Origin: a virus
Reading direction: 5' to 3' (one strand)
DNA: 47,193 bases
IMG/VR virus record: IMGVR_UViG_3300008221_000010
Span: 1-47,193 of that record
In this document: piece after piece, positions 1 through 47,193 of the stretch
Position numbering within the stretch: position 1 is the first letter of the stretch
Layout: every line of letters starts with the position of its first letter
Notes under the pieces: generated by a model
What the model was told of the DNA's origin: nothing
Seen by the model: only the letters and a program-made list of their open reading frames with translations
The model's database searches: none
Position numbers and translations under genes: made by a program

Positions 1-264
1 CTTGGCGGCTTTGCGGTAGATTTAATGGCCTACATCGATGGCGGCAGATGGGAACTAAACCTGTATGATGAGATTGCTGATGCTATGAAAGAGACTGCAA
101 AAGAACTTGGCGTCAAGATACGCTGGGGTGCGGCTTGGCATATAGATGATTTTGGCGAATACGAAGGCACTGCTGAAGAAGCGATGAATGAGTATGTTGA
201 CCTACGAAGATCACAGGGTCGAAGGCCGTTTATTGATGCACCGCACTTTGAGTTGATGGATTAA
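1..264 (+). CDS. Peptidoglycan endopeptidase (M15/VanY-like endolysin), 5'-truncated
   Basis: The reading frame is open from base 1 to the stop at 262-264, so the N-terminus lies outside the window. The visible part begins with G-G-F-A-V-D-L, which matches the zinc-ligand motif (SxHxxGxAxDL) of M15 L-alanyl-D-glutamate or D-Ala-D-Ala peptidases. It ends with D-A-P-H-F-E-L, matching the second histidine ligand motif. The R-W-G-x-x-W segment in between is also typical of phage M15 endolysins. The first His ligand is missing because of the cut. The enzyme would cleave peptidoglycan peptide bridges for host lysis. An internal ATG at 25 exists, but starting there would lose the D ligand, so it is not the true start. 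Confidence 0.8.
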   Translation, partial: LGGFAVDLMAYIDGGRWELNLYDEIADAMKETAKELGVKIRWGAAWHIDDFGEYEGTAEEAMNEYVDLRRSQGRRPFIDAPHFELMD

Positions 265-277
265 ATTTTTCGTGTTA

Positions 278-293
278 AAGTTCAGTTGAACTT
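278..293. repeat. Late-arm palindrome, copy 1
   Basis: AAGTTCAGTTGAACTT has seven-base arms that pair perfectly around a GT centre. It lies in the short gap between the endolysin stop and the ribosome-binding site of the next gene. Related copies are at 41471-41486 and 45557-45570. Confidence 0.6.
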
Positions 294-305
294 CTGGAGA
301 TAGTT

Positions 306-1475
306 ATGGTCTTACCACTGTTATTAAGTATGGGTCTCCCTGCACTGGCTGGTACAGGCGCACTTGGCGGTTATATGGCTAGCCTTTCTGTTCCAATGTT
401 ATCTGGACTAGGGGCTGGTTTGGGTGGTTTCGTACAGACTGGTGATATAGGTAAAGGCATACAAACTGGGCTAATGGCTGGTTTGGGCGGTAAGATTATG
501 GGAGGTCTGACTAATTCAGCAGCTCCCGCAGCAATACAAAGTGGCGCTGCTAGCGCTGTCGTCCCCCCACAGTCTGGATTTATAGATAATCTTTTCAGCA
601 AAGGGGCACCAGCATCTTCTGTTGTTAGCGGGCCTTCATCTCAGTTAGGCACAAAGATTCTTGGAGCTACTGGTGCCAATACCCCTCTTCCGTTTGTAAA
701 TACAGCTAACGCCACTAATCCAGCTACTAAAGGTGGCGCTTTCAACGCTGCTCAACAAGGGTTTATGCCCGGTTACATGGCGCAAACCATGACCGATGCT
801 CAGTTGATGGAGCAGGAAGCTAAGAAAAGAGCGGCGGAAAAAGCAAAAGGCGACACTACAGTGCCGATGCCGAATCCAATGCGCAGGACTTATAACCCTA
901 ATCCTTACGCTTCTGGTGGTGGAGAGGGTTCGTACTTCCAATATCAAAGACCGCCAAGAGCAGATGGTTCTGAGGTTAAGCCCCCCTATACTTATGCAGA
1001 TGGTGGCCTAATGGGTCTACGTCGAATGGCTGAAGGTGGTGAAGCTGAAGCAGATCAAATGATGGCACAGAGTGGCATGAACGAAAAAGATGTTATTGTC
1101 AGTGCCATAGAAGCTATTAAAGGAATGTCTGAGCAGCCAGAAATTGTTCTGGCAATGTTTGTTCAGAAATACGGCGAGGACGCACTACGTGATCTTGTCG
1201 GGCGCGTACAGTCGGGAGAGTTAGATGAGACTGTGCAGCGTTTTGAAGAAGGTGACAAAGGTATGGTGCGTGGCCCCGGCGATGGTTCGGGTGTAGACGA
1301 CATGGTTCCTGCGACACTTGAAGGGGAGCAAGATGTACTCTTGTCTGATGGGGAATTTGTTTTGAGGAAGAACACAACTGATGCGCTTGAGAAGGCATAT
1401 GGTGGTGGGTTCCTTGATGTTGTTAACCGCGCTGAAGAGGAAGCTCCGGAGAAACTCCAACAAATGGTGGGATAA
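306..1475 (+). CDS. Virion-associated protein with glycine-rich N-terminus and DGG motif
   Basis: 389 residues, preceded by a GGAG ribosome-binding site. The first ~100 residues are rich in Gly, Ala, Leu and Met and weakly hydrophobic. The middle is Pro/Asn-rich. Around residues 230-245 there is a Y-A-D-G-G-L...M-A-E-G-G motif, and near 320-350 a G-P-G-D-G-S-G-V-D-D-M-V-P-A stretch followed by L-L-S-D-G-E-F-V-L. The last two are familiar from structural or tail proteins of marine phages. It sits between the endolysin and the other virion proteins of the late arm. The exact role is unknown; a tail or ejected protein is most likely. Confidence 0.6.
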   Translation: MVLPLLLSMGLPALAGTGALGGYMASLSVPMLSGLGAGLGGFVQTGDIGKGIQTGLMAGLGGKIMGGLTNSAAPAAIQSGAASAVVPPQSGFIDNLFSKGAPASSVVSGPSSQLGTKILGATGANTPLPFVNTANATNPATKGGAFNAAQQGFMPGYMAQTMTDAQLMEQEAKKRAAEKAKGDTTVPMPNPMRRTYNPNPYASGGGEGSYFQYQRPPRADGSEVKPPYTYADGGLMGLRRMAEGGEAEADQMMAQSGMNEKDVIVSAIEAIKGMSEQPEIVLAMFVQKYGEDALRDLVGRVQSGELDETVQRFEEGDKGMVRGPGDGSGVDDMVPATLEGEQDVLLSDGEFVLRKNTTDALEKAYGGGFLDVVNRAEEEAPEKLQQMVG

Positions 1476-1889
1476 TTGAGAGTCAGCTTGGTGCCTTCAG
1501 AGGCGGTAAGGCAAGTATGGAAGGATGTTGAAAGTATACTAAAGAAGAGCGTAGCCACAGTTAAAGACAAAGCAGAGATGATTGATGTCTTGAGCGGAGT
1601 ACTTAATGGCACTTATGTTCTTTGGGTTGTAATGGATGAAGATGACAGTCTTATAGCTGCATTTACCACAAGACTTATCGTATACCCTCAACGGAAAGCA
1701 TTGGCCTTGGATTGGGTAGGCGGAACGCGCATGAAAGAATGGGAAGATCAGTTGATCGACACTATGCGTAAGTACGGAAATGAGTTAGAATGTAGTCATC
1801 TAGAGGGCTACGGCAGAAAAGGTTGGGGTAGATCGTTAAAGAAATACGGTTTCTACCCTGAGTATATAGCGTACCGAATGGAGTTATAA
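1476..1889 (+). CDS. GNAT-like fold phage protein
   Basis: 137 residues. The start is TTG placed directly after the TAA of the upstream gene, with GGTGGGA as ribosome-binding site; the next in-frame ATG would remove the first strand-helix region. The order L-W-V-V-M-D...L-I-A-A-F-T-T-R-L-I-V-Y-P, then G-G-x-x-M-x-E-W, then H-L-E-G-Y-G-R-K-G-W and a C-terminal G-F-Y-P-E-Y resembles the small GNAT-like proteins found beside tail and internal virion genes in podoviruses. Acetyltransferase activity is not demonstrated by this resemblance; a structural or assembly role is also possible. Confidence 0.55.
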   Translation: MRVSLVPSEAVRQVWKDVESILKKSVATVKDKAEMIDVLSGVLNGTYVLWVVMDEDDSLIAAFTTRLIVYPQRKALALDWVGGTRMKEWEDQLIDTMRKYGNELECSHLEGYGRKGWGRSLKKYGFYPEYIAYRMEL

Positions 1890-1890
1890 T

Positions 1891-3939
1891 ATGGGCAAAG
1901 GCAGTTCGCAGGCACCAACGGAAAGCACCATCCGTCAAACTAATTTACCTGAGTACGCTGACCCGTACTTTCGCAGGATGTTGCAGGGTGCCGAAGATTC
2001 GACGCAGCCTTATCAGGACGATCTTAGTCGCCCTATTTACGACGATGATCAGAACATAACTGGTTTCGAGCAAGAGAGTACCTACATGCCCTACCAAGGT
2101 GAGCGCATAGCGTCATCTGATATGTACGGGGATATCATGGGTTCTCGCGCTATGACGCGAGGTATTGCTCAGTCTGGTATTGCTGGAATGCCTCAAGCTC
2201 AAGCCGCTGCCCAAGCTGGTATGGACATGCAGGCGGAAGCACTAGGTGGCCTACGTGGTCTAGCTAACTACAATACTGGTCAGTTTGATGCCCAATCGGT
2301 AGACCCTTACTCTGGATTTCAAGCTGCTGATACCTCTGACTTTGCTAATCAATTTAGTATGTCTGATACCTCTGACTTTGCTAATGAGTTCCAAGCGTTC
2401 GACCCAAATCAATACTCAGGTTTTGAGCAAGCTCAAGCAAACTCTATGATGGACGAGTTCCAGTCAGTAGACCCTAACTCTATGATGAACGAATACCAGA
2501 TGGCTAACTTCTCTCCGTCTGGACAGTTTAATCAATATGACTTTAGAAACCCATCAGAGTTTAGTAACTTTGGTGTGAGAGATGACTTTAACTACAGCGG
2601 CTTCGGCTTTGATCCTACACGTCAGTTCGGCACTGCCGAGGCTAACAGATACATGTCACCCTACATGGACGCTGTTGTAGCAGATCAGAAGTCTCAAGCT
2701 ATACAAGACTTTGAAAGACAGGGTGCAAGCCGTGACGCAGCAGCAGTACAAGCTGGTGCATTTGGTGGATCAAGGCAAGCAGTACAAGAATCTTTAGCCG
2801 AGGAATCACTACAAGACAGGCTTAGAAGTATTGGTGCTTCTGGCACTCAGTCTGCATTTGAGCAGTCAGCGCAGCAATTTGAGCGTGATCGTGCTGCACA
2901 AGAACGTCAGCTTGGTATGCAAGTTGGTGAGTTCGGCAGGGTTCAATCAGGTCTTGCGTCAGAGCAAGGTCGTGTCGATGCACTTAGAATGCAAGAGCAG
3001 TCACAACGTGAGTTCCGTCAAGCAGATGAGTATGCACGTTCTGGAAACATGGAAGCAGCAGAAGCAGCCAGAGTACAGGCTGCAAACACAGCAGAACTTG
3101 CACGTACGCAAGCTGGTATGGCTGGTGAGATGGGCAGAACACAAGCTGGTCGTGTGGGCGAGAACGCTCGTATGGATAATATGTACCAGCAGGAAGCAGC
3201 TAGAACACAGGCCGCAAGAGCTAACGAGCAAGCTCGCTTAGATGATTTCCTTCGTATGGAAATGGGAAGAGTTCAACAAGCAGAGGCGTCCGAGAACGCT
3301 CGCATGGATAGTATCATGCAGCAAGAAGCTGGCAGGGTCCAATCTAGTAGGGTAGGAGAGCTTGGCAGAGCGCAAGGCATGACAGCTAACGAGCTTGCTA
3401 GAGTTCAATCTAGCAGAGTAGGTGAACTTGGTAGAGCGCAAGGTTTAACAGCCAGTGAGATGGCGCGTATCCAACAATCCGAAGCTGGAGAACTTGCCAG
3501 AACTCAAGGCATAGATGTTAGCGAAGCTGCAAGAACACAGCAAGCAAGAGAAGCATCCCGTCAATTCGGCGCAGGTCAAGGTCTCGCTGCCTATCAAGCT
3601 ATAGGTTCTGGAGCAAGCAATCTAGCTGGGCTGGGTTCAGGTCTTGCAGGGTTAGGGCAGCAACAACGTGCTGCTGACATTCAGGGCGCACAGCTACTCG
3701 AAGCTACTGGTCGTGATATTCGCGCAGAAGATCAAGCGCGTCTCGATATGTCGTATGAAGACTTTATTCGCCAACGTGATTACCCAATGTCACAGTACCA
3801 GCAGATGGCAGGTATCTTGCGCGGTGTCCCAGTAACTCCCAATGTGAATGAGCAAAGGTTTGCTTCTTATAATCCTGCGCAGCAAGCTCTTGGTGCAGGT
3901 ATATCAGGGCTTGGTCTTTATAAGGGTCTTACATCATGA
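1891..3939 (+). CDS. Virion protein with long 11-residue (hendecad) helical repeat
   Basis: 682 residues, starting one base after the previous stop. The N-terminal part (M-G-K-G-S...Q-T-N-L-P-E-Y-A-D-P-Y-F) matches a start I associate with marine podovirus structural proteins. Residues ~130-250 are rich in Phe, Asn, Ser and Gln with repeated S-D-F-A-N-x-F and S-M-M-x-E-x-Q units. Residues ~350-558 form 19 consecutive 11-residue units with Arg at position 1, usually Gln at 3, Glu at 9 and Ala or Gly at 11, predicting one long continuous helix. The C-terminus is Gly-rich then Tyr/Gln-rich. The last four bases overlap the next gene. Probably a virion or ejected protein; no enzymatic domain seen. 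Confidence 0.6.
   Translation: MGKGSSQAPTESTIRQTNLPEYADPYFRRMLQGAEDSTQPYQDDLSRPIYDDDQNITGFEQESTYMPYQGERIASSDMYGDIMGSRAMTRGIAQSGIAGMPQAQAAAQAGMDMQAEALGGLRGLANYNTGQFDAQSVDPYSGFQAADTSDFANQFSMSDTSDFANEFQAFDPNQYSGFEQAQANSMMDEFQSVDPNSMMNEYQMANFSPSGQFNQYDFRNPSEFSNFGVRDDFNYSGFGFDPTRQFGTAEANRYMSPYMDAVVADQKSQAIQDFERQGASRDAAAVQAGAFGGSRQAVQESLAEESLQDRLRSIGASGTQSAFEQSAQQFERDRAAQERQLGMQVGEFGRVQSGLASEQGRVDALRMQEQSQREFRQADEYARSGNMEAAEAARVQAANTAELARTQAGMAGEMGRTQAGRVGENARMDNMYQQEAARTQAARANEQARLDDFLRMEMGRVQQAEASENARMDSIMQQEAGRVQSSRVGELGRAQGMTANELARVQSSRVGELGRAQGLTASEMARIQQSEAGELARTQGIDVSEAARTQQAREASRQFGAGQGLAAYQAIGSGASNLAGLGSGLAGLGQQQRAADIQGAQLLEATGRDIRAEDQARLDMSYEDFIRQRDYPMSQYQQMAGILRGVPVTPNVNEQRFASYNPAQQALGAGISGLGLYKGLTS
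2938..3564 (+). repeat. 33-bp / 11-residue coding repeat, 19 units
   Basis: Direct repeats inside the 682-residue protein gene. Units 13-16 are closest to each other and form two nearly identical 66-bp blocks (about 3334-3465). The units keep a codon-aligned length of 33 bases throughout, with no indels. Confidence 0.75.
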
Positions 3940-6548
3940 ACATAATAGATATCCAAGACAACTTAAAGAACCTTGCAGAGAACGCTCTGATGCAGGAGTT
4001 CCAGCAGCCAACTGGTAATGCGCCTCAATTCCTTATCTTAGGTGAGCTTAAACGCCGTAAGCAGATGCGTGAGGATTATCAGCGTCAGCAAAACTCTGAC
4101 ATGAAGACCGTTGCAGAAGAGACTATAACAGGTGCAGGAGTGCCTCAAGAAGGTATCATGCAGATGTCTCGTGCTATGACACCGAAGACAAACATGGCAC
4201 AAGATACAGGTATAGCTCAGGCTACGCCAGTACAGCCAACGCAAGCACCTCAACCACAGATGATGTCTGATGGTGGGGTCGTGCGGTTTGCTAATGGCGG
4301 TATGTCTGGTGGAACTTTAGGCGCTATTGCTTCATTAAAAGTAAATCACCCAAATATTTATGAGATGGTTAAAGACGATGATGAAAAGCTATTGCAATAT
4401 GCACAACTATTTCAGCAGACTGCTTCAGAATCAGAAATAAGTCCTCTTGAGGAGCTTGAAGCACCAAGAAAGAAAAACTTTTTTAATACGATGACAGGGT
4501 TTGAGTCAGGTCAAGCAGAGTCAAGTATGTTTAATGATCCGACGGCCAGATCGGTTAGACGTGCGCTCGCGGAGTTAGACGCCAGTCAGCCAGATCGTAT
4601 ACAACAATCGATGGACGCATCACAGGCAAATTTAGCAGAGAGAGGGGCGTATCTAGGTAGTGACATGGCTGGACAAGAAGATCCAATTTTCTCTGAGGGT
4701 TCTCCTGTTGAATATATAAACGCGACATCAGCGGGCGGTGTCCCTAGCATTGCCGATGTGATCACAGAAACTCCAACTCTTGCAGTCCCTAGTTTTGACA
4801 CTTCCTTCGATGGCGGTTCAGGTTTCACCGCAGGGGATGAAACATCTCTACCCGCATTACTACAACAACAAACTTTGCCTCAACCTTCAAGCGAGATGGA
4901 TTCTACATATCAGCAGATTGTTGACGCTAATAATCGGCAAGACATGATGGAGCGTATGATAGGGCTAGAACCTAATGAAGATATATACACTTCAGAAACT
5001 GATAGAAGACGCGCTGCACTGGCGGACCCAAATTCTTCTGGTATAATAGATGGACTAGATGGATTGTTTAATACCCGAGGCAATGATGAGCAGCGGAACG
5101 ACTTCTTGTCTTCTTTTGGATCGGTGGGTAAGCCGACTGCAATGGATAGGCTAAATAGAAGAGCGTCAGACTATAGGTCCAGCGATTTGTCTACTCCAAA
5201 AGAAGACGTGTACGGTGATGTACTTGGTGGCAACATCTACGACATGCTTCGGTATGAAGAAGAGACACCCGAAGAGATAGATAATGTGTCTAACCTCTTG
5301 GCGGCTACTGCTAGGGCTGACGAGCAAAGAAAAGACGACCTTGCGAAAACTGCCGACGAAGAAAGGCTAACTCCTGAACAGGTTGAGGCTGCTAGGCAGG
5401 CCGAAGTTAAGCGCATGATAGACGTAAATGAAATCCCTGAACCACGAATAGCGGGTGGCCTTGAAGATTTTGTAACTACCGAAGTTGGTAGATTAAAAAG
5501 TGGAATTAATGATATGTTCGTCCCTAGTATGGATGGGCTTTTACCCCCCGGTTCAATTGAATCCCCCACTCAAAAGCTACAAGCAGAAATTGCAAGTATT
5601 AACGCACAACTCGCTGACCCTAACACTAGTGAGATTTTGTCTGGTATTTTAACTCGAAAGAAAGAAGGATTAGTAAGGCAGTTGCAACTTGGAGAAGCTC
5701 AAACTGACACTGGTGAGTTTCTTAGCAGTATTCCCTCAATACTTAGACAAGGATATGAACAGTACGTTGCTCCCGGTTTAGGGCTTACAACCCCAGAACA
5801 AGCTGCTGCCAACGTCGAAGAGATCGTAAATGATAACGCCGAGGCCGACGCCGCAGAGGCAAGGCGAGAAGAGGTACTTAATGATTTGATAGGTGGTGCA
5901 AAGGCTGTACCTACCATTGGCGATATGGACACAGGGGAACCACTTTCGATACCTAGCGAAGGGGAAGGCGGGATTGCCTCGCTACTCCCACCCAAACCTA
6001 AAAAATCATCTGACAATGCAGTTGCAACTAAACAAACTTCTGGCGGCGCAAGCGGTGCAGGTTTTGGTTCACTAGATTCGCGCATTGCTACAATGCTTTC
6101 GGAACGTCAGAAGCAATCCGAATCAGATAAATGGATGGCGCTCGCCCAAGCTGGGTTCCAGATAATGAGTTCTAAGTCTCCTACGCTACTAGGCGCAGTA
6201 GGTGAAGGGGGTCAAGCAGGGTTAAAAGCTTTGGGTGCATCTAAGAAGGGCGCACAAGATTTCGAGACCGACATGCTCAAACTGCAAACTCAACTGGATA
6301 TAGCCCAGCAGAGAGCAAGAAGTAGTGGGGCTAAAGGGAGTAACTTAACGCTTAATCAGATGTTGTCTCGCGGTGTTGACTTACTGAAAGAAGGTAATTC
6401 TATGCTCGAAAATGCTCAAGGTAATGCTGACGTAGCTTCGGTAGCTCAAGGTCTTATCAAAAAAGGTCAGATGCTTATAGATGCAGCGGGCGGCGGTGCA
6501 GGTAGTGGTGCAGGAGAGTTTAATCTATCTTCAGCAAAAGTAGGGTAA
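3936..6548 (+). CDS. Large virion-associated protein with DGG motif
   Basis: 870 residues, ATG overlapping the previous stop by four bases (ATGA). Around residues 108-122 it carries M-S-D-G-G-V-V-R-F-A-N-G-G, the same kind of DGG...GG element as in the gene at 306. This motif is common in structural proteins of marine phages. Long stretches are acidic and Ser/Thr/Asn-rich and look disordered. The C-terminal ~170 residues contain a helical block (M-L-S-E-R-Q-K-Q...W-M-A-L-A-Q-A-G-F-Q-I-M) and end in a Gly-rich tail. No catalytic motif was found. Its position between two other large virion proteins argues for a tail, internal or ejected protein. Confidence 0.55.
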   Translation: MNIIDIQDNLKNLAENALMQEFQQPTGNAPQFLILGELKRRKQMREDYQRQQNSDMKTVAEETITGAGVPQEGIMQMSRAMTPKTNMAQDTGIAQATPVQPTQAPQPQMMSDGGVVRFANGGMSGGTLGAIASLKVNHPNIYEMVKDDDEKLLQYAQLFQQTASESEISPLEELEAPRKKNFFNTMTGFESGQAESSMFNDPTARSVRRALAELDASQPDRIQQSMDASQANLAERGAYLGSDMAGQEDPIFSEGSPVEYINATSAGGVPSIADVITETPTLAVPSFDTSFDGGSGFTAGDETSLPALLQQQTLPQPSSEMDSTYQQIVDANNRQDMMERMIGLEPNEDIYTSETDRRRAALADPNSSGIIDGLDGLFNTRGNDEQRNDFLSSFGSVGKPTAMDRLNRRASDYRSSDLSTPKEDVYGDVLGGNIYDMLRYEEETPEEIDNVSNLLAATARADEQRKDDLAKTADEERLTPEQVEAARQAEVKRMIDVNEIPEPRIAGGLEDFVTTEVGRLKSGINDMFVPSMDGLLPPGSIESPTQKLQAEIASINAQLADPNTSEILSGILTRKKEGLVRQLQLGEAQTDTGEFLSSIPSILRQGYEQYVAPGLGLTTPEQAAANVEEIVNDNAEADAAEARREEVLNDLIGGAKAVPTIGDMDTGEPLSIPSEGEGGIASLLPPKPKKSSDNAVATKQTSGGASGAGFGSLDSRIATMLSERQKQSESDKWMALAQAGFQIMSSKSPTLLGAVGEGGQAGLKALGASKKGAQDFETDMLKLQTQLDIAQQRARSSGAKGSNLTLNQMLSRGVDLLKEGNSMLENAQGNADVASVAQGLIKKGQMLIDAAGGGAGSGAGEFNLSSAKVG

Positions 6549-6554
6549 AACACG

Positions 6555-9500
6555 ATGGGCGTTTATCAATATACCGATCCTCAAACGGGACGTAGCTATA
6601 AATTTAACCACGCAGGGGAAGCCCCATCCAACGAAGATTTTTCTGAAATACAGAACATTCTCGCTCAAGAACGTGTAGGGTACGCTGAAAAATACGAAAA
6701 TGTTTTTGGTGAAGAGTTTGAAGCGCCTGATGACGGCACTGCCATTGGTCGTGGCTATGAACGTGGCAAGAAACAGATCAAACAGGCTTTTGGTGAGACG
6801 CTCGGAACCGCTGGCGAACAGTCAGGTCTTGGATTCCTTGCAAACTACGGGCAGGGCTTAGAAGAACGTAGTCGTCAAGAGCTAGGCGAATTGCTTCTTG
6901 AGCAGCCAGAGCGTATGCAATCTACTGACGTTGATGGGTTTGGCTCGGCGTTAACCTACGCAGGTGAAGTTGTTGGTGAGCAGATTCCACAGCTTGGTCT
7001 TGGTCTCGGAGCCGCCGTTGCTGCGCCCGTTATAGCAGGTGCCGCTGGTGTAGCTGCGCCCTTCGTTGTAGGTGCAGGTGCCGCTGCTCTTGTAACCGCA
7101 CCGATCTTGTTTGGTAACAACATTCAACGTCAAGAGGACGAAGTCGCTTCGGGTAAGAAAGCCCGTGTCGATATAAGTGATGCGCTGACCGCCACATTCG
7201 GCCAAGCCATACTTGAGGGTGTGTCTGATAAGTTGTTGCTGGGTAGTGTATTAAAGCCTATTGGTAAATCAATCTTTACGCGTACAGTCAGCCGTGCAGG
7301 GGGCGGTGCTACAACTGAAAGTTTGACCGAAGTCGGCCAACAGATGATGGAGCGAGCGCAAGCTGGCCTAGAAGTTGATAGCGATGACGCCATTGCAGAG
7401 TATCGTGAAGCAGCTATTGCAGGTGGCCTAATCGGTGGTGGTACGCGTGCTACAATCGGATCATTCGGCGAGCGTAGAGATACCCCAGACGAAACAGATA
7501 TCACAGACGAAACAGATACTACGCAAGCTATTGAGAATGCGGTAGAGACGGCGGTAGGGGATCAAGCTAACGCGGCGCTGGAAACCGAAGCGCGGAACGC
7601 CGCCGACCCTGAGCCACTTAAAGGCAAAGCGGAACAGACAAACGACCAACAGGCGGCAGATTCGGCGGAGGTAGCGACAAATGCAGCTACGCCAAGCGCA
7701 GCTTTGGTTAAAGAAGAAGTTAACCTCAAAGGTGAGGCGACACGCGCCGAAGCCAAGGCTGTTAAGAAAGCCGAAGACAAAACTCAAGAATACTTACCGG
7801 GCCTTGAACCTGTAGTAGAAGAAGACCGCGCCGCTGCGAAGAGGAGCGAGGAGACTGGTAAGGAAATAGAGGTAGAGAACCTCGAAACCGTTGAGGCGGC
7901 GCAAGATACATTTACGCCAGACTTTGTATCTAAAGTATTTGGTGTATTGGGAGGGGAATCACCGTTAAGTAAAGCCGCGAAGTCAAGTAAACTAAGCAAC
8001 AAACCTATTAGTGATCCCGCTGTCCTTGAACGAATTACTGGGTATGTAAACAACAAAGGGGTCAAAGCGGACACTGTAAAATCTGCGATGGCAGAGAGGG
8101 GTTATACATATGCTAAAGGACAATTCGTTAAATCTGAACCAGCAGGACTTGGAAGCGGCGTTGCAGGTGGTGGATCAGGCGTGGCTGCAAGTGGAGGACC
8201 GGGAATTGGAAACATCAATCCCGACGAGACTTCAACACCTATCGAAGGAACAGTGGGAGGAGGTGTGTCTCTTGCTCAACCACCTGAACTGGCAGCGAGA
8301 GTACAGCCCGATACATTAGTAGACCCAGTAGCTGAAGTAATACCCGAAGAAGTAGCTGAAGTAACACCCGAAGAAGTAGTCGAATTAGAGAAGCAAGCCG
8401 AGGTCGCTACCGCTACGCCTGTGGATGTACCACAAGCTGTACCACAAGCTGATCCACAAGCTGTACCACAAGCTGTACCACAAGCTGTACCACAAGCTGT
8501 ACCACAAGCTGATCCACAAGCTGTACCACAAGCTGTACCACAAGCTGTACCACAAGCTGTACCACAAGCTGATCTACAAGCTGCTCCTGACGACGGGCGT
8601 AACGCAGCACCGGGAAGAGTTACGGGTGGAGGTCCAGGTAATCTTGCTCCTCCTATGGGTCCAGCGCCAGTTCAAGCGCCAGTCCAAGGCGCGGTTGTAC
8701 CACAGGCCCAACTCCAAGAAGCCGAAGCTGCGCAAGATGCAAGGGCGCAAGCAGAGCTAAATCGTATTTATGAGTCAGACCCAGAGCCAGAAGTTGTAAG
8801 CGGGCTGTCCAAAGAAAAGGCTGTTGAACTAGCCGAGAGAGAAGCCACTCGGCGAGCTGGAGTGCGAAAATATCAAGACACTCAAGTAAACCCACGAGAT
8901 GTTGCCGAAGTCACTACTGCGGTAGACAAAGAAGGAGTTATCGAGCTTATTAACACCAAAGACAGTGATCTCGACGAGCAGGGCAAAGCTGCTAAAATAT
9001 ACTTTAGTCGGTTCCGTAGACCTGTTGACGCGCTTGATGAAATAGGCGCAGCTAGTGCGCAAGGCGAAACGCAATCTAGAAAGAAAAACTACACCCCTGA
9101 ACAGTTCGTATTCTACAAAGGCATGACCCAAAAGTCAGCTATGGATGCACGCAAATGGGTGTTTGATAACATGTCTGAGCCTGCTAGAACTTTTGCACGA
9201 GACGCGGCTGTACTAGCAAAGCGGGATACTACTAAAGCAAACCCATCCGATATGGTCATTGGAATGGTAAAGGCTATGAAAGGTATCCAGCAGAAAGAAG
9301 ACGCGGTGCTTGCAAAGCAGATGAACCGCGAACTTGACGGTTTAAACCTGCAAGCTAAAGAACCCGCCGTGCTAGGACAGGAAATGCGTGGCAGAGGACC
9401 AATAGGCACAATTAAACCAATCAAAGGTCAGACAGCGTTTGAGTCTTTCTTAGCGGGAATCAAATTTAAACGGCGCAAAGTTCGTAGCAACGAAACGACT

Positions 9501-12500
9501 GCGGAAGACACATATACGTTTACTGATAAAAAAGGTATTGTGTATGTCTACGCAGATGAGCAAAACGAGGGCCAGCTACTAACAAAAGTAGACGCACAAG
9601 AGTTCTACGATAATCTCGCGTACACTCAAAGTGAAATGGGTTTCTTACTTATCGACCCTATGCATGGTTTGGATCAAGCTCTGCTGCCCAGCATCCGTAA
9701 CGCACTACAACGTGGTGATCTACAGTTCGCCCTCAACGCTATTGCGGCCACAAGCCAAGTAGACCGTATCCGTGAGATCGCAGCCAAGCTCGGTAGAGTT
9801 CTCGGCACGACACAGGTGCAAGTGGTTGACGATCTGTCTCAGATGACGGGGCGCAAAGCTGCTGGTATGTTTGAACCCGAAACAAATACAATTTACATCG
9901 ATGCTAACAACGGGATGAACGTGCATACTGTCTTGCACGAGATGACTCACGCGGCTACTTCGGCGGCTATAGCAAATCCCTCCTTACCAGAAGTTAAACA
10001 GCTACAAACTCTGCTTGACGCAGTGCGCGAGCAATTCGGCGAAGTATACGGCACCCGTAATCTCGACGAGTTTGTAGCAGAAGCCTTCAGTAATCCTGAG
10101 TTCCAGAGTGCGTTAGCTCTGACGAAGGTAGATGGCGGCAAGATGTCAGGCTGGGAGAAGTTTACAGGTGCCATTAAACGTGTCGTGCGTAAGATACTAG
10201 GTTTGTCTCCCTCCCCTTCAGCACTGACTGAAGTCGATGGCCTTATAGATGGTATGCTGGCTTCATCACCTGCCACACGGGCAGCGCCGAATATGTTGTT
10301 GATGGCAGGTACTAAGAAAGGGTCTTCGCAGCTACTCAGTAAAGCAGCGAACCTTGCGCCTGAAAAAGTTAAAGACTACGCAGATGTTATATTTAACGAA
10401 GGCGTTAGTGTAAAAGCAAAAAGCTGGGTATTAAATACATTACCCGTAAACATCTTGACAGATATAGCGGTTAAATACATTCCGTTCGCTAGAGAACTTA
10501 ACATGCTTATAAATAAGCAGAGTGGGGCGTTGCGGCAGAAGTCTGAACTGTTAGATTCTATGCTGAACAATCTCCATAAATGGCAGCGTAAAAATAAAGG
10601 TATGTCTGCTGTACTAAACAACATCATCCCGCGCAGTACTTACTTAAAGATTGATCCGTCACGGGGTAACGATGCTAAGTACATGAAAACTATTCGTGAC
10701 GACAAGGAACGCTCTGCCGAATACGATGAGTTGTTTGCAGAATACAGTAAGCTCGACGCACAAGGTAAGGCGTTTTATGGGCAGATGCGCAACTACTTCC
10801 AAGACACTTATGACGATATTATCGCTGCGTTAGACGCACGGTTGGACGCCACGATCCCCGATGCAGAGGCTAAGAAGAGCGCCTTTGAAGCCCTACGAAA
10901 GTTGCTACAGGCAGATTCTGGGATCATCCGCCCTTACTTCCCACTGCAACGTAAAGGAGGGTATCGTTTAGTCTATAACGCGCCTGACCCAGACAAGGGT
11001 AATATGGAGCAATTTGTAGAGTATTACCCCACGCTGCGTAAAGCGGAGCAAGCTCGCGCAGCTATTGCAGATGTCGATGTCGATGCAGAAATAACTTCCT
11101 CGACTAACCCTATGAACTTCGACAAAGCTCCATCAAGTAGCTTTGTCCGTAATATCCTGAACACAGTGGCACTGCGCAAGGAGTCATTTTCTTCAGAGCA
11201 AGAATACAAAGAAGCCATGCAGGCAATTGTTGATCTATCACTAGACGCAATGCCAGAGCGTTCGTTCATGCAGAACTTCCGCCGCCGTAAAGGCGCAAAT
11301 AATAAAGGTGTACGGGGTTTCCTTGGTGACACTACACCGACAGGTATGGGTGGTATGGAGTTCGACGCCTTTACAATGCTCAAAGAAAAAGGTCGTGATC
11401 TAAACCGTCAACTTGTGCAGCTAAAGTCCGCAGCGGAGATTGAAAAGTTTCGCGCTAAACTAGCGGGGCCGATCAGCGGTACAGAAGGGCCGACATATAA
11501 GACTGATCCCCGTACAGCTATGATGGCTGAAAAGCTAGACCAGGTCGCTAAGTTCGCGCAAAGCCCTAACGTACCTCGCTACTCACAAGTGGTAAACAGC
11601 TTGGGGTTTGGCTTTACGATGGGGCTTAACTTCTCGTCAGCGGCGATTACATTCTTTGACGTTGCCATGAGTGCTATGCCTGTCATTGCAGGTAAACATA
11701 AAGTAGGTCCAACGGCTCGTGCATTTGGAGCGGCTACTAAACTGTTTGCAGGTGCGCCCAGTAAGCGTACCATAATGGTTAAAGATGCAGACGGCCAACT
11801 TATCCCGCAAGAAATAAATATGGGTGCGGCTGGCAAATCTATCTCTAACTATGACCTAAATAGCTTACCTGAGATACTGCGTAATGTCCGTGCTGATATC
11901 CTTATAGCTATGGGCATAGACCAAGGGCAGTTCAATCAGTCCATGACGCAGGAGAATTTGGAGATAGGACGCGATGCGCCCTTAGAAACTTTTAATAAGT
12001 ATTCTAGTTTTATGTTTCATCACTCAGAACGCTTTAACCGTGAGACAACGCTTACCGCTTCTTACGTGTTAGAGGTCCAGAAAATGCAGCGTGAAAAAGG
12101 ATCACCCCTTACTGACGCTGACTATCGTGAAGCGGCGCAAGAAGCTATAAACACCACAGAGTTTACTCTTGGTTCTACAGCGGCGGCGGGGCGTCCAATT
12201 GTGGCGCAAGGGGCAATCGGTAACATCTTGTTCCTCTTTAAACGCTTTGCAATCAGTAAATACTATATGATGGCTAAGTTGGCGCAGGAATCTGCCAAAG
12301 GTGATCCAGTGGCTCGTGCGGCGGGGCGTAACTTCCTAATTTCAACTGGTCTGTTCGCAGGTCTTGGCGGTATGCCTTTGATGGGCGGTATCGGTGCAAT
12401 ATACAACATGTTTGCAGATGATGACGAAGACGACTTTGAAGCAATGACACGTAAGTTTGTTGGCGAAGGTATATATGGTGGGCTTTCCAACGAGATACTA

Positions 12501-13148
12501 GGCGTAGATTTAGCTAACCGCATCTCGCTGAACAGCTTGCTGTATCGCTCCCCGATCATCGACAAAGATCAAAGTAATTTGTGGACATTAATTGAGCAGC
12601 TTGGGGGTCCAGTTATTGGTGTAGGATTAAGCGTAGAACGCGGCGTTAAAGATATATACGATGGAGAGGTGCAACGCGGTATCGAATCCATGGCCCCTGC
12701 GTCAATCAGGAACGGCCTTAAATCTTTACGTTTTGCTACAGAAGGCGCAACAACACGTCGTGGTGACCCAATTATTGAGGACATCAACCCATACAACGTA
12801 GTCATGCAGGGGCTAGGGTTTGCGCCGCAAGCCTACATCCAGCAGCTTGAAGCAAATAAAAACGCTCGTCGCCGGGAAGACGCTGTAAACAGTAGAAGGA
12901 CTAAACTACTGCGTCGCCGTAACATGGCTATCCGGGAAGGCGATAGAGACGAGTTGCAGAAGGTGGAACTTCTTATTGAAGAGTACAACGCAGGGCTACC
13001 ACAAGACGCGGATACACGTAAAAAACAGATTACGGTGAAAACAAAACAACGTTCTCTCGAATCTTTCGGCAGGACAACAAGTAACATGCGCGGGGGTGTA
13101 ACAACCACAGAGATGTCGCAGAGTATCCTAGACCAATACGATTTCTAA
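6555..13148 (+). CDS. Giant virion/ejection protein with HExxH metallopeptidase domain
   Basis: 2197 residues, the longest gene here. An Ala/Gly/Val-rich hydrophobic region at ~130-187 could enter or cross a membrane. A VPQA tandem repeat follows at ~625-676. A zinc metallopeptidase motif H-E-M-T-H lies at 1128-1132, with a plausible third ligand in N-L-D-E-F-V-A-E-A-F (Glu1176), the gluzincin arrangement. The last ~500 residues, with conserved-looking segments such as R-N-G-L-K-S-L-R-F-A-T-E-G-A-x-T-R-R-G-D-P, resemble the C-terminal domains (LPD38-like) of the large polyvalent proteins that phages and conjugative elements deliver into recipient cells. Last gene of the rightward arm. Probably packaged and injected; the protease substrate is unknown. 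Confidence 0.65.
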   Translation: MGVYQYTDPQTGRSYKFNHAGEAPSNEDFSEIQNILAQERVGYAEKYENVFGEEFEAPDDGTAIGRGYERGKKQIKQAFGETLGTAGEQSGLGFLANYGQGLEERSRQELGELLLEQPERMQSTDVDGFGSALTYAGEVVGEQIPQLGLGLGAAVAAPVIAGAAGVAAPFVVGAGAAALVTAPILFGNNIQRQEDEVASGKKARVDISDALTATFGQAILEGVSDKLLLGSVLKPIGKSIFTRTVSRAGGGATTESLTEVGQQMMERAQAGLEVDSDDAIAEYREAAIAGGLIGGGTRATIGSFGERRDTPDETDITDETDTTQAIENAVETAVGDQANAALETEARNAADPEPLKGKAEQTNDQQAADSAEVATNAATPSAALVKEEVNLKGEATRAEAKAVKKAEDKTQEYLPGLEPVVEEDRAAAKRSEETGKEIEVENLETVEAAQDTFTPDFVSKVFGVLGGESPLSKAAKSSKLSNKPISDPAVLERITGYVNNKGVKADTVKSAMAERGYTYAKGQFVKSEPAGLGSGVAGGGSGVAASGGPGIGNINPDETSTPIEGTVGGGVSLAQPPELAARVQPDTLVDPVAEVIPEEVAEVTPEEVVELEKQAEVATATPVDVPQAVPQADPQAVPQAVPQAVPQAVPQADPQAVPQAVPQAVPQAVPQADLQAAPDDGRNAAPGRVTGGGPGNLAPPMGPAPVQAPVQGAVVPQAQLQEAEAAQDARAQAELNRIYESDPEPEVVSGLSKEKAVELAEREATRRAGVRKYQDTQVNPRDVAEVTTAVDKEGVIELINTKDSDLDEQGKAAKIYFSRFRRPVDALDEIGAASAQGETQSRKKNYTPEQFVFYKGMTQKSAMDARKWVFDNMSEPARTFARDAAVLAKRDTTKANPSDMVIGMVKAMKGIQQKEDAVLAKQMNRELDGLNLQAKEPAVLGQEMRGRGPIGTIKPIKGQTAFESFLAGIKFKRRKVRSNETTAEDTYTFTDKKGIVYVYADEQNEGQLLTKVDAQEFYDNLAYTQSEMGFLLIDPMHGLDQALLPSIRNALQRGDLQFALNAIAATSQVDRIREIAAKLGRVLGTTQVQVVDDLSQMTGRKAAGMFEPETNTIYIDANNGMNVHTVLHEMTHAATSAAIANPSLPEVKQLQTLLDAVREQFGEVYGTRNLDEFVAEAFSNPEFQSALALTKVDGGKMSGWEKFTGAIKRVVRKILGLSPSPSALTEVDGLIDGMLASSPATRAAPNMLLMAGTKKGSSQLLSKAANLAPEKVKDYADVIFNEGVSVKAKSWVLNTLPVNILTDIAVKYIPFARELNMLINKQSGALRQKSELLDSMLNNLHKWQRKNKGMSAVLNNIIPRSTYLKIDPSRGNDAKYMKTIRDDKERSAEYDELFAEYSKLDAQGKAFYGQMRNYFQDTYDDIIAALDARLDATIPDAEAKKSAFEALRKLLQADSGIIRPYFPLQRKGGYRLVYNAPDPDKGNMEQFVEYYPTLRKAEQARAAIADVDVDAEITSSTNPMNFDKAPSSSFVRNILNTVALRKESFSSEQEYKEAMQAIVDLSLDAMPERSFMQNFRRRKGANNKGVRGFLGDTTPTGMGGMEFDAFTMLKEKGRDLNRQLVQLKSAAEIEKFRAKLAGPISGTEGPTYKTDPRTAMMAEKLDQVAKFAQSPNVPRYSQVVNSLGFGFTMGLNFSSAAITFFDVAMSAMPVIAGKHKVGPTARAFGAATKLFAGAPSKRTIMVKDADGQLIPQEINMGAAGKSISNYDLNSLPEILRNVRADILIAMGIDQGQFNQSMTQENLEIGRDAPLETFNKYSSFMFHHSERFNRETTLTASYVLEVQKMQREKGSPLTDADYREAAQEAINTTEFTLGSTAAAGRPIVAQGAIGNILFLFKRFAISKYYMMAKLAQESAKGDPVARAAGRNFLISTGLFAGLGGMPLMGGIGAIYNMFADDDEDDFEAMTRKFVGEGIYGGLSNEILGVDLANRISLNSLLYRSPIIDKDQSNLWTLIEQLGGPVIGVGLSVERGVKDIYDGEVQRGIESMAPASIRNGLKSLRFATEGATTRRGDPIIEDINPYNVVMQGLGFAPQAYIQQLEANKNARRREDAVNSRRTKLLRRRNMAIREGDRDELQKVELLIEEYNAGLPQDADTRKKQITVKTKQRSLESFGRTTSNMRGGVTTTEMSQSILDQYDF
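8427..8582 (+). repeat. 12-bp tandem repeat encoding V/D-P-Q-A, 13 units
   Basis: Thirteen units of GTACCACAAGCT, in which every fifth unit starts GAT instead of GTA (the last also has a CTA change), giving a 60-bp higher-order period. It encodes a Pro/Gln linker in the giant protein. Long apparent reading frames on the other strand and in another frame here are by-products of the repeat. Confidence 0.9.
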
Positions 13149-13180
13149 TAAAAAAGCCCCGCACAGGTTATATGCGGGGC
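13147..13180 (-). terminator. Rho-independent terminator of the leftward arm
   Basis: GCCCCGCA (13156-13163) pairs perfectly with TGCGGGGC (13173-13180) around a nine-base loop. Read leftward, the stem is followed by six T's and a further AT-rich stretch (13147-13155). No T-run follows in the rightward direction, so it mainly stops leftward transcription, exactly where both arms converge. Confidence 0.85.
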
Positions 13181-13231
13181 AAGATAACAATGGAGAACAA
13201 CACTGTAAACAATGTCGTAATGATTAACGTA

Positions 13232-13459
13232 TCACACAGTTCTCCATACACGTAAACCTAGTTTCTTGTCTTCTACGCATATTTGCACCTCAAACTCCCA
13301 TTTTTTACGCTTCGCAAGCTTCTGTAACTGATCTTTAGCCTTCTCAGTATTAATGCAGGGTACGAAGATGGACGACTTAACGTCCATAACTTCCCAATTT
13401 ATTGTGATCCGTAGCCCGTCAGGATTTAGATCATCAATTTTTAGTACTTTCTGGTCCAT
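13232..13459 (-). CDS. Small hypothetical protein, last gene of leftward arm
   Basis: 75 residues from the ATG at 13459, which has GGAGCAGGGTG just upstream; an alternative TTG at 13483 would add eight residues with a poorer context. It overlaps the 3' end of the primase-helicase gene by 26 bases. Alternating strands and a Lys-rich helix (A-K-D-Q-L-Q-K-L-A-K-R-K-K-W) are visible. No family recognised. Its coupling to the primase suggests a replication-related role, which is inference only. Confidence 0.6.
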   Translation of the reverse strand: MDQKVLKIDDLNPDGLRITINWEVMDVKSSIFVPCINTEKAKDQLQKLAKRKKWEFEVQICVEDKKLGLRVWRTV

Positions 13460-16256
13460 CGTCACCCTGCTCCATCTCTGCAAACTTCATCTCTAGCACC
13501 CAGTCAGGCGGGAGATTGAAGTCCGTGCCTTTGGTTAGACGTTTCTTAACGCGCTTGGCTCCTAGCTTTTCTTTCAAGTCATCCACTACGCCTTGGTAGT
13601 TTATTTGCTGGTCAACACACCACTCTCGGAACGGCTTGAGACGCAGGAACAACAACTTGGTATCTGGCTCGTAGCGTGCGACCAACGTACCGCGAGGACT
13701 TGCACCAATAGGCACAAGCTCTATTACGTTATCATTCCTGCCACGCTGATCTTCAGTGCTTTCGATCTTGAGCAGGTTGTTGTAGTTTTCTGACAAGTAG
13801 TTGTTCAGTGTTTCAGTGACGGATGACCCTGCATCGCTGACGTAGTTGCGACGAGAAATCAACTCACTCACAATCCATCTGTACACTAAGGCTACGTCAT
13901 AGTTTACGAGGCCCAACTTTTTAGCAATCATCAAACCAGAGATAATCGCGGCGTTACCGTTCGTCCAGAACCGATGCTCTGGGCCAAGTCCAGCCGCCTT
14001 GTCTATGCGTATACGCACAGAGTCTACGATCTTGCGCACTTCGTCTTTGTTGTTGATGACCCACTGGATGTACTCAATGCCGATATGCCCGTAGTTCGCC
14101 TTAAAGTCCTCTATGAGGTGGGCAGTAGCAGTATTGTCGCCTTTGGTAAAATTCATCATCTTCACGTTTAGCTCAAACATCCGCAGCATCTCTGCTTTCG
14201 GCGTTGCCTTATGCCGACCCAAGATTTCCCATGCGCTCGTGTTACCCGAACTCAGAGCAAGCAGTTGCCAAGGCTTACCCCTAACGCGTTCGGTATTACC
14301 ACTAGAGGACATGCGGTTTTTCTGTCGCCCACTGGATACTTGATAGGTGTAGTCAGACATCTGTTCGCCGTTTACGTTCGTCATCTCATCAGACACCAGC
14401 GGGATATTGTGCATCACCTCGCCCCTCAGCATACGAGCGTTGTGCGTATCCTCTTTGCTGTTCATCAGTTCTTCAGGGCTACCCCAGATACCGATAGCTG
14501 CCATCTGTGCAGTTGTTTTACCAACACCCGAACCACCATATAGGTGTATAGACATACTGTTGAGTCCTGTGACTGCCATCAGCGGTGAGCCGAAACCAAC
14601 GCCGACAACGTACTGGTGCAGTTCGTACCCCGGTTTGTTGTAGAACTCCAACAGCTCAAGGTTCTTCTCGCGCGTACCTTTCGGCTCGAATGCATCTATC
14701 AGCCCTGCTGTGGCCGATGAAGACGGGTTAAAGTCTACGTCTGTCGCCGTGACTAACTTGTCTCCCAACACAAACGACTCCATAGTATCGTCAGCCCAAC
14801 CGAATTGGCGATGCGCCTCATCTGCTGTAGTCGTGCGTTGTAGTTCGTCTACCCATTTTGTTGTATATGTCATTAGTTTATCTAGTGCCTTCCCATGTGC
14901 GGTTACGCCTTCCTTAGCCATGCACTTACGAAATTCCTCACGAGAGGTTACTTGTGCAAGTGGTACGTTAAATTGACGTACGCCATCTCTCGGCAAATGC
15001 AGACGAAACACCAATGTCTCGCCCAGTTCAATATCGTGTAGACGCCTAGTAATGTAGATGTCGTGGTGATAAACAAGGTCTTCTTCTATATCCCCATCAG
15101 CATTGCTACTGCGTAGGAACACGCCCCCCGCTGCGCCACGGAAATAGGGTGCAGGATATTCGGGTATGTCAAATTTTTCAGACTTCTTTACTCCGCCCTT
15201 AACAACGGACGCGAGTACTGTCACATCACCATCGGACTCTCGAACACGCCTACCCAGCACAATCGGCGATTTGATCTCGCCTTGTAGTGAGCAGTCTTTA
15301 CAGACGCCTTCGTTTAACTCGTCAAAGCGTGCGCAAGTATACGGGCCCTTGATCTCATCTAACTTCTTGCGCATAGCTGCTTCGTTGTAGTCGGGGTGTT
15401 TGCTAGAAATCTTCTTTGCGGCTACGTCCCCATCTATACAAAACTTTGCAATAGATAACCCCGCACGCCACAGCGGTTCGCTGACCTCAGACTGGTGCGT
15501 CGCTATAAACCTTAGCTGCTCACAACCACGCCCTTCAGCGGTCTTCTTTATAATAGTCTTAAAAACATTCTCAGAGTTGTCTGCGTACGCTTCGTAGAGT
15601 GCGTCAGTACCTAGATCAAGCGTGGTAACTGGCATCGTAAGCACACCCAGATTGGACGTAAAATCTTCTAACACCACAGGGTCAGGCATAGAAACGCCAA
15701 ACAGTTCTACGGGTAGGGGTGGGTCACTCTTGCAGTTATAAGTACCGGGGACACGTAGGACTTGCGCAAGGTTAGCAGTGACTACGGGGTCAGCACGAAG
15801 GCCGTTATCCACACATGCTTGCTTTAGCCGTTGAGCTTCTACCACCCACTGCTCTGCCGAAACTGCTTCGGTAAGGGGCCAGTACACATGCACCCCGTTT
15901 CCGCTGTTGACCATCATAGGTTTAGGCAGGGAAAGCTTCTTGCAGAAAGCACGTAGGGCGTCCACCGCCGCCTTCTGCGTAGGGTACTCTTTCAACGAGC
16001 CAACATCCAAGTCGAGAAATAGAGACTTCAACTCGTACGCGTTCTGGGCTTTTCGCCCTGCATTCTTGGTCGGCTCTTTAAATGTACTAAGAGCGAAGTA
16101 TGTGTTTAATCCTTCCGCAGCATACTTGTTGGCCGCGCGTTCTACCTCTTCAAGAGTATCGTAGAACTCCTGTATACGGGTATCGTCTTTAGAGGCGAAC
16201 ACGCAGTAGTGGCCTTCACTACTCAGTACCCCCCTTAAAAATTCTAATGTTTTCAT
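13434..16256 (-). CDS. Primase-polymerase (AEP) fused to AAA+/DUF927-like helicase
   Basis: 940 residues from the ATG at 16256 (GGAGC upstream; a longer frame to 16316 lacks such a site). N-terminal archaeo-eukaryotic primase motifs: F-L-D-L-D (80-84), S-G-N-G-V-H-V-Y-W (118-126) and R-A-D-P-V-V (154-159). Cysteines at 308, 319 and 322 may bind zinc. The C-terminal half has Walker A G-G-S-G-V-G-K-T (574-581) and a Walker-B-like L-V-S-D-E-M (620-625), with the surroundings of DUF927-type phage helicases. The protein would both prime and unwind at the fork, with the SSB and DNA polymerase A encoded in the same arm. No separate DnaB- or T7-type helicase-primase is seen. Confidence 0.8.
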   Translation of the reverse strand: MKTLEFLRGVLSSEGHYCVFASKDDTRIQEFYDTLEEVERAANKYAAEGLNTYFALSTFKEPTKNAGRKAQNAYELKSLFLDLDVGSLKEYPTQKAAVDALRAFCKKLSLPKPMMVNSGNGVHVYWPLTEAVSAEQWVVEAQRLKQACVDNGLRADPVVTANLAQVLRVPGTYNCKSDPPLPVELFGVSMPDPVVLEDFTSNLGVLTMPVTTLDLGTDALYEAYADNSENVFKTIIKKTAEGRGCEQLRFIATHQSEVSEPLWRAGLSIAKFCIDGDVAAKKISSKHPDYNEAAMRKKLDEIKGPYTCARFDELNEGVCKDCSLQGEIKSPIVLGRRVRESDGDVTVLASVVKGGVKKSEKFDIPEYPAPYFRGAAGGVFLRSSNADGDIEEDLVYHHDIYITRRLHDIELGETLVFRLHLPRDGVRQFNVPLAQVTSREEFRKCMAKEGVTAHGKALDKLMTYTTKWVDELQRTTTADEAHRQFGWADDTMESFVLGDKLVTATDVDFNPSSSATAGLIDAFEPKGTREKNLELLEFYNKPGYELHQYVVGVGFGSPLMAVTGLNSMSIHLYGGSGVGKTTAQMAAIGIWGSPEELMNSKEDTHNARMLRGEVMHNIPLVSDEMTNVNGEQMSDYTYQVSSGRQKNRMSSSGNTERVRGKPWQLLALSSGNTSAWEILGRHKATPKAEMLRMFELNVKMMNFTKGDNTATAHLIEDFKANYGHIGIEYIQWVINNKDEVRKIVDSVRIRIDKAAGLGPEHRFWTNGNAAIISGLMIAKKLGLVNYDVALVYRWIVSELISRRNYVSDAGSSVTETLNNYLSENYNNLLKIESTEDQRGRNDNVIELVPIGASPRGTLVARYEPDTKLLFLRLKPFREWCVDQQINYQGVVDDLKEKLGAKRVKKRLTKGTDFNLPPDWVLEMKFAEMEQGDDGPESTKN

Positions 16257-16275
16257 TGTTGCTGCTCCAAAGTGT

Positions 16276-16314
16276 GCCGTGGTGGGTAGAAAGGACACGA
16301 AATCCCACCACGGC
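16276..16314 (-). other. Long perfect hairpin between SSB and primase genes
   Basis: GCCGTGGTGGG (16276-16286) and CCCACCACGGC (16304-16314) are an exact 11-bp inverted repeat with a 17-base loop. There is no T-run after it on either side, so it is not a standard terminator. It lies just upstream of the primase ribosome-binding site. A smaller stem (ACGACTA at 16331-16337 with TAGTCGT at 16348-16354) covers the SSB stop codon. Confidence 0.75.
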
Positions 16315-16346
16315 AATCTACCGTTAACTAACGACTACCTGTTAAG

Positions 16347-17048
16347 TTAGTCGTCCCAATCGTCAACGATAGATGAAAGGTCCGCCTCTTCAGTAGAGGG
16401 AGCAGCCTCTTTCTTCTTGGCGACCTTTTTCGGTGTAGGCACTTCGTCTACTTCAGCAGGGGCAGACTCAACTACATCCCCAAATATAGCAGACGGGTCA
16501 TCCTCGTCGAGAGAAAAACCTTCTTGCGTATCAAACGGAGAATGTTGTTTCTTCACCGCTAGAGCTATAACCTGCACAGCTTTTATCCGTAGTGATACAC
16601 CATGAGAAGTCATGTTGTACGGTACAAGAGCCACTGCTATATTTACAGTACTGCCATGCGTGAGTTCAAAGTCAGAGGGTAGTTTTCTGTTCTTTGAGTC
16701 AACGTGTAGGGGCTTATCGGTAACCGTACCAGAGTACTGACCCTTTAGTTGAGCAGAGCCAATGTACATACCATCTGCATCCCTTTCAAACACTTCGGTA
16801 TGCTTCGGCATTTCAGGCCAGCTTGATTGGGCTGCTTCCTTGTATGCAGCTTTCATGGCGTTATACAATTCTTTTGCCTGTGCATCGTTCATACGAAACT
16901 TCGTATCGTACTTTGCATTCTCTTCGGTAGGACCACAAGGCACTGTCTTTCCGTTAGGAAGAACGCTCCTATCAAATTTATAGGTCTGATTAAGACGCGG
17001 GTAATGAGCTTCGACGCCTTTGATTAGCATTGGTTTGGCTGCTGCCAT
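16347..17048 (-). CDS. Single-stranded DNA-binding protein, T7 gp2.5-like
   Basis: 233 residues with an AAGGAG site before the ATG. The core L-T-H-G-S-T-V-N-I-A-V-A-L-V-P-Y followed by G-V-S-L-R-I-K-A-V-Q-V-I is the OB-fold signature of phage gp2.5/DUF2815-type SSBs. The C-terminus is an acidic linker ending D-D-W-D-D, the usual tail for contacting replication partners. It stands directly upstream of the primase-helicase in the same operon and shares its start base with the end of the preceding gene. Confidence 0.75.
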   Translation of the reverse strand: MAAAKPMLIKGVEAHYPRLNQTYKFDRSVLPNGKTVPCGPTEENAKYDTKFRMNDAQAKELYNAMKAAYKEAAQSSWPEMPKHTEVFERDADGMYIGSAQLKGQYSGTVTDKPLHVDSKNRKLPSDFELTHGSTVNIAVALVPYNMTSHGVSLRIKAVQVIALAVKKQHSPFDTQEGFSLDEDDPSAIFGDVVESAPAEVDEVPTPKKVAKKKEAAPSTEEADLSSIVDDWDD

Positions 17049-17770
17049 TAGTCTTCTCCTTTGTTATATTCAAAACCGCTTACTTCTGTAAACGGAGAGT
17101 TGTCCCTTGCGGTTTCTAATTGAACCGTCATGGTCTGTAACGCAGCCATGCTTGCCGCACGGCTACCTTTCTGTTCGAGCGCCTTCTTGAGTTCTTGTTC
17201 GTTGAGCGCACGGACAGCTTTAAAAAACAGTTTAGGTGTTTCAGACCCCTCATCAAAACGTACCTGTGTAACCACCGATAGTGATGAAGCTTTATGCCTA
17301 TGTAGGTACTTAGAGTAGCCTTGCATAGCCATATCACCTTTTTGATCTTTGCCAAAAATAGATGTAGCGGGGATACGCATCTGATAAACTGTATCCATCT
17401 GCCCTTCCAATACGACCGCCAGACGTTGCGAATACCTGCAAGCGCGGCCCCCACCGCTGCTTGAACCTTTGATGTTATGTTGGCAGTCCATACAGCGAGT
17501 AGCTTGCTTTTGGTCTGTCGGAACATCATTGGATGGTATCTGCGTATCTGGTGACCAACATGTCGGGGCAGATGGGTTTGCTGGATCGTACATACCTTCA
17601 TAGTAAGTACGGGCCAGCTTTGCGGCGTTTACTATAATTACATTCAATGGACCATCACTTACGTTGACGTACTCGCCGTCAACGGATTGGCGAAAACGCC
17701 TACCCCCCAAGGTGATTTGGTTTAAACCAGACCCATCAATATAGTTATTGTCAACCGCCGTAACTGGCAT
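17048..17770 (-). CDS. Cys-containing hypothetical protein next to SSB
   Basis: 240 residues, start overlapping the previous stop. A cluster C-W-S...R-C-M-D-C-Q...R-A-C-R-Y-S-Q-R at residues ~70-115 looks like a zinc-binding site. The following beta-rich region reads L-A-V-V-L-E-G...Y-Q-M-R-I-P-A-T-S. I recall similar proteins beside SSB genes in other phages but cannot name the family. A nucleic-acid-binding replication accessory role is plausible from structure and place. Confidence 0.6.
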   Translation of the reverse strand: MPVTAVDNNYIDGSGLNQITLGGRRFRQSVDGEYVNVSDGPLNVIIVNAAKLARTYYEGMYDPANPSAPTCWSPDTQIPSNDVPTDQKQATRCMDCQHNIKGSSSGGGRACRYSQRLAVVLEGQMDTVYQMRIPATSIFGKDQKGDMAMQGYSKYLHRHKASSLSVVTQVRFDEGSETPKLFFKAVRALNEQELKKALEQKGSRAASMAALQTMTVQLETARDNSPFTEVSGFEYNKGED

Positions 17771-17976
17771 TAGTTTTTCCGCTTCTTCGGTTTCTTAGCA
17801 TTGGTCACCGAAGCCTCTACCTCGTCGAGCCTAAATCTGTAGACTTCTCCGATTTTGATGTAGCTGCTTTCAGGTATTAGTCCCTTACGCATCCAAGTAC
17901 GGATGGTTGTTACAGATACTCTGAAGTACCCTGCAACTTCCCTAATGTTCGAGTAAGGTGTTTCAGTGGTAAGCAT
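17770..17976 (-). CDS. Helix-turn-helix DNA-binding protein (excisionase/MerR-like)
   Basis: 68 residues. I-R-E-V-A-G-Y-F-R-V-S-V-T-T-I-R-T-W-M-R-K-G is a winged-HTH signature as in MerR or excisionase-type proteins, followed by Y-I-K-I-G-E-V-Y-R-F and a basic tail P-K-K-R-K-N. The ATG has AAGGA upstream. It is a candidate regulator of the early arm and possible reader of the dispersed 15-bp palindrome, though nothing in the sequence proves this. No integrase is nearby, so excisionase function is unlikely. Confidence 0.7.
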   Translation of the reverse strand: MLTTETPYSNIREVAGYFRVSVTTIRTWMRKGLIPESSYIKIGEVYRFRLDEVEASVTNAKKPKKRKN

Positions 17977-17977
17977 T

Positions 17978-18367
17978 TCATTTTTTCCTTACAGAGATAA
18001 CGTACTCCGAATCCACATTTAGCCCCGCAGGTAGCAAGTCAGGGTTCTCTTCTATGAATTGACGTACATTGGTTTGGTTGAGACGCTTTTCAAAAAAGTC
18101 AGGAAGGTTGTGGTCCATAATAAACGAGTGCATAGACTCCCAGTCACTTGTCCAGTACCGCTGCTTAACAGTACGATAGAACAAACCTGATCCCGTACGC
18201 ACGCTGTCTACTCCTTGATCTTTGCAGTAGTCCAGCAAAGCTCTTTTGATTTTGTCTTGCTGTTCAGAAAGAACACCATCTTCTTCTTTGAACTTGGCCG
18301 ATACTTGTGTACGCTTTTCGCGTATCTTTGTGTAAGCACTAACAAGTTTTTCAACAGGTATTGTCAT
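17978..18367 (-). CDS. Hypothetical early protein with N-terminal helix
   Basis: 129 residues; the first ~45 form a charged helix (Y-T-K-I-R-E-K-R...L-S-E-Q-Q-D-K-I-K-R), followed by S-V-R-T-G-S-G-L-F-Y-R-T-V-K-Q and an acidic helical segment, ending in beta-like Y-V-I-S-V-R-K-K. The ribosome-binding site is TGGAGAACA, shared in form with other genes of this arm. A promoter-like sequence lies directly upstream. No family assigned. Confidence 0.6.
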   Translation of the reverse strand: MTIPVEKLVSAYTKIREKRTQVSAKFKEEDGVLSEQQDKIKRALLDYCKDQGVDSVRTGSGLFYRTVKQRYWTSDWESMHSFIMDHNLPDFFEKRLNQTNVRQFIEENPDLLPAGLNVDSEYVISVRKK

Positions 18368-18395
18368 AGCTGTTCTCCATTTTATACGCGCATTA

Positions 18396-18430
18396 CTGAC
18401 ATATAGTGTCTTATACTGTCTTATGGTGAC
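18396..18430 (-). repeat. 35-nt promoter-associated repeat, copy A
   Basis: Starts CTGACATATAG and ends TATGGTGAC. It aligns without gaps to 30584-30618, with identical ends and several changes in the middle. Both copies lie just upstream of leftward transcription starts. Confidence 0.5.
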
Positions 18431-18437
18431 TAGTCAA
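18410..18437 (-). promoter_or_regulatory. Putative leftward promoter
   Basis: On the minus strand TTGACT (18437-18432), a 16-base spacer and TATAAG (18415-18410) give a sigma70-like promoter overlapping the 3' end of the SNF2 gene. It would start a transcript about 35 bases before the 129-residue protein gene and so could boost the SSB-primase part of the arm. Confidence 0.4.
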
Positions 18438-19965
18438 GCACTTCGTTGTATAAATCTATCATAGCTGTATGTATGTTAATACGCTCGTCCAACATGCGAT
18501 AAATTCGTTTCTCCGCAGGAGACCCAGCTAATTGTATTATAGTACATTTATGCTTCTGACCTGCGCGATGAATACGTGCGTTGGCTTGTGCGTAGGTCTC
18601 AAGGGAAGACGTTGGTCCCCACCATACGATTGTGTTAGCCGCCGTAAGCGTTACGCCATGCGCCGCTGATTGTGGCTGGATGACCAGCACTCTCGGATCA
18701 GGGTCGCTTTGGAACCTACGAAAAATATCAGTACGTTTAGATGCAGAGACATCTCCTCGTATGACCTCGGTAGTAACGCCGTCTTTTCGCAGCTTGCTTG
18801 TCAACATATCTATCGTGTGCCTAAACGGAACAAACACTAAAACCTTTTGACTGCTCTCGTCGATTGTTTCTTTAAGGACTTTGTATCGGTTTTTAATATC
18901 GAACTCTACCGAATCACCGTCGTCGGTGTAAACTGCCCCCGCGCTGATCTGAAGTAGCTTGTTCATACTGATTGCAGCGTTAGCGGCTGTTACAGACTCG
19001 CCAGCTACTTCCATAATCATCTTCTTGCGAAGGGTATCATAATACTTCTTCTGCTGTGCGGTCATCTCGACAAAGCGTTTGGTGTAGACCATATCAGGCA
19101 GGTCTAAGCATTCGTCTTTGGTAAACCTGATCGCAGGTTGCAACGCTCGGAACACCGTATCCTTGGAGTTTTCTTTTGGTTTGTAGCTAAATTGAGTTAC
19201 CTTCCACATTACCATATCACGCCATGATCCAAAGAACCTCGGCACCGCCATAGGGTTTACCAACTTGGCTAGTCCATAAGCATCAACTGGACTTTGTGCG
19301 GCGGGAGTACCCGTCATCATCCATAACCAATCGTCCTCGCCGATTAGTTTGTTCAGTGTCTTCCATCGTTTAGTCTGCGCGTTTTTGTAGTGGGTTGCTT
19401 CGTCAACAATAAACAGATCAAAACCACCCTTAGCAATCTCTTCGCTAACGACTTCGACACCATCATAGTTAATAATTACAAACTCTGCCCCGCTGTTGAT
19501 GATCTTCTTACGCTTCTCTTTGCTACCGTGAGCAACATCTACCGTGCGGTGCATGGCAAAAGAAAACAAGTCTGCACGCCATGCGCTATCCATTATAGAT
19601 AGCGGGCAGATTACTAACGCACGTTTAATCTTACCTTGAGACATAAGATAGTCTGCCGCCCAGATAGCCGATGCGGTTTTGCCTGTACCCTGCTCGTTAA
19701 AGCAGAACGACTTCTTGTTCATAGTCATAAAAGACGAGGTGTCTTTCTGATGATCGAAGGGTCTATACTGTCCCGGCCAACTGTATCGTTTAGTTATAGG
19801 TGACGGTACGTTTATATTTAACCCTCGTAGGGTATGAGCTTCTTCTAAGCCCCAGTTAACGACGACTTTGTTCATTGGTAATTCCTTACTTTTAGGGATT
19901 ACTGCTGTGATCTGTTTAGGGTTACGAACCTTCAGCAGTATTGCTTTATCCCGTAGAATCTTCAT
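18430..19965 (-). CDS. SNF2/SF2 family DNA helicase
   Basis: 511 residues. Walker A E-Q-G-T-G-K-T (91-97), motif II V-D-E-A-T-H-Y-K-N (188-196), M-M-T-G-T-P-A-A (motif III), and a C-terminal helicase half ending with A-N-A-R-I-H-R-A-G-Q (motif VI) are all present. This is the full SWI/SNF-type DEAD-like helicase core, as used by phages in replication or recombination. GGAGAAC precedes the ATG, with the 15-bp palindrome about 14 bases further upstream. The Q-x-x-R-I-H-R-A-G-Q form is typical of SNF2 rather than RecG or UvsW enzymes. Confidence 0.85.
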   Translation of the reverse strand: MKILRDKAILLKVRNPKQITAVIPKSKELPMNKVVVNWGLEEAHTLRGLNINVPSPITKRYSWPGQYRPFDHQKDTSSFMTMNKKSFCFNEQGTGKTASAIWAADYLMSQGKIKRALVICPLSIMDSAWRADLFSFAMHRTVDVAHGSKEKRKKIINSGAEFVIINYDGVEVVSEEIAKGGFDLFIVDEATHYKNAQTKRWKTLNKLIGEDDWLWMMTGTPAAQSPVDAYGLAKLVNPMAVPRFFGSWRDMVMWKVTQFSYKPKENSKDTVFRALQPAIRFTKDECLDLPDMVYTKRFVEMTAQQKKYYDTLRKKMIMEVAGESVTAANAAISMNKLLQISAGAVYTDDGDSVEFDIKNRYKVLKETIDESSQKVLVFVPFRHTIDMLTSKLRKDGVTTEVIRGDVSASKRTDIFRRFQSDPDPRVLVIQPQSAAHGVTLTAANTIVWWGPTSSLETYAQANARIHRAGQKHKCTIIQLAGSPAEKRIYRMLDERINIHTAMIDLYNEVLD

Positions 19966-19978
19966 GTTGTTCTCCGTA

Positions 19979-19993
19979 GTAGTGAGTCACTAC
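19979..19993. promoter_or_regulatory. Early-arm palindrome (exact)
   Basis: GTAGTGAGTCACTAC. It covers the TAG stop of the upstream HNH-like gene and lies just before the ribosome-binding site of the SNF2 helicase gene. Confidence 0.7.
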
Positions 19994-20277
19994 TTTTTTT
20001 TCTTTGGGCTACTTATAGCACCGCCAGCCGCGCGGTTTTTCTTTTTGCTTTGGACGGATACACCATCCTTGTTAGTCCCACCTTTACTTAGCGGTTTCTT
20101 GTGAGCGATATCCTTGCCTTCCCGCTTGTCGGCTTTGCCATTCTTGTTGGCATCTTTGCCTGTCTTATCCATTTTGCGCCTAGCTTTCTGGCGTTCCATG
20201 CGATTTTTGTGTTCGCCACGTTCTACCTGTTGGTCGTACTCTTTCTTGTACGGGCGTTTCTTGTTTTTGTATGGCAT
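19990..20277 (-). CDS. Small basic HNH-like protein
   Basis: 95 residues, extremely Lys/Arg-rich. The stretch D-I-A-H-K-K-P-L-S-K-G-G-T-N...V-Q-S-K-K-K-N-R resembles the core of phage HNH nucleases (D-H-x-x-P-L-S-K-G-G-x-N...N-R). The Asp before the first His is replaced by Ala and the middle Asn region is altered. It may be a degenerate or minimal HNH protein, or a DNA-binding derivative. GGAGC precedes the ATG; the stop falls inside a 15-bp palindrome. Confidence 0.55.
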   Translation of the reverse strand: MPYKNKKRPYKKEYDQQVERGEHKNRMERQKARRKMDKTGKDANKNGKADKREGKDIAHKKPLSKGGTNKDGVSVQSKKKNRAAGGAISSPKKKK

Positions 20278-20951
20278 CAGCTTGCTCCGTTATGAGGACA
20301 TTCAATTACTTGGCAGTGGCGTCTGCAAAGTCCTGACGGGCGGGGGTTCCACACATCTACTTCAAACGCTTTCTCTAGTTTAGCATAGTTCGACAACCAT
20401 TTGCTCCAAAGAACTTGCTGTAAGTCAATTTCATATTCTGCTTTGACAAGGCTCTTAGCTATTACAAAGAGTAGCCCTGCTTTTAGATTAGTAACCTTTG
20501 GGTAATGCTTAAATATTGTAAGTGCCATCAACTCAAGCTGTCCCTTGTCGGCGTACTTGGCAGACTTTCCTGTCTTGTAGTCTATGATCCAACCCGTACC
20601 AGTATCCTCGTCTATGATTGCAAGGTCAACAATACCTCGAAACCAAACATCTTTGGCAAAGAAGCTGCACGGTTCTAGGTCAGCGGTCAACCCTAGCTTC
20701 TGCTCGACGATCTTCTTACCTTTCTTACGGTTCAAAGAATCGAGTGTCGGCTTTATGAAACCAAACTTAGCAGGGATAGGCGTGCCCTCACCTATGTATT
20801 TCTCACACGCCTTGTGAAAATCACTACCATAGCGCATGGCCTCAGTCGGTCTAAACGGATACTGCTTGAGTACCTTTTCGTGGTAGAATTGTTTAGGGCA
20901 TTGCTCGAATGCTTTGATCCGACTGAATGACCATGGCCCTGCTTTACTCAT
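20277..20951 (-). CDS. PD-(D/E)XK nuclease, Cas4/RecB-like, with Fe-S-type cysteines
   Basis: 224 residues. G-S-D-F-H-K (42-47) gives the early His, G-I-V-D-L-A-I (Asp109) and W-I-I-D-Y-K-T-G-K (Asp124, Lys126) the catalytic core, and Q-L-E-L-M-A-L (Gln138) the QxxxY-like helix of the RecB/Cas4/AddB nuclease family. Cys18 in F-E-Q-C-P-K plus Cys209, Cys213 and Cys218 near the C-terminus match the arrangement that holds a 4Fe-4S cluster in Cas4 and AddB. Probably a 5' or 3' exonuclease acting in recombination or DNA-end processing. There is no CRISPR array or other cas gene in the window. Confidence 0.8.
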   Translation of the reverse strand: MSKAGPWSFSRIKAFEQCPKQFYHEKVLKQYPFRPTEAMRYGSDFHKACEKYIGEGTPIPAKFGFIKPTLDSLNRKKGKKIVEQKLGLTADLEPCSFFAKDVWFRGIVDLAIIDEDTGTGWIIDYKTGKSAKYADKGQLELMALTIFKHYPKVTNLKAGLLFVIAKSLVKAEYEIDLQQVLWSKWLSNYAKLEKAFEVDVWNPRPSGLCRRHCQVIECPHNGAS

Positions 20952-20954
20952 TTT

Positions 20955-21155
20955 CTACTGCCCAACAATGCTTATTGACGAGTCGAGAATATCTACTGCA
21001 GCGGTTAGTTCTTCAATAGACGCACCGATCATAGCTAGGAGAACCCGATCAGGCCCGAGGCCGGTCTCGCGACACACCTCCTCCATAACTTTTATACGGC
21101 TAACAGTGCTCTCAAACAACGCTGTGTCTATGTATTTTCTACGCCTATTTATCAT
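20955..21155 (-). CDS. Small hypothetical protein downstream of DNA polymerase
   Basis: 66 residues, start overlapping the polymerase stop by four bases, which indicates coupled translation. Mostly helical, with a basic N-terminus (M-I-N-R-R-R-K-Y). No family recognised. Confidence 0.55.
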   Translation of the reverse strand: MINRRRKYIDTALFESTVSRIKVMEEVCRETGLGPDRVLLAMIGASIEELTAAVDILDSSISIVGQ

Positions 21156-22978
21156 TCACAATCCCCATATGATTTGCCCGTACCGCTCTCGCAATCGACA
21201 GGTAGCCCCTCGGCCCAGTCGGGTGTCCACCGCATACAACTCTCCACAAACGCCTGTGCTTCAGCGACTTCGGCGTCGGGAACACAGCACACAATCGAAT
21301 CGTGAACAGTCAATACCACTTGGTATTTCTTACTTATACTTAGCATTTGTTCGCCTATAATACAACGTGCTATGGCTTGGCATACATTCTCTATGACTTT
21401 GCCGCCGTATATTTTGGTGCGTCCTCTACGAGTTTTGTAGCTATACTCCAAACCTTTTTCGGCTTGCTCCCCGTATAACTCATCGTAGAAAATTCTTAGG
21501 CCGCTCGGCACAATCAGTGCTTGGTTAGCGGCGTCTACTTGGATGATACCTTTACGCCCGAACTTAACTGCCCGGTTACTGGCAAGCTTCTGCACCATGT
21601 AGTTCGCATCGCGCCATCCTTGACTAATTTTATAATTCGCATCCCGGTATATGTCTATGATCCGACGAGCTTCATCAGTTGATACCTCATACCCAAACGT
21701 CTTTAACTGCACGCCAAACTTCTCGGCACCCATGCCATACCCAGCACCGAGGATCGTAGTCTTCCCAACGAACCGCTGATCTTTTGTAACGTTTTCTTCT
21801 TTGCAACCGTAGATACGTGCCGCCATCTTTATGTATACATCTTCCCCTCTGGCAAATGCAGAGGTCAGGTCATCCTGTCCCGTGAACCACGCTAAGACCC
21901 TTGCTTCGATCTGTGAGCTATCGGCTTCGACAACTGTGTGTCCTTCGGGAGCAACGATAGCCTTCTTTAATTTCTTCCCGTTCTTCCCACGGCTTGGAAG
22001 GTTTTGTAAGTTGATCTTGTCGGACCCACCCCAACGACCTGTGTGTGCGGCGTAGTATCTAACTGGGACCGGAAGCAGGCCACGTTTATATATGCCTATA
22101 AACCTCTCTGTGCGTGTCTCCTCTAAGGTACTTTTGCTACCCAAACGTGCCGCTACTAGAGATTGGACCCTGTCATCCTCGTGTTCTTGCAGTGCTTTAA
22201 AGTCCTCGTCTGACTTTGCAAAGGCGTAAGTATCCTTGCCTGTGGTGGGGCTTACCTTCATAGGAGGTTCTACACCTAGCCCTCTCAGCATGTCAGCAAA
22301 CTTTATATTAGACATAAGGTCTTTCTTGTCCTCTATCCCAGCGTCCACCAACAACTTGTGCTTGCGGTCACGGGTGTCCTCAAGGTGCTGCTCCAACAAC
22401 CCAAGGTCTAGATCCAAGACAGGGTTGATGAACATGCGTAATGTAAGGTCGATTATCTTTAACTCTTGACGGGGGAACTTACCGCCCATCATCCTAAACA
22501 ACTTGTATGTCAACTCTACATCGTTCTTGGCATACTCACCGTACTTAGCCGCCTCTTCCACAGTGAAATCGGCACGGTGCTTGCCTTTAGCATTGTTTAC
22601 TTCGTTGCCTTTAACGCCGACACCGTACCGTTCTGCTGTAGCTTTTAGAGACACGCTTGTTTCTACGCCGTGTAACGCACGGGCCATGCACATAGTATCA
22701 AACCATACTTTCGGATTAACCCCGTAACGCCAACTCAGTATAGCACCATCGAACATCGTATTGTGACATAGGATGGCGCTACTAGAGAAGTCTATGTGTG
22801 ATAGCAGACGCTTTATTAACGCTGGATCGTTAACGTACTTAGTAGACCTATCGTTCTTCTTGATCGCAAGACCGATTACTTCAAAGCGCGGATCACGTAC
22901 ATATTCTTCGGTCGTGACCTTGGACAACGAATATTTCTGGTCGTAGTACGTCTCGAAATCTAGCGTGTATACGTCCAT
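21152..22978 (-). CDS. DNA polymerase I (family A) with 3'-5' exonuclease domain
   Basis: 608 residues. Exonuclease motifs: L-D-F-E-T (6-10), H-N-x-x-F-D (near 93-98) and Y-A-K-N-D-V-E. Polymerase motif A is E-A-D-S-S-Q-I-E-A-R (Asp353), motif B is R-F-V-G-K-T-T-I-L-G-A-G-Y-G (Arg402, Lys406, Tyr414), motif C is T-V-H-D-S-I-V (Asp560). Leu410 stands where E. coli Pol I has Phe762, the Leu762 class reported for many virioplankton polymerases. No 5'-3' exonuclease domain and no inserted DnaJ-like segment. This is the replicative enzyme, in one arm with SSB and primase-helicase. Confidence 0.93.
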   Translation of the reverse strand: MDVYTLDFETYYDQKYSLSKVTTEEYVRDPRFEVIGLAIKKNDRSTKYVNDPALIKRLLSHIDFSSSAILCHNTMFDGAILSWRYGVNPKVWFDTMCMARALHGVETSVSLKATAERYGVGVKGNEVNNAKGKHRADFTVEEAAKYGEYAKNDVELTYKLFRMMGGKFPRQELKIIDLTLRMFINPVLDLDLGLLEQHLEDTRDRKHKLLVDAGIEDKKDLMSNIKFADMLRGLGVEPPMKVSPTTGKDTYAFAKSDEDFKALQEHEDDRVQSLVAARLGSKSTLEETRTERFIGIYKRGLLPVPVRYYAAHTGRWGGSDKINLQNLPSRGKNGKKLKKAIVAPEGHTVVEADSSQIEARVLAWFTGQDDLTSAFARGEDVYIKMAARIYGCKEENVTKDQRFVGKTTILGAGYGMGAEKFGVQLKTFGYEVSTDEARRIIDIYRDANYKISQGWRDANYMVQKLASNRAVKFGRKGIIQVDAANQALIVPSGLRIFYDELYGEQAEKGLEYSYKTRRGRTKIYGGKVIENVCQAIARCIIGEQMLSISKKYQVVLTVHDSIVCCVPDAEVAEAQAFVESCMRWTPDWAEGLPVDCESGTGKSYGDCE

Positions 22979-23436
22979 TACTTGCTCGCTATCTCACCAC
23001 CACAGGCCATGTAACCTGCGGCATCAATCCAGTTATCCATATTATTTGCGTTGGATTTTATACGCGCCACCTTTAGTAGCGTCATCATAACAGAGACATC
23101 GGTAGCACTTACTTCAGTGCCTAGATGGACAGACCAATACTCACTTATCGTTTGGAAATTACTTTCCATATCACCGTGATCAGAGGCCCGATCTTTCGTG
23201 ACATAATCCTTGGCGGTGTCCAAGATGTCACCGCGTGATTTCCAGCTACGCGTTGTCCACGTACCCACTGGGTTTAAATCCGCATCCAATACTTCTTTTG
23301 GTGTGCTGATCTTGCTCATTAGCTTATGCACGTAGTTATAAGACGCTCCAGTAGCCGTTGCGACTTCCCGCGTTGTGGCCTGTGGATGCTTGACTTTATA
23401 CGCCCAGACCTTGTCAGCTTTTTTCTTCTTAACCAT
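22978..23436 (-). CDS. HTH plus DUF6378-like domain protein
   Basis: 152 residues from the ATG at 23436, which has GGAGAG five bases upstream; an ATG at 23448 would add four residues. Residues ~20-50 (A-T-T-R-E-V-A-T-A-T-G-A-S-Y-N-Y-V-H-K-L) form a helix-turn-helix. The C-terminal ~85 residues, R-G-D-I-L-D-T-A-K-D-Y...D-H-G-D...A-R-I...D-N-W-I-D-A-A-G-Y, match the phage DUF6378 domain, which looks like an all-helical nucleotide-pyrophosphohydrolase relative. TAATG overlap with the DNA polymerase start. A nucleotide-pool or regulatory function is inferred. Confidence 0.65.
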   Translation of the reverse strand: MVKKKKADKVWAYKVKHPQATTREVATATGASYNYVHKLMSKISTPKEVLDADLNPVGTWTTRSWKSRGDILDTAKDYVTKDRASDHGDMESNFQTISEYWSVHLGTEVSATDVSVMMTLLKVARIKSNANNMDNWIDAAGYMACGGEIASK

Positions 23437-23447
23437 GTTACTCTCCA

Positions 23448-23636
23448 TTATATGTTAATGCCTTGTTCCCGCAGTTTTGCGGTAAACTCTCGTAGCTCTC
23501 TCCTTGCACGATACAAGTCTTGCTGTACGTCAGGATGTTGGTTGACGCGATTAACTTCGCGCTCGTACTTATCTGTCTCCTGTTTTAGAAACCGATACTC
23601 TGCTTTTTGCGCAGGGTTTAATGCTTCATCACCCAT
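23448..23636 (-). CDS. Small coiled-coil hypothetical protein
   Basis: 62 residues, almost wholly charged helix (Y-R-F-L-K-Q-E-T-D-K-Y-E-R-E-V...L-Y-R-A-R-R-E-L-R-E-F). It overlaps the gene on its 5' side by eight bases and shares TAATG with an alternative start of the DUF6378-like gene. No family recognised. Confidence 0.55.
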   Translation of the reverse strand: MGDEALNPAQKAEYRFLKQETDKYEREVNRVNQHPDVQQDLYRARRELREFTAKLREQGINI

Positions 23637-23844
23637 TAGGTCTTGCCTTCGGACGCAATGTTTTGCTTATTACATCTGAACTTTCGCATGATATGTGAAT
23701 GTCTCGTGGGCTGTCATAGATTATTTCTAATGCTTCTGACCTGAGAACCCTCTCACATTTAGCGTAGCTCTCAAACCAAATCTCGCTGACGACATCGTTA
23801 CCTTGAAGCGGGTAGTAGATTAGCAGTGCAGTGAAAAGTTCCAT
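23629..23844 (-). CDS. Small hypothetical protein with hydrophobic N-terminus
   Basis: 71 residues starting M-E-L-F-T-A-L-L-I-Y-Y-P-L-Q-G. The short N-terminal hydrophobic stretch is followed by a mixed region with two cysteines. I have the impression of similar small proteins in marine phages, but no function is known to me. The start lies one base after a very small gene upstream. Confidence 0.5.
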   Translation of the reverse strand: MELFTALLIYYPLQGNDVVSEIWFESYAKCERVLRSEALEIIYDSPRDIHISCESSDVISKTLRPKARPNG

Positions 23845-23845
23845 C

Positions 23846-23917
23846 CTACCCCCGCTGTTCTTTAAAAACTTTTCTGAACACCTCGTTCAGCATGTCTTCT
23901 ATATTGCGTTCACCCAT
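23846..23917 (-). CDS. Very small protein (23 residues)
   Basis: ATG at 23917 with AGGGAGAAG just upstream, stop TAG at 23848-23846, next gene beginning one base later. Sequence M-G-E-R-N-I-E-D-M-L-N-E-V-F-R-K-V, an amphipathic helix. It fills an otherwise empty 87-base gap and keeps the tight spacing of the arm, which is the main support. Confidence 0.35.
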   Translation of the reverse strand: MGERNIEDMLNEVFRKVFKEQRG

Positions 23918-23931
23918 CTTCTTCTCCCTTG

Positions 23932-24273
23932 TTATGTTTCTTGCGTAGGCAAGCTGTATCTTGACTTCGCTTTGCTTACTACATTTTGACTAATGCCTAA
24001 TATGCTTGCGATTGTTATTTGGGTCATATCGTTTTTCAACATTCTGTTGATTATCTTAACTCGCTCTGGCATTGCCTTTCTCTTCTCTAATCTCACCGCA
24101 CCTTTTTTGGCGTTCTTATATTGAGCGTCTACTATTTTCTTATTAGCGAACAACACACAGTTCTTATTGACTGCATCCTTTTTGTTTTGCTTGAGCCAAG
24201 CCAAACGATACGCACCTTGATAGGTGTCTACGTGCGGTATCTTTAAAGACCTACTCCGCCTAAGCTGTTCCAT
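23932..24273 (-). CDS. Basic helix-turn-helix protein
   Basis: 113 residues from the ATG at 24273 (GGAGG ten bases upstream); a TTG at 24282 is too close to that site. The C-terminal M-T-Q-I-T-I-A-S-I-L-G-I-S-Q-N-V-V-S-K-A-K is a clear HTH, and the middle is Lys/Arg/Asn-rich. The region around N-K-N-C-V-L-F-A-N-K-K recalls DNA-binding parts of phage homing-type proteins, but no nuclease motif is seen. It overlaps the VRR-NUC gene by 31 bases. A second candidate reader of the 15-bp palindromes. Confidence 0.6.
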   Translation of the reverse strand: MEQLRRSRSLKIPHVDTYQGAYRLAWLKQNKKDAVNKNCVLFANKKIVDAQYKNAKKGAVRLEKRKAMPERVKIINRMLKNDMTQITIASILGISQNVVSKAKSRYSLPTQET

Positions 24274-24548
24274 GCTAACCAATCCTCCACTTCAGTAATG
24301 TTATCTTCGTTTATGACCATAGCTTCGCCACCCGAACGGCTGATGTCCTGCAAGTTCTTTTCCTGCAATGCTGTAGGTTTGTTCTTCCCAGCTTTACATT
24401 CGATACCAATAAATCGCCCACCATGGCACGCTACTATGTCAGGCACCCCACTATGCCCGTAGCCCCCCGTCACAGGGTAGAAGTAATATGCCCCGTGATC
24501 GTTGAGTATGGCAACAACTTTCTTTTTGACTTTGGCTTCGGGTGTCAT
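24243..24548 (-). CDS. VRR-NUC domain nuclease
   Basis: 101 residues from the ATG at 24548 (AGGATAAACA upstream; a longer frame to 24641 would run through a hairpin and palindrome). G-V-P-D-I-V-A (Asp37), F-I-G-I-E-C-K-A-G (Glu50, Lys52) and P-T-A-L-Q-E (Gln62) are the full VRR-NUC active-site set. Stand-alone VRR-NUC proteins of this size are common in phages and usually cut branched DNA such as Holliday junctions. It would resolve replication intermediates before packaging. Confidence 0.88.
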   Translation of the reverse strand: MTPEAKVKKKVVAILNDHGAYYFYPVTGGYGHSGVPDIVACHGGRFIGIECKAGKNKPTALQEKNLQDISRSGGEAMVINEDNITEVEDWLAWNSLGGVGL

Positions 24549-24585
24549 CTTGTTTATCCTAGTAACTGGTTTCGGTAGGTAAGTA

Positions 24586-24603
24586 GGGGCGGCGAACCGC
24601 CCC
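24586..24603 (-). other. UUCG tetraloop hairpin between genes
   Basis: On the minus strand GGGGCGG-TTCG-CCGCCCC, a perfect 7-bp GC stem with a UUCG loop, not followed by a T-run. It lies between the 87-residue protein gene and the VRR-NUC gene, five bases from a 15-bp palindrome. Suited to transcript processing or stabilisation rather than termination. Confidence 0.7.
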
Positions 24604-24607
24604 CATG

Positions 24608-24622
24608 GTAGTGACTCACTAC
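24608..24622. promoter_or_regulatory. Early-arm palindrome (exact)
   Basis: GTAGTGACTCACTAC, extended to 17 bp by flanking G and C. It directly abuts the stop codon of the upstream gene (24623-24625). Confidence 0.7.
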
Positions 24623-24886
24623 CTATTTGTGGTAGACCCAATAAGTATTGCTATCTATCCGGTGACCTACACCCTCAACTGGTTCGGTCGGGGGTGTCCC
24701 GTTGGTCATCATCAGTATAGCAATCCTTTCTTGTACCCAATTAGGCGTGCTGGTCATGCTGTCATATAGTCCCAAAGCTGACGCGTCAATAGCTTCCATA
24801 CCAAAACATAGTATATCTACTCTATTCGTATCAGGATGTATCATAACGCGATAGTGTTTGTTCTCGCACACGCTCAAGTCATTCAC
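24623..24886 (-). CDS. Hypothetical protein sharing a C-terminal module with its neighbour
   Basis: 87 residues, GTG start overlapping the upstream stop by four bases (GTGA). The second half (L-Y-D-S-M...W-V-Q-E-R-I-A-I-L-M-M...V-E-G-V-G-H-R-I...Y-W-V-Y) resembles the last ~45 residues of the 293-residue protein encoded just upstream. No named family. Confidence 0.55.
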   Translation of the reverse strand: MNDLSVCENKHYRVMIHPDTNRVDILCFGMEAIDASALGLYDSMTSTPNWVQERIAILMMTNGTPPTEPVEGVGHRIDSNTYWVYHK

Positions 24887-25764
24887 CCGCGCAGATAGAA
24901 TATAGTGTCACTTACTTTGTAGCCGACACCCTCAACATACCCGTCCGCTTGAAGCATACTTAGCACCGACATCTTACCTGCCAGCTCGTCGGGCAGACTA
25001 TGTTGGTCGTACACAGACATCTCGTCAGGTCCGGGGTCAAACGCAAAAGCCATGTTCGCATCTACATCAGTAAGCACGCGGAACACCTGCCTACCTGTTG
25101 GTGATATAGACGCCTCAACAAACGTGAATGTGTTTTTGTTAGCGTCACGGGCCATTGCAAGTTCTTTTACCCCGCCAACTATCTTTGCTATCTTATCGCC
25201 AAGGTCTTTGTCTAAGAACTCATAGCCCGAATCCACCATGTGCTTTAGTTCACGCTGCAACGCATTCGGCGTCGGTGGGGAGTATGTGCCTGTGTCAAAC
25301 AAGTTGTTGGTCATCTCCCGCCTTACGTCCCCTACACTATCCCGTATTTTAGACACCACGATTGCTGCCGCAGTGCCACAGTCCCGTAAGGATAGTTTGA
25401 CAGTCTGCTTTATAGACAACGGTCGTAAGTATTGCAGGGCGTTCTTGACCGCCTTGTCTCTCTTCAACGCCAGACACATGCTCTGTTGCTCGCCACCATT
25501 ATACTTCATGTTTTTTATGTTTGGTGACCACACAGCGTAACGATCTTCTCCGTCACTTGTATTTTGGAAGTCACCATAACCAATCATACCCACAGCGTAG
25601 TTGTCGCCTTTACGGTACACCCACAACCGATTGCTATGTTTACATACAGAGACACTGAACCCCTTCATCTCTTGCATTAGCTTGTCAGCGAAATCCAATA
25701 GACCGAAAGGCTGTCGCTCATCTTGTGGTTCACGTAGGTTAATTACTTGTTCTATGCGTTTCAT
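24883..25764 (-). CDS. Hypothetical protein of the MoxR/VWA cassette region
   Basis: 293 residues, TGGAGAACAAT ribosome-binding site with a 15-bp palindrome about 18 bases upstream of the ATG. Region ~40-85 is beta-rich (L-W-V-Y-R-K-G-D-N-Y-A-V-G-M-I-G-Y-G-D-F), the middle is helical, and the end (V-Y-D-Q-H-S-L-P-D-E-L...G-Y-V-E-G-V-G-Y-K-V) repeats the module seen in the next gene. No catalytic motif found. Confidence 0.55.
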   Translation of the reverse strand: MKRIEQVINLREPQDERQPFGLLDFADKLMQEMKGFSVSVCKHSNRLWVYRKGDNYAVGMIGYGDFQNTSDGEDRYAVWSPNIKNMKYNGGEQQSMCLALKRDKAVKNALQYLRPLSIKQTVKLSLRDCGTAAAIVVSKIRDSVGDVRREMTNNLFDTGTYSPPTPNALQRELKHMVDSGYEFLDKDLGDKIAKIVGGVKELAMARDANKNTFTFVEASISPTGRQVFRVLTDVDANMAFAFDPGPDEMSVYDQHSLPDELAGKMSVLSMLQADGYVEGVGYKVSDTIFYLRG

Positions 25765-25781
25765 ATTGTTCTCCAGTTTGC

Positions 25782-25796
25782 GTAGTGAGTCACTAC
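25782..25796. promoter_or_regulatory. Early-arm palindrome (exact)
   Basis: GTAGTGAGTCACTAC. The TAG stop of the 340-residue protein gene lies inside it, and the next gene's ribosome-binding site follows within ten bases. Confidence 0.7.
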
Positions 25797-26815
25797 TGTT
25801 TCATAAATCCTGCGTTGTTATTCACGAACGAGTTGTATCTCGAACGCACGCGGTTCACGTCTTCTTTTGTCTCTACTTCTTTTACTGCGTACGACTTGTT
25901 CCAGTTGTTGTATTCGTTTTGACATTGCGCCGCAAAGTAGACCCAGTACTGTAATCGCATTGGGTGGTTCTCATCCGCTAGGATTTCACGAGACCACTCA
26001 GGGTTCCATGCTTCATATGCCGTAAGCGGGTGGAAGTGTTTACGCAGTTCGTCTGTACGCTCCATGATATAGTCTCGTTCTAGTGGTATTAACGGACTCA
26101 TAGTCATGCCCCATTCAAAGAACTTTTTAATTGCGTCGCGGTACTTAGCCTTCAACGCCTTGTCCACGCGTGGGTTTTGCGGTGGCTTTCCCCCAGTTGT
26201 TTTATCATGCACCCATTTGTTATCGACGTAATGGAACAGCAGTGCCGCGTTGTCATCTGTACGTTTACGCCAAAGCCTCATTTTGTGTGCGGACGCGAAG
26301 TCCTTTTCATGGGCATACTCTTGAGCAGTTACTGTCTTGCCCTTAGCTAGGAATAACTTAGGCTCATTGTCATAGCCTACGGTGATGTAATGGCGACTAG
26401 ATGCTCGGACAAACTGCAAACCTCTTGGCACATACCTTTCGAGGAAACTGTAGCGAGACGGTTCACACCCATGGTCTGGCCCTGTCATGTTCCTGATTTG
26501 CACGCTGAAGCTACCGTCCATGTATCGACGCCATACAATCGGCGCGTAGTACTGCATCTTGCCAAGGGTGGATTTGCTATAGTAGCTGAACATAGGATCG
26601 CCACGATGGTGACCATCGCTCAATGCGTAGCAGTTTCGGCTTATCTTTACGATACGCTCCCATTTACGACTGCGATCACCAATAGGTCTGATGTTACGAG
26701 ATGTCCCATACCCGTGCAGGTTCTCTGCGCAACTTCGCTCGTTGATAGGCTTGATGCTTTCGTAGTGAGTCACTACCGACTCAAACGAAGTGTGGTTTGT
26801 GAATGTTAGTACCAT
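25793..26815 (-). CDS. Hypothetical protein following VWA gene
   Basis: 340 residues from the ATG at 26815, one base after the VWA stop, with AAGGGA upstream; a longer frame to 26854 overlaps the VWA gene and is not preferred. Rich in Arg, Tyr, Trp and His. No recognisable motif. An exact 15-bp palindrome near its 5' end encodes V-V-T-H-Y. It belongs to the same transcription unit as the MoxR/VWA genes and may act with them. Confidence 0.55.
   Translation of the reverse strand: MVLTFTNHTSFESVVTHYESIKPINERSCAENLHGYGTSRNIRPIGDRSRKWERIVKISRNCYALSDGHHRGDPMFSYYSKSTLGKMQYYAPIVWRRYMDGSFSVQIRNMTGPDHGCEPSRYSFLERYVPRGLQFVRASSRHYITVGYDNEPKLFLAKGKTVTAQEYAHEKDFASAHKMRLWRKRTDDNAALLFHYVDNKWVHDKTTGGKPPQNPRVDKALKAKYRDAIKKFFEWGMTMSPLIPLERDYIMERTDELRKHFHPLTAYEAWNPEWSREILADENHPMRLQYWVYFAAQCQNEYNNWNKSYAVKEVETKEDVNRVRSRYNSFVNNNAGFMKQ
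26762..26776. promoter_or_regulatory. Early-arm palindrome (exact, inside coding sequence)
   Basis: GTAGTGAGTCACTAC lies within the first 20 codons of the 340-residue protein gene and is read as V-V-T-H-Y on the minus strand. Confidence 0.65.
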
Positions 26816-26816
26816 C

Positions 26817-28034
26817 TTACATGTCCCTTGATTTAATATGTACTGTCTTGCCACAGTCTGCTGTAGCCCTGTTGTTATCCATTACGCACCACAGCACAGG
26901 CATAGTCCACTGACCCCAGCCACCGAATAGATAGCCATCTGTCAGCACGATACATGCTTGCGCGTTGATGTTCTCATCCCGAATGTAATCGGTAACGCAT
27001 GTCACATCAGTGCCACCACCACCCGCTGGTTTGGTTGACTGTACGAGTGTATCGAGATCGTGCATTTCATACGTCTCGTCACGACATATCTCCGTGTCCC
27101 AATACAACAGGCGTACCCGTTCGGGATGTACCGTGTCGCATATCTCTTTGACCTCGGAGAGGAACGCAGAGAGTTCACGCTGTCCGATTGATCCAGACGT
27201 ATCGATAGCCACGATCAACTCACCAACTTGCTCGGTCACACCGCTTGGCATGTACATACCACTCGACAGGTATCTGCGATTAGGTCTGCGATAAGTAGAG
27301 TAGTCGCTACCTGTGCAAGTGTTCTGCACAAACTCACGTAATGCTTCACGCCAGTTGACTTGCGGCTGTAGTAGTTCGGCTAGGTCACGGTCACCACCAC
27401 TGCCCATCTTGCCAGCAACCAATGCACCTTGGCGTATTGCCTCGTCGATCTCTCGTGCAAGGTCGCGTTGTTCCTCGGCGGTCAGTTCTTGTGCGCCTTC
27501 CCAGTCATGGGTATCGAATGGATTTTGTCCATCAGGTAGTGAACCACTACCACCTTGCCTGCCACCGTCGCCATCTTGGTCATCACGCAGAGAGTTGTAT
27601 ACCTGCGCACTGTCCATGCCAGTATACTTAGGATCATAGCATCCCTTCTCCAACGCGCCTGTCATAGTGGCGAAGCCATCGGAGTTATCATCTACGAGCT
27701 TGACGTTGATGACATAGTCACACGCTATGTTTGCAAGGTGTCCGTCCTCGTCATATAGGTGACGCCATGTGGTTAGGTGTCGGAACAGCTTGTGATACAC
27801 CTCGTGCAACACCAAGAACCTAAGCTCGGCATCGTTGAGTTGTGTTACAAACTCACGTCCATACATTTCGTCACGTCCATTGGTACACGCGGTCGGGACA
27901 CTTGGGTCATCCACCACGTTACGATCACCAATCATCAGCACCCCTGCGAGTGCTGTGTACTTCGGGTTACCCATGATGGAGACAACGGCTTTGGTTAGCC
28001 GCTGTTCCTCTGTTAGCTGATTTAACATTAGCAT
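26817..28034 (-). CDS. Metallopeptidase-like plus VWA domain protein (DUF2201/CobT-like)
   Basis: 405 residues, AAGGAG seven bases before the ATG. The N-terminal domain has H-E-V-Y-H (77-81) and a following N-I-A-C-D-Y-V-I-N (102-110), the zincin-like pattern of the DUF2201 N-terminal family. A flexible Gly/Asp-rich linker (~150-180) leads to a von Willebrand factor A domain with MIDAS residues D-T-S-G-S (278-282), G-G-G-T-D and L-T-D-G. In cells, such proteins pair with a MoxR-family AAA+ ATPase, which is encoded two genes upstream (28200). Together they probably remodel or mature a protein complex; the substrate is unknown. Confidence 0.8.
   Translation of the reverse strand: MLMLNQLTEEQRLTKAVVSIMGNPKYTALAGVLMIGDRNVVDDPSVPTACTNGRDEMYGREFVTQLNDAELRFLVLHEVYHKLFRHLTTWRHLYDEDGHLANIACDYVINVKLVDDNSDGFATMTGALEKGCYDPKYTGMDSAQVYNSLRDDQDGDGGRQGGSGSLPDGQNPFDTHDWEGAQELTAEEQRDLAREIDEAIRQGALVAGKMGSGGDRDLAELLQPQVNWREALREFVQNTCTGSDYSTYRRPNRRYLSSGMYMPSGVTEQVGELIVAIDTSGSIGQRELSAFLSEVKEICDTVHPERVRLLYWDTEICRDETYEMHDLDTLVQSTKPAGGGGTDVTCVTDYIRDENINAQACIVLTDGYLFGGWGQWTMPVLWCVMDNNRATADCGKTVHIKSRDM
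27536..27550. promoter_or_regulatory. Early-arm palindrome (degenerate)
   Basis: GTAGTGAACCACTAC keeps both six-base arms but changes two central bases. It lies in the linker-coding part of the VWA gene. Confidence 0.35.
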
Positions 28035-28036
28035 TG

Positions 28037-28189
28037 TTATTCTCCTTGTTTCTTATTCTTTGGCTTAGTAGCCCTGTTGCTTTTCAACGCACGTCTCGCG
28101 GCGCGGTTGACGGGTTTCATTTCAGAAGTGTCTTGCTTCTTGCGAGGAGGGGTTAGCCGATGCCCGTGCGTATTGTTTATAGTACCCAT
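28037..28189 (-). CDS. Small basic protein (50 residues)
   Basis: ATG at 28189 with an excellent AAGGAGATCATC leader, stop TAA at 28039-28037, three bases before the VWA start. Sequence begins M-G-T-I-N-N-T-H-G-H-R-L and is Lys/Arg-rich, ending N-K-K-Q-G-E. It exactly fills the space between the AAA+ and VWA genes; its tail also encodes the ribosome-binding site of the VWA gene. Function unknown. Confidence 0.6.
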   Translation of the reverse strand: MGTINNTHGHRLTPPRKKQDTSEMKPVNRAARRALKSNRATKPKNKKQGE

Positions 28190-28199
28190 GATGATCTCC

Positions 28200-29294
28200 T
28201 TATTTCTTATCTGCTGTGTACAGATGGTTGTTCTGCATAGCCCACGCTGTGAACTTCTTGTTGGTCATCACCATCGCTTGCTTGCTGTACTTGGGTGAGC
28301 GTACACCGTTAGCGAACATAGCCTGTGCCTCGGTGTCGAGACGCGGTAAGTAATCCATCCAAGCGTCGAGCCAGTCTTTCTCCAACGCGGCCAGAGTTCT
28401 ATACACAACCATACACACGGCGGCGGCGCTGCCGGGAACCTTGGCATTCTTCGGATCATCCTTGACCGATTGCAAGCTGGGTAGCTGGTCGGATAATGAC
28501 ACAAACGCCATCAAGTCCATCGCACCACGATCACCAATCGTACCCATCAGGGCGGCGGTCAGTGTTACATCGTCGAAGTGTTCCCGTGTTTTGAGTACAT
28601 CAGACGCCGCTTCGAGTGAACGTGGAGTAACAAACGCAGTGCGTTGCTGCTTGGGGTGAAAGATGTATGGGTTCTCGTCGGGGTCTTTCACATCCTCGAA
28701 CGATGCCATCAGGTGTGGGTTGTCTTTGACCCAACCAAGTAGGGTGTGATCGACATCGTTGTTGATACCCCATTCGATCCAATCCATGTGGTTGGTCTTG
28801 CGTATCTGCACCACAGTCATACGGTTGCGTGCGTGCGGCGGTATCATGTCACCCACACCCTCTGAACCTTTGTTGGTCGTGGCAAAGACAATGCTGTCAG
28901 GGTGTAGTGAGTAACTACCCACTTTACGCTCCAACATCAGACGCAACATCGCGTTCTTCACAGCGGGGTTCGCCTTGCCATACTCGTCGAGCATCAGGAT
29001 GATCGGCCCATCTATATGCAGACCGAGTTCTTCGTGTGGGATCATACGCACACAGCCATCCGTTTCGATAGACTGCATCGACGGGATCATAATGTCACCG
29101 AGGTCTTTAGTCGTGCCATCAAAGTATATGGGTCGATGGGTCGGCAGTTGTTCGGCCAAGGTGTTGATCATGGATGACTTGCCGTTACCCATATCACCCT
29201 GTGCTAGTATGGTACGTTTGCTACCCACCGCTTTGATAAGATCGACGCATTGATCTAGGTTCAGTGCGTACATTGCTTGTGCTTGATTAGTCAT
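28200..29294 (-). CDS. MoxR/CobS-like AAA+ ATPase
   Basis: 364 residues from the ATG at 29294 (GGAGG upstream; a TTG start five codons earlier overlaps that site). Walker A G-D-M-G-N-G-K-S (33-40), Walker B I-I-L-M-L-D-E-Y (98-105), sensor 1 F-A-T-T-N (137-141) and R-N-R-M in the arginine-finger area are present. This matches MoxR-type chaperone ATPases such as CobS or RavA. Such enzymes work with VWA partners, and one is encoded 166 bases downstream. It probably supplies ATP-driven remodelling for that partner. Confidence 0.82.
   Translation of the reverse strand: MTNQAQAMYALNLDQCVDLIKAVGSKRTILAQGDMGNGKSSMINTLAEQLPTHRPIYFDGTTKDLGDIMIPSMQSIETDGCVRMIPHEELGLHIDGPIILMLDEYGKANPAVKNAMLRLMLERKVGSYSLHPDSIVFATTNKGSEGVGDMIPPHARNRMTVVQIRKTNHMDWIEWGINNDVDHTLLGWVKDNPHLMASFEDVKDPDENPYIFHPKQQRTAFVTPRSLEAASDVLKTREHFDDVTLTAALMGTIGDRGAMDLMAFVSLSDQLPSLQSVKDDPKNAKVPGSAAAVCMVVYRTLAALEKDWLDAWMDYLPRLDTEAQAMFANGVRSPKYSKQAMVMTNKKFTAWAMQNNHLYTADKK
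28904..28918. promoter_or_regulatory. Early-arm palindrome (one mismatch)
   Basis: GTAGTGAGTAACTAC inside the AAA+ ATPase gene, read as part of V-G-S-Y-S-L. Confidence 0.4.
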
Positions 29295-29315
29295 TTTGTT
29301 GTCCTCCAAGACAGT

Positions 29316-30230
29316 TTATATATCCAATGATGGTAGTGATTTGATCGCGGCATCTACTGCCGCTTTGGTTTCGGCGCGGAAGTATTCATCCTCACGCAGT
29401 GCATCAGGTGTCACGCCAGACATTGCCTCTTCGAGACTGTTCGCCATTGCTGACATCTGCGTTGACTGTGTCACGTTACACACACGGAGAAGTTCTATCA
29501 TGTCGTTGACGTTGCCAACCAAGCTGTCGCGGAACACTTTCTTGTCCTCTTTGCTACCGTAGTCGAGACGCTCTGACATGCTGGTCAGTGACTTGTGCAA
29601 ACGTGTCCACACATCATTCATCGCGGTGTTGTACTGCTTGGCGTAGAACTCGCTGTACTTCTCTTGCACCTCGGCTAGTGCATCGTTGCCGATATCCACA
29701 CGGAAGTCGCCAGAGTCAGGCAGGGGCATGTAGTTGATGCCGACAGAGAACTTACGCTCTACCTGTACGTGGTCAGGATAGTCATCACGTGAAAACAAGT
29801 CTCCAAGTATGATCTGAACGTCGATCACGGCATCGTTGTACCTGTCCAAGAACCCCTGCACGAGACGCCAGAACTCGTTGACCATCTCAGACATGGCTTG
29901 GCTGTACTTGAAGTACTGCGCTGTCGGTAACAGGCGAAGACCTGAGTTTGACCACGGCATTGTCATAGCCGCGTGCGTGGCACGAATTGCTGATACGTGA
30001 GTTTGTATCGCCTTGAGATCGTCGTTGTTGGCAAGCAACTTCTTGTTGACGTTCGCCACACCTTTAGAGGCGTAGTTCTGTGAGGTGACATCGGCAGAGG
30101 CACGCTTGTCTTTCTTGCGCCCAACCCAGTGAGAGATGTTGACCTCGACGAGCATCGCGGATGATGCAAGTGTTGGTGCTTGGGTTTGCGGTAGTGGGTC
30201 ACTACCTTGGATTGCGTTCATCATATTCAT
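29316..30230 (-). CDS. DUF3150-like protein
   Basis: 304 residues from the ATG at 30230 (AGGAGCAGAACT upstream; a frame reaching 30323 has no such site). After a Pro/Gln-rich start, M-L-V-E-V-N-I-S-H-W-V-G-R-K-K-D-K-R is the kind of opening seen in DUF3150 proteins. The rest is mostly helical with a conserved-looking Y-M-P-L-P-D-S-G-D-F-R-V-D. DUF3150 genes are found next to MoxR ATPase and VWA genes in mobile elements, as here. The role is unknown; a structural or substrate partner of the ATPase is likely. Confidence 0.6.
   Translation of the reverse strand: MNMMNAIQGSDPLPQTQAPTLASSAMLVEVNISHWVGRKKDKRASADVTSQNYASKGVANVNKKLLANNDDLKAIQTHVSAIRATHAAMTMPWSNSGLRLLPTAQYFKYSQAMSEMVNEFWRLVQGFLDRYNDAVIDVQIILGDLFSRDDYPDHVQVERKFSVGINYMPLPDSGDFRVDIGNDALAEVQEKYSEFYAKQYNTAMNDVWTRLHKSLTSMSERLDYGSKEDKKVFRDSLVGNVNDMIELLRVCNVTQSTQMSAMANSLEEAMSGVTPDALREDEYFRAETKAAVDAAIKSLPSLDI
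30191..30205. promoter_or_regulatory. Early-arm palindrome (one mismatch)
   Basis: GTAGTGGGTCACTAC near the 5' end of the DUF3150-like gene, within codons for G-S-D-P-L. Confidence 0.4.
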
Positions 30231-30240
30231 AGTTCTGCTC

Positions 30241-30453
30241 CTACATTGAATACTTGTTGAGACCCTTGAGGTCGTTGGGATTGGTGACGAGTGTTGCACC
30301 TTGCTTGTGGGCAATCGGCGCAATGCACCAGCTTGACCGAACTTGTTGGGCGCGGAAGTCGCCGCAGTCTAGGCAGAAGTTGTAGCCCAGTTGACGACGA
30401 CGATGGTCGTACTGTTCGCCGCATGAACGACAGGTGACAGTCTTTAGTGCCAT
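30241..30453 (-). CDS. Zinc-ribbon protein
   Basis: 70 residues from the ATG at 30453 (GGAGAACAAGACC upstream). C-R-S-C near residue 8-11 and C-L-D-C near residue 27-30 form a two-knuckle zinc ribbon; the remainder is a short mixed segment with one further Cys. First gene after the strong promoter at 30550-30578, with a 15-bp palindrome between promoter and start. Possibly a transcription-related or regulatory small protein. Confidence 0.65.
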   Translation of the reverse strand: MALKTVTCRSCGEQYDHRRRQLGYNFCLDCGDFRAQQVRSSWCIAPIAHKQGATLVTNPNDLKGLNKYSM

Positions 30454-30475
30454 GGTCTTGTTCTCCATTGTTTGC

Positions 30476-30490
30476 GTAGTGACTCACTAC
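30476..30490. promoter_or_regulatory. Early-arm palindrome (exact)
   Basis: GTAGTGACTCACTAC in the 5' leader of the zinc-ribbon gene, downstream of the predicted transcription start and about 23 bases before the ATG. Confidence 0.7.
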
Positions 30491-30549
30491 TGGTTTGCTT
30501 AGTCGCGCTTGGAGCGCGGTACGTTGCTCGTTTCGTGACAACATATATT

Positions 30550-30578
30550 ATAATACCATATAGGGTATCAAATGTCAA
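30550..30578 (-). promoter_or_regulatory. Strong leftward sigma70-type promoter
   Basis: On the minus strand TTGACA (30578-30573), exactly 17 bases, then TATTAT (30555-30550), which runs on into further AT. It would start a transcript near 30543 reading the zinc-ribbon gene and the MoxR/VWA cassette. Confidence 0.65.
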
Positions 30579-30583
30579 GTTTT

Positions 30584-30624
30584 CTGACATATAGTATAAA
30601 GTCCTGACCTATGGTGACGTATCG
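30584..30624. repeat. Phased TGAC-N-TAT-N-G repeats (includes 35-nt element copy B)
   Basis: CTGACATATAG at 30584, CTGACCTATGG at 30604 and GTGACGTATCG at 30614 are spaced 20 and 10 bases apart, i.e. on one face of the helix, directly upstream of the promoter -35 box. 30584-30618 is the second copy of the element at 18396-18430. Another single unit is at 32039-32049. Confidence 0.5.
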
Positions 30625-30643
30625 TATAAGTTATGTAGGTAAG

Positions 30644-30725
30644 CTACTGAAATGTAAGGGAAGTTCCTAATGTTCCGTAATGTTCCACGTAAGTAGTTGA
30701 AATGTAAGTAAAGTTCCAATGTTCC
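30644..30725. repeat. 49-bp-spaced direct repeat with AATGTTCC sites
   Basis: 30644-30676 and 30693-30725 share TGAAATGTAAG, AAGTTCC and AATGTTCC. AATGTTCC itself occurs at 30669, 30679 (ten bases apart) and 30718. Confidence 0.65.
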
Positions 30726-30823
30726 TTTGATCTGGCATAAGGTGGGGGGTAAATGAGGTTATGTGTACGTTGGTGTTATTAGCATGTAGAGGGGGTCGCG
30801 TGGGGGGTGTTATTTTTATTAAT

Positions 30824-30850
30824 GGAACATTAGGAACATTAGGAACATTA
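30824..30850. repeat. Three tandem GGAACATTA iterons
   Basis: Three head-to-tail nine-base units, the last reading GGAACATTA up to 30850; a further GGAACATT is at 30917-30924. They are the inverse complement of the AATGTTCC sites at 30669-30725, giving opposed iteron groups around a G-rich stretch. Confidence 0.75.
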
Positions 30851-30932
30851 TAATAAAAACAATACTTTGAAGACCCCCCTTATGGAACTTCTTGCGGGAC
30901 ATTAGGAACTTTATATGGAACATTATAAAAAG

Positions 30933-30947
30933 GTAGTGACTCACTAC
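30933..30947. promoter_or_regulatory. Early-arm palindrome (exact)
   Basis: GTAGTGACTCACTAC in the non-coding region, first of three closely spaced copies. Confidence 0.7.
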
Positions 30948-30996
30948 TACTTGCCGTGTGATGCGCAGAGCTGCTTACATAACTGGTTTCATTAGC

Positions 30997-31011
30997 GTAG
31001 TGAGTCACTAC
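30997..31011. promoter_or_regulatory. Early-arm palindrome (exact)
   Basis: GTAGTGAGTCACTAC at the end of the first duplication copy. Confidence 0.7.
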
Positions 31012-31096
31012 CCTTTGTACTGTTCCGTACCACGACATCTCTACACGCGTGGCTGGCATGACGCGCAGAGCTGCTCCGAGAACTGGCTTCAATAGG

Positions 31097-31111
31097 GTAG
31101 TGAGTCACTAC
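31097..31111. promoter_or_regulatory. Early-arm palindrome (exact)
   Basis: GTAGTGAGTCACTAC at the end of the second duplication copy, extended to 17 bp by flanking G and C. Confidence 0.7.
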
Positions 31112-31125
31112 CAAAAGCAAGACAC

Positions 31126-31158
31126 AAAAAAAGCCCCGAAACCCGAAGGCTCCGAGGC
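31126..31158 (-). terminator. Rho-independent terminator with UUCG loop
   Basis: Read leftward, GCCTCGGAGCC and GGTTTCGGGGC form an 11-bp stem (with G-T wobbles) closed by TTCG, followed by seven T's at 31132-31126. It ends the short leftward unit holding the 183- and 44-residue protein genes and separates it from the main early operon. Confidence 0.85.
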
Positions 31159-31164
31159 GGTGTA

Positions 31165-31299
31165 TTAAATAAAAAGTGCAATGAGTATCCAACAGCCTAT
31201 TGTAGCGGCTGTCGCAAGGTAAAGCAGTACTGCTCTGGTAATACCTACTGCTTCGATATCTTGAAGTATGATTTGTTTAATGAGGCTAATTGTTTTCAT
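31165..31299 (-). CDS. Small membrane protein (44 residues)
   Basis: ATG at 31299 with TTGGAATGG upstream, stop TAA at 31167-31165. A charged N-terminal half (M-K-T-I-S-L-I-K-Q) is followed by one hydrophobic helix V-L-L-Y-L-A-T-A-A-T-I-G-C-W-I-L-I-A-L-F-I at the very end. It is followed within ten bases by a terminator. As a single-span early protein it could act on the host membrane or on superinfection; this is inference. Confidence 0.6.
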   Translation of the reverse strand: MKTISLIKQIILQDIEAVGITRAVLLYLATAATIGCWILIALFI

Positions 31300-31327
31300 G
31301 TGTCCATTCCAATTAAGTGTTGCGGTT

Positions 31328-31347
31328 GAGGCGGCTTGCGCCGCCTC
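31328..31347 (-). other. GCAA tetraloop hairpin between genes
   Basis: On the minus strand GAGGCGGC-GCAA-GCCGCCTC, a perfect 8-bp stem with a GNRA loop, no T-run. It sits between the 183-residue and 44-residue protein genes. Confidence 0.7.
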
Positions 31348-31353
31348 GTTACC

Positions 31354-31905
31354 TTATCCGATCGACTTGATCATCATGTTGAGTGCTTCAACCATGGCAC
31401 CAACATCCATCTTGGATTCGAACGTATCAGACTTTTGCATACGTTTGATTGCATCGTTGAGCAATTCGCGTACCTTGGTTTCGGCCGATACCGTTCTGGC
31501 ATCTGGCCCAGTCTTGCCTGACGCGACTTCCGAGGCGATGTCTTCACGGCGTTTGAGTTGCGTCTTGATGTCGCCGATAACCGCGTTAGCCTGACGCATC
31601 CAATACGCTCTTGACTGGCCGTTAACAGTCTTGTCGCCGCATACCTTGGCAGACATAGCCATCATATCTTGCGCACCTTTTGGCAAGCCTGAGTTGATAG
31701 TATCTTTCAAGAACGCCCAGCCTTCATCTGTGGCCTCGCTCCCCTCAGACTTAGGCGATATGCAATGAGTGCTGGCCCAACCTGCGCTACGCAATGTATC
31801 AGTACGTTTGATACGTGCCAGATCAGTCTTAACTGTAGAAGTTGACCAATCGCGAATTGTTGTTTCGATCTCAGTGTTGATAGTCGCAATGTTTACTTGT
31901 GTCAT
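31354..31905 (-). CDS. Hypothetical protein, first gene of the leftward arm
   Basis: 183 residues from the ATG at 31905 (AAAGGA upstream; a frame to 31941 has no site). Mainly helical, with A-Y-W-M-R-Q-A-N-A-V-I-G-D-I-K-T-Q-L in the middle and an Ala/Glu/Lys-rich C-terminal half. No family recognised. Being first behind the divergent control region, it is probably expressed at once after infection. Confidence 0.6.
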   Translation of the reverse strand: MTQVNIATINTEIETTIRDWSTSTVKTDLARIKRTDTLRSAGWASTHCISPKSEGSEATDEGWAFLKDTINSGLPKGAQDMMAMSAKVCGDKTVNGQSRAYWMRQANAVIGDIKTQLKRREDIASEVASGKTGPDARTVSAETKVRELLNDAIKRMQKSDTFESKMDVGAMVEALNMMIKSIG

Positions 31906-31962
31906 GTTGTGTCCTTTCAAAGACGTTATCAATTGGTGCATGATTGCCCGTTTGATGTAACC

Positions 31963-31991
31963 AGTATACGTGTTTTGGTGTGTTGTGTCTC
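31963..31991 (-). promoter_or_regulatory. Putative leftward promoter of the first early unit
   Basis: On the minus strand GAGACA (31991-31986), 17 bases, TATACT (31968-31963). The transcript would begin about 50 bases before the 183-residue protein start. The -35 match is four of six. Confidence 0.4.
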
Positions 31992-32019
31992 GTTATCAGG
32001 TGTCGCTAGCTATCAAATG

Positions 32020-32034
32020 GTAGTGAGTCACTAC
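32020..32034. promoter_or_regulatory. Early-arm palindrome (exact), right-most copy
   Basis: GTAGTGAGTCACTAC about 30 bases upstream of the putative leftward promoter; no copy is found to its right. Confidence 0.7.
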
Positions 32035-32221
32035 TTTTCTGACGTATGGCGACCCCCACGTACCCCCAACCCCCCTGCATAGCGACACGTCTCGCACTTC
32101 TATATAATAAAGATCTGCGCAAACTTTTTCGTTTTCCCCAAATATGGAACATCGCCTTACTTCGAGGAAGAGTAGTGGTTCATGGGGTTTGGTAATAACA
32201 ACCTAATGTAATCAATAGCTT

Positions 32222-32268
32222 AGCTACCCCCCACCCTTTTTCGGCACGTTAAGCTACCCCCACCCCCC
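32222..32268. repeat. C-rich AGCTACCCCC repeats before terminase gene
   Basis: AGCTACCCCC occurs at 32222 and 32252, each followed within two bases by another C-run. Similar C-runs are at 32053-32075. The place just before the small terminase gene is where packaging sites often lie. Confidence 0.5.
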
Positions 32269-32350
32269 ACTTTAAAAAACGTCAATATGAGTCCCAGATT
32301 GAAAAGACTGCAAAAATTTTTTATACTCAAACGAAACAGGGGTGGGTAAA

Positions 32351-32938
32351 ATGGCGATACATATAGAACCGGAACTTAAAGTGCCGATGCGTGATGCACC
32401 AAAGATGGGTGACCTAGCGGTCAAGGCTGCGGCTGCTGCAAAGACTGCGGAGTACCTGCACGCTAATGGTTTGGAGATCAAAGCGAACAACGGGGACAAA
32501 GATACAGCGGCTGCGCTGGCCGTGGCATACGCGGAGAATCCTGATAAGGTTTCTAAGGCTGCTACTCCGAAACGGGTGGCGAACCTGACTCCAGCTACCC
32601 TGCTTATGACGGATAGGATACTCAAGGACTTTGGGCATTCGGTAGTGAAGAGCGCGGTACAGGTACGTTACCTAGTAACGAACAAACTGATTGAAGAGAC
32701 GGAGAACCCTGACCCGCGTATCCGCATACGTGCCTTGGAGCTGCTCGGTAAGATTAGCGACGTAGGGCTGTTTGCAGAAAAGTCTGAGGTGACAATCACC
32801 CACCAGACAACAGGTGACTTAAAAGATAAACTACGTGAAAAGCTGTCACGGTTGGTAAACCCAGAAGCCGAGGATGCCATAATGATGGAAGGTGAGGTCA
32901 TCGACGTAGACAAAGAGCTAGGGCTAGGCGATGACTAA
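32351..32938 (+). CDS. Terminase small subunit
   Basis: 195 residues from the ATG at 32351; a GTG three codons earlier has a poorer context. The core L-T-P-A-T-L-L-M-T-D...I-R-A-L-E-L-L-G-K-I-S-D-V-G-L-F-A-E-K-S-E-V-T-I is a pattern I associate with small terminase proteins in marine phages, and the large terminase follows with an eight-base overlap. It would recognise the packaging site and recruit the large subunit. Assignment rests mainly on position and this pattern. Confidence 0.65.
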   Translation: MAIHIEPELKVPMRDAPKMGDLAVKAAAAAKTAEYLHANGLEIKANNGDKDTAAALAVAYAENPDKVSKAATPKRVANLTPATLLMTDRILKDFGHSVVKSAVQVRYLVTNKLIEETENPDPRIRIRALELLGKISDVGLFAEKSEVTITHQTTGDLKDKLREKLSRLVNPEAEDAIMMEGEVIDVDKELGLGDD

Positions 32939-34502
32939 CACCGCTCCGCTAGCTGACCTAGCTACAGAAATGGACTTCTCCCCTGCTGAGATACAGCACA
33001 TGCTAGACAACCTAGATTCGTTTAGCTCCGAAGAGCTGGAGGAGATGGATAAGATTGTAGGGGAACTCTCTGCTCGAAAAAACAATCAGTCAGCGCATGA
33101 CGATCTTATAGAGTTCTGTAAGAGGATGCAGCCAGACTACAAAGTGGGTAGACACCACAGAATACTAGCAGACCAGCTCATGGCGCTGGAGGATGGTTCT
33201 AAGGACCGTGTGTGTGTCAACATACCTCCACGCCACGGTAAGTCGCAGCTAGTGTCGATCATGTACCCAGCGTGGTTCTTAGGCAGGAACCCGAACAAGA
33301 AGGTAATGATGGTGTCACACACCACAGACCTTGCGGTGGATTTCGGGCGGAAGGTTCGTAACTTAATCTCCGTTGATGCGTACAAAGATATATTCCCAGA
33401 AGTCTCGTTGGCGATTGACTCAAAGTCTGCGGGGCGGTGGAACACGAACTTCGGGGGTGAGTACTTCGCTTGTGGTATCGGCTCTGCGCTTGCTGGCCGT
33501 GGTGCTGATCTGCTGCTGGTAGATGACCCTCACTCTGAGCAGGATGTTATCAACGGGAACTTTTCTGTATTCGAGAAAGCATATGAGTGGTTTACCTTCG
33601 GCGCTCGTACACGTCTGATGCCCGGTGGCCGTGTGGCTATTGTACAGACTCGCTGGCATATGGACGACCTTACGGGCCGTGTGACTAACGACATGGTAAA
33701 GAACCCGATGTCTGATCAGTACGAAATAGTCGAGTTCCCTGCTATTTTGGACACAGAGGACGAGGATGGGAAGCCTATACAGAAGCCCCTGTGGCCTGAG
33801 TTCTTTGATCTACCAGCTTTGGAGCGTACTAAGGCGTCAATGCCTGCGTTCCAGTGGAACTCTCAGTACCAGCAGCAGCCTACTTCAGAAGAAGCGTCAA
33901 TTGTCAAGAGGGAATGGTGGAACATATGGCCGAATGATACCCCACCAGCCGTGGAATACATAATTATGTCCCTAGATGCGGCAGCAGAGAAGCATAACCG
34001 TGCCGATTACACTGCACTTACAACGTGGGGCGTGTTCTTTAATGAGAATGAGAACGCACATCACCTTATTCTCATGGATTCTATCAAGAAACGGCTGGAA
34101 TTTCCTGAGTTAAAGACTCTAGCCATGGAAGAATACAACAAATGGGAGCCAGATTCGTTCATTGTAGAGAAAAAGTCCTCTGGGACGGCTCTATACCAAG
34201 AAATGAGGCGTATGGGCCTGCCTGTACAGGAATATACCCCCCATAGAGGCACTGGGGACAAGCTTGCAAGGCTCAATAGCGTGGCTGACATCATTGCGTC
34301 GGGTATTGTGTGGGTACCAGCCACTCGTTGGGCAGATGAGCTAGTGGAAGAGGTGGCTGGGTTCCCGTTTATGTCAAACGATGACCTTGTTGACTCTACA
34401 GTCATGGCACTTCTACGGTTCAGGCAGGGTGGGTTTATCAGACTCCCGACTGACGAGATGGACGACGAGCCGACGTACCGTCATAAGAGAGAGTACTACT
34501 AA
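32931..34502 (+). CDS. Terminase large subunit
   Basis: 523 residues. ATPase: N-I-P-P-R-H-G-K-S (97-105) is the Walker A, L-L-L-V-D-D-P (194-200) the Walker B, and I-V-Q-T-R-W-H-M-D-D-L carries the coupling region. Nuclease: S-L-D-A-A (Asp349) with A-D-Y-T-A-L following, V-E-K-K-S-S-G-T-A-L, and N-D-D-L-V-D-S-T near the end supply the RNase H-like acidic residues. It powers DNA translocation into the capsid and cuts the concatemer. Start overlaps the small-subunit gene. Confidence 0.93.
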   Translation: MTNTAPLADLATEMDFSPAEIQHMLDNLDSFSSEELEEMDKIVGELSARKNNQSAHDDLIEFCKRMQPDYKVGRHHRILADQLMALEDGSKDRVCVNIPPRHGKSQLVSIMYPAWFLGRNPNKKVMMVSHTTDLAVDFGRKVRNLISVDAYKDIFPEVSLAIDSKSAGRWNTNFGGEYFACGIGSALAGRGADLLLVDDPHSEQDVINGNFSVFEKAYEWFTFGARTRLMPGGRVAIVQTRWHMDDLTGRVTNDMVKNPMSDQYEIVEFPAILDTEDEDGKPIQKPLWPEFFDLPALERTKASMPAFQWNSQYQQQPTSEEASIVKREWWNIWPNDTPPAVEYIIMSLDAAAEKHNRADYTALTTWGVFFNENENAHHLILMDSIKKRLEFPELKTLAMEEYNKWEPDSFIVEKKSSGTALYQEMRRMGLPVQEYTPHRGTGDKLARLNSVADIIASGIVWVPATRWADELVEEVAGFPFMSNDDLVDSTVMALLRFRQGGFIRLPTDEMDDEPTYRHKREYY

Positions 34503-34506
34503 AACC

Positions 34507-34677
34507 TCACTCTGGCATAACTTCAAAACAAAGTATTCTGGTTTTACTGTTAGTTATTAGAACCATCGCCTCGGACTTTGCGGCCTCACAAGCCTTGTCT
34601 GTCCTGAACTGTCCTAACTGATAGACATCCACGGCGTTGTTTGAATAGAGAAACCACATTAAGAAAAACATTACCAT
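34507..34677 (-). CDS. Small exported protein (56 residues), antisense pair
   Basis: ATG at 34677, overlapping the stop of the 155-residue gene (ATGGTAA), stop TGA at 34509-34507. The N-terminus M-V-M-F-F-L-M-W-F-L-Y-S-N-N-A looks like a signal peptide, leaving a short exported domain with two cysteines (30 and 50) suited to a disulfide. The coupling with a membrane protein recalls spanin- or holin-partner arrangements, but the Cys is not in a lipobox, so an outer-membrane lipoprotein is not supported. Confidence 0.55.
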   Translation of the reverse strand: MVMFFLMWFLYSNNAVDVYQLGQFRTDKACEAAKSEAMVLITNSKTRILCFEVMPE

Positions 34678-35138
34678 TTATCCATATATTTACCCAGTGC
34701 GAATATTAACGCAGCCATTCCAGACACAGCAAAGAAACAACCCAAGCACATCATCAGCATTTCGATAAGCTCTTCGCGTTCTTTTTGTTTTTGTTTCAAA
34801 GCCGCTCTTCTAGCCTTTCTAGCGTCCGCTTGCCAAAGAACCCAGCGATCCCAAGTGCCGGGCGGGCCGTATAATCTACACCAAGACTCTAGTTCTTTTC
34901 GCTGTTCTTTTAATTTCTCAAGGGCTTGGAACTCTTCCCAATCCCCTTCGGCCCCGCCCGTAATAGCAGAGATGGGATTATTCTTCTTGCGTTTTACGGC
35001 ATCCTTAAGCTCGTCCTCAGCGTTGAGAAACTTGCCAACATGGCCCACCATGTCTTTTACTTCGCGCCCGTTCTCAAGGCACTTCTTAATGATTGAGTAG
35101 GCGGCGTTAGCCGCTGCTATAGTCTCTAAAACAGCCAT
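34671..35138 (-). CDS. Coiled-coil protein with C-terminal membrane helix
   Basis: 155 residues. Helical N-terminus (A-N-A-A-Y-S-I-I-K-K-C-L-E-N-G), a charged helix, a R-L-Y-G-P-P-G-T-W-D-R-W motif, a Lys/Arg-rich helix, and a C-terminal hydrophobic span (M-L-M-M-C-L-G-C-F-F-A-V-S-G-M-A-A-L-I-F-A-L). I recall related proteins in other marine phages near terminase or tail genes. Encoded against the late arm together with the 56-residue exported protein, so a membrane or lysis role is plausible but unproven. Confidence 0.6.
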   Translation of the reverse strand: MAVLETIAAANAAYSIIKKCLENGREVKDMVGHVGKFLNAEDELKDAVKRKKNNPISAITGGAEGDWEEFQALEKLKEQRKELESWCRLYGPPGTWDRWVLWQADARKARRAALKQKQKEREELIEMLMMCLGCFFAVSGMAALIFALGKYMDKW

Positions 35139-35210
35139 TCAACATTATGAACTCTCCCGTATTCAAACCTTTTGCTTTGCATGTAAAACAACTTTATACA
35201 AAATAACATT

Positions 35211-35238
35211 TTGGTTCAACATAGAACTGTGTTATAAT
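35211..35238 (+). promoter_or_regulatory. Putative rightward promoter
   Basis: TTGGTT (35211-35216), 16 bases, TATAAT (35233-35238). It points at the portal gene, but a terminator lies only about 50-70 bases downstream. Confidence 0.45.
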
Positions 35239-35286
35239 AGACTTACAAAGATGACTTATTCATTTTTTGCTCCCCCCAAGAAACTA

Positions 35287-35310
35287 GGGGTCTTTATGGC
35301 CCCGATTTTT
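35287..35310 (+). terminator. Short rho-independent terminator or attenuator
   Basis: GGGGTC (35287-35292) and GGCCCC (35298-35303) form a 6-bp stem (one G-T) with loop TTTAT, then GATTTTT. It lies between the promoter above and the portal gene. Confidence 0.5.
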
Positions 35311-35345
35311 CTGATATAGTGGTACTTGAAGCGTGTTACTCCCAA

Positions 35346-35404
35346 GCGCGTTTCACGGCGGGGTGGGCATCCCACCCAACGGCCTGCCTCGCCACTAGAC
35401 GCGC
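35346..35404 (+). ncRNA. Nested stem structure upstream of portal gene
   Basis: Three nested inverted repeats: GCGCGT/ACGCGC (35346-35351 with 35399-35404), GGCG/CGCC (35357-35360 with 35390-35393), and GGGTGGG/CCCACCC (35361-35367 with 35371-35377). A 12-base bulge lies on one side and there is an outer internal loop. It resembles no RNA family I can name. It could be a leader RNA element, a packaging signal, or a protein-binding DNA structure. Confidence 0.5.
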
Positions 35405-35454
35405 AGTAGTATAATCTGCTAATATCATAATGTGTACACAGTTAGGAGACTGTA

Positions 35455-37869
35455 ATGGTGGTTGAGAAGCAAATGGACCCCTCTGATCTTGAGATCGAAG
35501 GGGCAAACGCGGAGAAGATCGAAGTAGAGATCGTAAACCCTGAAGCAGTATCCATTGATACAGGTGATGGCGGAGTGATTATTGACTTTGAAGGGGGCGC
35601 GTCCGAGGAACTCCTTGGTGATGACCACGATTCTAACCTTGCGGAAACGATAGAAGATGCTGTCCTACAGTCTATGGCATCCGAACTTGTTAGTGATTTT
35701 GATTCCGATCGGGAATCTCGACGTGATTGGGCAAGAGCCTACGTCAAAGGTCTAGACTTACTGGGAATGAAGATCGAAGACCGCAGTCAACCATGGCAGG
35801 GCGCGTCTGGTGTGTTCCACCCAGTGCTGACCGAAGCTGTTGTACGTTTTCAAGCGCAGGCTATGGGTGAGCTTTTCCCCGCATCTGGCCCTTGCCGTAC
35901 CAAGATTATGGGTAAAATGACCCCTGAGAAGCTAGATCAAGCTGATCGTATTCAGACAGAGATGAATTATCTCTTGACAGAGGAAATGACAGAATACCGC
36001 GATGAGACTGAACAAATGTTGTTTAAGCTCCCACTCGCTGGCTCTGCGTTCAAGAAAGTCTATTACGACCCAATCATGGAGCGTCCAGCTTCTATGTTTG
36101 TTCCAGCAGAAGACTTTGTGGCGTCTTACGGGGCGTCTGATCTAATGACATGCCCACGCTACACGCATGTAATGAAGAAAACGCCTAACGAAATTCTAGA
36201 GTTACAGGTAGCGGGCTTCTACAGAGAGGTTGATTTGCCTGTTCCAGAGGCAGACTTCTCTGATATACAAGATAAATATGACGAGCTTGATGGCGAGAGC
36301 GCCGTTATAGAAGACGATGATCGTCACACAATCCTTGAAGTACACGTTACTATGAACATGCCAGAGGAGTTCGACGACCCTGATGGGATCGCGCGTCCGT
36401 ATGTTGTTACTATTGATAAGTCTTCTCGCGAAATTTTATCCATCAGAAGGAATTGGTACGAGGATGACCGTAAGAAAAAGAAACGAGCGCATTTCGTTCA
36501 TTATAAATATTTGCCGGGACTGGGGTTCTACGGTACGGGGCTTATTCATCTCATTGGCGGTCTCGCCAAGTCTGCTACTTCAATACTTCGTCAGCTCATT
36601 GATGCTGGTACACTGTCAAATCTACCTGCTGGCCTTAAAGCTAGGGGTCTCCGTATTAAAGGCGACGACACCCCTCTTATGCCGGGTGAGTTCAGGGACG
36701 TGGATGTACCGGGTGGGGCTATCAGGGATTCGATTACGTTCATACCTTACAAAGAACCGTCGAGTGTTCTCTACTCGTTACTGGGAAATATTGTCGAAGA
36801 GGGAAGACGGATTGGCTCAGTTGCGGACATTCAAGTAGGTGATATGAACGCACAGGCACCTGTGGGTACAACGCTTGCTTTGATGGAGCGGTCCATGAAG
36901 GTGATGTCTGGGGTCCAAGCGCGTATGCACGCAGCTATGAAGAAAGAACTTCGCTTGCTGTCGAGTATTATCCGAGACTACATGCCAGCAGAATACGCCT
37001 ACGAAATGGATGGTGACTTTAACCGACAGGAAGATTTTGATGCTCGTGTAGATGTCATCCCTGTATCTGATCCTAATGCTGCAACTATGTCCCAACGGAT
37101 TATGCAATACCAAGCAGCCCTACAGCTTTCTCAGCAGGCTCCACAACTCTACGACTTAGGTAAGTTGCACAGGCAGATGCTAGAAGTTCTGGGGATTCAG
37201 GACGCTTCAGATATTATTAAGCTACCTGAAGACATTAAACCGTCTGACCCTGTTACAGAAAACATGATGATGCTGAAGCAAGAGCCTGTCAGAGCGTTTA
37301 AGTATCAGGATCACGAGGCACATATCACTGTACACATGGCTGCAATGCAAGACCCGAAAATGCGGGAGATGGTTGGTCAATCCCCCTTCGCCCAAGCTAT
37401 AGGGCAAGCAATGGCAGCGCACATAACAGAACATGTTGCGTTTCAATACCGTCGTGAGATTGAGAAGATGCTTGGTGTTGAGATGCCAAACGAAGACCAG
37501 CCTTTACCAGAAGACGTAGAGATTCAGCTTTCTAGGCTCGCAAAAGACGCTTCAGAAAAATTGCTTCAGAAAGGTCAGATGGAAGAACAGCAGAAGCAAG
37601 CGGAACAACAGCAGCAAGACCCAGTTGTTCAGATGCAGCAAGCGGAGTTGCAGATAAAACAGAAAGAACTACAGCATAAGATTCAGATGGATACTGCTAA
37701 GTTACAGATTGATGCGGAGCGTATATCTGCTGAAAACCAACGAGAGGGCGCACGTTTAGGCGTTAGACTTGCCACCGATCTGGACAAATCCCAACGGGAT
37801 GACCAGAAAGAAGGCGCAAAACTAGGTATAGAAGTAGCAAAGGAGCTTGCTAAGGGAGATGGAAGATAA
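35455..37869 (+). CDS. Portal protein (P22-like)
   Basis: 804 residues, TTAGGAGACTGTA before the ATG. An acidic N-terminus is followed by R-D-W-A-R-A-Y-V-K-G...W-Q-G-A-S-G-V-F-H-P-V-L-T-E-A-V-V-R-F-Q, then a central portal core with G-T-T-L-A-L-M-E-R-S-M-K-V-M-S-G-V-Q, a strong signature of the long portals of P22-like podoviruses. The C-terminal ~130 residues are a Gln/Lys-rich helix, as in barrel-forming portals. It sits between terminase and scaffold genes. Twelve copies should form the entry vertex. Confidence 0.88.
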   Translation: MVVEKQMDPSDLEIEGANAEKIEVEIVNPEAVSIDTGDGGVIIDFEGGASEELLGDDHDSNLAETIEDAVLQSMASELVSDFDSDRESRRDWARAYVKGLDLLGMKIEDRSQPWQGASGVFHPVLTEAVVRFQAQAMGELFPASGPCRTKIMGKMTPEKLDQADRIQTEMNYLLTEEMTEYRDETEQMLFKLPLAGSAFKKVYYDPIMERPASMFVPAEDFVASYGASDLMTCPRYTHVMKKTPNEILELQVAGFYREVDLPVPEADFSDIQDKYDELDGESAVIEDDDRHTILEVHVTMNMPEEFDDPDGIARPYVVTIDKSSREILSIRRNWYEDDRKKKKRAHFVHYKYLPGLGFYGTGLIHLIGGLAKSATSILRQLIDAGTLSNLPAGLKARGLRIKGDDTPLMPGEFRDVDVPGGAIRDSITFIPYKEPSSVLYSLLGNIVEEGRRIGSVADIQVGDMNAQAPVGTTLALMERSMKVMSGVQARMHAAMKKELRLLSSIIRDYMPAEYAYEMDGDFNRQEDFDARVDVIPVSDPNAATMSQRIMQYQAALQLSQQAPQLYDLGKLHRQMLEVLGIQDASDIIKLPEDIKPSDPVTENMMMLKQEPVRAFKYQDHEAHITVHMAAMQDPKMREMVGQSPFAQAIGQAMAAHITEHVAFQYRREIEKMLGVEMPNEDQPLPEDVEIQLSRLAKDASEKLLQKGQMEEQQKQAEQQQQDPVVQMQQAELQIKQKELQHKIQMDTAKLQIDAERISAENQREGARLGVRLATDLDKSQRDDQKEGAKLGIEVAKELAKGDGR

Positions 37870-38047
37870 CATATTTACGCTGGTGGGTCGTAAACTAGAT
37901 GGATACGAGGACGAACTAAAAACGTACCTCGCATCTGGTGCGGCTGATACCATGGAACTTTACAACCGTATGGTGGGTAGAATAGAAGCTTTAAGGTTTA
38001 TTAGAGACGACATTAAAGAAATTGAGACGCGGTATATTGAAAGATAA
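37859..38047 (+). CDS. Small helical hypothetical protein
   Basis: 62 residues from the ATG at 37859, inside the end of the portal gene, with AAGGG just upstream; four codons of a longer frame are not needed. Mostly helix (E-L-Y-N-R-M-V-G-R-I-E-A-L-R-F-I-R-D-D-I-K-E-I-E-T-R). Small helical proteins are common right after podovirus portal genes. Role unknown. Confidence 0.6.
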   Translation: MEDNIFTLVGRKLDGYEDELKTYLASGAADTMELYNRMVGRIEALRFIRDDIKEIETRYIER

Positions 38048-38134
38048 CATCTTTTGGTGTATCGTACACTTGGGAGAACTACGCAGGTAACTGCGCAGGG
38101 TATCTGTGAACCTTTAATCACTGCAAGGTATGAA

Positions 38135-38503
38135 ATGTATACAGCAAATAAAAAGACCGAGGAGAAGGTAGCCTCTAAACTACCTAAGCCACGAGGATAC
38201 AAAATCCTTATTGGTGTACCTGAGATGAGCGATAAGACTGATGGTGGGGTCATAATGCCGGACGGGATACGTTCCGCAGAAGAAACGGCATCAATCATTG
38301 GATTTGTTGTAGAGCTAGGCCCAGACGCCTATGCCGATGAGTCTAAATTTCCAAATGGACCGTACTGTAATGAGGGAGACTTTGTAATCTTTCGTTCGTA
38401 TTCTGGCACTCGATTTAAAGTCCATGGAAAAGAATTTCGCTTAATCAATGACGATACTGTTGAAGCAGTTGTCGACGATCCACGGGGGTATACAAGAGCA
38501 TGA
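38135..38503 (+). CDS. GroES-like co-chaperonin
   Basis: 122 residues from the ATG at 38135 (AAGG upstream); the longer frame begins with TTG at 38054 and adds a poorly conserved-looking N-terminus. L-P-K-P-R-G-Y-K-I-L-I-G-V-P, a loop with K-T-D-G-G-V-I-M-P-D, G-F-V-V-E-L-G-P-D-A-Y and G-D-F-V-I-F-R-S-Y-S-G-T-R-F match Cpn10-like phage proteins. Like T4 gp31, it may direct the host GroEL chamber to fold capsid protein. It lies between portal and scaffold. It overlaps the scaffold start by four bases. Confidence 0.75.
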   Translation: MYTANKKTEEKVASKLPKPRGYKILIGVPEMSDKTDGGVIMPDGIRSAEETASIIGFVVELGPDAYADESKFPNGPYCNEGDFVIFRSYSGTRFKVHGKEFRLINDDTVEAVVDDPRGYTRA

Positions 38504-39459
38504 ACCAATTAACAGAAGAAACAGACTTTGGTGATGAAACAGTTGCAGAAGCAGTTGCCAATGCATCGGTAGTTGAACCTGACGACGACAGTGAATTTGA
38601 AATAGAAGTTGTCGATGACACACCAGAACCCGATAAAGGTAAGGCTCGTCGGGCAGAAGGATCAGAACCCGATGTCTCCGATGACGACGAAGTTGGGAAG
38701 TACAGCGAAGGCGTTCAAAAGAGAATCAAAAAGTTAAAGTTTGAATTTCACGAAGAACGACGTGCAAAGGAAGAAGCTGCGAGGCTCCAAGAAGAAGCAC
38801 TTCGCTTTGCTCAGCAGACTAAAGCCGAAAACGATCAATTACGGAAAACCCTTTCCGAAGGCGAGGGCGTACTTGTCAATCAAGCTAAAGGGCGTGTCAC
38901 TGCCGAGCTTGATAGGGCTAAGGCTGCGTTTAAAGTTGCTTATGAAGCAGGCGATCCTGATGCACTGCTCGACGCTCAAGAAAAACTTAATGCGTTGCAA
39001 GGCGAAAAAGTACGATACGATAGCTACAAGCCACAGCCACAACGTACCGCCCCAGATCCGGCTCCAGCTCCAGCTCCAGCTCCGCAAGCACCCCGTCCAG
39101 ATGAACGTGCTATGAACTGGGCAAGCAAGAACGAATGGTTCGAGAAAGACCCTGAAATGACAGGGTACGCCTACGGACTACATGAAAAACTTGTTAAAAG
39201 TGGGATTGATCCACGGACAGAAGAGTACTACAAAGAAATAGACACTGCGGTTCGCCGTGTGTTTCCAGATAAGTTTGACGATGGTACTATCGAGGTATCT
39301 GCACCCCAACGTCAAGCGGGCAACGTAGTCGCCCCCGCCGCTCGTAGCGGAAAAAGACCACGCAAAGTGCAACTGTCCTCCACGCAGGTTTCTCTCGCCA
39401 AGAGACTTGGTCTGTCAAACGAACAATATGCGGCGCAATTGATGAAGGATATGAAATAA
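38500..39459 (+). CDS. Scaffolding protein (probable)
   Basis: 319 residues. Very acidic first ~60 residues, a long charged coiled coil (~70-165), an Ala/Pro linker (A-P-A-P-A-P repeated, ~180-190), then a helical C-terminus ending in a basic K-R-P-R-K-V and a small helix (L-A-K-R-L-G-L-S-N-E-Q-Y). The composition, the basic C-terminus for coat binding and the place before the capsid gene all fit a podovirus scaffold. No protease gene is nearby. Confidence 0.7.
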   Translation: MNQLTEETDFGDETVAEAVANASVVEPDDDSEFEIEVVDDTPEPDKGKARRAEGSEPDVSDDDEVGKYSEGVQKRIKKLKFEFHEERRAKEEAARLQEEALRFAQQTKAENDQLRKTLSEGEGVLVNQAKGRVTAELDRAKAAFKVAYEAGDPDALLDAQEKLNALQGEKVRYDSYKPQPQRTAPDPAPAPAPAPQAPRPDERAMNWASKNEWFEKDPEMTGYAYGLHEKLVKSGIDPRTEEYYKEIDTAVRRVFPDKFDDGTIEVSAPQRQAGNVVAPAARSGKRPRKVQLSSTQVSLAKRLGLSNEQYAAQLMKDMK

Positions 39460-39902
39460 TGTCGAACAGAAACTCACGCACTACAGACACTCGTGATTCG
39501 AGTGTACGCAAGGTGTCATGGCAGAGGCCAACAATGTTACCAGTCCCCGAACCCAAACCCGGTATTGAATATCGTTGGGTCCGCACAGCTACTCTTGGGA
39601 AAAATGATAACACGAATGTCTCTTCTAAATTTCGTGAGGGATGGACACCCGTTCGTGCAGAAGATCATCCAAACCTTCAAGTTGTGTCTGATATCGATTC
39701 TCGATTTACAGACAACATAGAGGTCGGTGGATTGCTGCTTTGTCAGAACTCTGTCGAAAACGTAGAAGCTAGACGTGAAGCACAGCTAGATCAGGCTCAA
39801 AACCAGATGCAGGCTGTAGACAATAGCTACTTGCGTAATTCAGACCCGCGTATGCCTGTACTAGACTCAGAACGGTCAACGCGATCATCATTTGGTAAGT
39901 AA
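39459..39902 (+). CDS. Hypothetical protein between scaffold and decoration genes
   Basis: 147 residues, first base shared with the scaffold stop. P-G-I-E-Y-R-W-V-R-T and F-R-E-G-W-T-P-V-R-A-E-D-H-P form a beta-like core; a helix and a Ser/Arg-rich tail follow. The core recalls small capsid-region proteins of marine phages. Probably a head-associated protein. Confidence 0.55.
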   Translation: MSNRNSRTTDTRDSSVRKVSWQRPTMLPVPEPKPGIEYRWVRTATLGKNDNTNVSSKFREGWTPVRAEDHPNLQVVSDIDSRFTDNIEVGGLLLCQNSVENVEARREAQLDQAQNQMQAVDNSYLRNSDPRMPVLDSERSTRSSFGK

Positions 39903-39945
39903 CTCGGAAGGGGAGCTTATCTAACTTAAATTAGGAGTAAGAGAG

Positions 39946-40554
39946 ATGGCTTTAACAGCAGCTCCCTATGGCTTGAAGCCCGTCAAACGTGCGGACGGAA
40001 TGCCATATGCTGGGGCAACGTCCCAGTTCTTGATCGACCCAGCAGGTGAGGCTACAAACCTTTTCTACGGGCAGGTCGTTATATTAGGTGCTGATGGGTA
40101 TATTGCCCTTAGCACTGCAACAGGTGCTGACGTAGGCAACAATAACCTTGGCGGTGCCAATCTTGGCGCTATCGGTGTGTTTGTTGGTTGTGAGTATGTC
40201 AATTCATCAGGTCAGTTAGTTCAGGCACAATTCTACCCATCAGGTACATCTAATGGCGATGCTATCAAAGCATACGTTGTTGATGATCCAAATGTACTTT
40301 TCCAAGTACAAGCGGATGGTGCTATGGATCAGTCTGACATTGGAGCGAATACTTTCTTTGCAGCGGTCCAGTCTACTACTACGGGTTCCACTACTACAGG
40401 CAATTCAACTTCTGCGGTAGATGCAACAAGTCAAACCGCAGCGGCAGCTTTCCGTATTGTTTCCGCAGTATCCCCAATCAGTGATGCTTTCCCTGACTTG
40501 TTGGTTAAATTTAACCCAACAGCTCATAGCATGACTAACAACATAGGTATTTAA
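39946..40554 (+). CDS. Capsid decoration-like protein
   Basis: 202 residues, AGGAGTAAGAG before the ATG. The opening M-A-L-T-A-A-P-Y-G-L-K-P-V-K-R and a beta-rich body with V-F-V-G-C-E-Y-V...A-Y-V-V-D-D-P-N-V-L-F-Q-V-Q-A-D-G are typical of decoration-type proteins encoded just before marine-phage capsid genes. A Thr/Ser-rich low-complexity stretch (S-T-T-T-G-S-T-T-T-G) lies near 150-160. Confidence 0.65.
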   Translation: MALTAAPYGLKPVKRADGMPYAGATSQFLIDPAGEATNLFYGQVVILGADGYIALSTATGADVGNNNLGGANLGAIGVFVGCEYVNSSGQLVQAQFYPSGTSNGDAIKAYVVDDPNVLFQVQADGAMDQSDIGANTFFAAVQSTTTGSTTTGNSTSAVDATSQTAAAAFRIVSAVSPISDAFPDLLVKFNPTAHSMTNNIGI

Positions 40555-40566
40555 GGAGGTTAAATA

Positions 40567-41472
40567 ATGGCTATTTCACGCGCCCAGCTCCTTAAAGAGC
40601 TATTGCCGGGTCTCAACGCTCTCTTCGGGCTTGAGTATGGCAAGTACGAAAACGAACATGCAGAAATCTATGAGACCGAGAACTCAGAGCGTAGTTTTGA
40701 GGAAGAGGTTAAATTATCAGGATTTGGCGCAGCCCCAGTGAAAGCTGAAGGTTCTGCTATTTCTTATGATAATGCTCAAGAGTCGTTCACAGCCCGTTAC
40801 AACCATGAAACGGTTGGCATGGGTTTCTCCATCACTGAAGAAGCGATGGAAGATAACTTGTACGATTCATTGTCTGCACGTTACACAAAAGCCTTGGCTC
40901 GCGCCATGGCGTACACCAAGCAGGTTAAGGCCGCTTCGTTGTTGAACACAGGCTTCACCACCTTTAACTCAGGTGACGGCGCTACATTGTTCTCAACAGC
41001 ACACGGTACTGTAGCTGGTGGTGTAAATCGTAACCGCCCAGCAGCTAATGCTGACTTGAACGAAACCTCGCTTGAGCAAGCGGTCATTGACATTGCTGCG
41101 TTCACTGATGAACGTGGATTGTTAATCGCTGCGCGTCCACGCAAGCTTATCGTTCCACCTGCGTTGATGTTTGTTGCAACTCGTTTGCTCCAGACTGACC
41201 TACGTGTAGGTACAGCGGATAACGACATTAATGCTCTTAGCAGCAATGGTTCGATCCCTGAAGGCTACCGTGTCAATCATTACCTGACTGACGCAGACGC
41301 CTTCTTCCTAACTACAGATGTTCCAAACGGCATGAAGCATTTCATCCGTACTGCTATGCAGACATCTATGGACGGTGATTTCGATACAGGTAACGTGCGC
41401 TACAAAGCGCGTGAGCGTTATTCTTTCGGCGTATCCGACCCACTAGGTATGTACGGTTCACCCGGCGTATAA
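40567..41472 (+). CDS. Major capsid protein
   Basis: 301 residues, with a very strong AAGGAGGTTAAATA leader, fitting high expression. Features: E-R-S-F-E-E-E-V-K-L-S-G-F-G, a central T-V-G-M-G-F-S-I-T-E-E-A-M-E-D-N, and a C-terminal R-Y-K-A-R-E-R-Y-S-F-G-V-S-D-P, as in HK97-fold capsid proteins of the gpT-like group. It follows scaffold and decoration genes and is followed by a strong terminator. Confidence 0.8.
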   Translation: MAISRAQLLKELLPGLNALFGLEYGKYENEHAEIYETENSERSFEEEVKLSGFGAAPVKAEGSAISYDNAQESFTARYNHETVGMGFSITEEAMEDNLYDSLSARYTKALARAMAYTKQVKAASLLNTGFTTFNSGDGATLFSTAHGTVAGGVNRNRPAANADLNETSLEQAVIDIAAFTDERGLLIAARPRKLIVPPALMFVATRLLQTDLRVGTADNDINALSSNGSIPEGYRVNHYLTDADAFFLTTDVPNGMKHFIRTAMQTSMDGDFDTGNVRYKARERYSFGVSDPLGMYGSPGV

Positions 41473-41486
41473 GTTCAATTGAACTT
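41471..41486. repeat. Late-arm palindrome, copy 2 (perfect)
   Basis: AAGTTCAATTGAACTT, perfect over 16 bases. It overlaps the stop codon of the capsid gene and precedes the terminator. Confidence 0.7.
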
Positions 41487-41493
41487 TTAGAGG

Positions 41494-41522
41494 GGGGCTG
41501 CTTCGGTAGCCCCTTTCTTTTT
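41494..41522 (+). terminator. Rho-independent terminator after capsid gene
   Basis: GGGGCTGC-TTCG-GTAGCCCC (41494-41513), an 8-bp stem with one G-T wobble and a UUCG loop, followed by TTTCTTTTT (41514-41522). Confidence 0.9.
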
Positions 41523-41599
41523 AAAAAAACATGTGTATACTTTTGTTATCCCTGACAGCTACATGATGTGGCTGACACAACCCACGACAGGAGATCATC

Positions 41600-42091
41600 A
41601 TGGGTACTACAACTTTTTCAGGACCAATTCGGTCAGGTACAATTAAAGATACAACAGGTACTGTCGTAGGCACTAACATTGCTAACGTCGGTCAAGTTGT
41701 TCTGCACCAACGTGCAGCTATAACTCAAGCTTTAACTATTGCCGCACAAACCCCTGCTACAACCATTATAATCCCTGCTTCCAGCATAATCCTAGCGATA
41801 AGATTATATGTTGCAACTGCTTGGACTGGCGCTGCCACAACAGGTGGTGTTGGATTTGATGACGGTGCAATCATAACCGCAGCAGCTCTTACCGCAGCAG
41901 GTGCCGTAGCAGGAGGTACTTTAGGTGTTATAAGTATCGGCAGTGGCGCAAACGCAGGGCGAGTAGCTAACTGGACTAACGTCGGTACAAATGACAAACG
42001 CATTCGCTTTTTAAGCACAAATACAGGAAATGGCGTAGGTATTCTTGAAGTCCAGTACGTGCAAGCAGCTAACGTCGCAGTACAACCGTAA
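41600..42091 (+). CDS. Hypothetical structural protein (Ala/Thr-rich)
   Basis: 163 residues, CAGGAGATCATC leader. The sequence is beta-rich and small-residue-rich (T-I-I-I-P-A-S-S-I-I-L-A-I-R-L-Y-V-A-T-A-W). Resembles surface or decoration proteins rather than enzymes. First gene after the capsid terminator. A 9-bp imperfect stem (41556-41574) lies in its leader region. Confidence 0.5.
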   Translation: MGTTTFSGPIRSGTIKDTTGTVVGTNIANVGQVVLHQRAAITQALTIAAQTPATTIIIPASSIILAIRLYVATAWTGAATTGGVGFDDGAIITAAALTAAGAVAGGTLGVISIGSGANAGRVANWTNVGTNDKRIRFLSTNTGNGVGILEVQYVQAANVAVQP

Positions 42092-42102
42092 GGGAGATTG
42101 AC

Positions 42103-42387
42103 ATGGCTGGTCAAGAAGTAAGAGCTTTTAACTTTGCAGCAAGCGACAATGCTGCACTTGTAGGCCCATCACGAGGTAGGTTGCAGGGGGTTCTAATAAA
42201 CGCCGCTGCCGCCGCCGCGTTTACTATCCGTAGTGGTAGCGCCACGGGTGAAATTATACTCCAGCTAACATTACCTGTGGGGTGGAATGACGTGTACATA
42301 CCAAATGATGGCATACTCGCTGCTAATGGTTGTTTTATCTCCGCCTTCACTGGCACGGGTAATACGATGACCCTACTCATAGAGTGA
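42103..42387 (+). CDS. Hypothetical small beta-rich protein
   Basis: 94 residues with AGGGAGATTGAC upstream. G-R-L-Q-G-V-L-I-N-A-A-A...F-T-I-R-S-G-S-A-T-G-E-I-I-L-Q-L and G-W-N-D-V-Y-I-P-N-D-G-I-L form a jelly-roll-like pattern seen in small phage head or tail decoration proteins. No firm family. Confidence 0.5.
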   Translation: MAGQEVRAFNFAASDNAALVGPSRGRLQGVLINAAAAAAFTIRSGSATGEIILQLTLPVGWNDVYIPNDGILAANGCFISAFTGTGNTMTLLIE

Positions 42388-42390
42388 GTT

Positions 42391-42684
42391 ATGGCTGAAA
42401 AGAAAAAAGGCACTATGAAAGGCCACACTATAAAAGGTGGTCATAAACGCCCTACTAAGTCTGGGGCGGGTATGACCAAGAAAGGTGTAGCTAAGTACAA
42501 GAAAGACAATCCTGGCTCTAAGTTAAAGACAGCCGTTACGGGTACAGTGAAGAAAGGTAGTGCAGCCGCCAAGCGGCGTAAGTCCTACTGCGCCCGGTCT
42601 GCTGGTCAGATGAAGAGCTTTCCGAAAGCAGCTAAAGACCCGAACTCTAGACTACGTCAAGCTAGGAAAAGGTGGAAGTGCTAA
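42391..42684 (+). CDS. Small basic protein (DUF6321-like)
   Basis: 97 residues, Lys/Arg-rich. T-K-K-G-V-A-K-Y-K-K-D-N-P-G-S-K-L-K-T-A-V-T and R-R-K-S-Y-C-A-R-S-A-G-Q-M then R-K-R-W-K-C match the DUF6321-type small phage protein. Overlaps the next start (TAATG). It may bind DNA or RNA inside the capsid. Confidence 0.6.
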   Translation: MAEKKKGTMKGHTIKGGHKRPTKSGAGMTKKGVAKYKKDNPGSKLKTAVTGTVKKGSAAAKRRKSYCARSAGQMKSFPKAAKDPNSRLRQARKRWKC

Positions 42685-42842
42685 TGAAGGTTGAAGGAGT
42701 TCTTGCTTTGCTTGAAAGGCATGAAGAAGAATCAAACAGACGGTTTGAGAATATAGAGAAACAACTTGCTCGCTTGGACATGCGTCTTTGGGGCATAGCT
42801 GCTTTAATTATTGCAGCTTCTATAGCTGATAGGTTTCTGTAA
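42684..42842 (+). CDS. Small membrane protein, holin-like (52 residues)
   Basis: ATG at 42684 overlapping the previous stop (TAATG), stop TAA at 42840-42842, itself overlapping the next ATG. An N-terminal charged helix (L-E-R-H-E-E-E-S-N-R-R-F-E-N-I-E-K-Q-L) leads to one hydrophobic span L-W-G-I-A-A-L-I-I-A-A-S-I-A. This layout is that of XhlA-type or small holin-like proteins, so it is the best holin candidate in the window. Confidence 0.6.
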   Translation: MKVEGVLALLERHEEESNRRFENIEKQLARLDMRLWGIAALIIAASIADRFL

Positions 42843-43132
42843 TGGCGATGTCTCGATCTCAGATGGGCAGTCAACTTGTTGGCAATCGTGTCTCAACTGG
42901 TGACGATACCAAGGATTTAGATATTATTCGTTTTGGCAAAGGTGGCAAGACAAAGAAGAAATCTAAAAGCCGTGTCAACGAGGCAGGTAACTATACACAA
43001 CCAACAAAGCGCAAGCAGATATTCAATCGAATAAAAGCAGGTGGTAAAGGCGGCGCACCGGGTCAATGGTCTGCTAGAAAAGCTCAGATGTTAGCCAAGG
43101 CGTATAAGAAAGCTGGAGGGGGATACAAATAG
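42842..43132 (+). CDS. Small basic protein with C-terminal KAGGGYK motif
   Basis: 96 residues. V-N-E-A-G-N-Y-T-Q-P-T-K-R-K-Q-I-F-N-R-I-K-A-G-G-K and G-Q-W-S-A-R-K-A-Q-M-L-A-K appear, a pattern I associate with small proteins of marine phages. Very basic. Probably packaged or nucleic-acid-binding; no enzymatic motif. Confidence 0.6.
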   Translation: MAMSRSQMGSQLVGNRVSTGDDTKDLDIIRFGKGGKTKKKSKSRVNEAGNYTQPTKRKQIFNRIKAGGKGGAPGQWSARKAQMLAKAYKKAGGGYK

Positions 43133-43135
43133 CAA

Positions 43136-43393
43136 ATGTCAACCTTAGCAAAAAGCCAAAAAAGTCTTAAAAACTGGACTAAGCAGGAGTGGCAAACAAA
43201 GTCTGGTAAGCCGTCTACGCAGGGGAAAAAGGCTACAGGGGAGCGATACCTTCCTAAGAATGCTATCAAGAATTTGACGGCTAAAGAATACGCCGCTACT
43301 ACGAAGAAGAAGCGCGAAGCGACTAAAAAAGGCCAGCAGGTTGCAAAGCAGCCAAAGAAGATTGCCAAGAAGACGGCGAAGTATAGGAAGTAG
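43136..43393 (+). CDS. Small basic protein (DUF5872-like)
   Basis: 85 residues. S-L-K-N-W-T-K-Q-E-W-Q-T-K-S-G-K-P-S-T-Q-G and G-E-R-Y-L-P-K-N-A-I-K-N-L-T-A-K-E-Y, then a Lys-rich tail, match the DUF5872-type proteins of aquatic viruses. Third basic small protein in a row. Confidence 0.6.
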   Translation: MSTLAKSQKSLKNWTKQEWQTKSGKPSTQGKKATGERYLPKNAIKNLTAKEYAATTKKKREATKKGQQVAKQPKKIAKKTAKYRK

Positions 43394-43396
43394 ATC

Positions 43397-44080
43397 ATGG
43401 CAGTAGTAACACCAGACCTACCAGAACTATTTGAGGAAGCATACGAACGTGCTGGCCTTGAGATGCGTTCTGGCTATGATTTAAAAACGGCTCGAAGGAG
43501 CCTTAACCTTTTAACATTGGAGTGGCAAAACCGTGGCCTTAATCTCTTCACTATCGAAGCTGGCACTTTACCCATTACGGCTGGCACAGAAACTTATTCG
43601 TTACCTTCGGACACTATTGACATCATCGAACACCAAATCCGAACAGGTACAGGTACAAATCAAACCGATACCGCCCTCTCAAGGTCGAGTGTCTCCACCT
43701 ACGCCCAGCAAACTAACAAAAAAACGCAAGGTAGGCCGACCCAAATCTACGTCCAAAGGCTCCCGACCGAAACAAAAATAACCTTGTGGCCTGTCCCTGA
43801 TGCGACAACGCCGTACACTTTATCGTACTTTAGGCTGAAAGGTATTGACGGCCTTTCATCAGGTATTGGTGGAAATGTATCTTCTGTCCCACCAAGGTTT
43901 GTCCCATGCCTCGTTGCCGGGATGGCGTATTACTTAGCCATGAAGCGAACAGAGGCTTCTAATAGAATCCCGCTTTTGAAGCAGGAGTATGAGTTCCAGT
44001 TCCAACTCGCGGCGGGCGAAGACGAAGAAACAGCCTCAATTCAGTTCGTACCTTTTGACACGTTTATGACGGGTGGCTAA
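43397..44080 (+). CDS. Head-tail connector (P22 gp4-like)
   Basis: 227 residues. Helical N-terminus (F-E-E-A-Y-E-R-A-G-L...A-R-R-S-L-N-L-L-T-L-E-W), then a beta domain with Y-S-L-P-S-D-T-I-D-I and I-T-L-W-P-V-P-D, and a C-terminal helical pair. This is the fold order of P22 gp4-like tail accessory proteins, which bind the portal. It fits the podovirus-like assignment. Confidence 0.65.
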   Translation: MAVVTPDLPELFEEAYERAGLEMRSGYDLKTARRSLNLLTLEWQNRGLNLFTIEAGTLPITAGTETYSLPSDTIDIIEHQIRTGTGTNQTDTALSRSSVSTYAQQTNKKTQGRPTQIYVQRLPTETKITLWPVPDATTPYTLSYFRLKGIDGLSSGIGGNVSSVPPRFVPCLVAGMAYYLAMKRTEASNRIPLLKQEYEFQFQLAAGEDEETASIQFVPFDTFMTGG

Positions 44081-44529
44081 TGGCTTATTCAAGAGCAAGA
44101 TACGCCTTCGGGTTTTGCGATAGGACAGGGTTTCGTTACCCTCTTAATGATCTTGTGCCTGAGTATAACAACGGAGTTAAGACTGGTTTCCTTGTTGGCA
44201 GGGACATTAAAGACCCAGATCAGCCTCAAAACTTTCTTGGGCGTTTAAAGATTAATGACCCTCAATCTTTGCGTAACCCACGACCAGATACTTCTTTGTT
44301 AGAAAGTAGAGCTTTATTCGGATTTAACCCTGTTGGTAATCCATCCACGTTCTTGGAGGGTTCTGTGGGCAGAGTTACGGTAACGGTTGGAGAGAGTCAA
44401 AGTGTGACTGGTTCTGCTGGCATTGGTCAGGTTGGTTCTGTTACAATTAATCCTAGTACAACAGTACCAAGTTTTGATAGTACTTCGACCACACTAGATT
44501 CTACAACAGATACTTTTGATGAGGGATAG
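44080..44529 (+). CDS. Hypothetical virion protein
   Basis: 149 residues, sharing one base with the previous stop. F-C-D-R-T-G-F-R-Y-P-L-N-D-L-V-P-E-Y-N-N-G is a common opening of a structural protein encoded after connector genes in marine phages. The C-terminal half is Ser/Thr-rich and probably flexible. No function known. Confidence 0.55.
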   Translation: MAYSRARYAFGFCDRTGFRYPLNDLVPEYNNGVKTGFLVGRDIKDPDQPQNFLGRLKINDPQSLRNPRPDTSLLESRALFGFNPVGNPSTFLEGSVGRVTVTVGESQSVTGSAGIGQVGSVTINPSTTVPSFDSTSTTLDSTTDTFDEG

Positions 44530-44532
44530 GAT

Positions 44533-45183
44533 ATGACAAAGCAAAGTGTAGGTATAGGAAGTAGTGCAAATGATGGCGCAGGCGACACACTGCGCACTGG
44601 CGCTACAAAAATAAATGCAAACTTTACAGAAATTTACGCTGCCTTGGGCAACGGATCAACTCTTACTGATATTATAGACGGTAATGGCCTTATAAATGTA
44701 AGCTCTGGCGCAAATAAGATTGTATTCTACTATGCCAATTTAAGCGACTTACCCAGTGCTGGATCTTATCATGGCGCAGTGGCGCACGTTCATGCAACTG
44801 GAGGTTTGTACTTCGCGCATGGCGGTGCATGGGTTCGACTAAACGATGAAACAACTGGACCCGTCACAAAGTATACTGCTGGTACAAATGGATCATCTGC
44901 TTATACATTTACTGGCCCCGGTGCCACATCTGGAAACAACCCCAATTTTACTTTCTACAAAGGCCACACGTATCTTTTAAATAACACGGCTAATGTAAGT
45001 AGCCACCCCTTGCAGATCAGAACATCTAATGGTGGTTCTGCGTTTACAACAGGTGTTACAAATAACTACAACTCAACTAGTGGGCTGACACAGTTCATTG
45101 TTCCTCACGAACCAAGTGATACATCTTTAGTATATCAATGCACCAATCATAGCGGTATGGTTGGCAACATAACAATCGTCTAA
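44533..45183 (+). CDS. Tail fibre-like protein with cupredoxin-like C-terminus
   Basis: 216 residues. The start I-G-S-S-A-N-D-G-A-G-D-T-L-R-T-G-A-T-K-I-N-A-N-F is the standard virion-anchoring motif of many phage tail fibres. The C-terminal ~85 residues are beta-rich and carry H-P-L-Q-I-R and then Y-Q-C-T-N-H-S-G-M-V-G-N, resembling the Cys-His-Met end of plastocyanin-type copper proteins, a module I associate with marine phage fibres. Copper binding is not shown. Adhesion to the host surface is the likely role. Confidence 0.65.
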   Translation: MTKQSVGIGSSANDGAGDTLRTGATKINANFTEIYAALGNGSTLTDIIDGNGLINVSSGANKIVFYYANLSDLPSAGSYHGAVAHVHATGGLYFAHGGAWVRLNDETTGPVTKYTAGTNGSSAYTFTGPGATSGNNPNFTFYKGHTYLLNNTANVSSHPLQIRTSNGGSAFTTGVTNNYNSTSGLTQFIVPHEPSDTSLVYQCTNHSGMVGNITIV

Positions 45184-45202
45184 CACAACGTAGGAGACTA
45201 AA

Positions 45203-45556
45203 ATGGCTATGAAGAAAAAAGGTTATGCAAAAGGCGGAGCGATGAAGAAGCCTGTTGCTATGAAAAAAGGTGGCGCAGCTAAGAAGATGGGCGGCGGCAA
45301 GATGAAGAAAAAAGGTATGGCTAAAGGCGGCAAGATGCCAATGGTCACCAAAGGAGGCACGAGTGTTCCAGCTTTTGCCGCTGATGGAAAAGGTAAAATG
45401 AAAAAAGGTGGTGCCGTTAAAAAGAAGGGCATGGCTAAAGGGGGCGTTATCAAAAAAGGTATGGGCGGCTCTATGAAGAAGAAGGGCATGGCTAAGGGTG
45501 GGGTTGCTCGCGGTAGCGGTGCAGCTAGACCGCAAAAATTTACTCGTAATGGATAA
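45203..45556 (+). CDS. Lys/Gly/Met-rich low-complexity protein
   Basis: 117 residues with GGAGACTAAA upstream. Built from variants of M-K-K-K-G-M-A-K-G-G repeated throughout, with one short normal segment (T-S-V-P-A-F-A-A-D-G-K). Extremely basic. Such proteins occur in marine phages among tail genes; possible DNA binding or a surface role. Frames on the other strand here are by-products of the composition. Confidence 0.6.
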   Translation: MAMKKKGYAKGGAMKKPVAMKKGGAAKKMGGGKMKKKGMAKGGKMPMVTKGGTSVPAFAADGKGKMKKGGAVKKKGMAKGGVIKKGMGGSMKKKGMAKGGVARGSGAARPQKFTRNG

Positions 45557-45570
45557 AGCTCAATTGAACT
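45557..45570. repeat. Late-arm palindrome, copy 3
   Basis: AGCTCAATTGAACT, one mismatch between the arms, in the 15-base gap between the Lys/Gly/Met-rich gene and the next start. Confidence 0.5.
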
Positions 45571-45571
45571 A

Positions 45572-46252
45572 ATGGCATATTTACAAAGTAACATACCGCA
45601 TTTTAAGTGTTGGGTTCGCCGTGAATACACTTGTAACCATGAGCGTTATCATGGCGAGTTCCTACATGCTATGGCTATTGCGGTCACAACTATGCCTAAC
45701 AGGTGTCTCAGTTTTCAGTTAATCTTTACTGGGTCTGAGGCAGACGAAGAGGGCCAGGACAACGTACACGGTGGAGCTATGTGGGCTAGGATGCCTATAA
45801 CAGCCCTAGTAGCCGATGAGCCGCTCTCTGAGTGGCCTTCTCCTATGGCGGTACACGATGCACAGCCTTGGGACTGTCCCTCACATACACACGCCGTATA
45901 CAAGCTTGATAGGGCGACGCCATGTCCTTGGATGGCTAAGATAGGTGGCGATATGTTTGCCGCAAACTATCTGTTTACTGTGGACTACACCGACACTGAT
46001 GTTGCAGATGACCCTGCACAACACAAGCAGGCGCATGTCCTACAGCTTCTTGATGCTGGAGATTGGACAGGTAACATAGTGGCACTTCCCAATAATAGGG
46101 TACGTGTTACACATCCAGCTTGGTTTGAAACAGGATCAGGCGCACCAGACTTTAAACCATCTCAACATATTCACTATTCAAAATCTGATTTAGACTATAC
46201 TCTAGATGTGAATCGTATCTTCGATAATCTTTATAGTGAGGATGAGGAATGA
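45572..46252 (+). CDS. Conserved-type virion protein of unknown function
   Basis: 226 residues. Y-T-C-N-H-E-R-Y-H-G-E-F, G-A-M-W-A-R-M-P-I-T-A-L, W-D-C-P-S-H-T-H-A-V and W-M-A-K-I-G-G-D-M form a well-structured, Trp/His/Cys-rich domain that I associate with late genes of marine podoviruses. No catalytic function can be named. Overlaps the next start by four bases. Confidence 0.6.
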   Translation: MAYLQSNIPHFKCWVRREYTCNHERYHGEFLHAMAIAVTTMPNRCLSFQLIFTGSEADEEGQDNVHGGAMWARMPITALVADEPLSEWPSPMAVHDAQPWDCPSHTHAVYKLDRATPCPWMAKIGGDMFAANYLFTVDYTDTDVADDPAQHKQAHVLQLLDAGDWTGNIVALPNNRVRVTHPAWFETGSGAPDFKPSQHIHYSKSDLDYTLDVNRIFDNLYSEDEE

Positions 46253-46902
46253 ACTATACAGAGTTAACTAACGCTATAAAGACCTACACAGAGAATGATG
46301 AGACAGCTTTTGTTGCTGAAATTCCTACGTTTGTCCGTCAGACTGAAGAGAAGATACATCGTAGTGTGTTAATCCCTGAGCTTCGCAAGAATGTTACAGC
46401 TAATGTAACACAAAGTGTTAGGTTCGTAGCGAGGCCGTCAGACTTCTTGGCACCATTTTCTATGGCAGTCATAGATAGTTCTGGGGATTATCACTTCCTT
46501 CTTAACAAGGATGTTAACTTCGTCAGAGAAGCTTACCCTTCTAAGTCTAGTTATGCGCAGCCTAAATACTACGCTGAGTTTGATGGAGACTTCACGGCAA
46601 CAAACTCTTCGGGTAACTTTATACTAGGTCCAACCCCAGATGCTGCCTATGAAGTTCAATTGCACTATTACTATGATCCACCTTCTATAGTTACTTCAGC
46701 CACATCTTGGCTGGGTGATAACGCCGAGGTTGCTTTGCTGTATGGGTCTCTTGTAGAAGCCTATATATTTATGAAGGGCGATGCTGATTTGCTCGCTCAA
46801 TATGAAGCCAAGTATCAAGAAGCGTTGAAACGCCTTACTATTCTTGGGGAAGGTAGACTAAAGAGAGACAGCTATCGTAGTGAACCAAGGTTGGAGATGT
46901 AG
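46249..46902 (+). CDS. Phage adaptor/tail-connector protein
   Basis: 217 residues. A helical start (Y-T-E-L-T-N-A-I-K-T-Y-T-E-N-D-E...F-V-R-Q-T-E-E-K-I-H-R), a beta domain with F-L-A-P-F-S-M-A-V-I and Y-E-V-Q-L-H-Y-Y-Y-D-P-P, and a C-terminal helix with A-L-L-Y-G-S-L-V-E-A-Y-I-F-M-K-G-D match the phage adaptor family found in podoviruses. It would join the connector ring to the tail. Confidence 0.65.
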   Translation: MNYTELTNAIKTYTENDETAFVAEIPTFVRQTEEKIHRSVLIPELRKNVTANVTQSVRFVARPSDFLAPFSMAVIDSSGDYHFLLNKDVNFVREAYPSKSSYAQPKYYAEFDGDFTATNSSGNFILGPTPDAAYEVQLHYYYDPPSIVTSATSWLGDNAEVALLYGSLVEAYIFMKGDADLLAQYEAKYQEALKRLTILGEGRLKRDSYRSEPRLEM

Positions 46903-47193
46903 ATGTTTGAACTTAAAATAGATGTTCCAAGAGACACGCCGCTGGTAGGAGTTGAAACAACTCATAACCGTGGTTTCACCCCAGAAGAACTTTCGATAGA
47001 TTGCGTAAATCAGTTAATAAGTGTTTCTGACACAGCACACCCTGCTATACGAGACCAAGCGAAAGCTTTTAGAACACAAATGGAACGCACTGTAGCCTAT
47101 TATATGCGACAATCTATTCGCAGTGACCGTACAACTGTGTATAACGCCCTTATAGATGCAGGGCATCCACAACTTGCTGAACTTATAAGGAGA
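46903..47193 (+). CDS. Hypothetical protein, 3'-incomplete
   Basis: ATG at 46903, directly after the previous stop; 97 codons are open to the window end. T-P-E-E-L-S-I-D-C-V...H-P-A-I-R-D-Q-A-K-A-F-R and R-S-D-R-T-T-V-Y-N-A-L-I-D-A-G-H-P-Q-L-A-E-L form a helical protein. The last bases ATAAGGAGA could serve as a ribosome-binding site for a following gene, so this one probably ends within a few codons. Confidence 0.6.
   Translation, partial: MFELKIDVPRDTPLVGVETTHNRGFTPEELSIDCVNQLISVSDTAHPAIRDQAKAFRTQMERTVAYYMRQSIRSDRTTVYNALIDAGHPQLAELIRR

Follow-up and report, generated by a model that had tools for sequence, protein, structure and literature searches.

A two-hairpin RNA element, very probably a new family of 5′ leaders, at the start of the packaging and head genes of uncultured marine phages

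The closest described RNAs and the locus compared

The put RNAs of phage HK022, in the passages that PMC9378689 devotes to them, are about 70 nt long and made of two stem-loops; putL lies just downstream of its promoter, its first paired base being A3, and termination is suppressed without a protein factor, by way of the beta' zinc-binding domain. The ar14/NfeR1 small RNAs, in the portions of PMC10746234 and PMC3927594 that concern them, have hairpins with diverging stems that carry the anti-Shine-Dalgarno (anti-SD) sequence CCUCCUCCC, and their silencing of messengers takes place at the Shine-Dalgarno (SD) sequence. The element described here occupies positions 35327-35393 of a marine tailed-phage record (IMG/VR IMGVR_UViG_3300008221_000010), the whole 47,193 bases of which were analysed and are called the window below, and it very probably represents a new 5′-leader RNA family of phage late messengers.

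The stretch that first drew attention (35346-35404) sits between a divergent gene of unassigned function on the − strand (34671-35138, phrog_32327), which in the window separates the element from terL (32931-34502, + strand; the gene that comes after the element in what we call below group-2 relatives), and the portal gene (35455-37869, + strand, phrog_1216). The portal gene starts at ATG 35455 and has its SD sequence, AGGAG, at 35444-35448 (+ strand), kept in the group-1 alignment; further along lies the capsid gene (40567-41472), and a GroES-like gene is also present in the window. Among the isolates found, such as the Pelagibacter phages HTVC023P and HTVC027P, none has a portal more than about 46% identical to the window's, and a search of genome_contigs turned up no portal relative.

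The element resembles HK022 putL and putR in its two adjacent stem-loops, in its size (about 67 nt with 11 and 12 pairs in the fold of the window, conserved in three groups of relatives) and in its predicted place at or near the start of a phage operon transcript. The two are likened by description only, and put stands on early operons of lambdoid coliphage, whereas the element stands on a late operon of uncultured marine phages and has near-perfect stems with conserved C-rich apical loops. With the alphaproteobacterial ar14 RNAs (RF02344, NfeR1) it shares tandem hairpins, diverged stems and conserved C-rich loops complementary to SD sequences. However, ar14 has three hairpins with CCUCCUCCC in each and is free-standing with a terminator, while the element has two, with CTCCC and CCCAC in its loops, and no terminator after the second, a promoter-like pair, or immediately a ribosome-binding site with its gene, coming next. 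The ar14 covariance model aligns end to end with one relative, L063, at 20.9 bits (E 0.02), in a kind of search where unrelated families reached E 0.07 on another stretch; it has no match in the window at E ≤ 10, nor in the relative L256. Membership of ar14 is ruled out by that score, the gathering score being 58.8. Over the element, Rfam 15 holds no family at the gathering score, and the result was the same at permissive E; this agrees with the earlier note, which knew of no RNA class that it matched. A literature search recognised no description of a two-hairpin late-gene leader. Judging from sequence comparison, the combination of compensating stems and constant C-rich loops marks an undescribed regulatory RNA.

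Structure, strand and predicted promoters

The structure, strand, loop conservation and position of the element are computational results, and they redraw a structure proposed earlier. The earlier note had read 35346-35404 as three inverted repeats stacked inside one another: GCGCGT 35346-35351 with ACGCGC 35399-35404, GGCG 35357-35360 with CGCC 35390-35393, and GGGTGGG 35361-35367 with CCCACCC 35371-35377. All three are present in the sequence, but they do not form one nested structure, for the inner 7-bp repeat shares bases with the 12-bp helix described below and the two are mutually exclusive. Across 31 aligned relatives the outer stem is paired in 69.9% of cells against 67.9% after shuffling, and the inner one in 47.9% against 47.8%; GGCG/CGCC is the sole conserved repeat of the three, as the base of that 12-bp helix. 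The compensatory changes looked for in relatives do exist, but in another pairing than the one drawn, and the boundaries move accordingly, since a start at 35346 cuts the first hairpin in half and the conserved element spans about 35327-35393. The contrast in base composition holds (GC 0.53-0.58 in the overlying 100-base intervals, 0.29-0.45 just upstream), and on the + strand none of 200 dinucleotide shuffles folds as well as the 59-mer (z −4.3), as opposed to z −1.3 on the − strand, where this does not hold.

The element consists of hairpin P1 (stem 35327-35337/35345-35355, loop ACUCCCA 35338-35344) and hairpin P2 (stem 35357-35368/35382-35393, loop AUCCCACCCAACG 35369-35381), both on the + strand, which stand side by side with the single unpaired base C35356 between them and rest on folding and covariation alike. 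Eighty portal relatives were fetched, and group 1 (alignment A1) was made by aligning 31 upstream sequences, those of the window and 30 relatives; group 2 (A5, 19 rows) and group 3 (A6, 12 rows) were aligned separately, duplicate sequences having been removed ahead of the alignments. L055 was excluded from A1, its regular-expression match there not being the element, which this relative carries before terL. The consensus fold of A1 is again two adjacent hairpins, with 19 pairs, 98.3% of cells paired and 12 of the 19 pairs changing on both sides; all 500 shuffles fell short on each of the five measures, and slid versions of the structure paired in 34-49% of cells. P1 taken separately is paired in 99.5% of A1 cells, with changes on both sides in 5 of 7 pairs. 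Group 2 is paired in 95.9% of cells, with changes on both sides in 13 of 18 pairs, and group 3 in 94.0%, with such changes in 11 of 21. The covariation score was reached by 0 of 500 shuffles in each of the three alignments, and the slid controls paired in 34-51% of cells across them; among the five measures, that of further pair types was attained in group 3 by 81 of the 500 shuffles. An outer pairing of the 3′ strand of P1 with bases after P2 (74.2% paired, at a slide of +2) was also considered, and it was dropped because P1 itself is so nearly always paired.

Summed over the three alignments, G-U cells number 151 and A-C cells 5, and the selection is therefore on the + strand RNA. In these counts, as in those of promoters, L073, L077 and L136 were counted once, in A6. 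The stems diverge across relatives while the C-rich loops stay constant: CTCCC (CUCCC in the RNA) is found in the P1 loop of all 54 distinct elements, and the P2 loops are always C-rich, with CCCC in 47 and CCCAC in 46 of the 54. In two far relatives, L207 and L237, CUCCC is found in both loops, i.e., the motif is repeated.

A predicted promoter with an extended −10 (TGA TATAGT, 35312-35320, + strand), here called P_A, precedes P1, with the RNA start expected at about 35326-35328. A −10-like hexamer (TATAAT with at most one mismatch) ending 4-9 nt before P1 is found in 18 of 24 group-1 and in all 19 group-2 elements, i.e., in 37 of 43 against 2-3% at control positions; in group 3 it is found in 1 of 12 at that threshold and in 6 of 12 at four matches (control 24%), and TTGTTT stands at −35 distance in 10 of the 12. 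L007, where the element lies directly behind terL, is without a good −10 before P1. From these positions we infer that the RNA starts at the foot of P1, and this predicted location, together with the strong compensatory change in three groups, favours the first of the roles that the earlier note had offered, a leader RNA. That note had also pointed to a TATAAT ahead of the portal start, and there is one at 35410-35415, but it is unconserved in relatives. What is conserved there instead is a promoter-like pair, the predicted promoter P_B (35396-35425, + strand), with TAGACG at 35396-35401, a spacing of 18 nt and TAATAT at 35420-35425 preceded by TGC (TGC TAATAT, 35417-35425); its pattern occurs in 24/24 group-1, 12/12 group-3 and 0/19 group-2 elements and at 0.4-1.2% of control positions. 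The late genes appear to be organised in units, each with a promoter, a leader RNA, its genes and a terminator.

Upstream of P_A, a further predicted promoter, P0 (35211-35238, + strand; read as TTGGTT, 16 nt, TGT TATAAT), would drive a short transcript. The window's predicted short RNA (35245-35309, + strand) is a small-RNA-like unit, U-rich, with the C-rich GCTCCCCCC at 35269-35277 and an intrinsic terminator whose stem is 35287-35303; relatives have TTTTTTGCTCCTCCC and a terminator. In many group-1 genomes P_A has ahead of it such a short unit, made up of a promoter, a stretch that is U-rich and carries GCTCCTCCC, and an intrinsic terminator; in several of the loci L005-L012 the unit is lost or decayed.

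Position among relatives

In the contigs of 112 relatives the element was found before portal in 51, before terL in 38 (35 by structural descriptor or covariance model and three, L037, L202 and L043, by eye) and elsewhere in two, namely L207, where it precedes a small ORF ahead of terL, and L238; the other 21, with just 1-1540 bases of upstream sequence, were not judgeable. The element thus heads the packaging/head unit in all 91 judged relatives, outside any Rfam 15 family at threshold, and it keeps to the start of that unit although the first gene differs. The covariance model was built from 27 group-1 sequences and matches the window once; where relatives have no element ahead of portal, it matched about 1.5 kb upstream, directly before terL, so that the idea of an element found only before portal is refuted. 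The same search gave 25 of 44 loci at E ≤ 1, many of the others being cut short and four of the 44 being isolates. The third, diverged group, before portal, came from further relatives.

In 16 whole records there is no second copy, although G006 has the same hairpins weakly echoed on its reverse strand. One record, G004, had no match when searched whole, and the locus that it holds, L068, scored 19.0 bits (E 0.017), its hairpins being found by the descriptor. Model R1 has no match in any of the four isolates' whole records (Pelagibacter phage HTVC023P, Roseobacter phage CRP-901, phage DSL-LC04 and phage 023Pt_psg01), and the element was found in 0 of 80 HTVC023P-type loci, many of which have little upstream sequence; by these absences it appears lineage-bound. 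A DNA search of phage records gave no match. A pattern scan of viral_contigs gave at least 20 loci with the element, all of them before portal, among the 72 new matches listed and inspected by eye, the other listed matches being chance-like; a second scan gave 66 stretches, seven of them chance-like by eye (L269, L277, L280, L284, L289, L298 and L313), and a third gave eight, one of them chance-like (L325). Run over 5.33 Mb on both strands, with many duplicate contigs, the structural descriptor gave one match judged false (L298), and it missed elements found by the covariance model (e.g., L033, L247 and L258).

The unit headed by the element in the window ends at an intrinsic terminator read after the major capsid gene (41494-41522, + strand). 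By eye, a strong terminator stands there in nearly all relatives among the matches listed, although the pattern scan of the window did not report it, and in the relatives listed it is followed by a promoter-like sequence and then by another leader-like sequence. In the window (41494-41602) the terminator is followed by the promoter-like TGTGTATACT and then by Mu-gpT-DE (RF03012, 69 bits; 41550-41602), which thus resembles a 5′ leader for the following unit. Like the element, Mu-gpT-DE is a leader-like RNA, occurs in the same phages and comes just after a promoter-like sequence; it differs in sequence, and in its place before the gene after the capsid gene. Many relatives, among them L063 (about 12110-12220), have a different leader-like sequence, GGGGCAACATTAGCCTTGCAGACAGG...GTGCAAGGGGTATTAATATG, where Mu-gpT-DE would be; it has no Rfam match across its whole length and may be a second undescribed leader RNA.

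Candidate modes of action

Our best explanation as a whole, to which we lean without granting it even confidence, is that the element is a two-hairpin RNA at the 5′ end of the late messenger whose loops act by antisense pairing. We prefer it because the conserved letters are in the loops, not in the stems, and because the motif repeats. Under this scheme, a sigma70-type promoter (P_A) would start transcription at the foot of P1, and P1 and P2 would form side by side at the very 5′ end of the packaging/head messenger, each presenting a C-rich loop, CUCCC in P1 and CCCAC in P2. The loops would pair with G-rich, SD-like sequences as do the hairpin loops of ar14-type small RNAs, so that the late messenger, once abundant, or a 5′ fragment processed from it, would lower translation of other messengers, while the hairpins would also protect the messenger's end. 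That the pairing is of the ar14 kind is an analogy, and we hold this part more tentatively. If it is true, two anti-SD-like hairpins silence translation just as the head genes come on.

A candidate target in the window's group is the messenger of the gene preceding terL; this gene is terS-like only in its position, and its ribosome-binding region holds GGGGTGGG (32339-32346, + strand); in the window GGGTGGG there complements CCCACCC of the P2 loop. This lead came from a window-wide listing of loop complementarity to translation starts, among other strong matches, and GGTGGG has 34 occurrences in the window, counting both strands. Among 39 loci the ribosome-binding region of this gene has GGTGGG in 29, GGTGGA in nine and TTGGGGATT in L259, where it faces a matching variant of the P2 loop, ATCCCCA. 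Within group 1 the match is near-invariant and so yields no covariation; in the three group-2 terS-like ORFs that were examined it is absent. The pairing of P2 loop and terS-like SD in group 1 is suggestive, and the fuller notion, that the late messenger's 5′ end is a built-in small RNA shutting down an earlier phage gene (the terS-like one) and possibly host messengers, is conjectural and rather doubtful. Against antisense action count the poor anti-SD quality of CCCCACC and the presence of P_B, which in groups 1 and 3 would give rise to portal messengers lacking the element.

Loops that stay invariant while their stems diverge would also be expected if a phage or host protein read the two C-rich loops and controlled the stability or translation of the late messenger, and 5′-terminal hairpins commonly stabilise messengers; we regard such a protective, protein-binding leader as possible, if on the doubtful side, since no protein partner is indicated and since P2 stands anywhere from 14 to 68 nt ahead of the start codon, which does not resemble a classical operator covering a ribosome-binding site. 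Set against a put-like antiterminator in cis, it fits nearly as well. In that second alternative, which we think unlikely, the nascent two-hairpin RNA would bind the elongating RNA polymerase and let it pass terminators of the late region, and P_B would supply unmodified polymerases that stop after the capsid gene. Size, two stem-loops and 5′ place match HK022 put as the passages on it in PMC9378689 give them, with a predicted start at the foot of P1 and about 67 nt, and the idea would give a purpose to the double promoter and to the strong intrinsic terminator after the capsid gene, seen in nearly all relatives among the matches listed. The conserved letters, however, are apical loops repeated in both hairpins and not bulges near the stem junction, the promoter-like sequence past the capsid terminator means that read-through is not needed, and the terminator scan listed no strong + strand intrinsic terminator between portal and capsid. 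Either outcome, a protein-free antiterminator beyond lambdoid phages or an antisense module in a late messenger, would be informative, and the element offers a compact handle on late-gene timing in uncultured ocean phages.

Less can be said for the remaining alternatives. A switch in cis, in which CUCC of the P1 loop would pair with GGAG of the first gene's own ribosome-binding site, draws on the at least four contiguous pairs possible in most elements; it is very unlikely, given that own loops and SD sequences pair no better than swapped ones, that several group-3 elements retain CUCCC opposite a GAGAGAG site and that the spacing varies. For the P1 loop and its own downstream SD the value was 12.4 against 12.5 for swapped pairs (p 0.75), and for P2 a small excess over all swaps (p 0.013) was gone within groups (p 0.62); L259 was omitted here, no start codon meeting the script's rule, and pairing of a loop with the element's own SD was rejected on this null. 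The two further roles that the earlier note had proposed, a packaging RNA and a terminase recognition structure (a pac or cos site in the DNA), could appeal to the position of the element, which out of 91 relatives showing it stands next to terL or portal in 89, and are nonetheless hardly credible. The loops of phi29 packaging RNA are mutually complementary, giving rings, whereas the element's are both C-rich in every case and cannot pair with each other, and no Rfam family matches at threshold. A terminase site in the DNA would keep its pairing equally on both strands, which is not what the G-U and A-C counts show, and the element's shift between portal and terL argues against a DNA packaging site, as it does against a portal-specific one.

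Elsewhere in the window, a palindrome, GTAGTGA(C/G)TCACTAC, occurs three times (30476-30490, 30933-30947 and 30997-31011) in a region without long ORFs, its copies being perhaps operator sites, and a strong hairpin with a T-run lies at 13156-13180, between the ends of two converging gene blocks.
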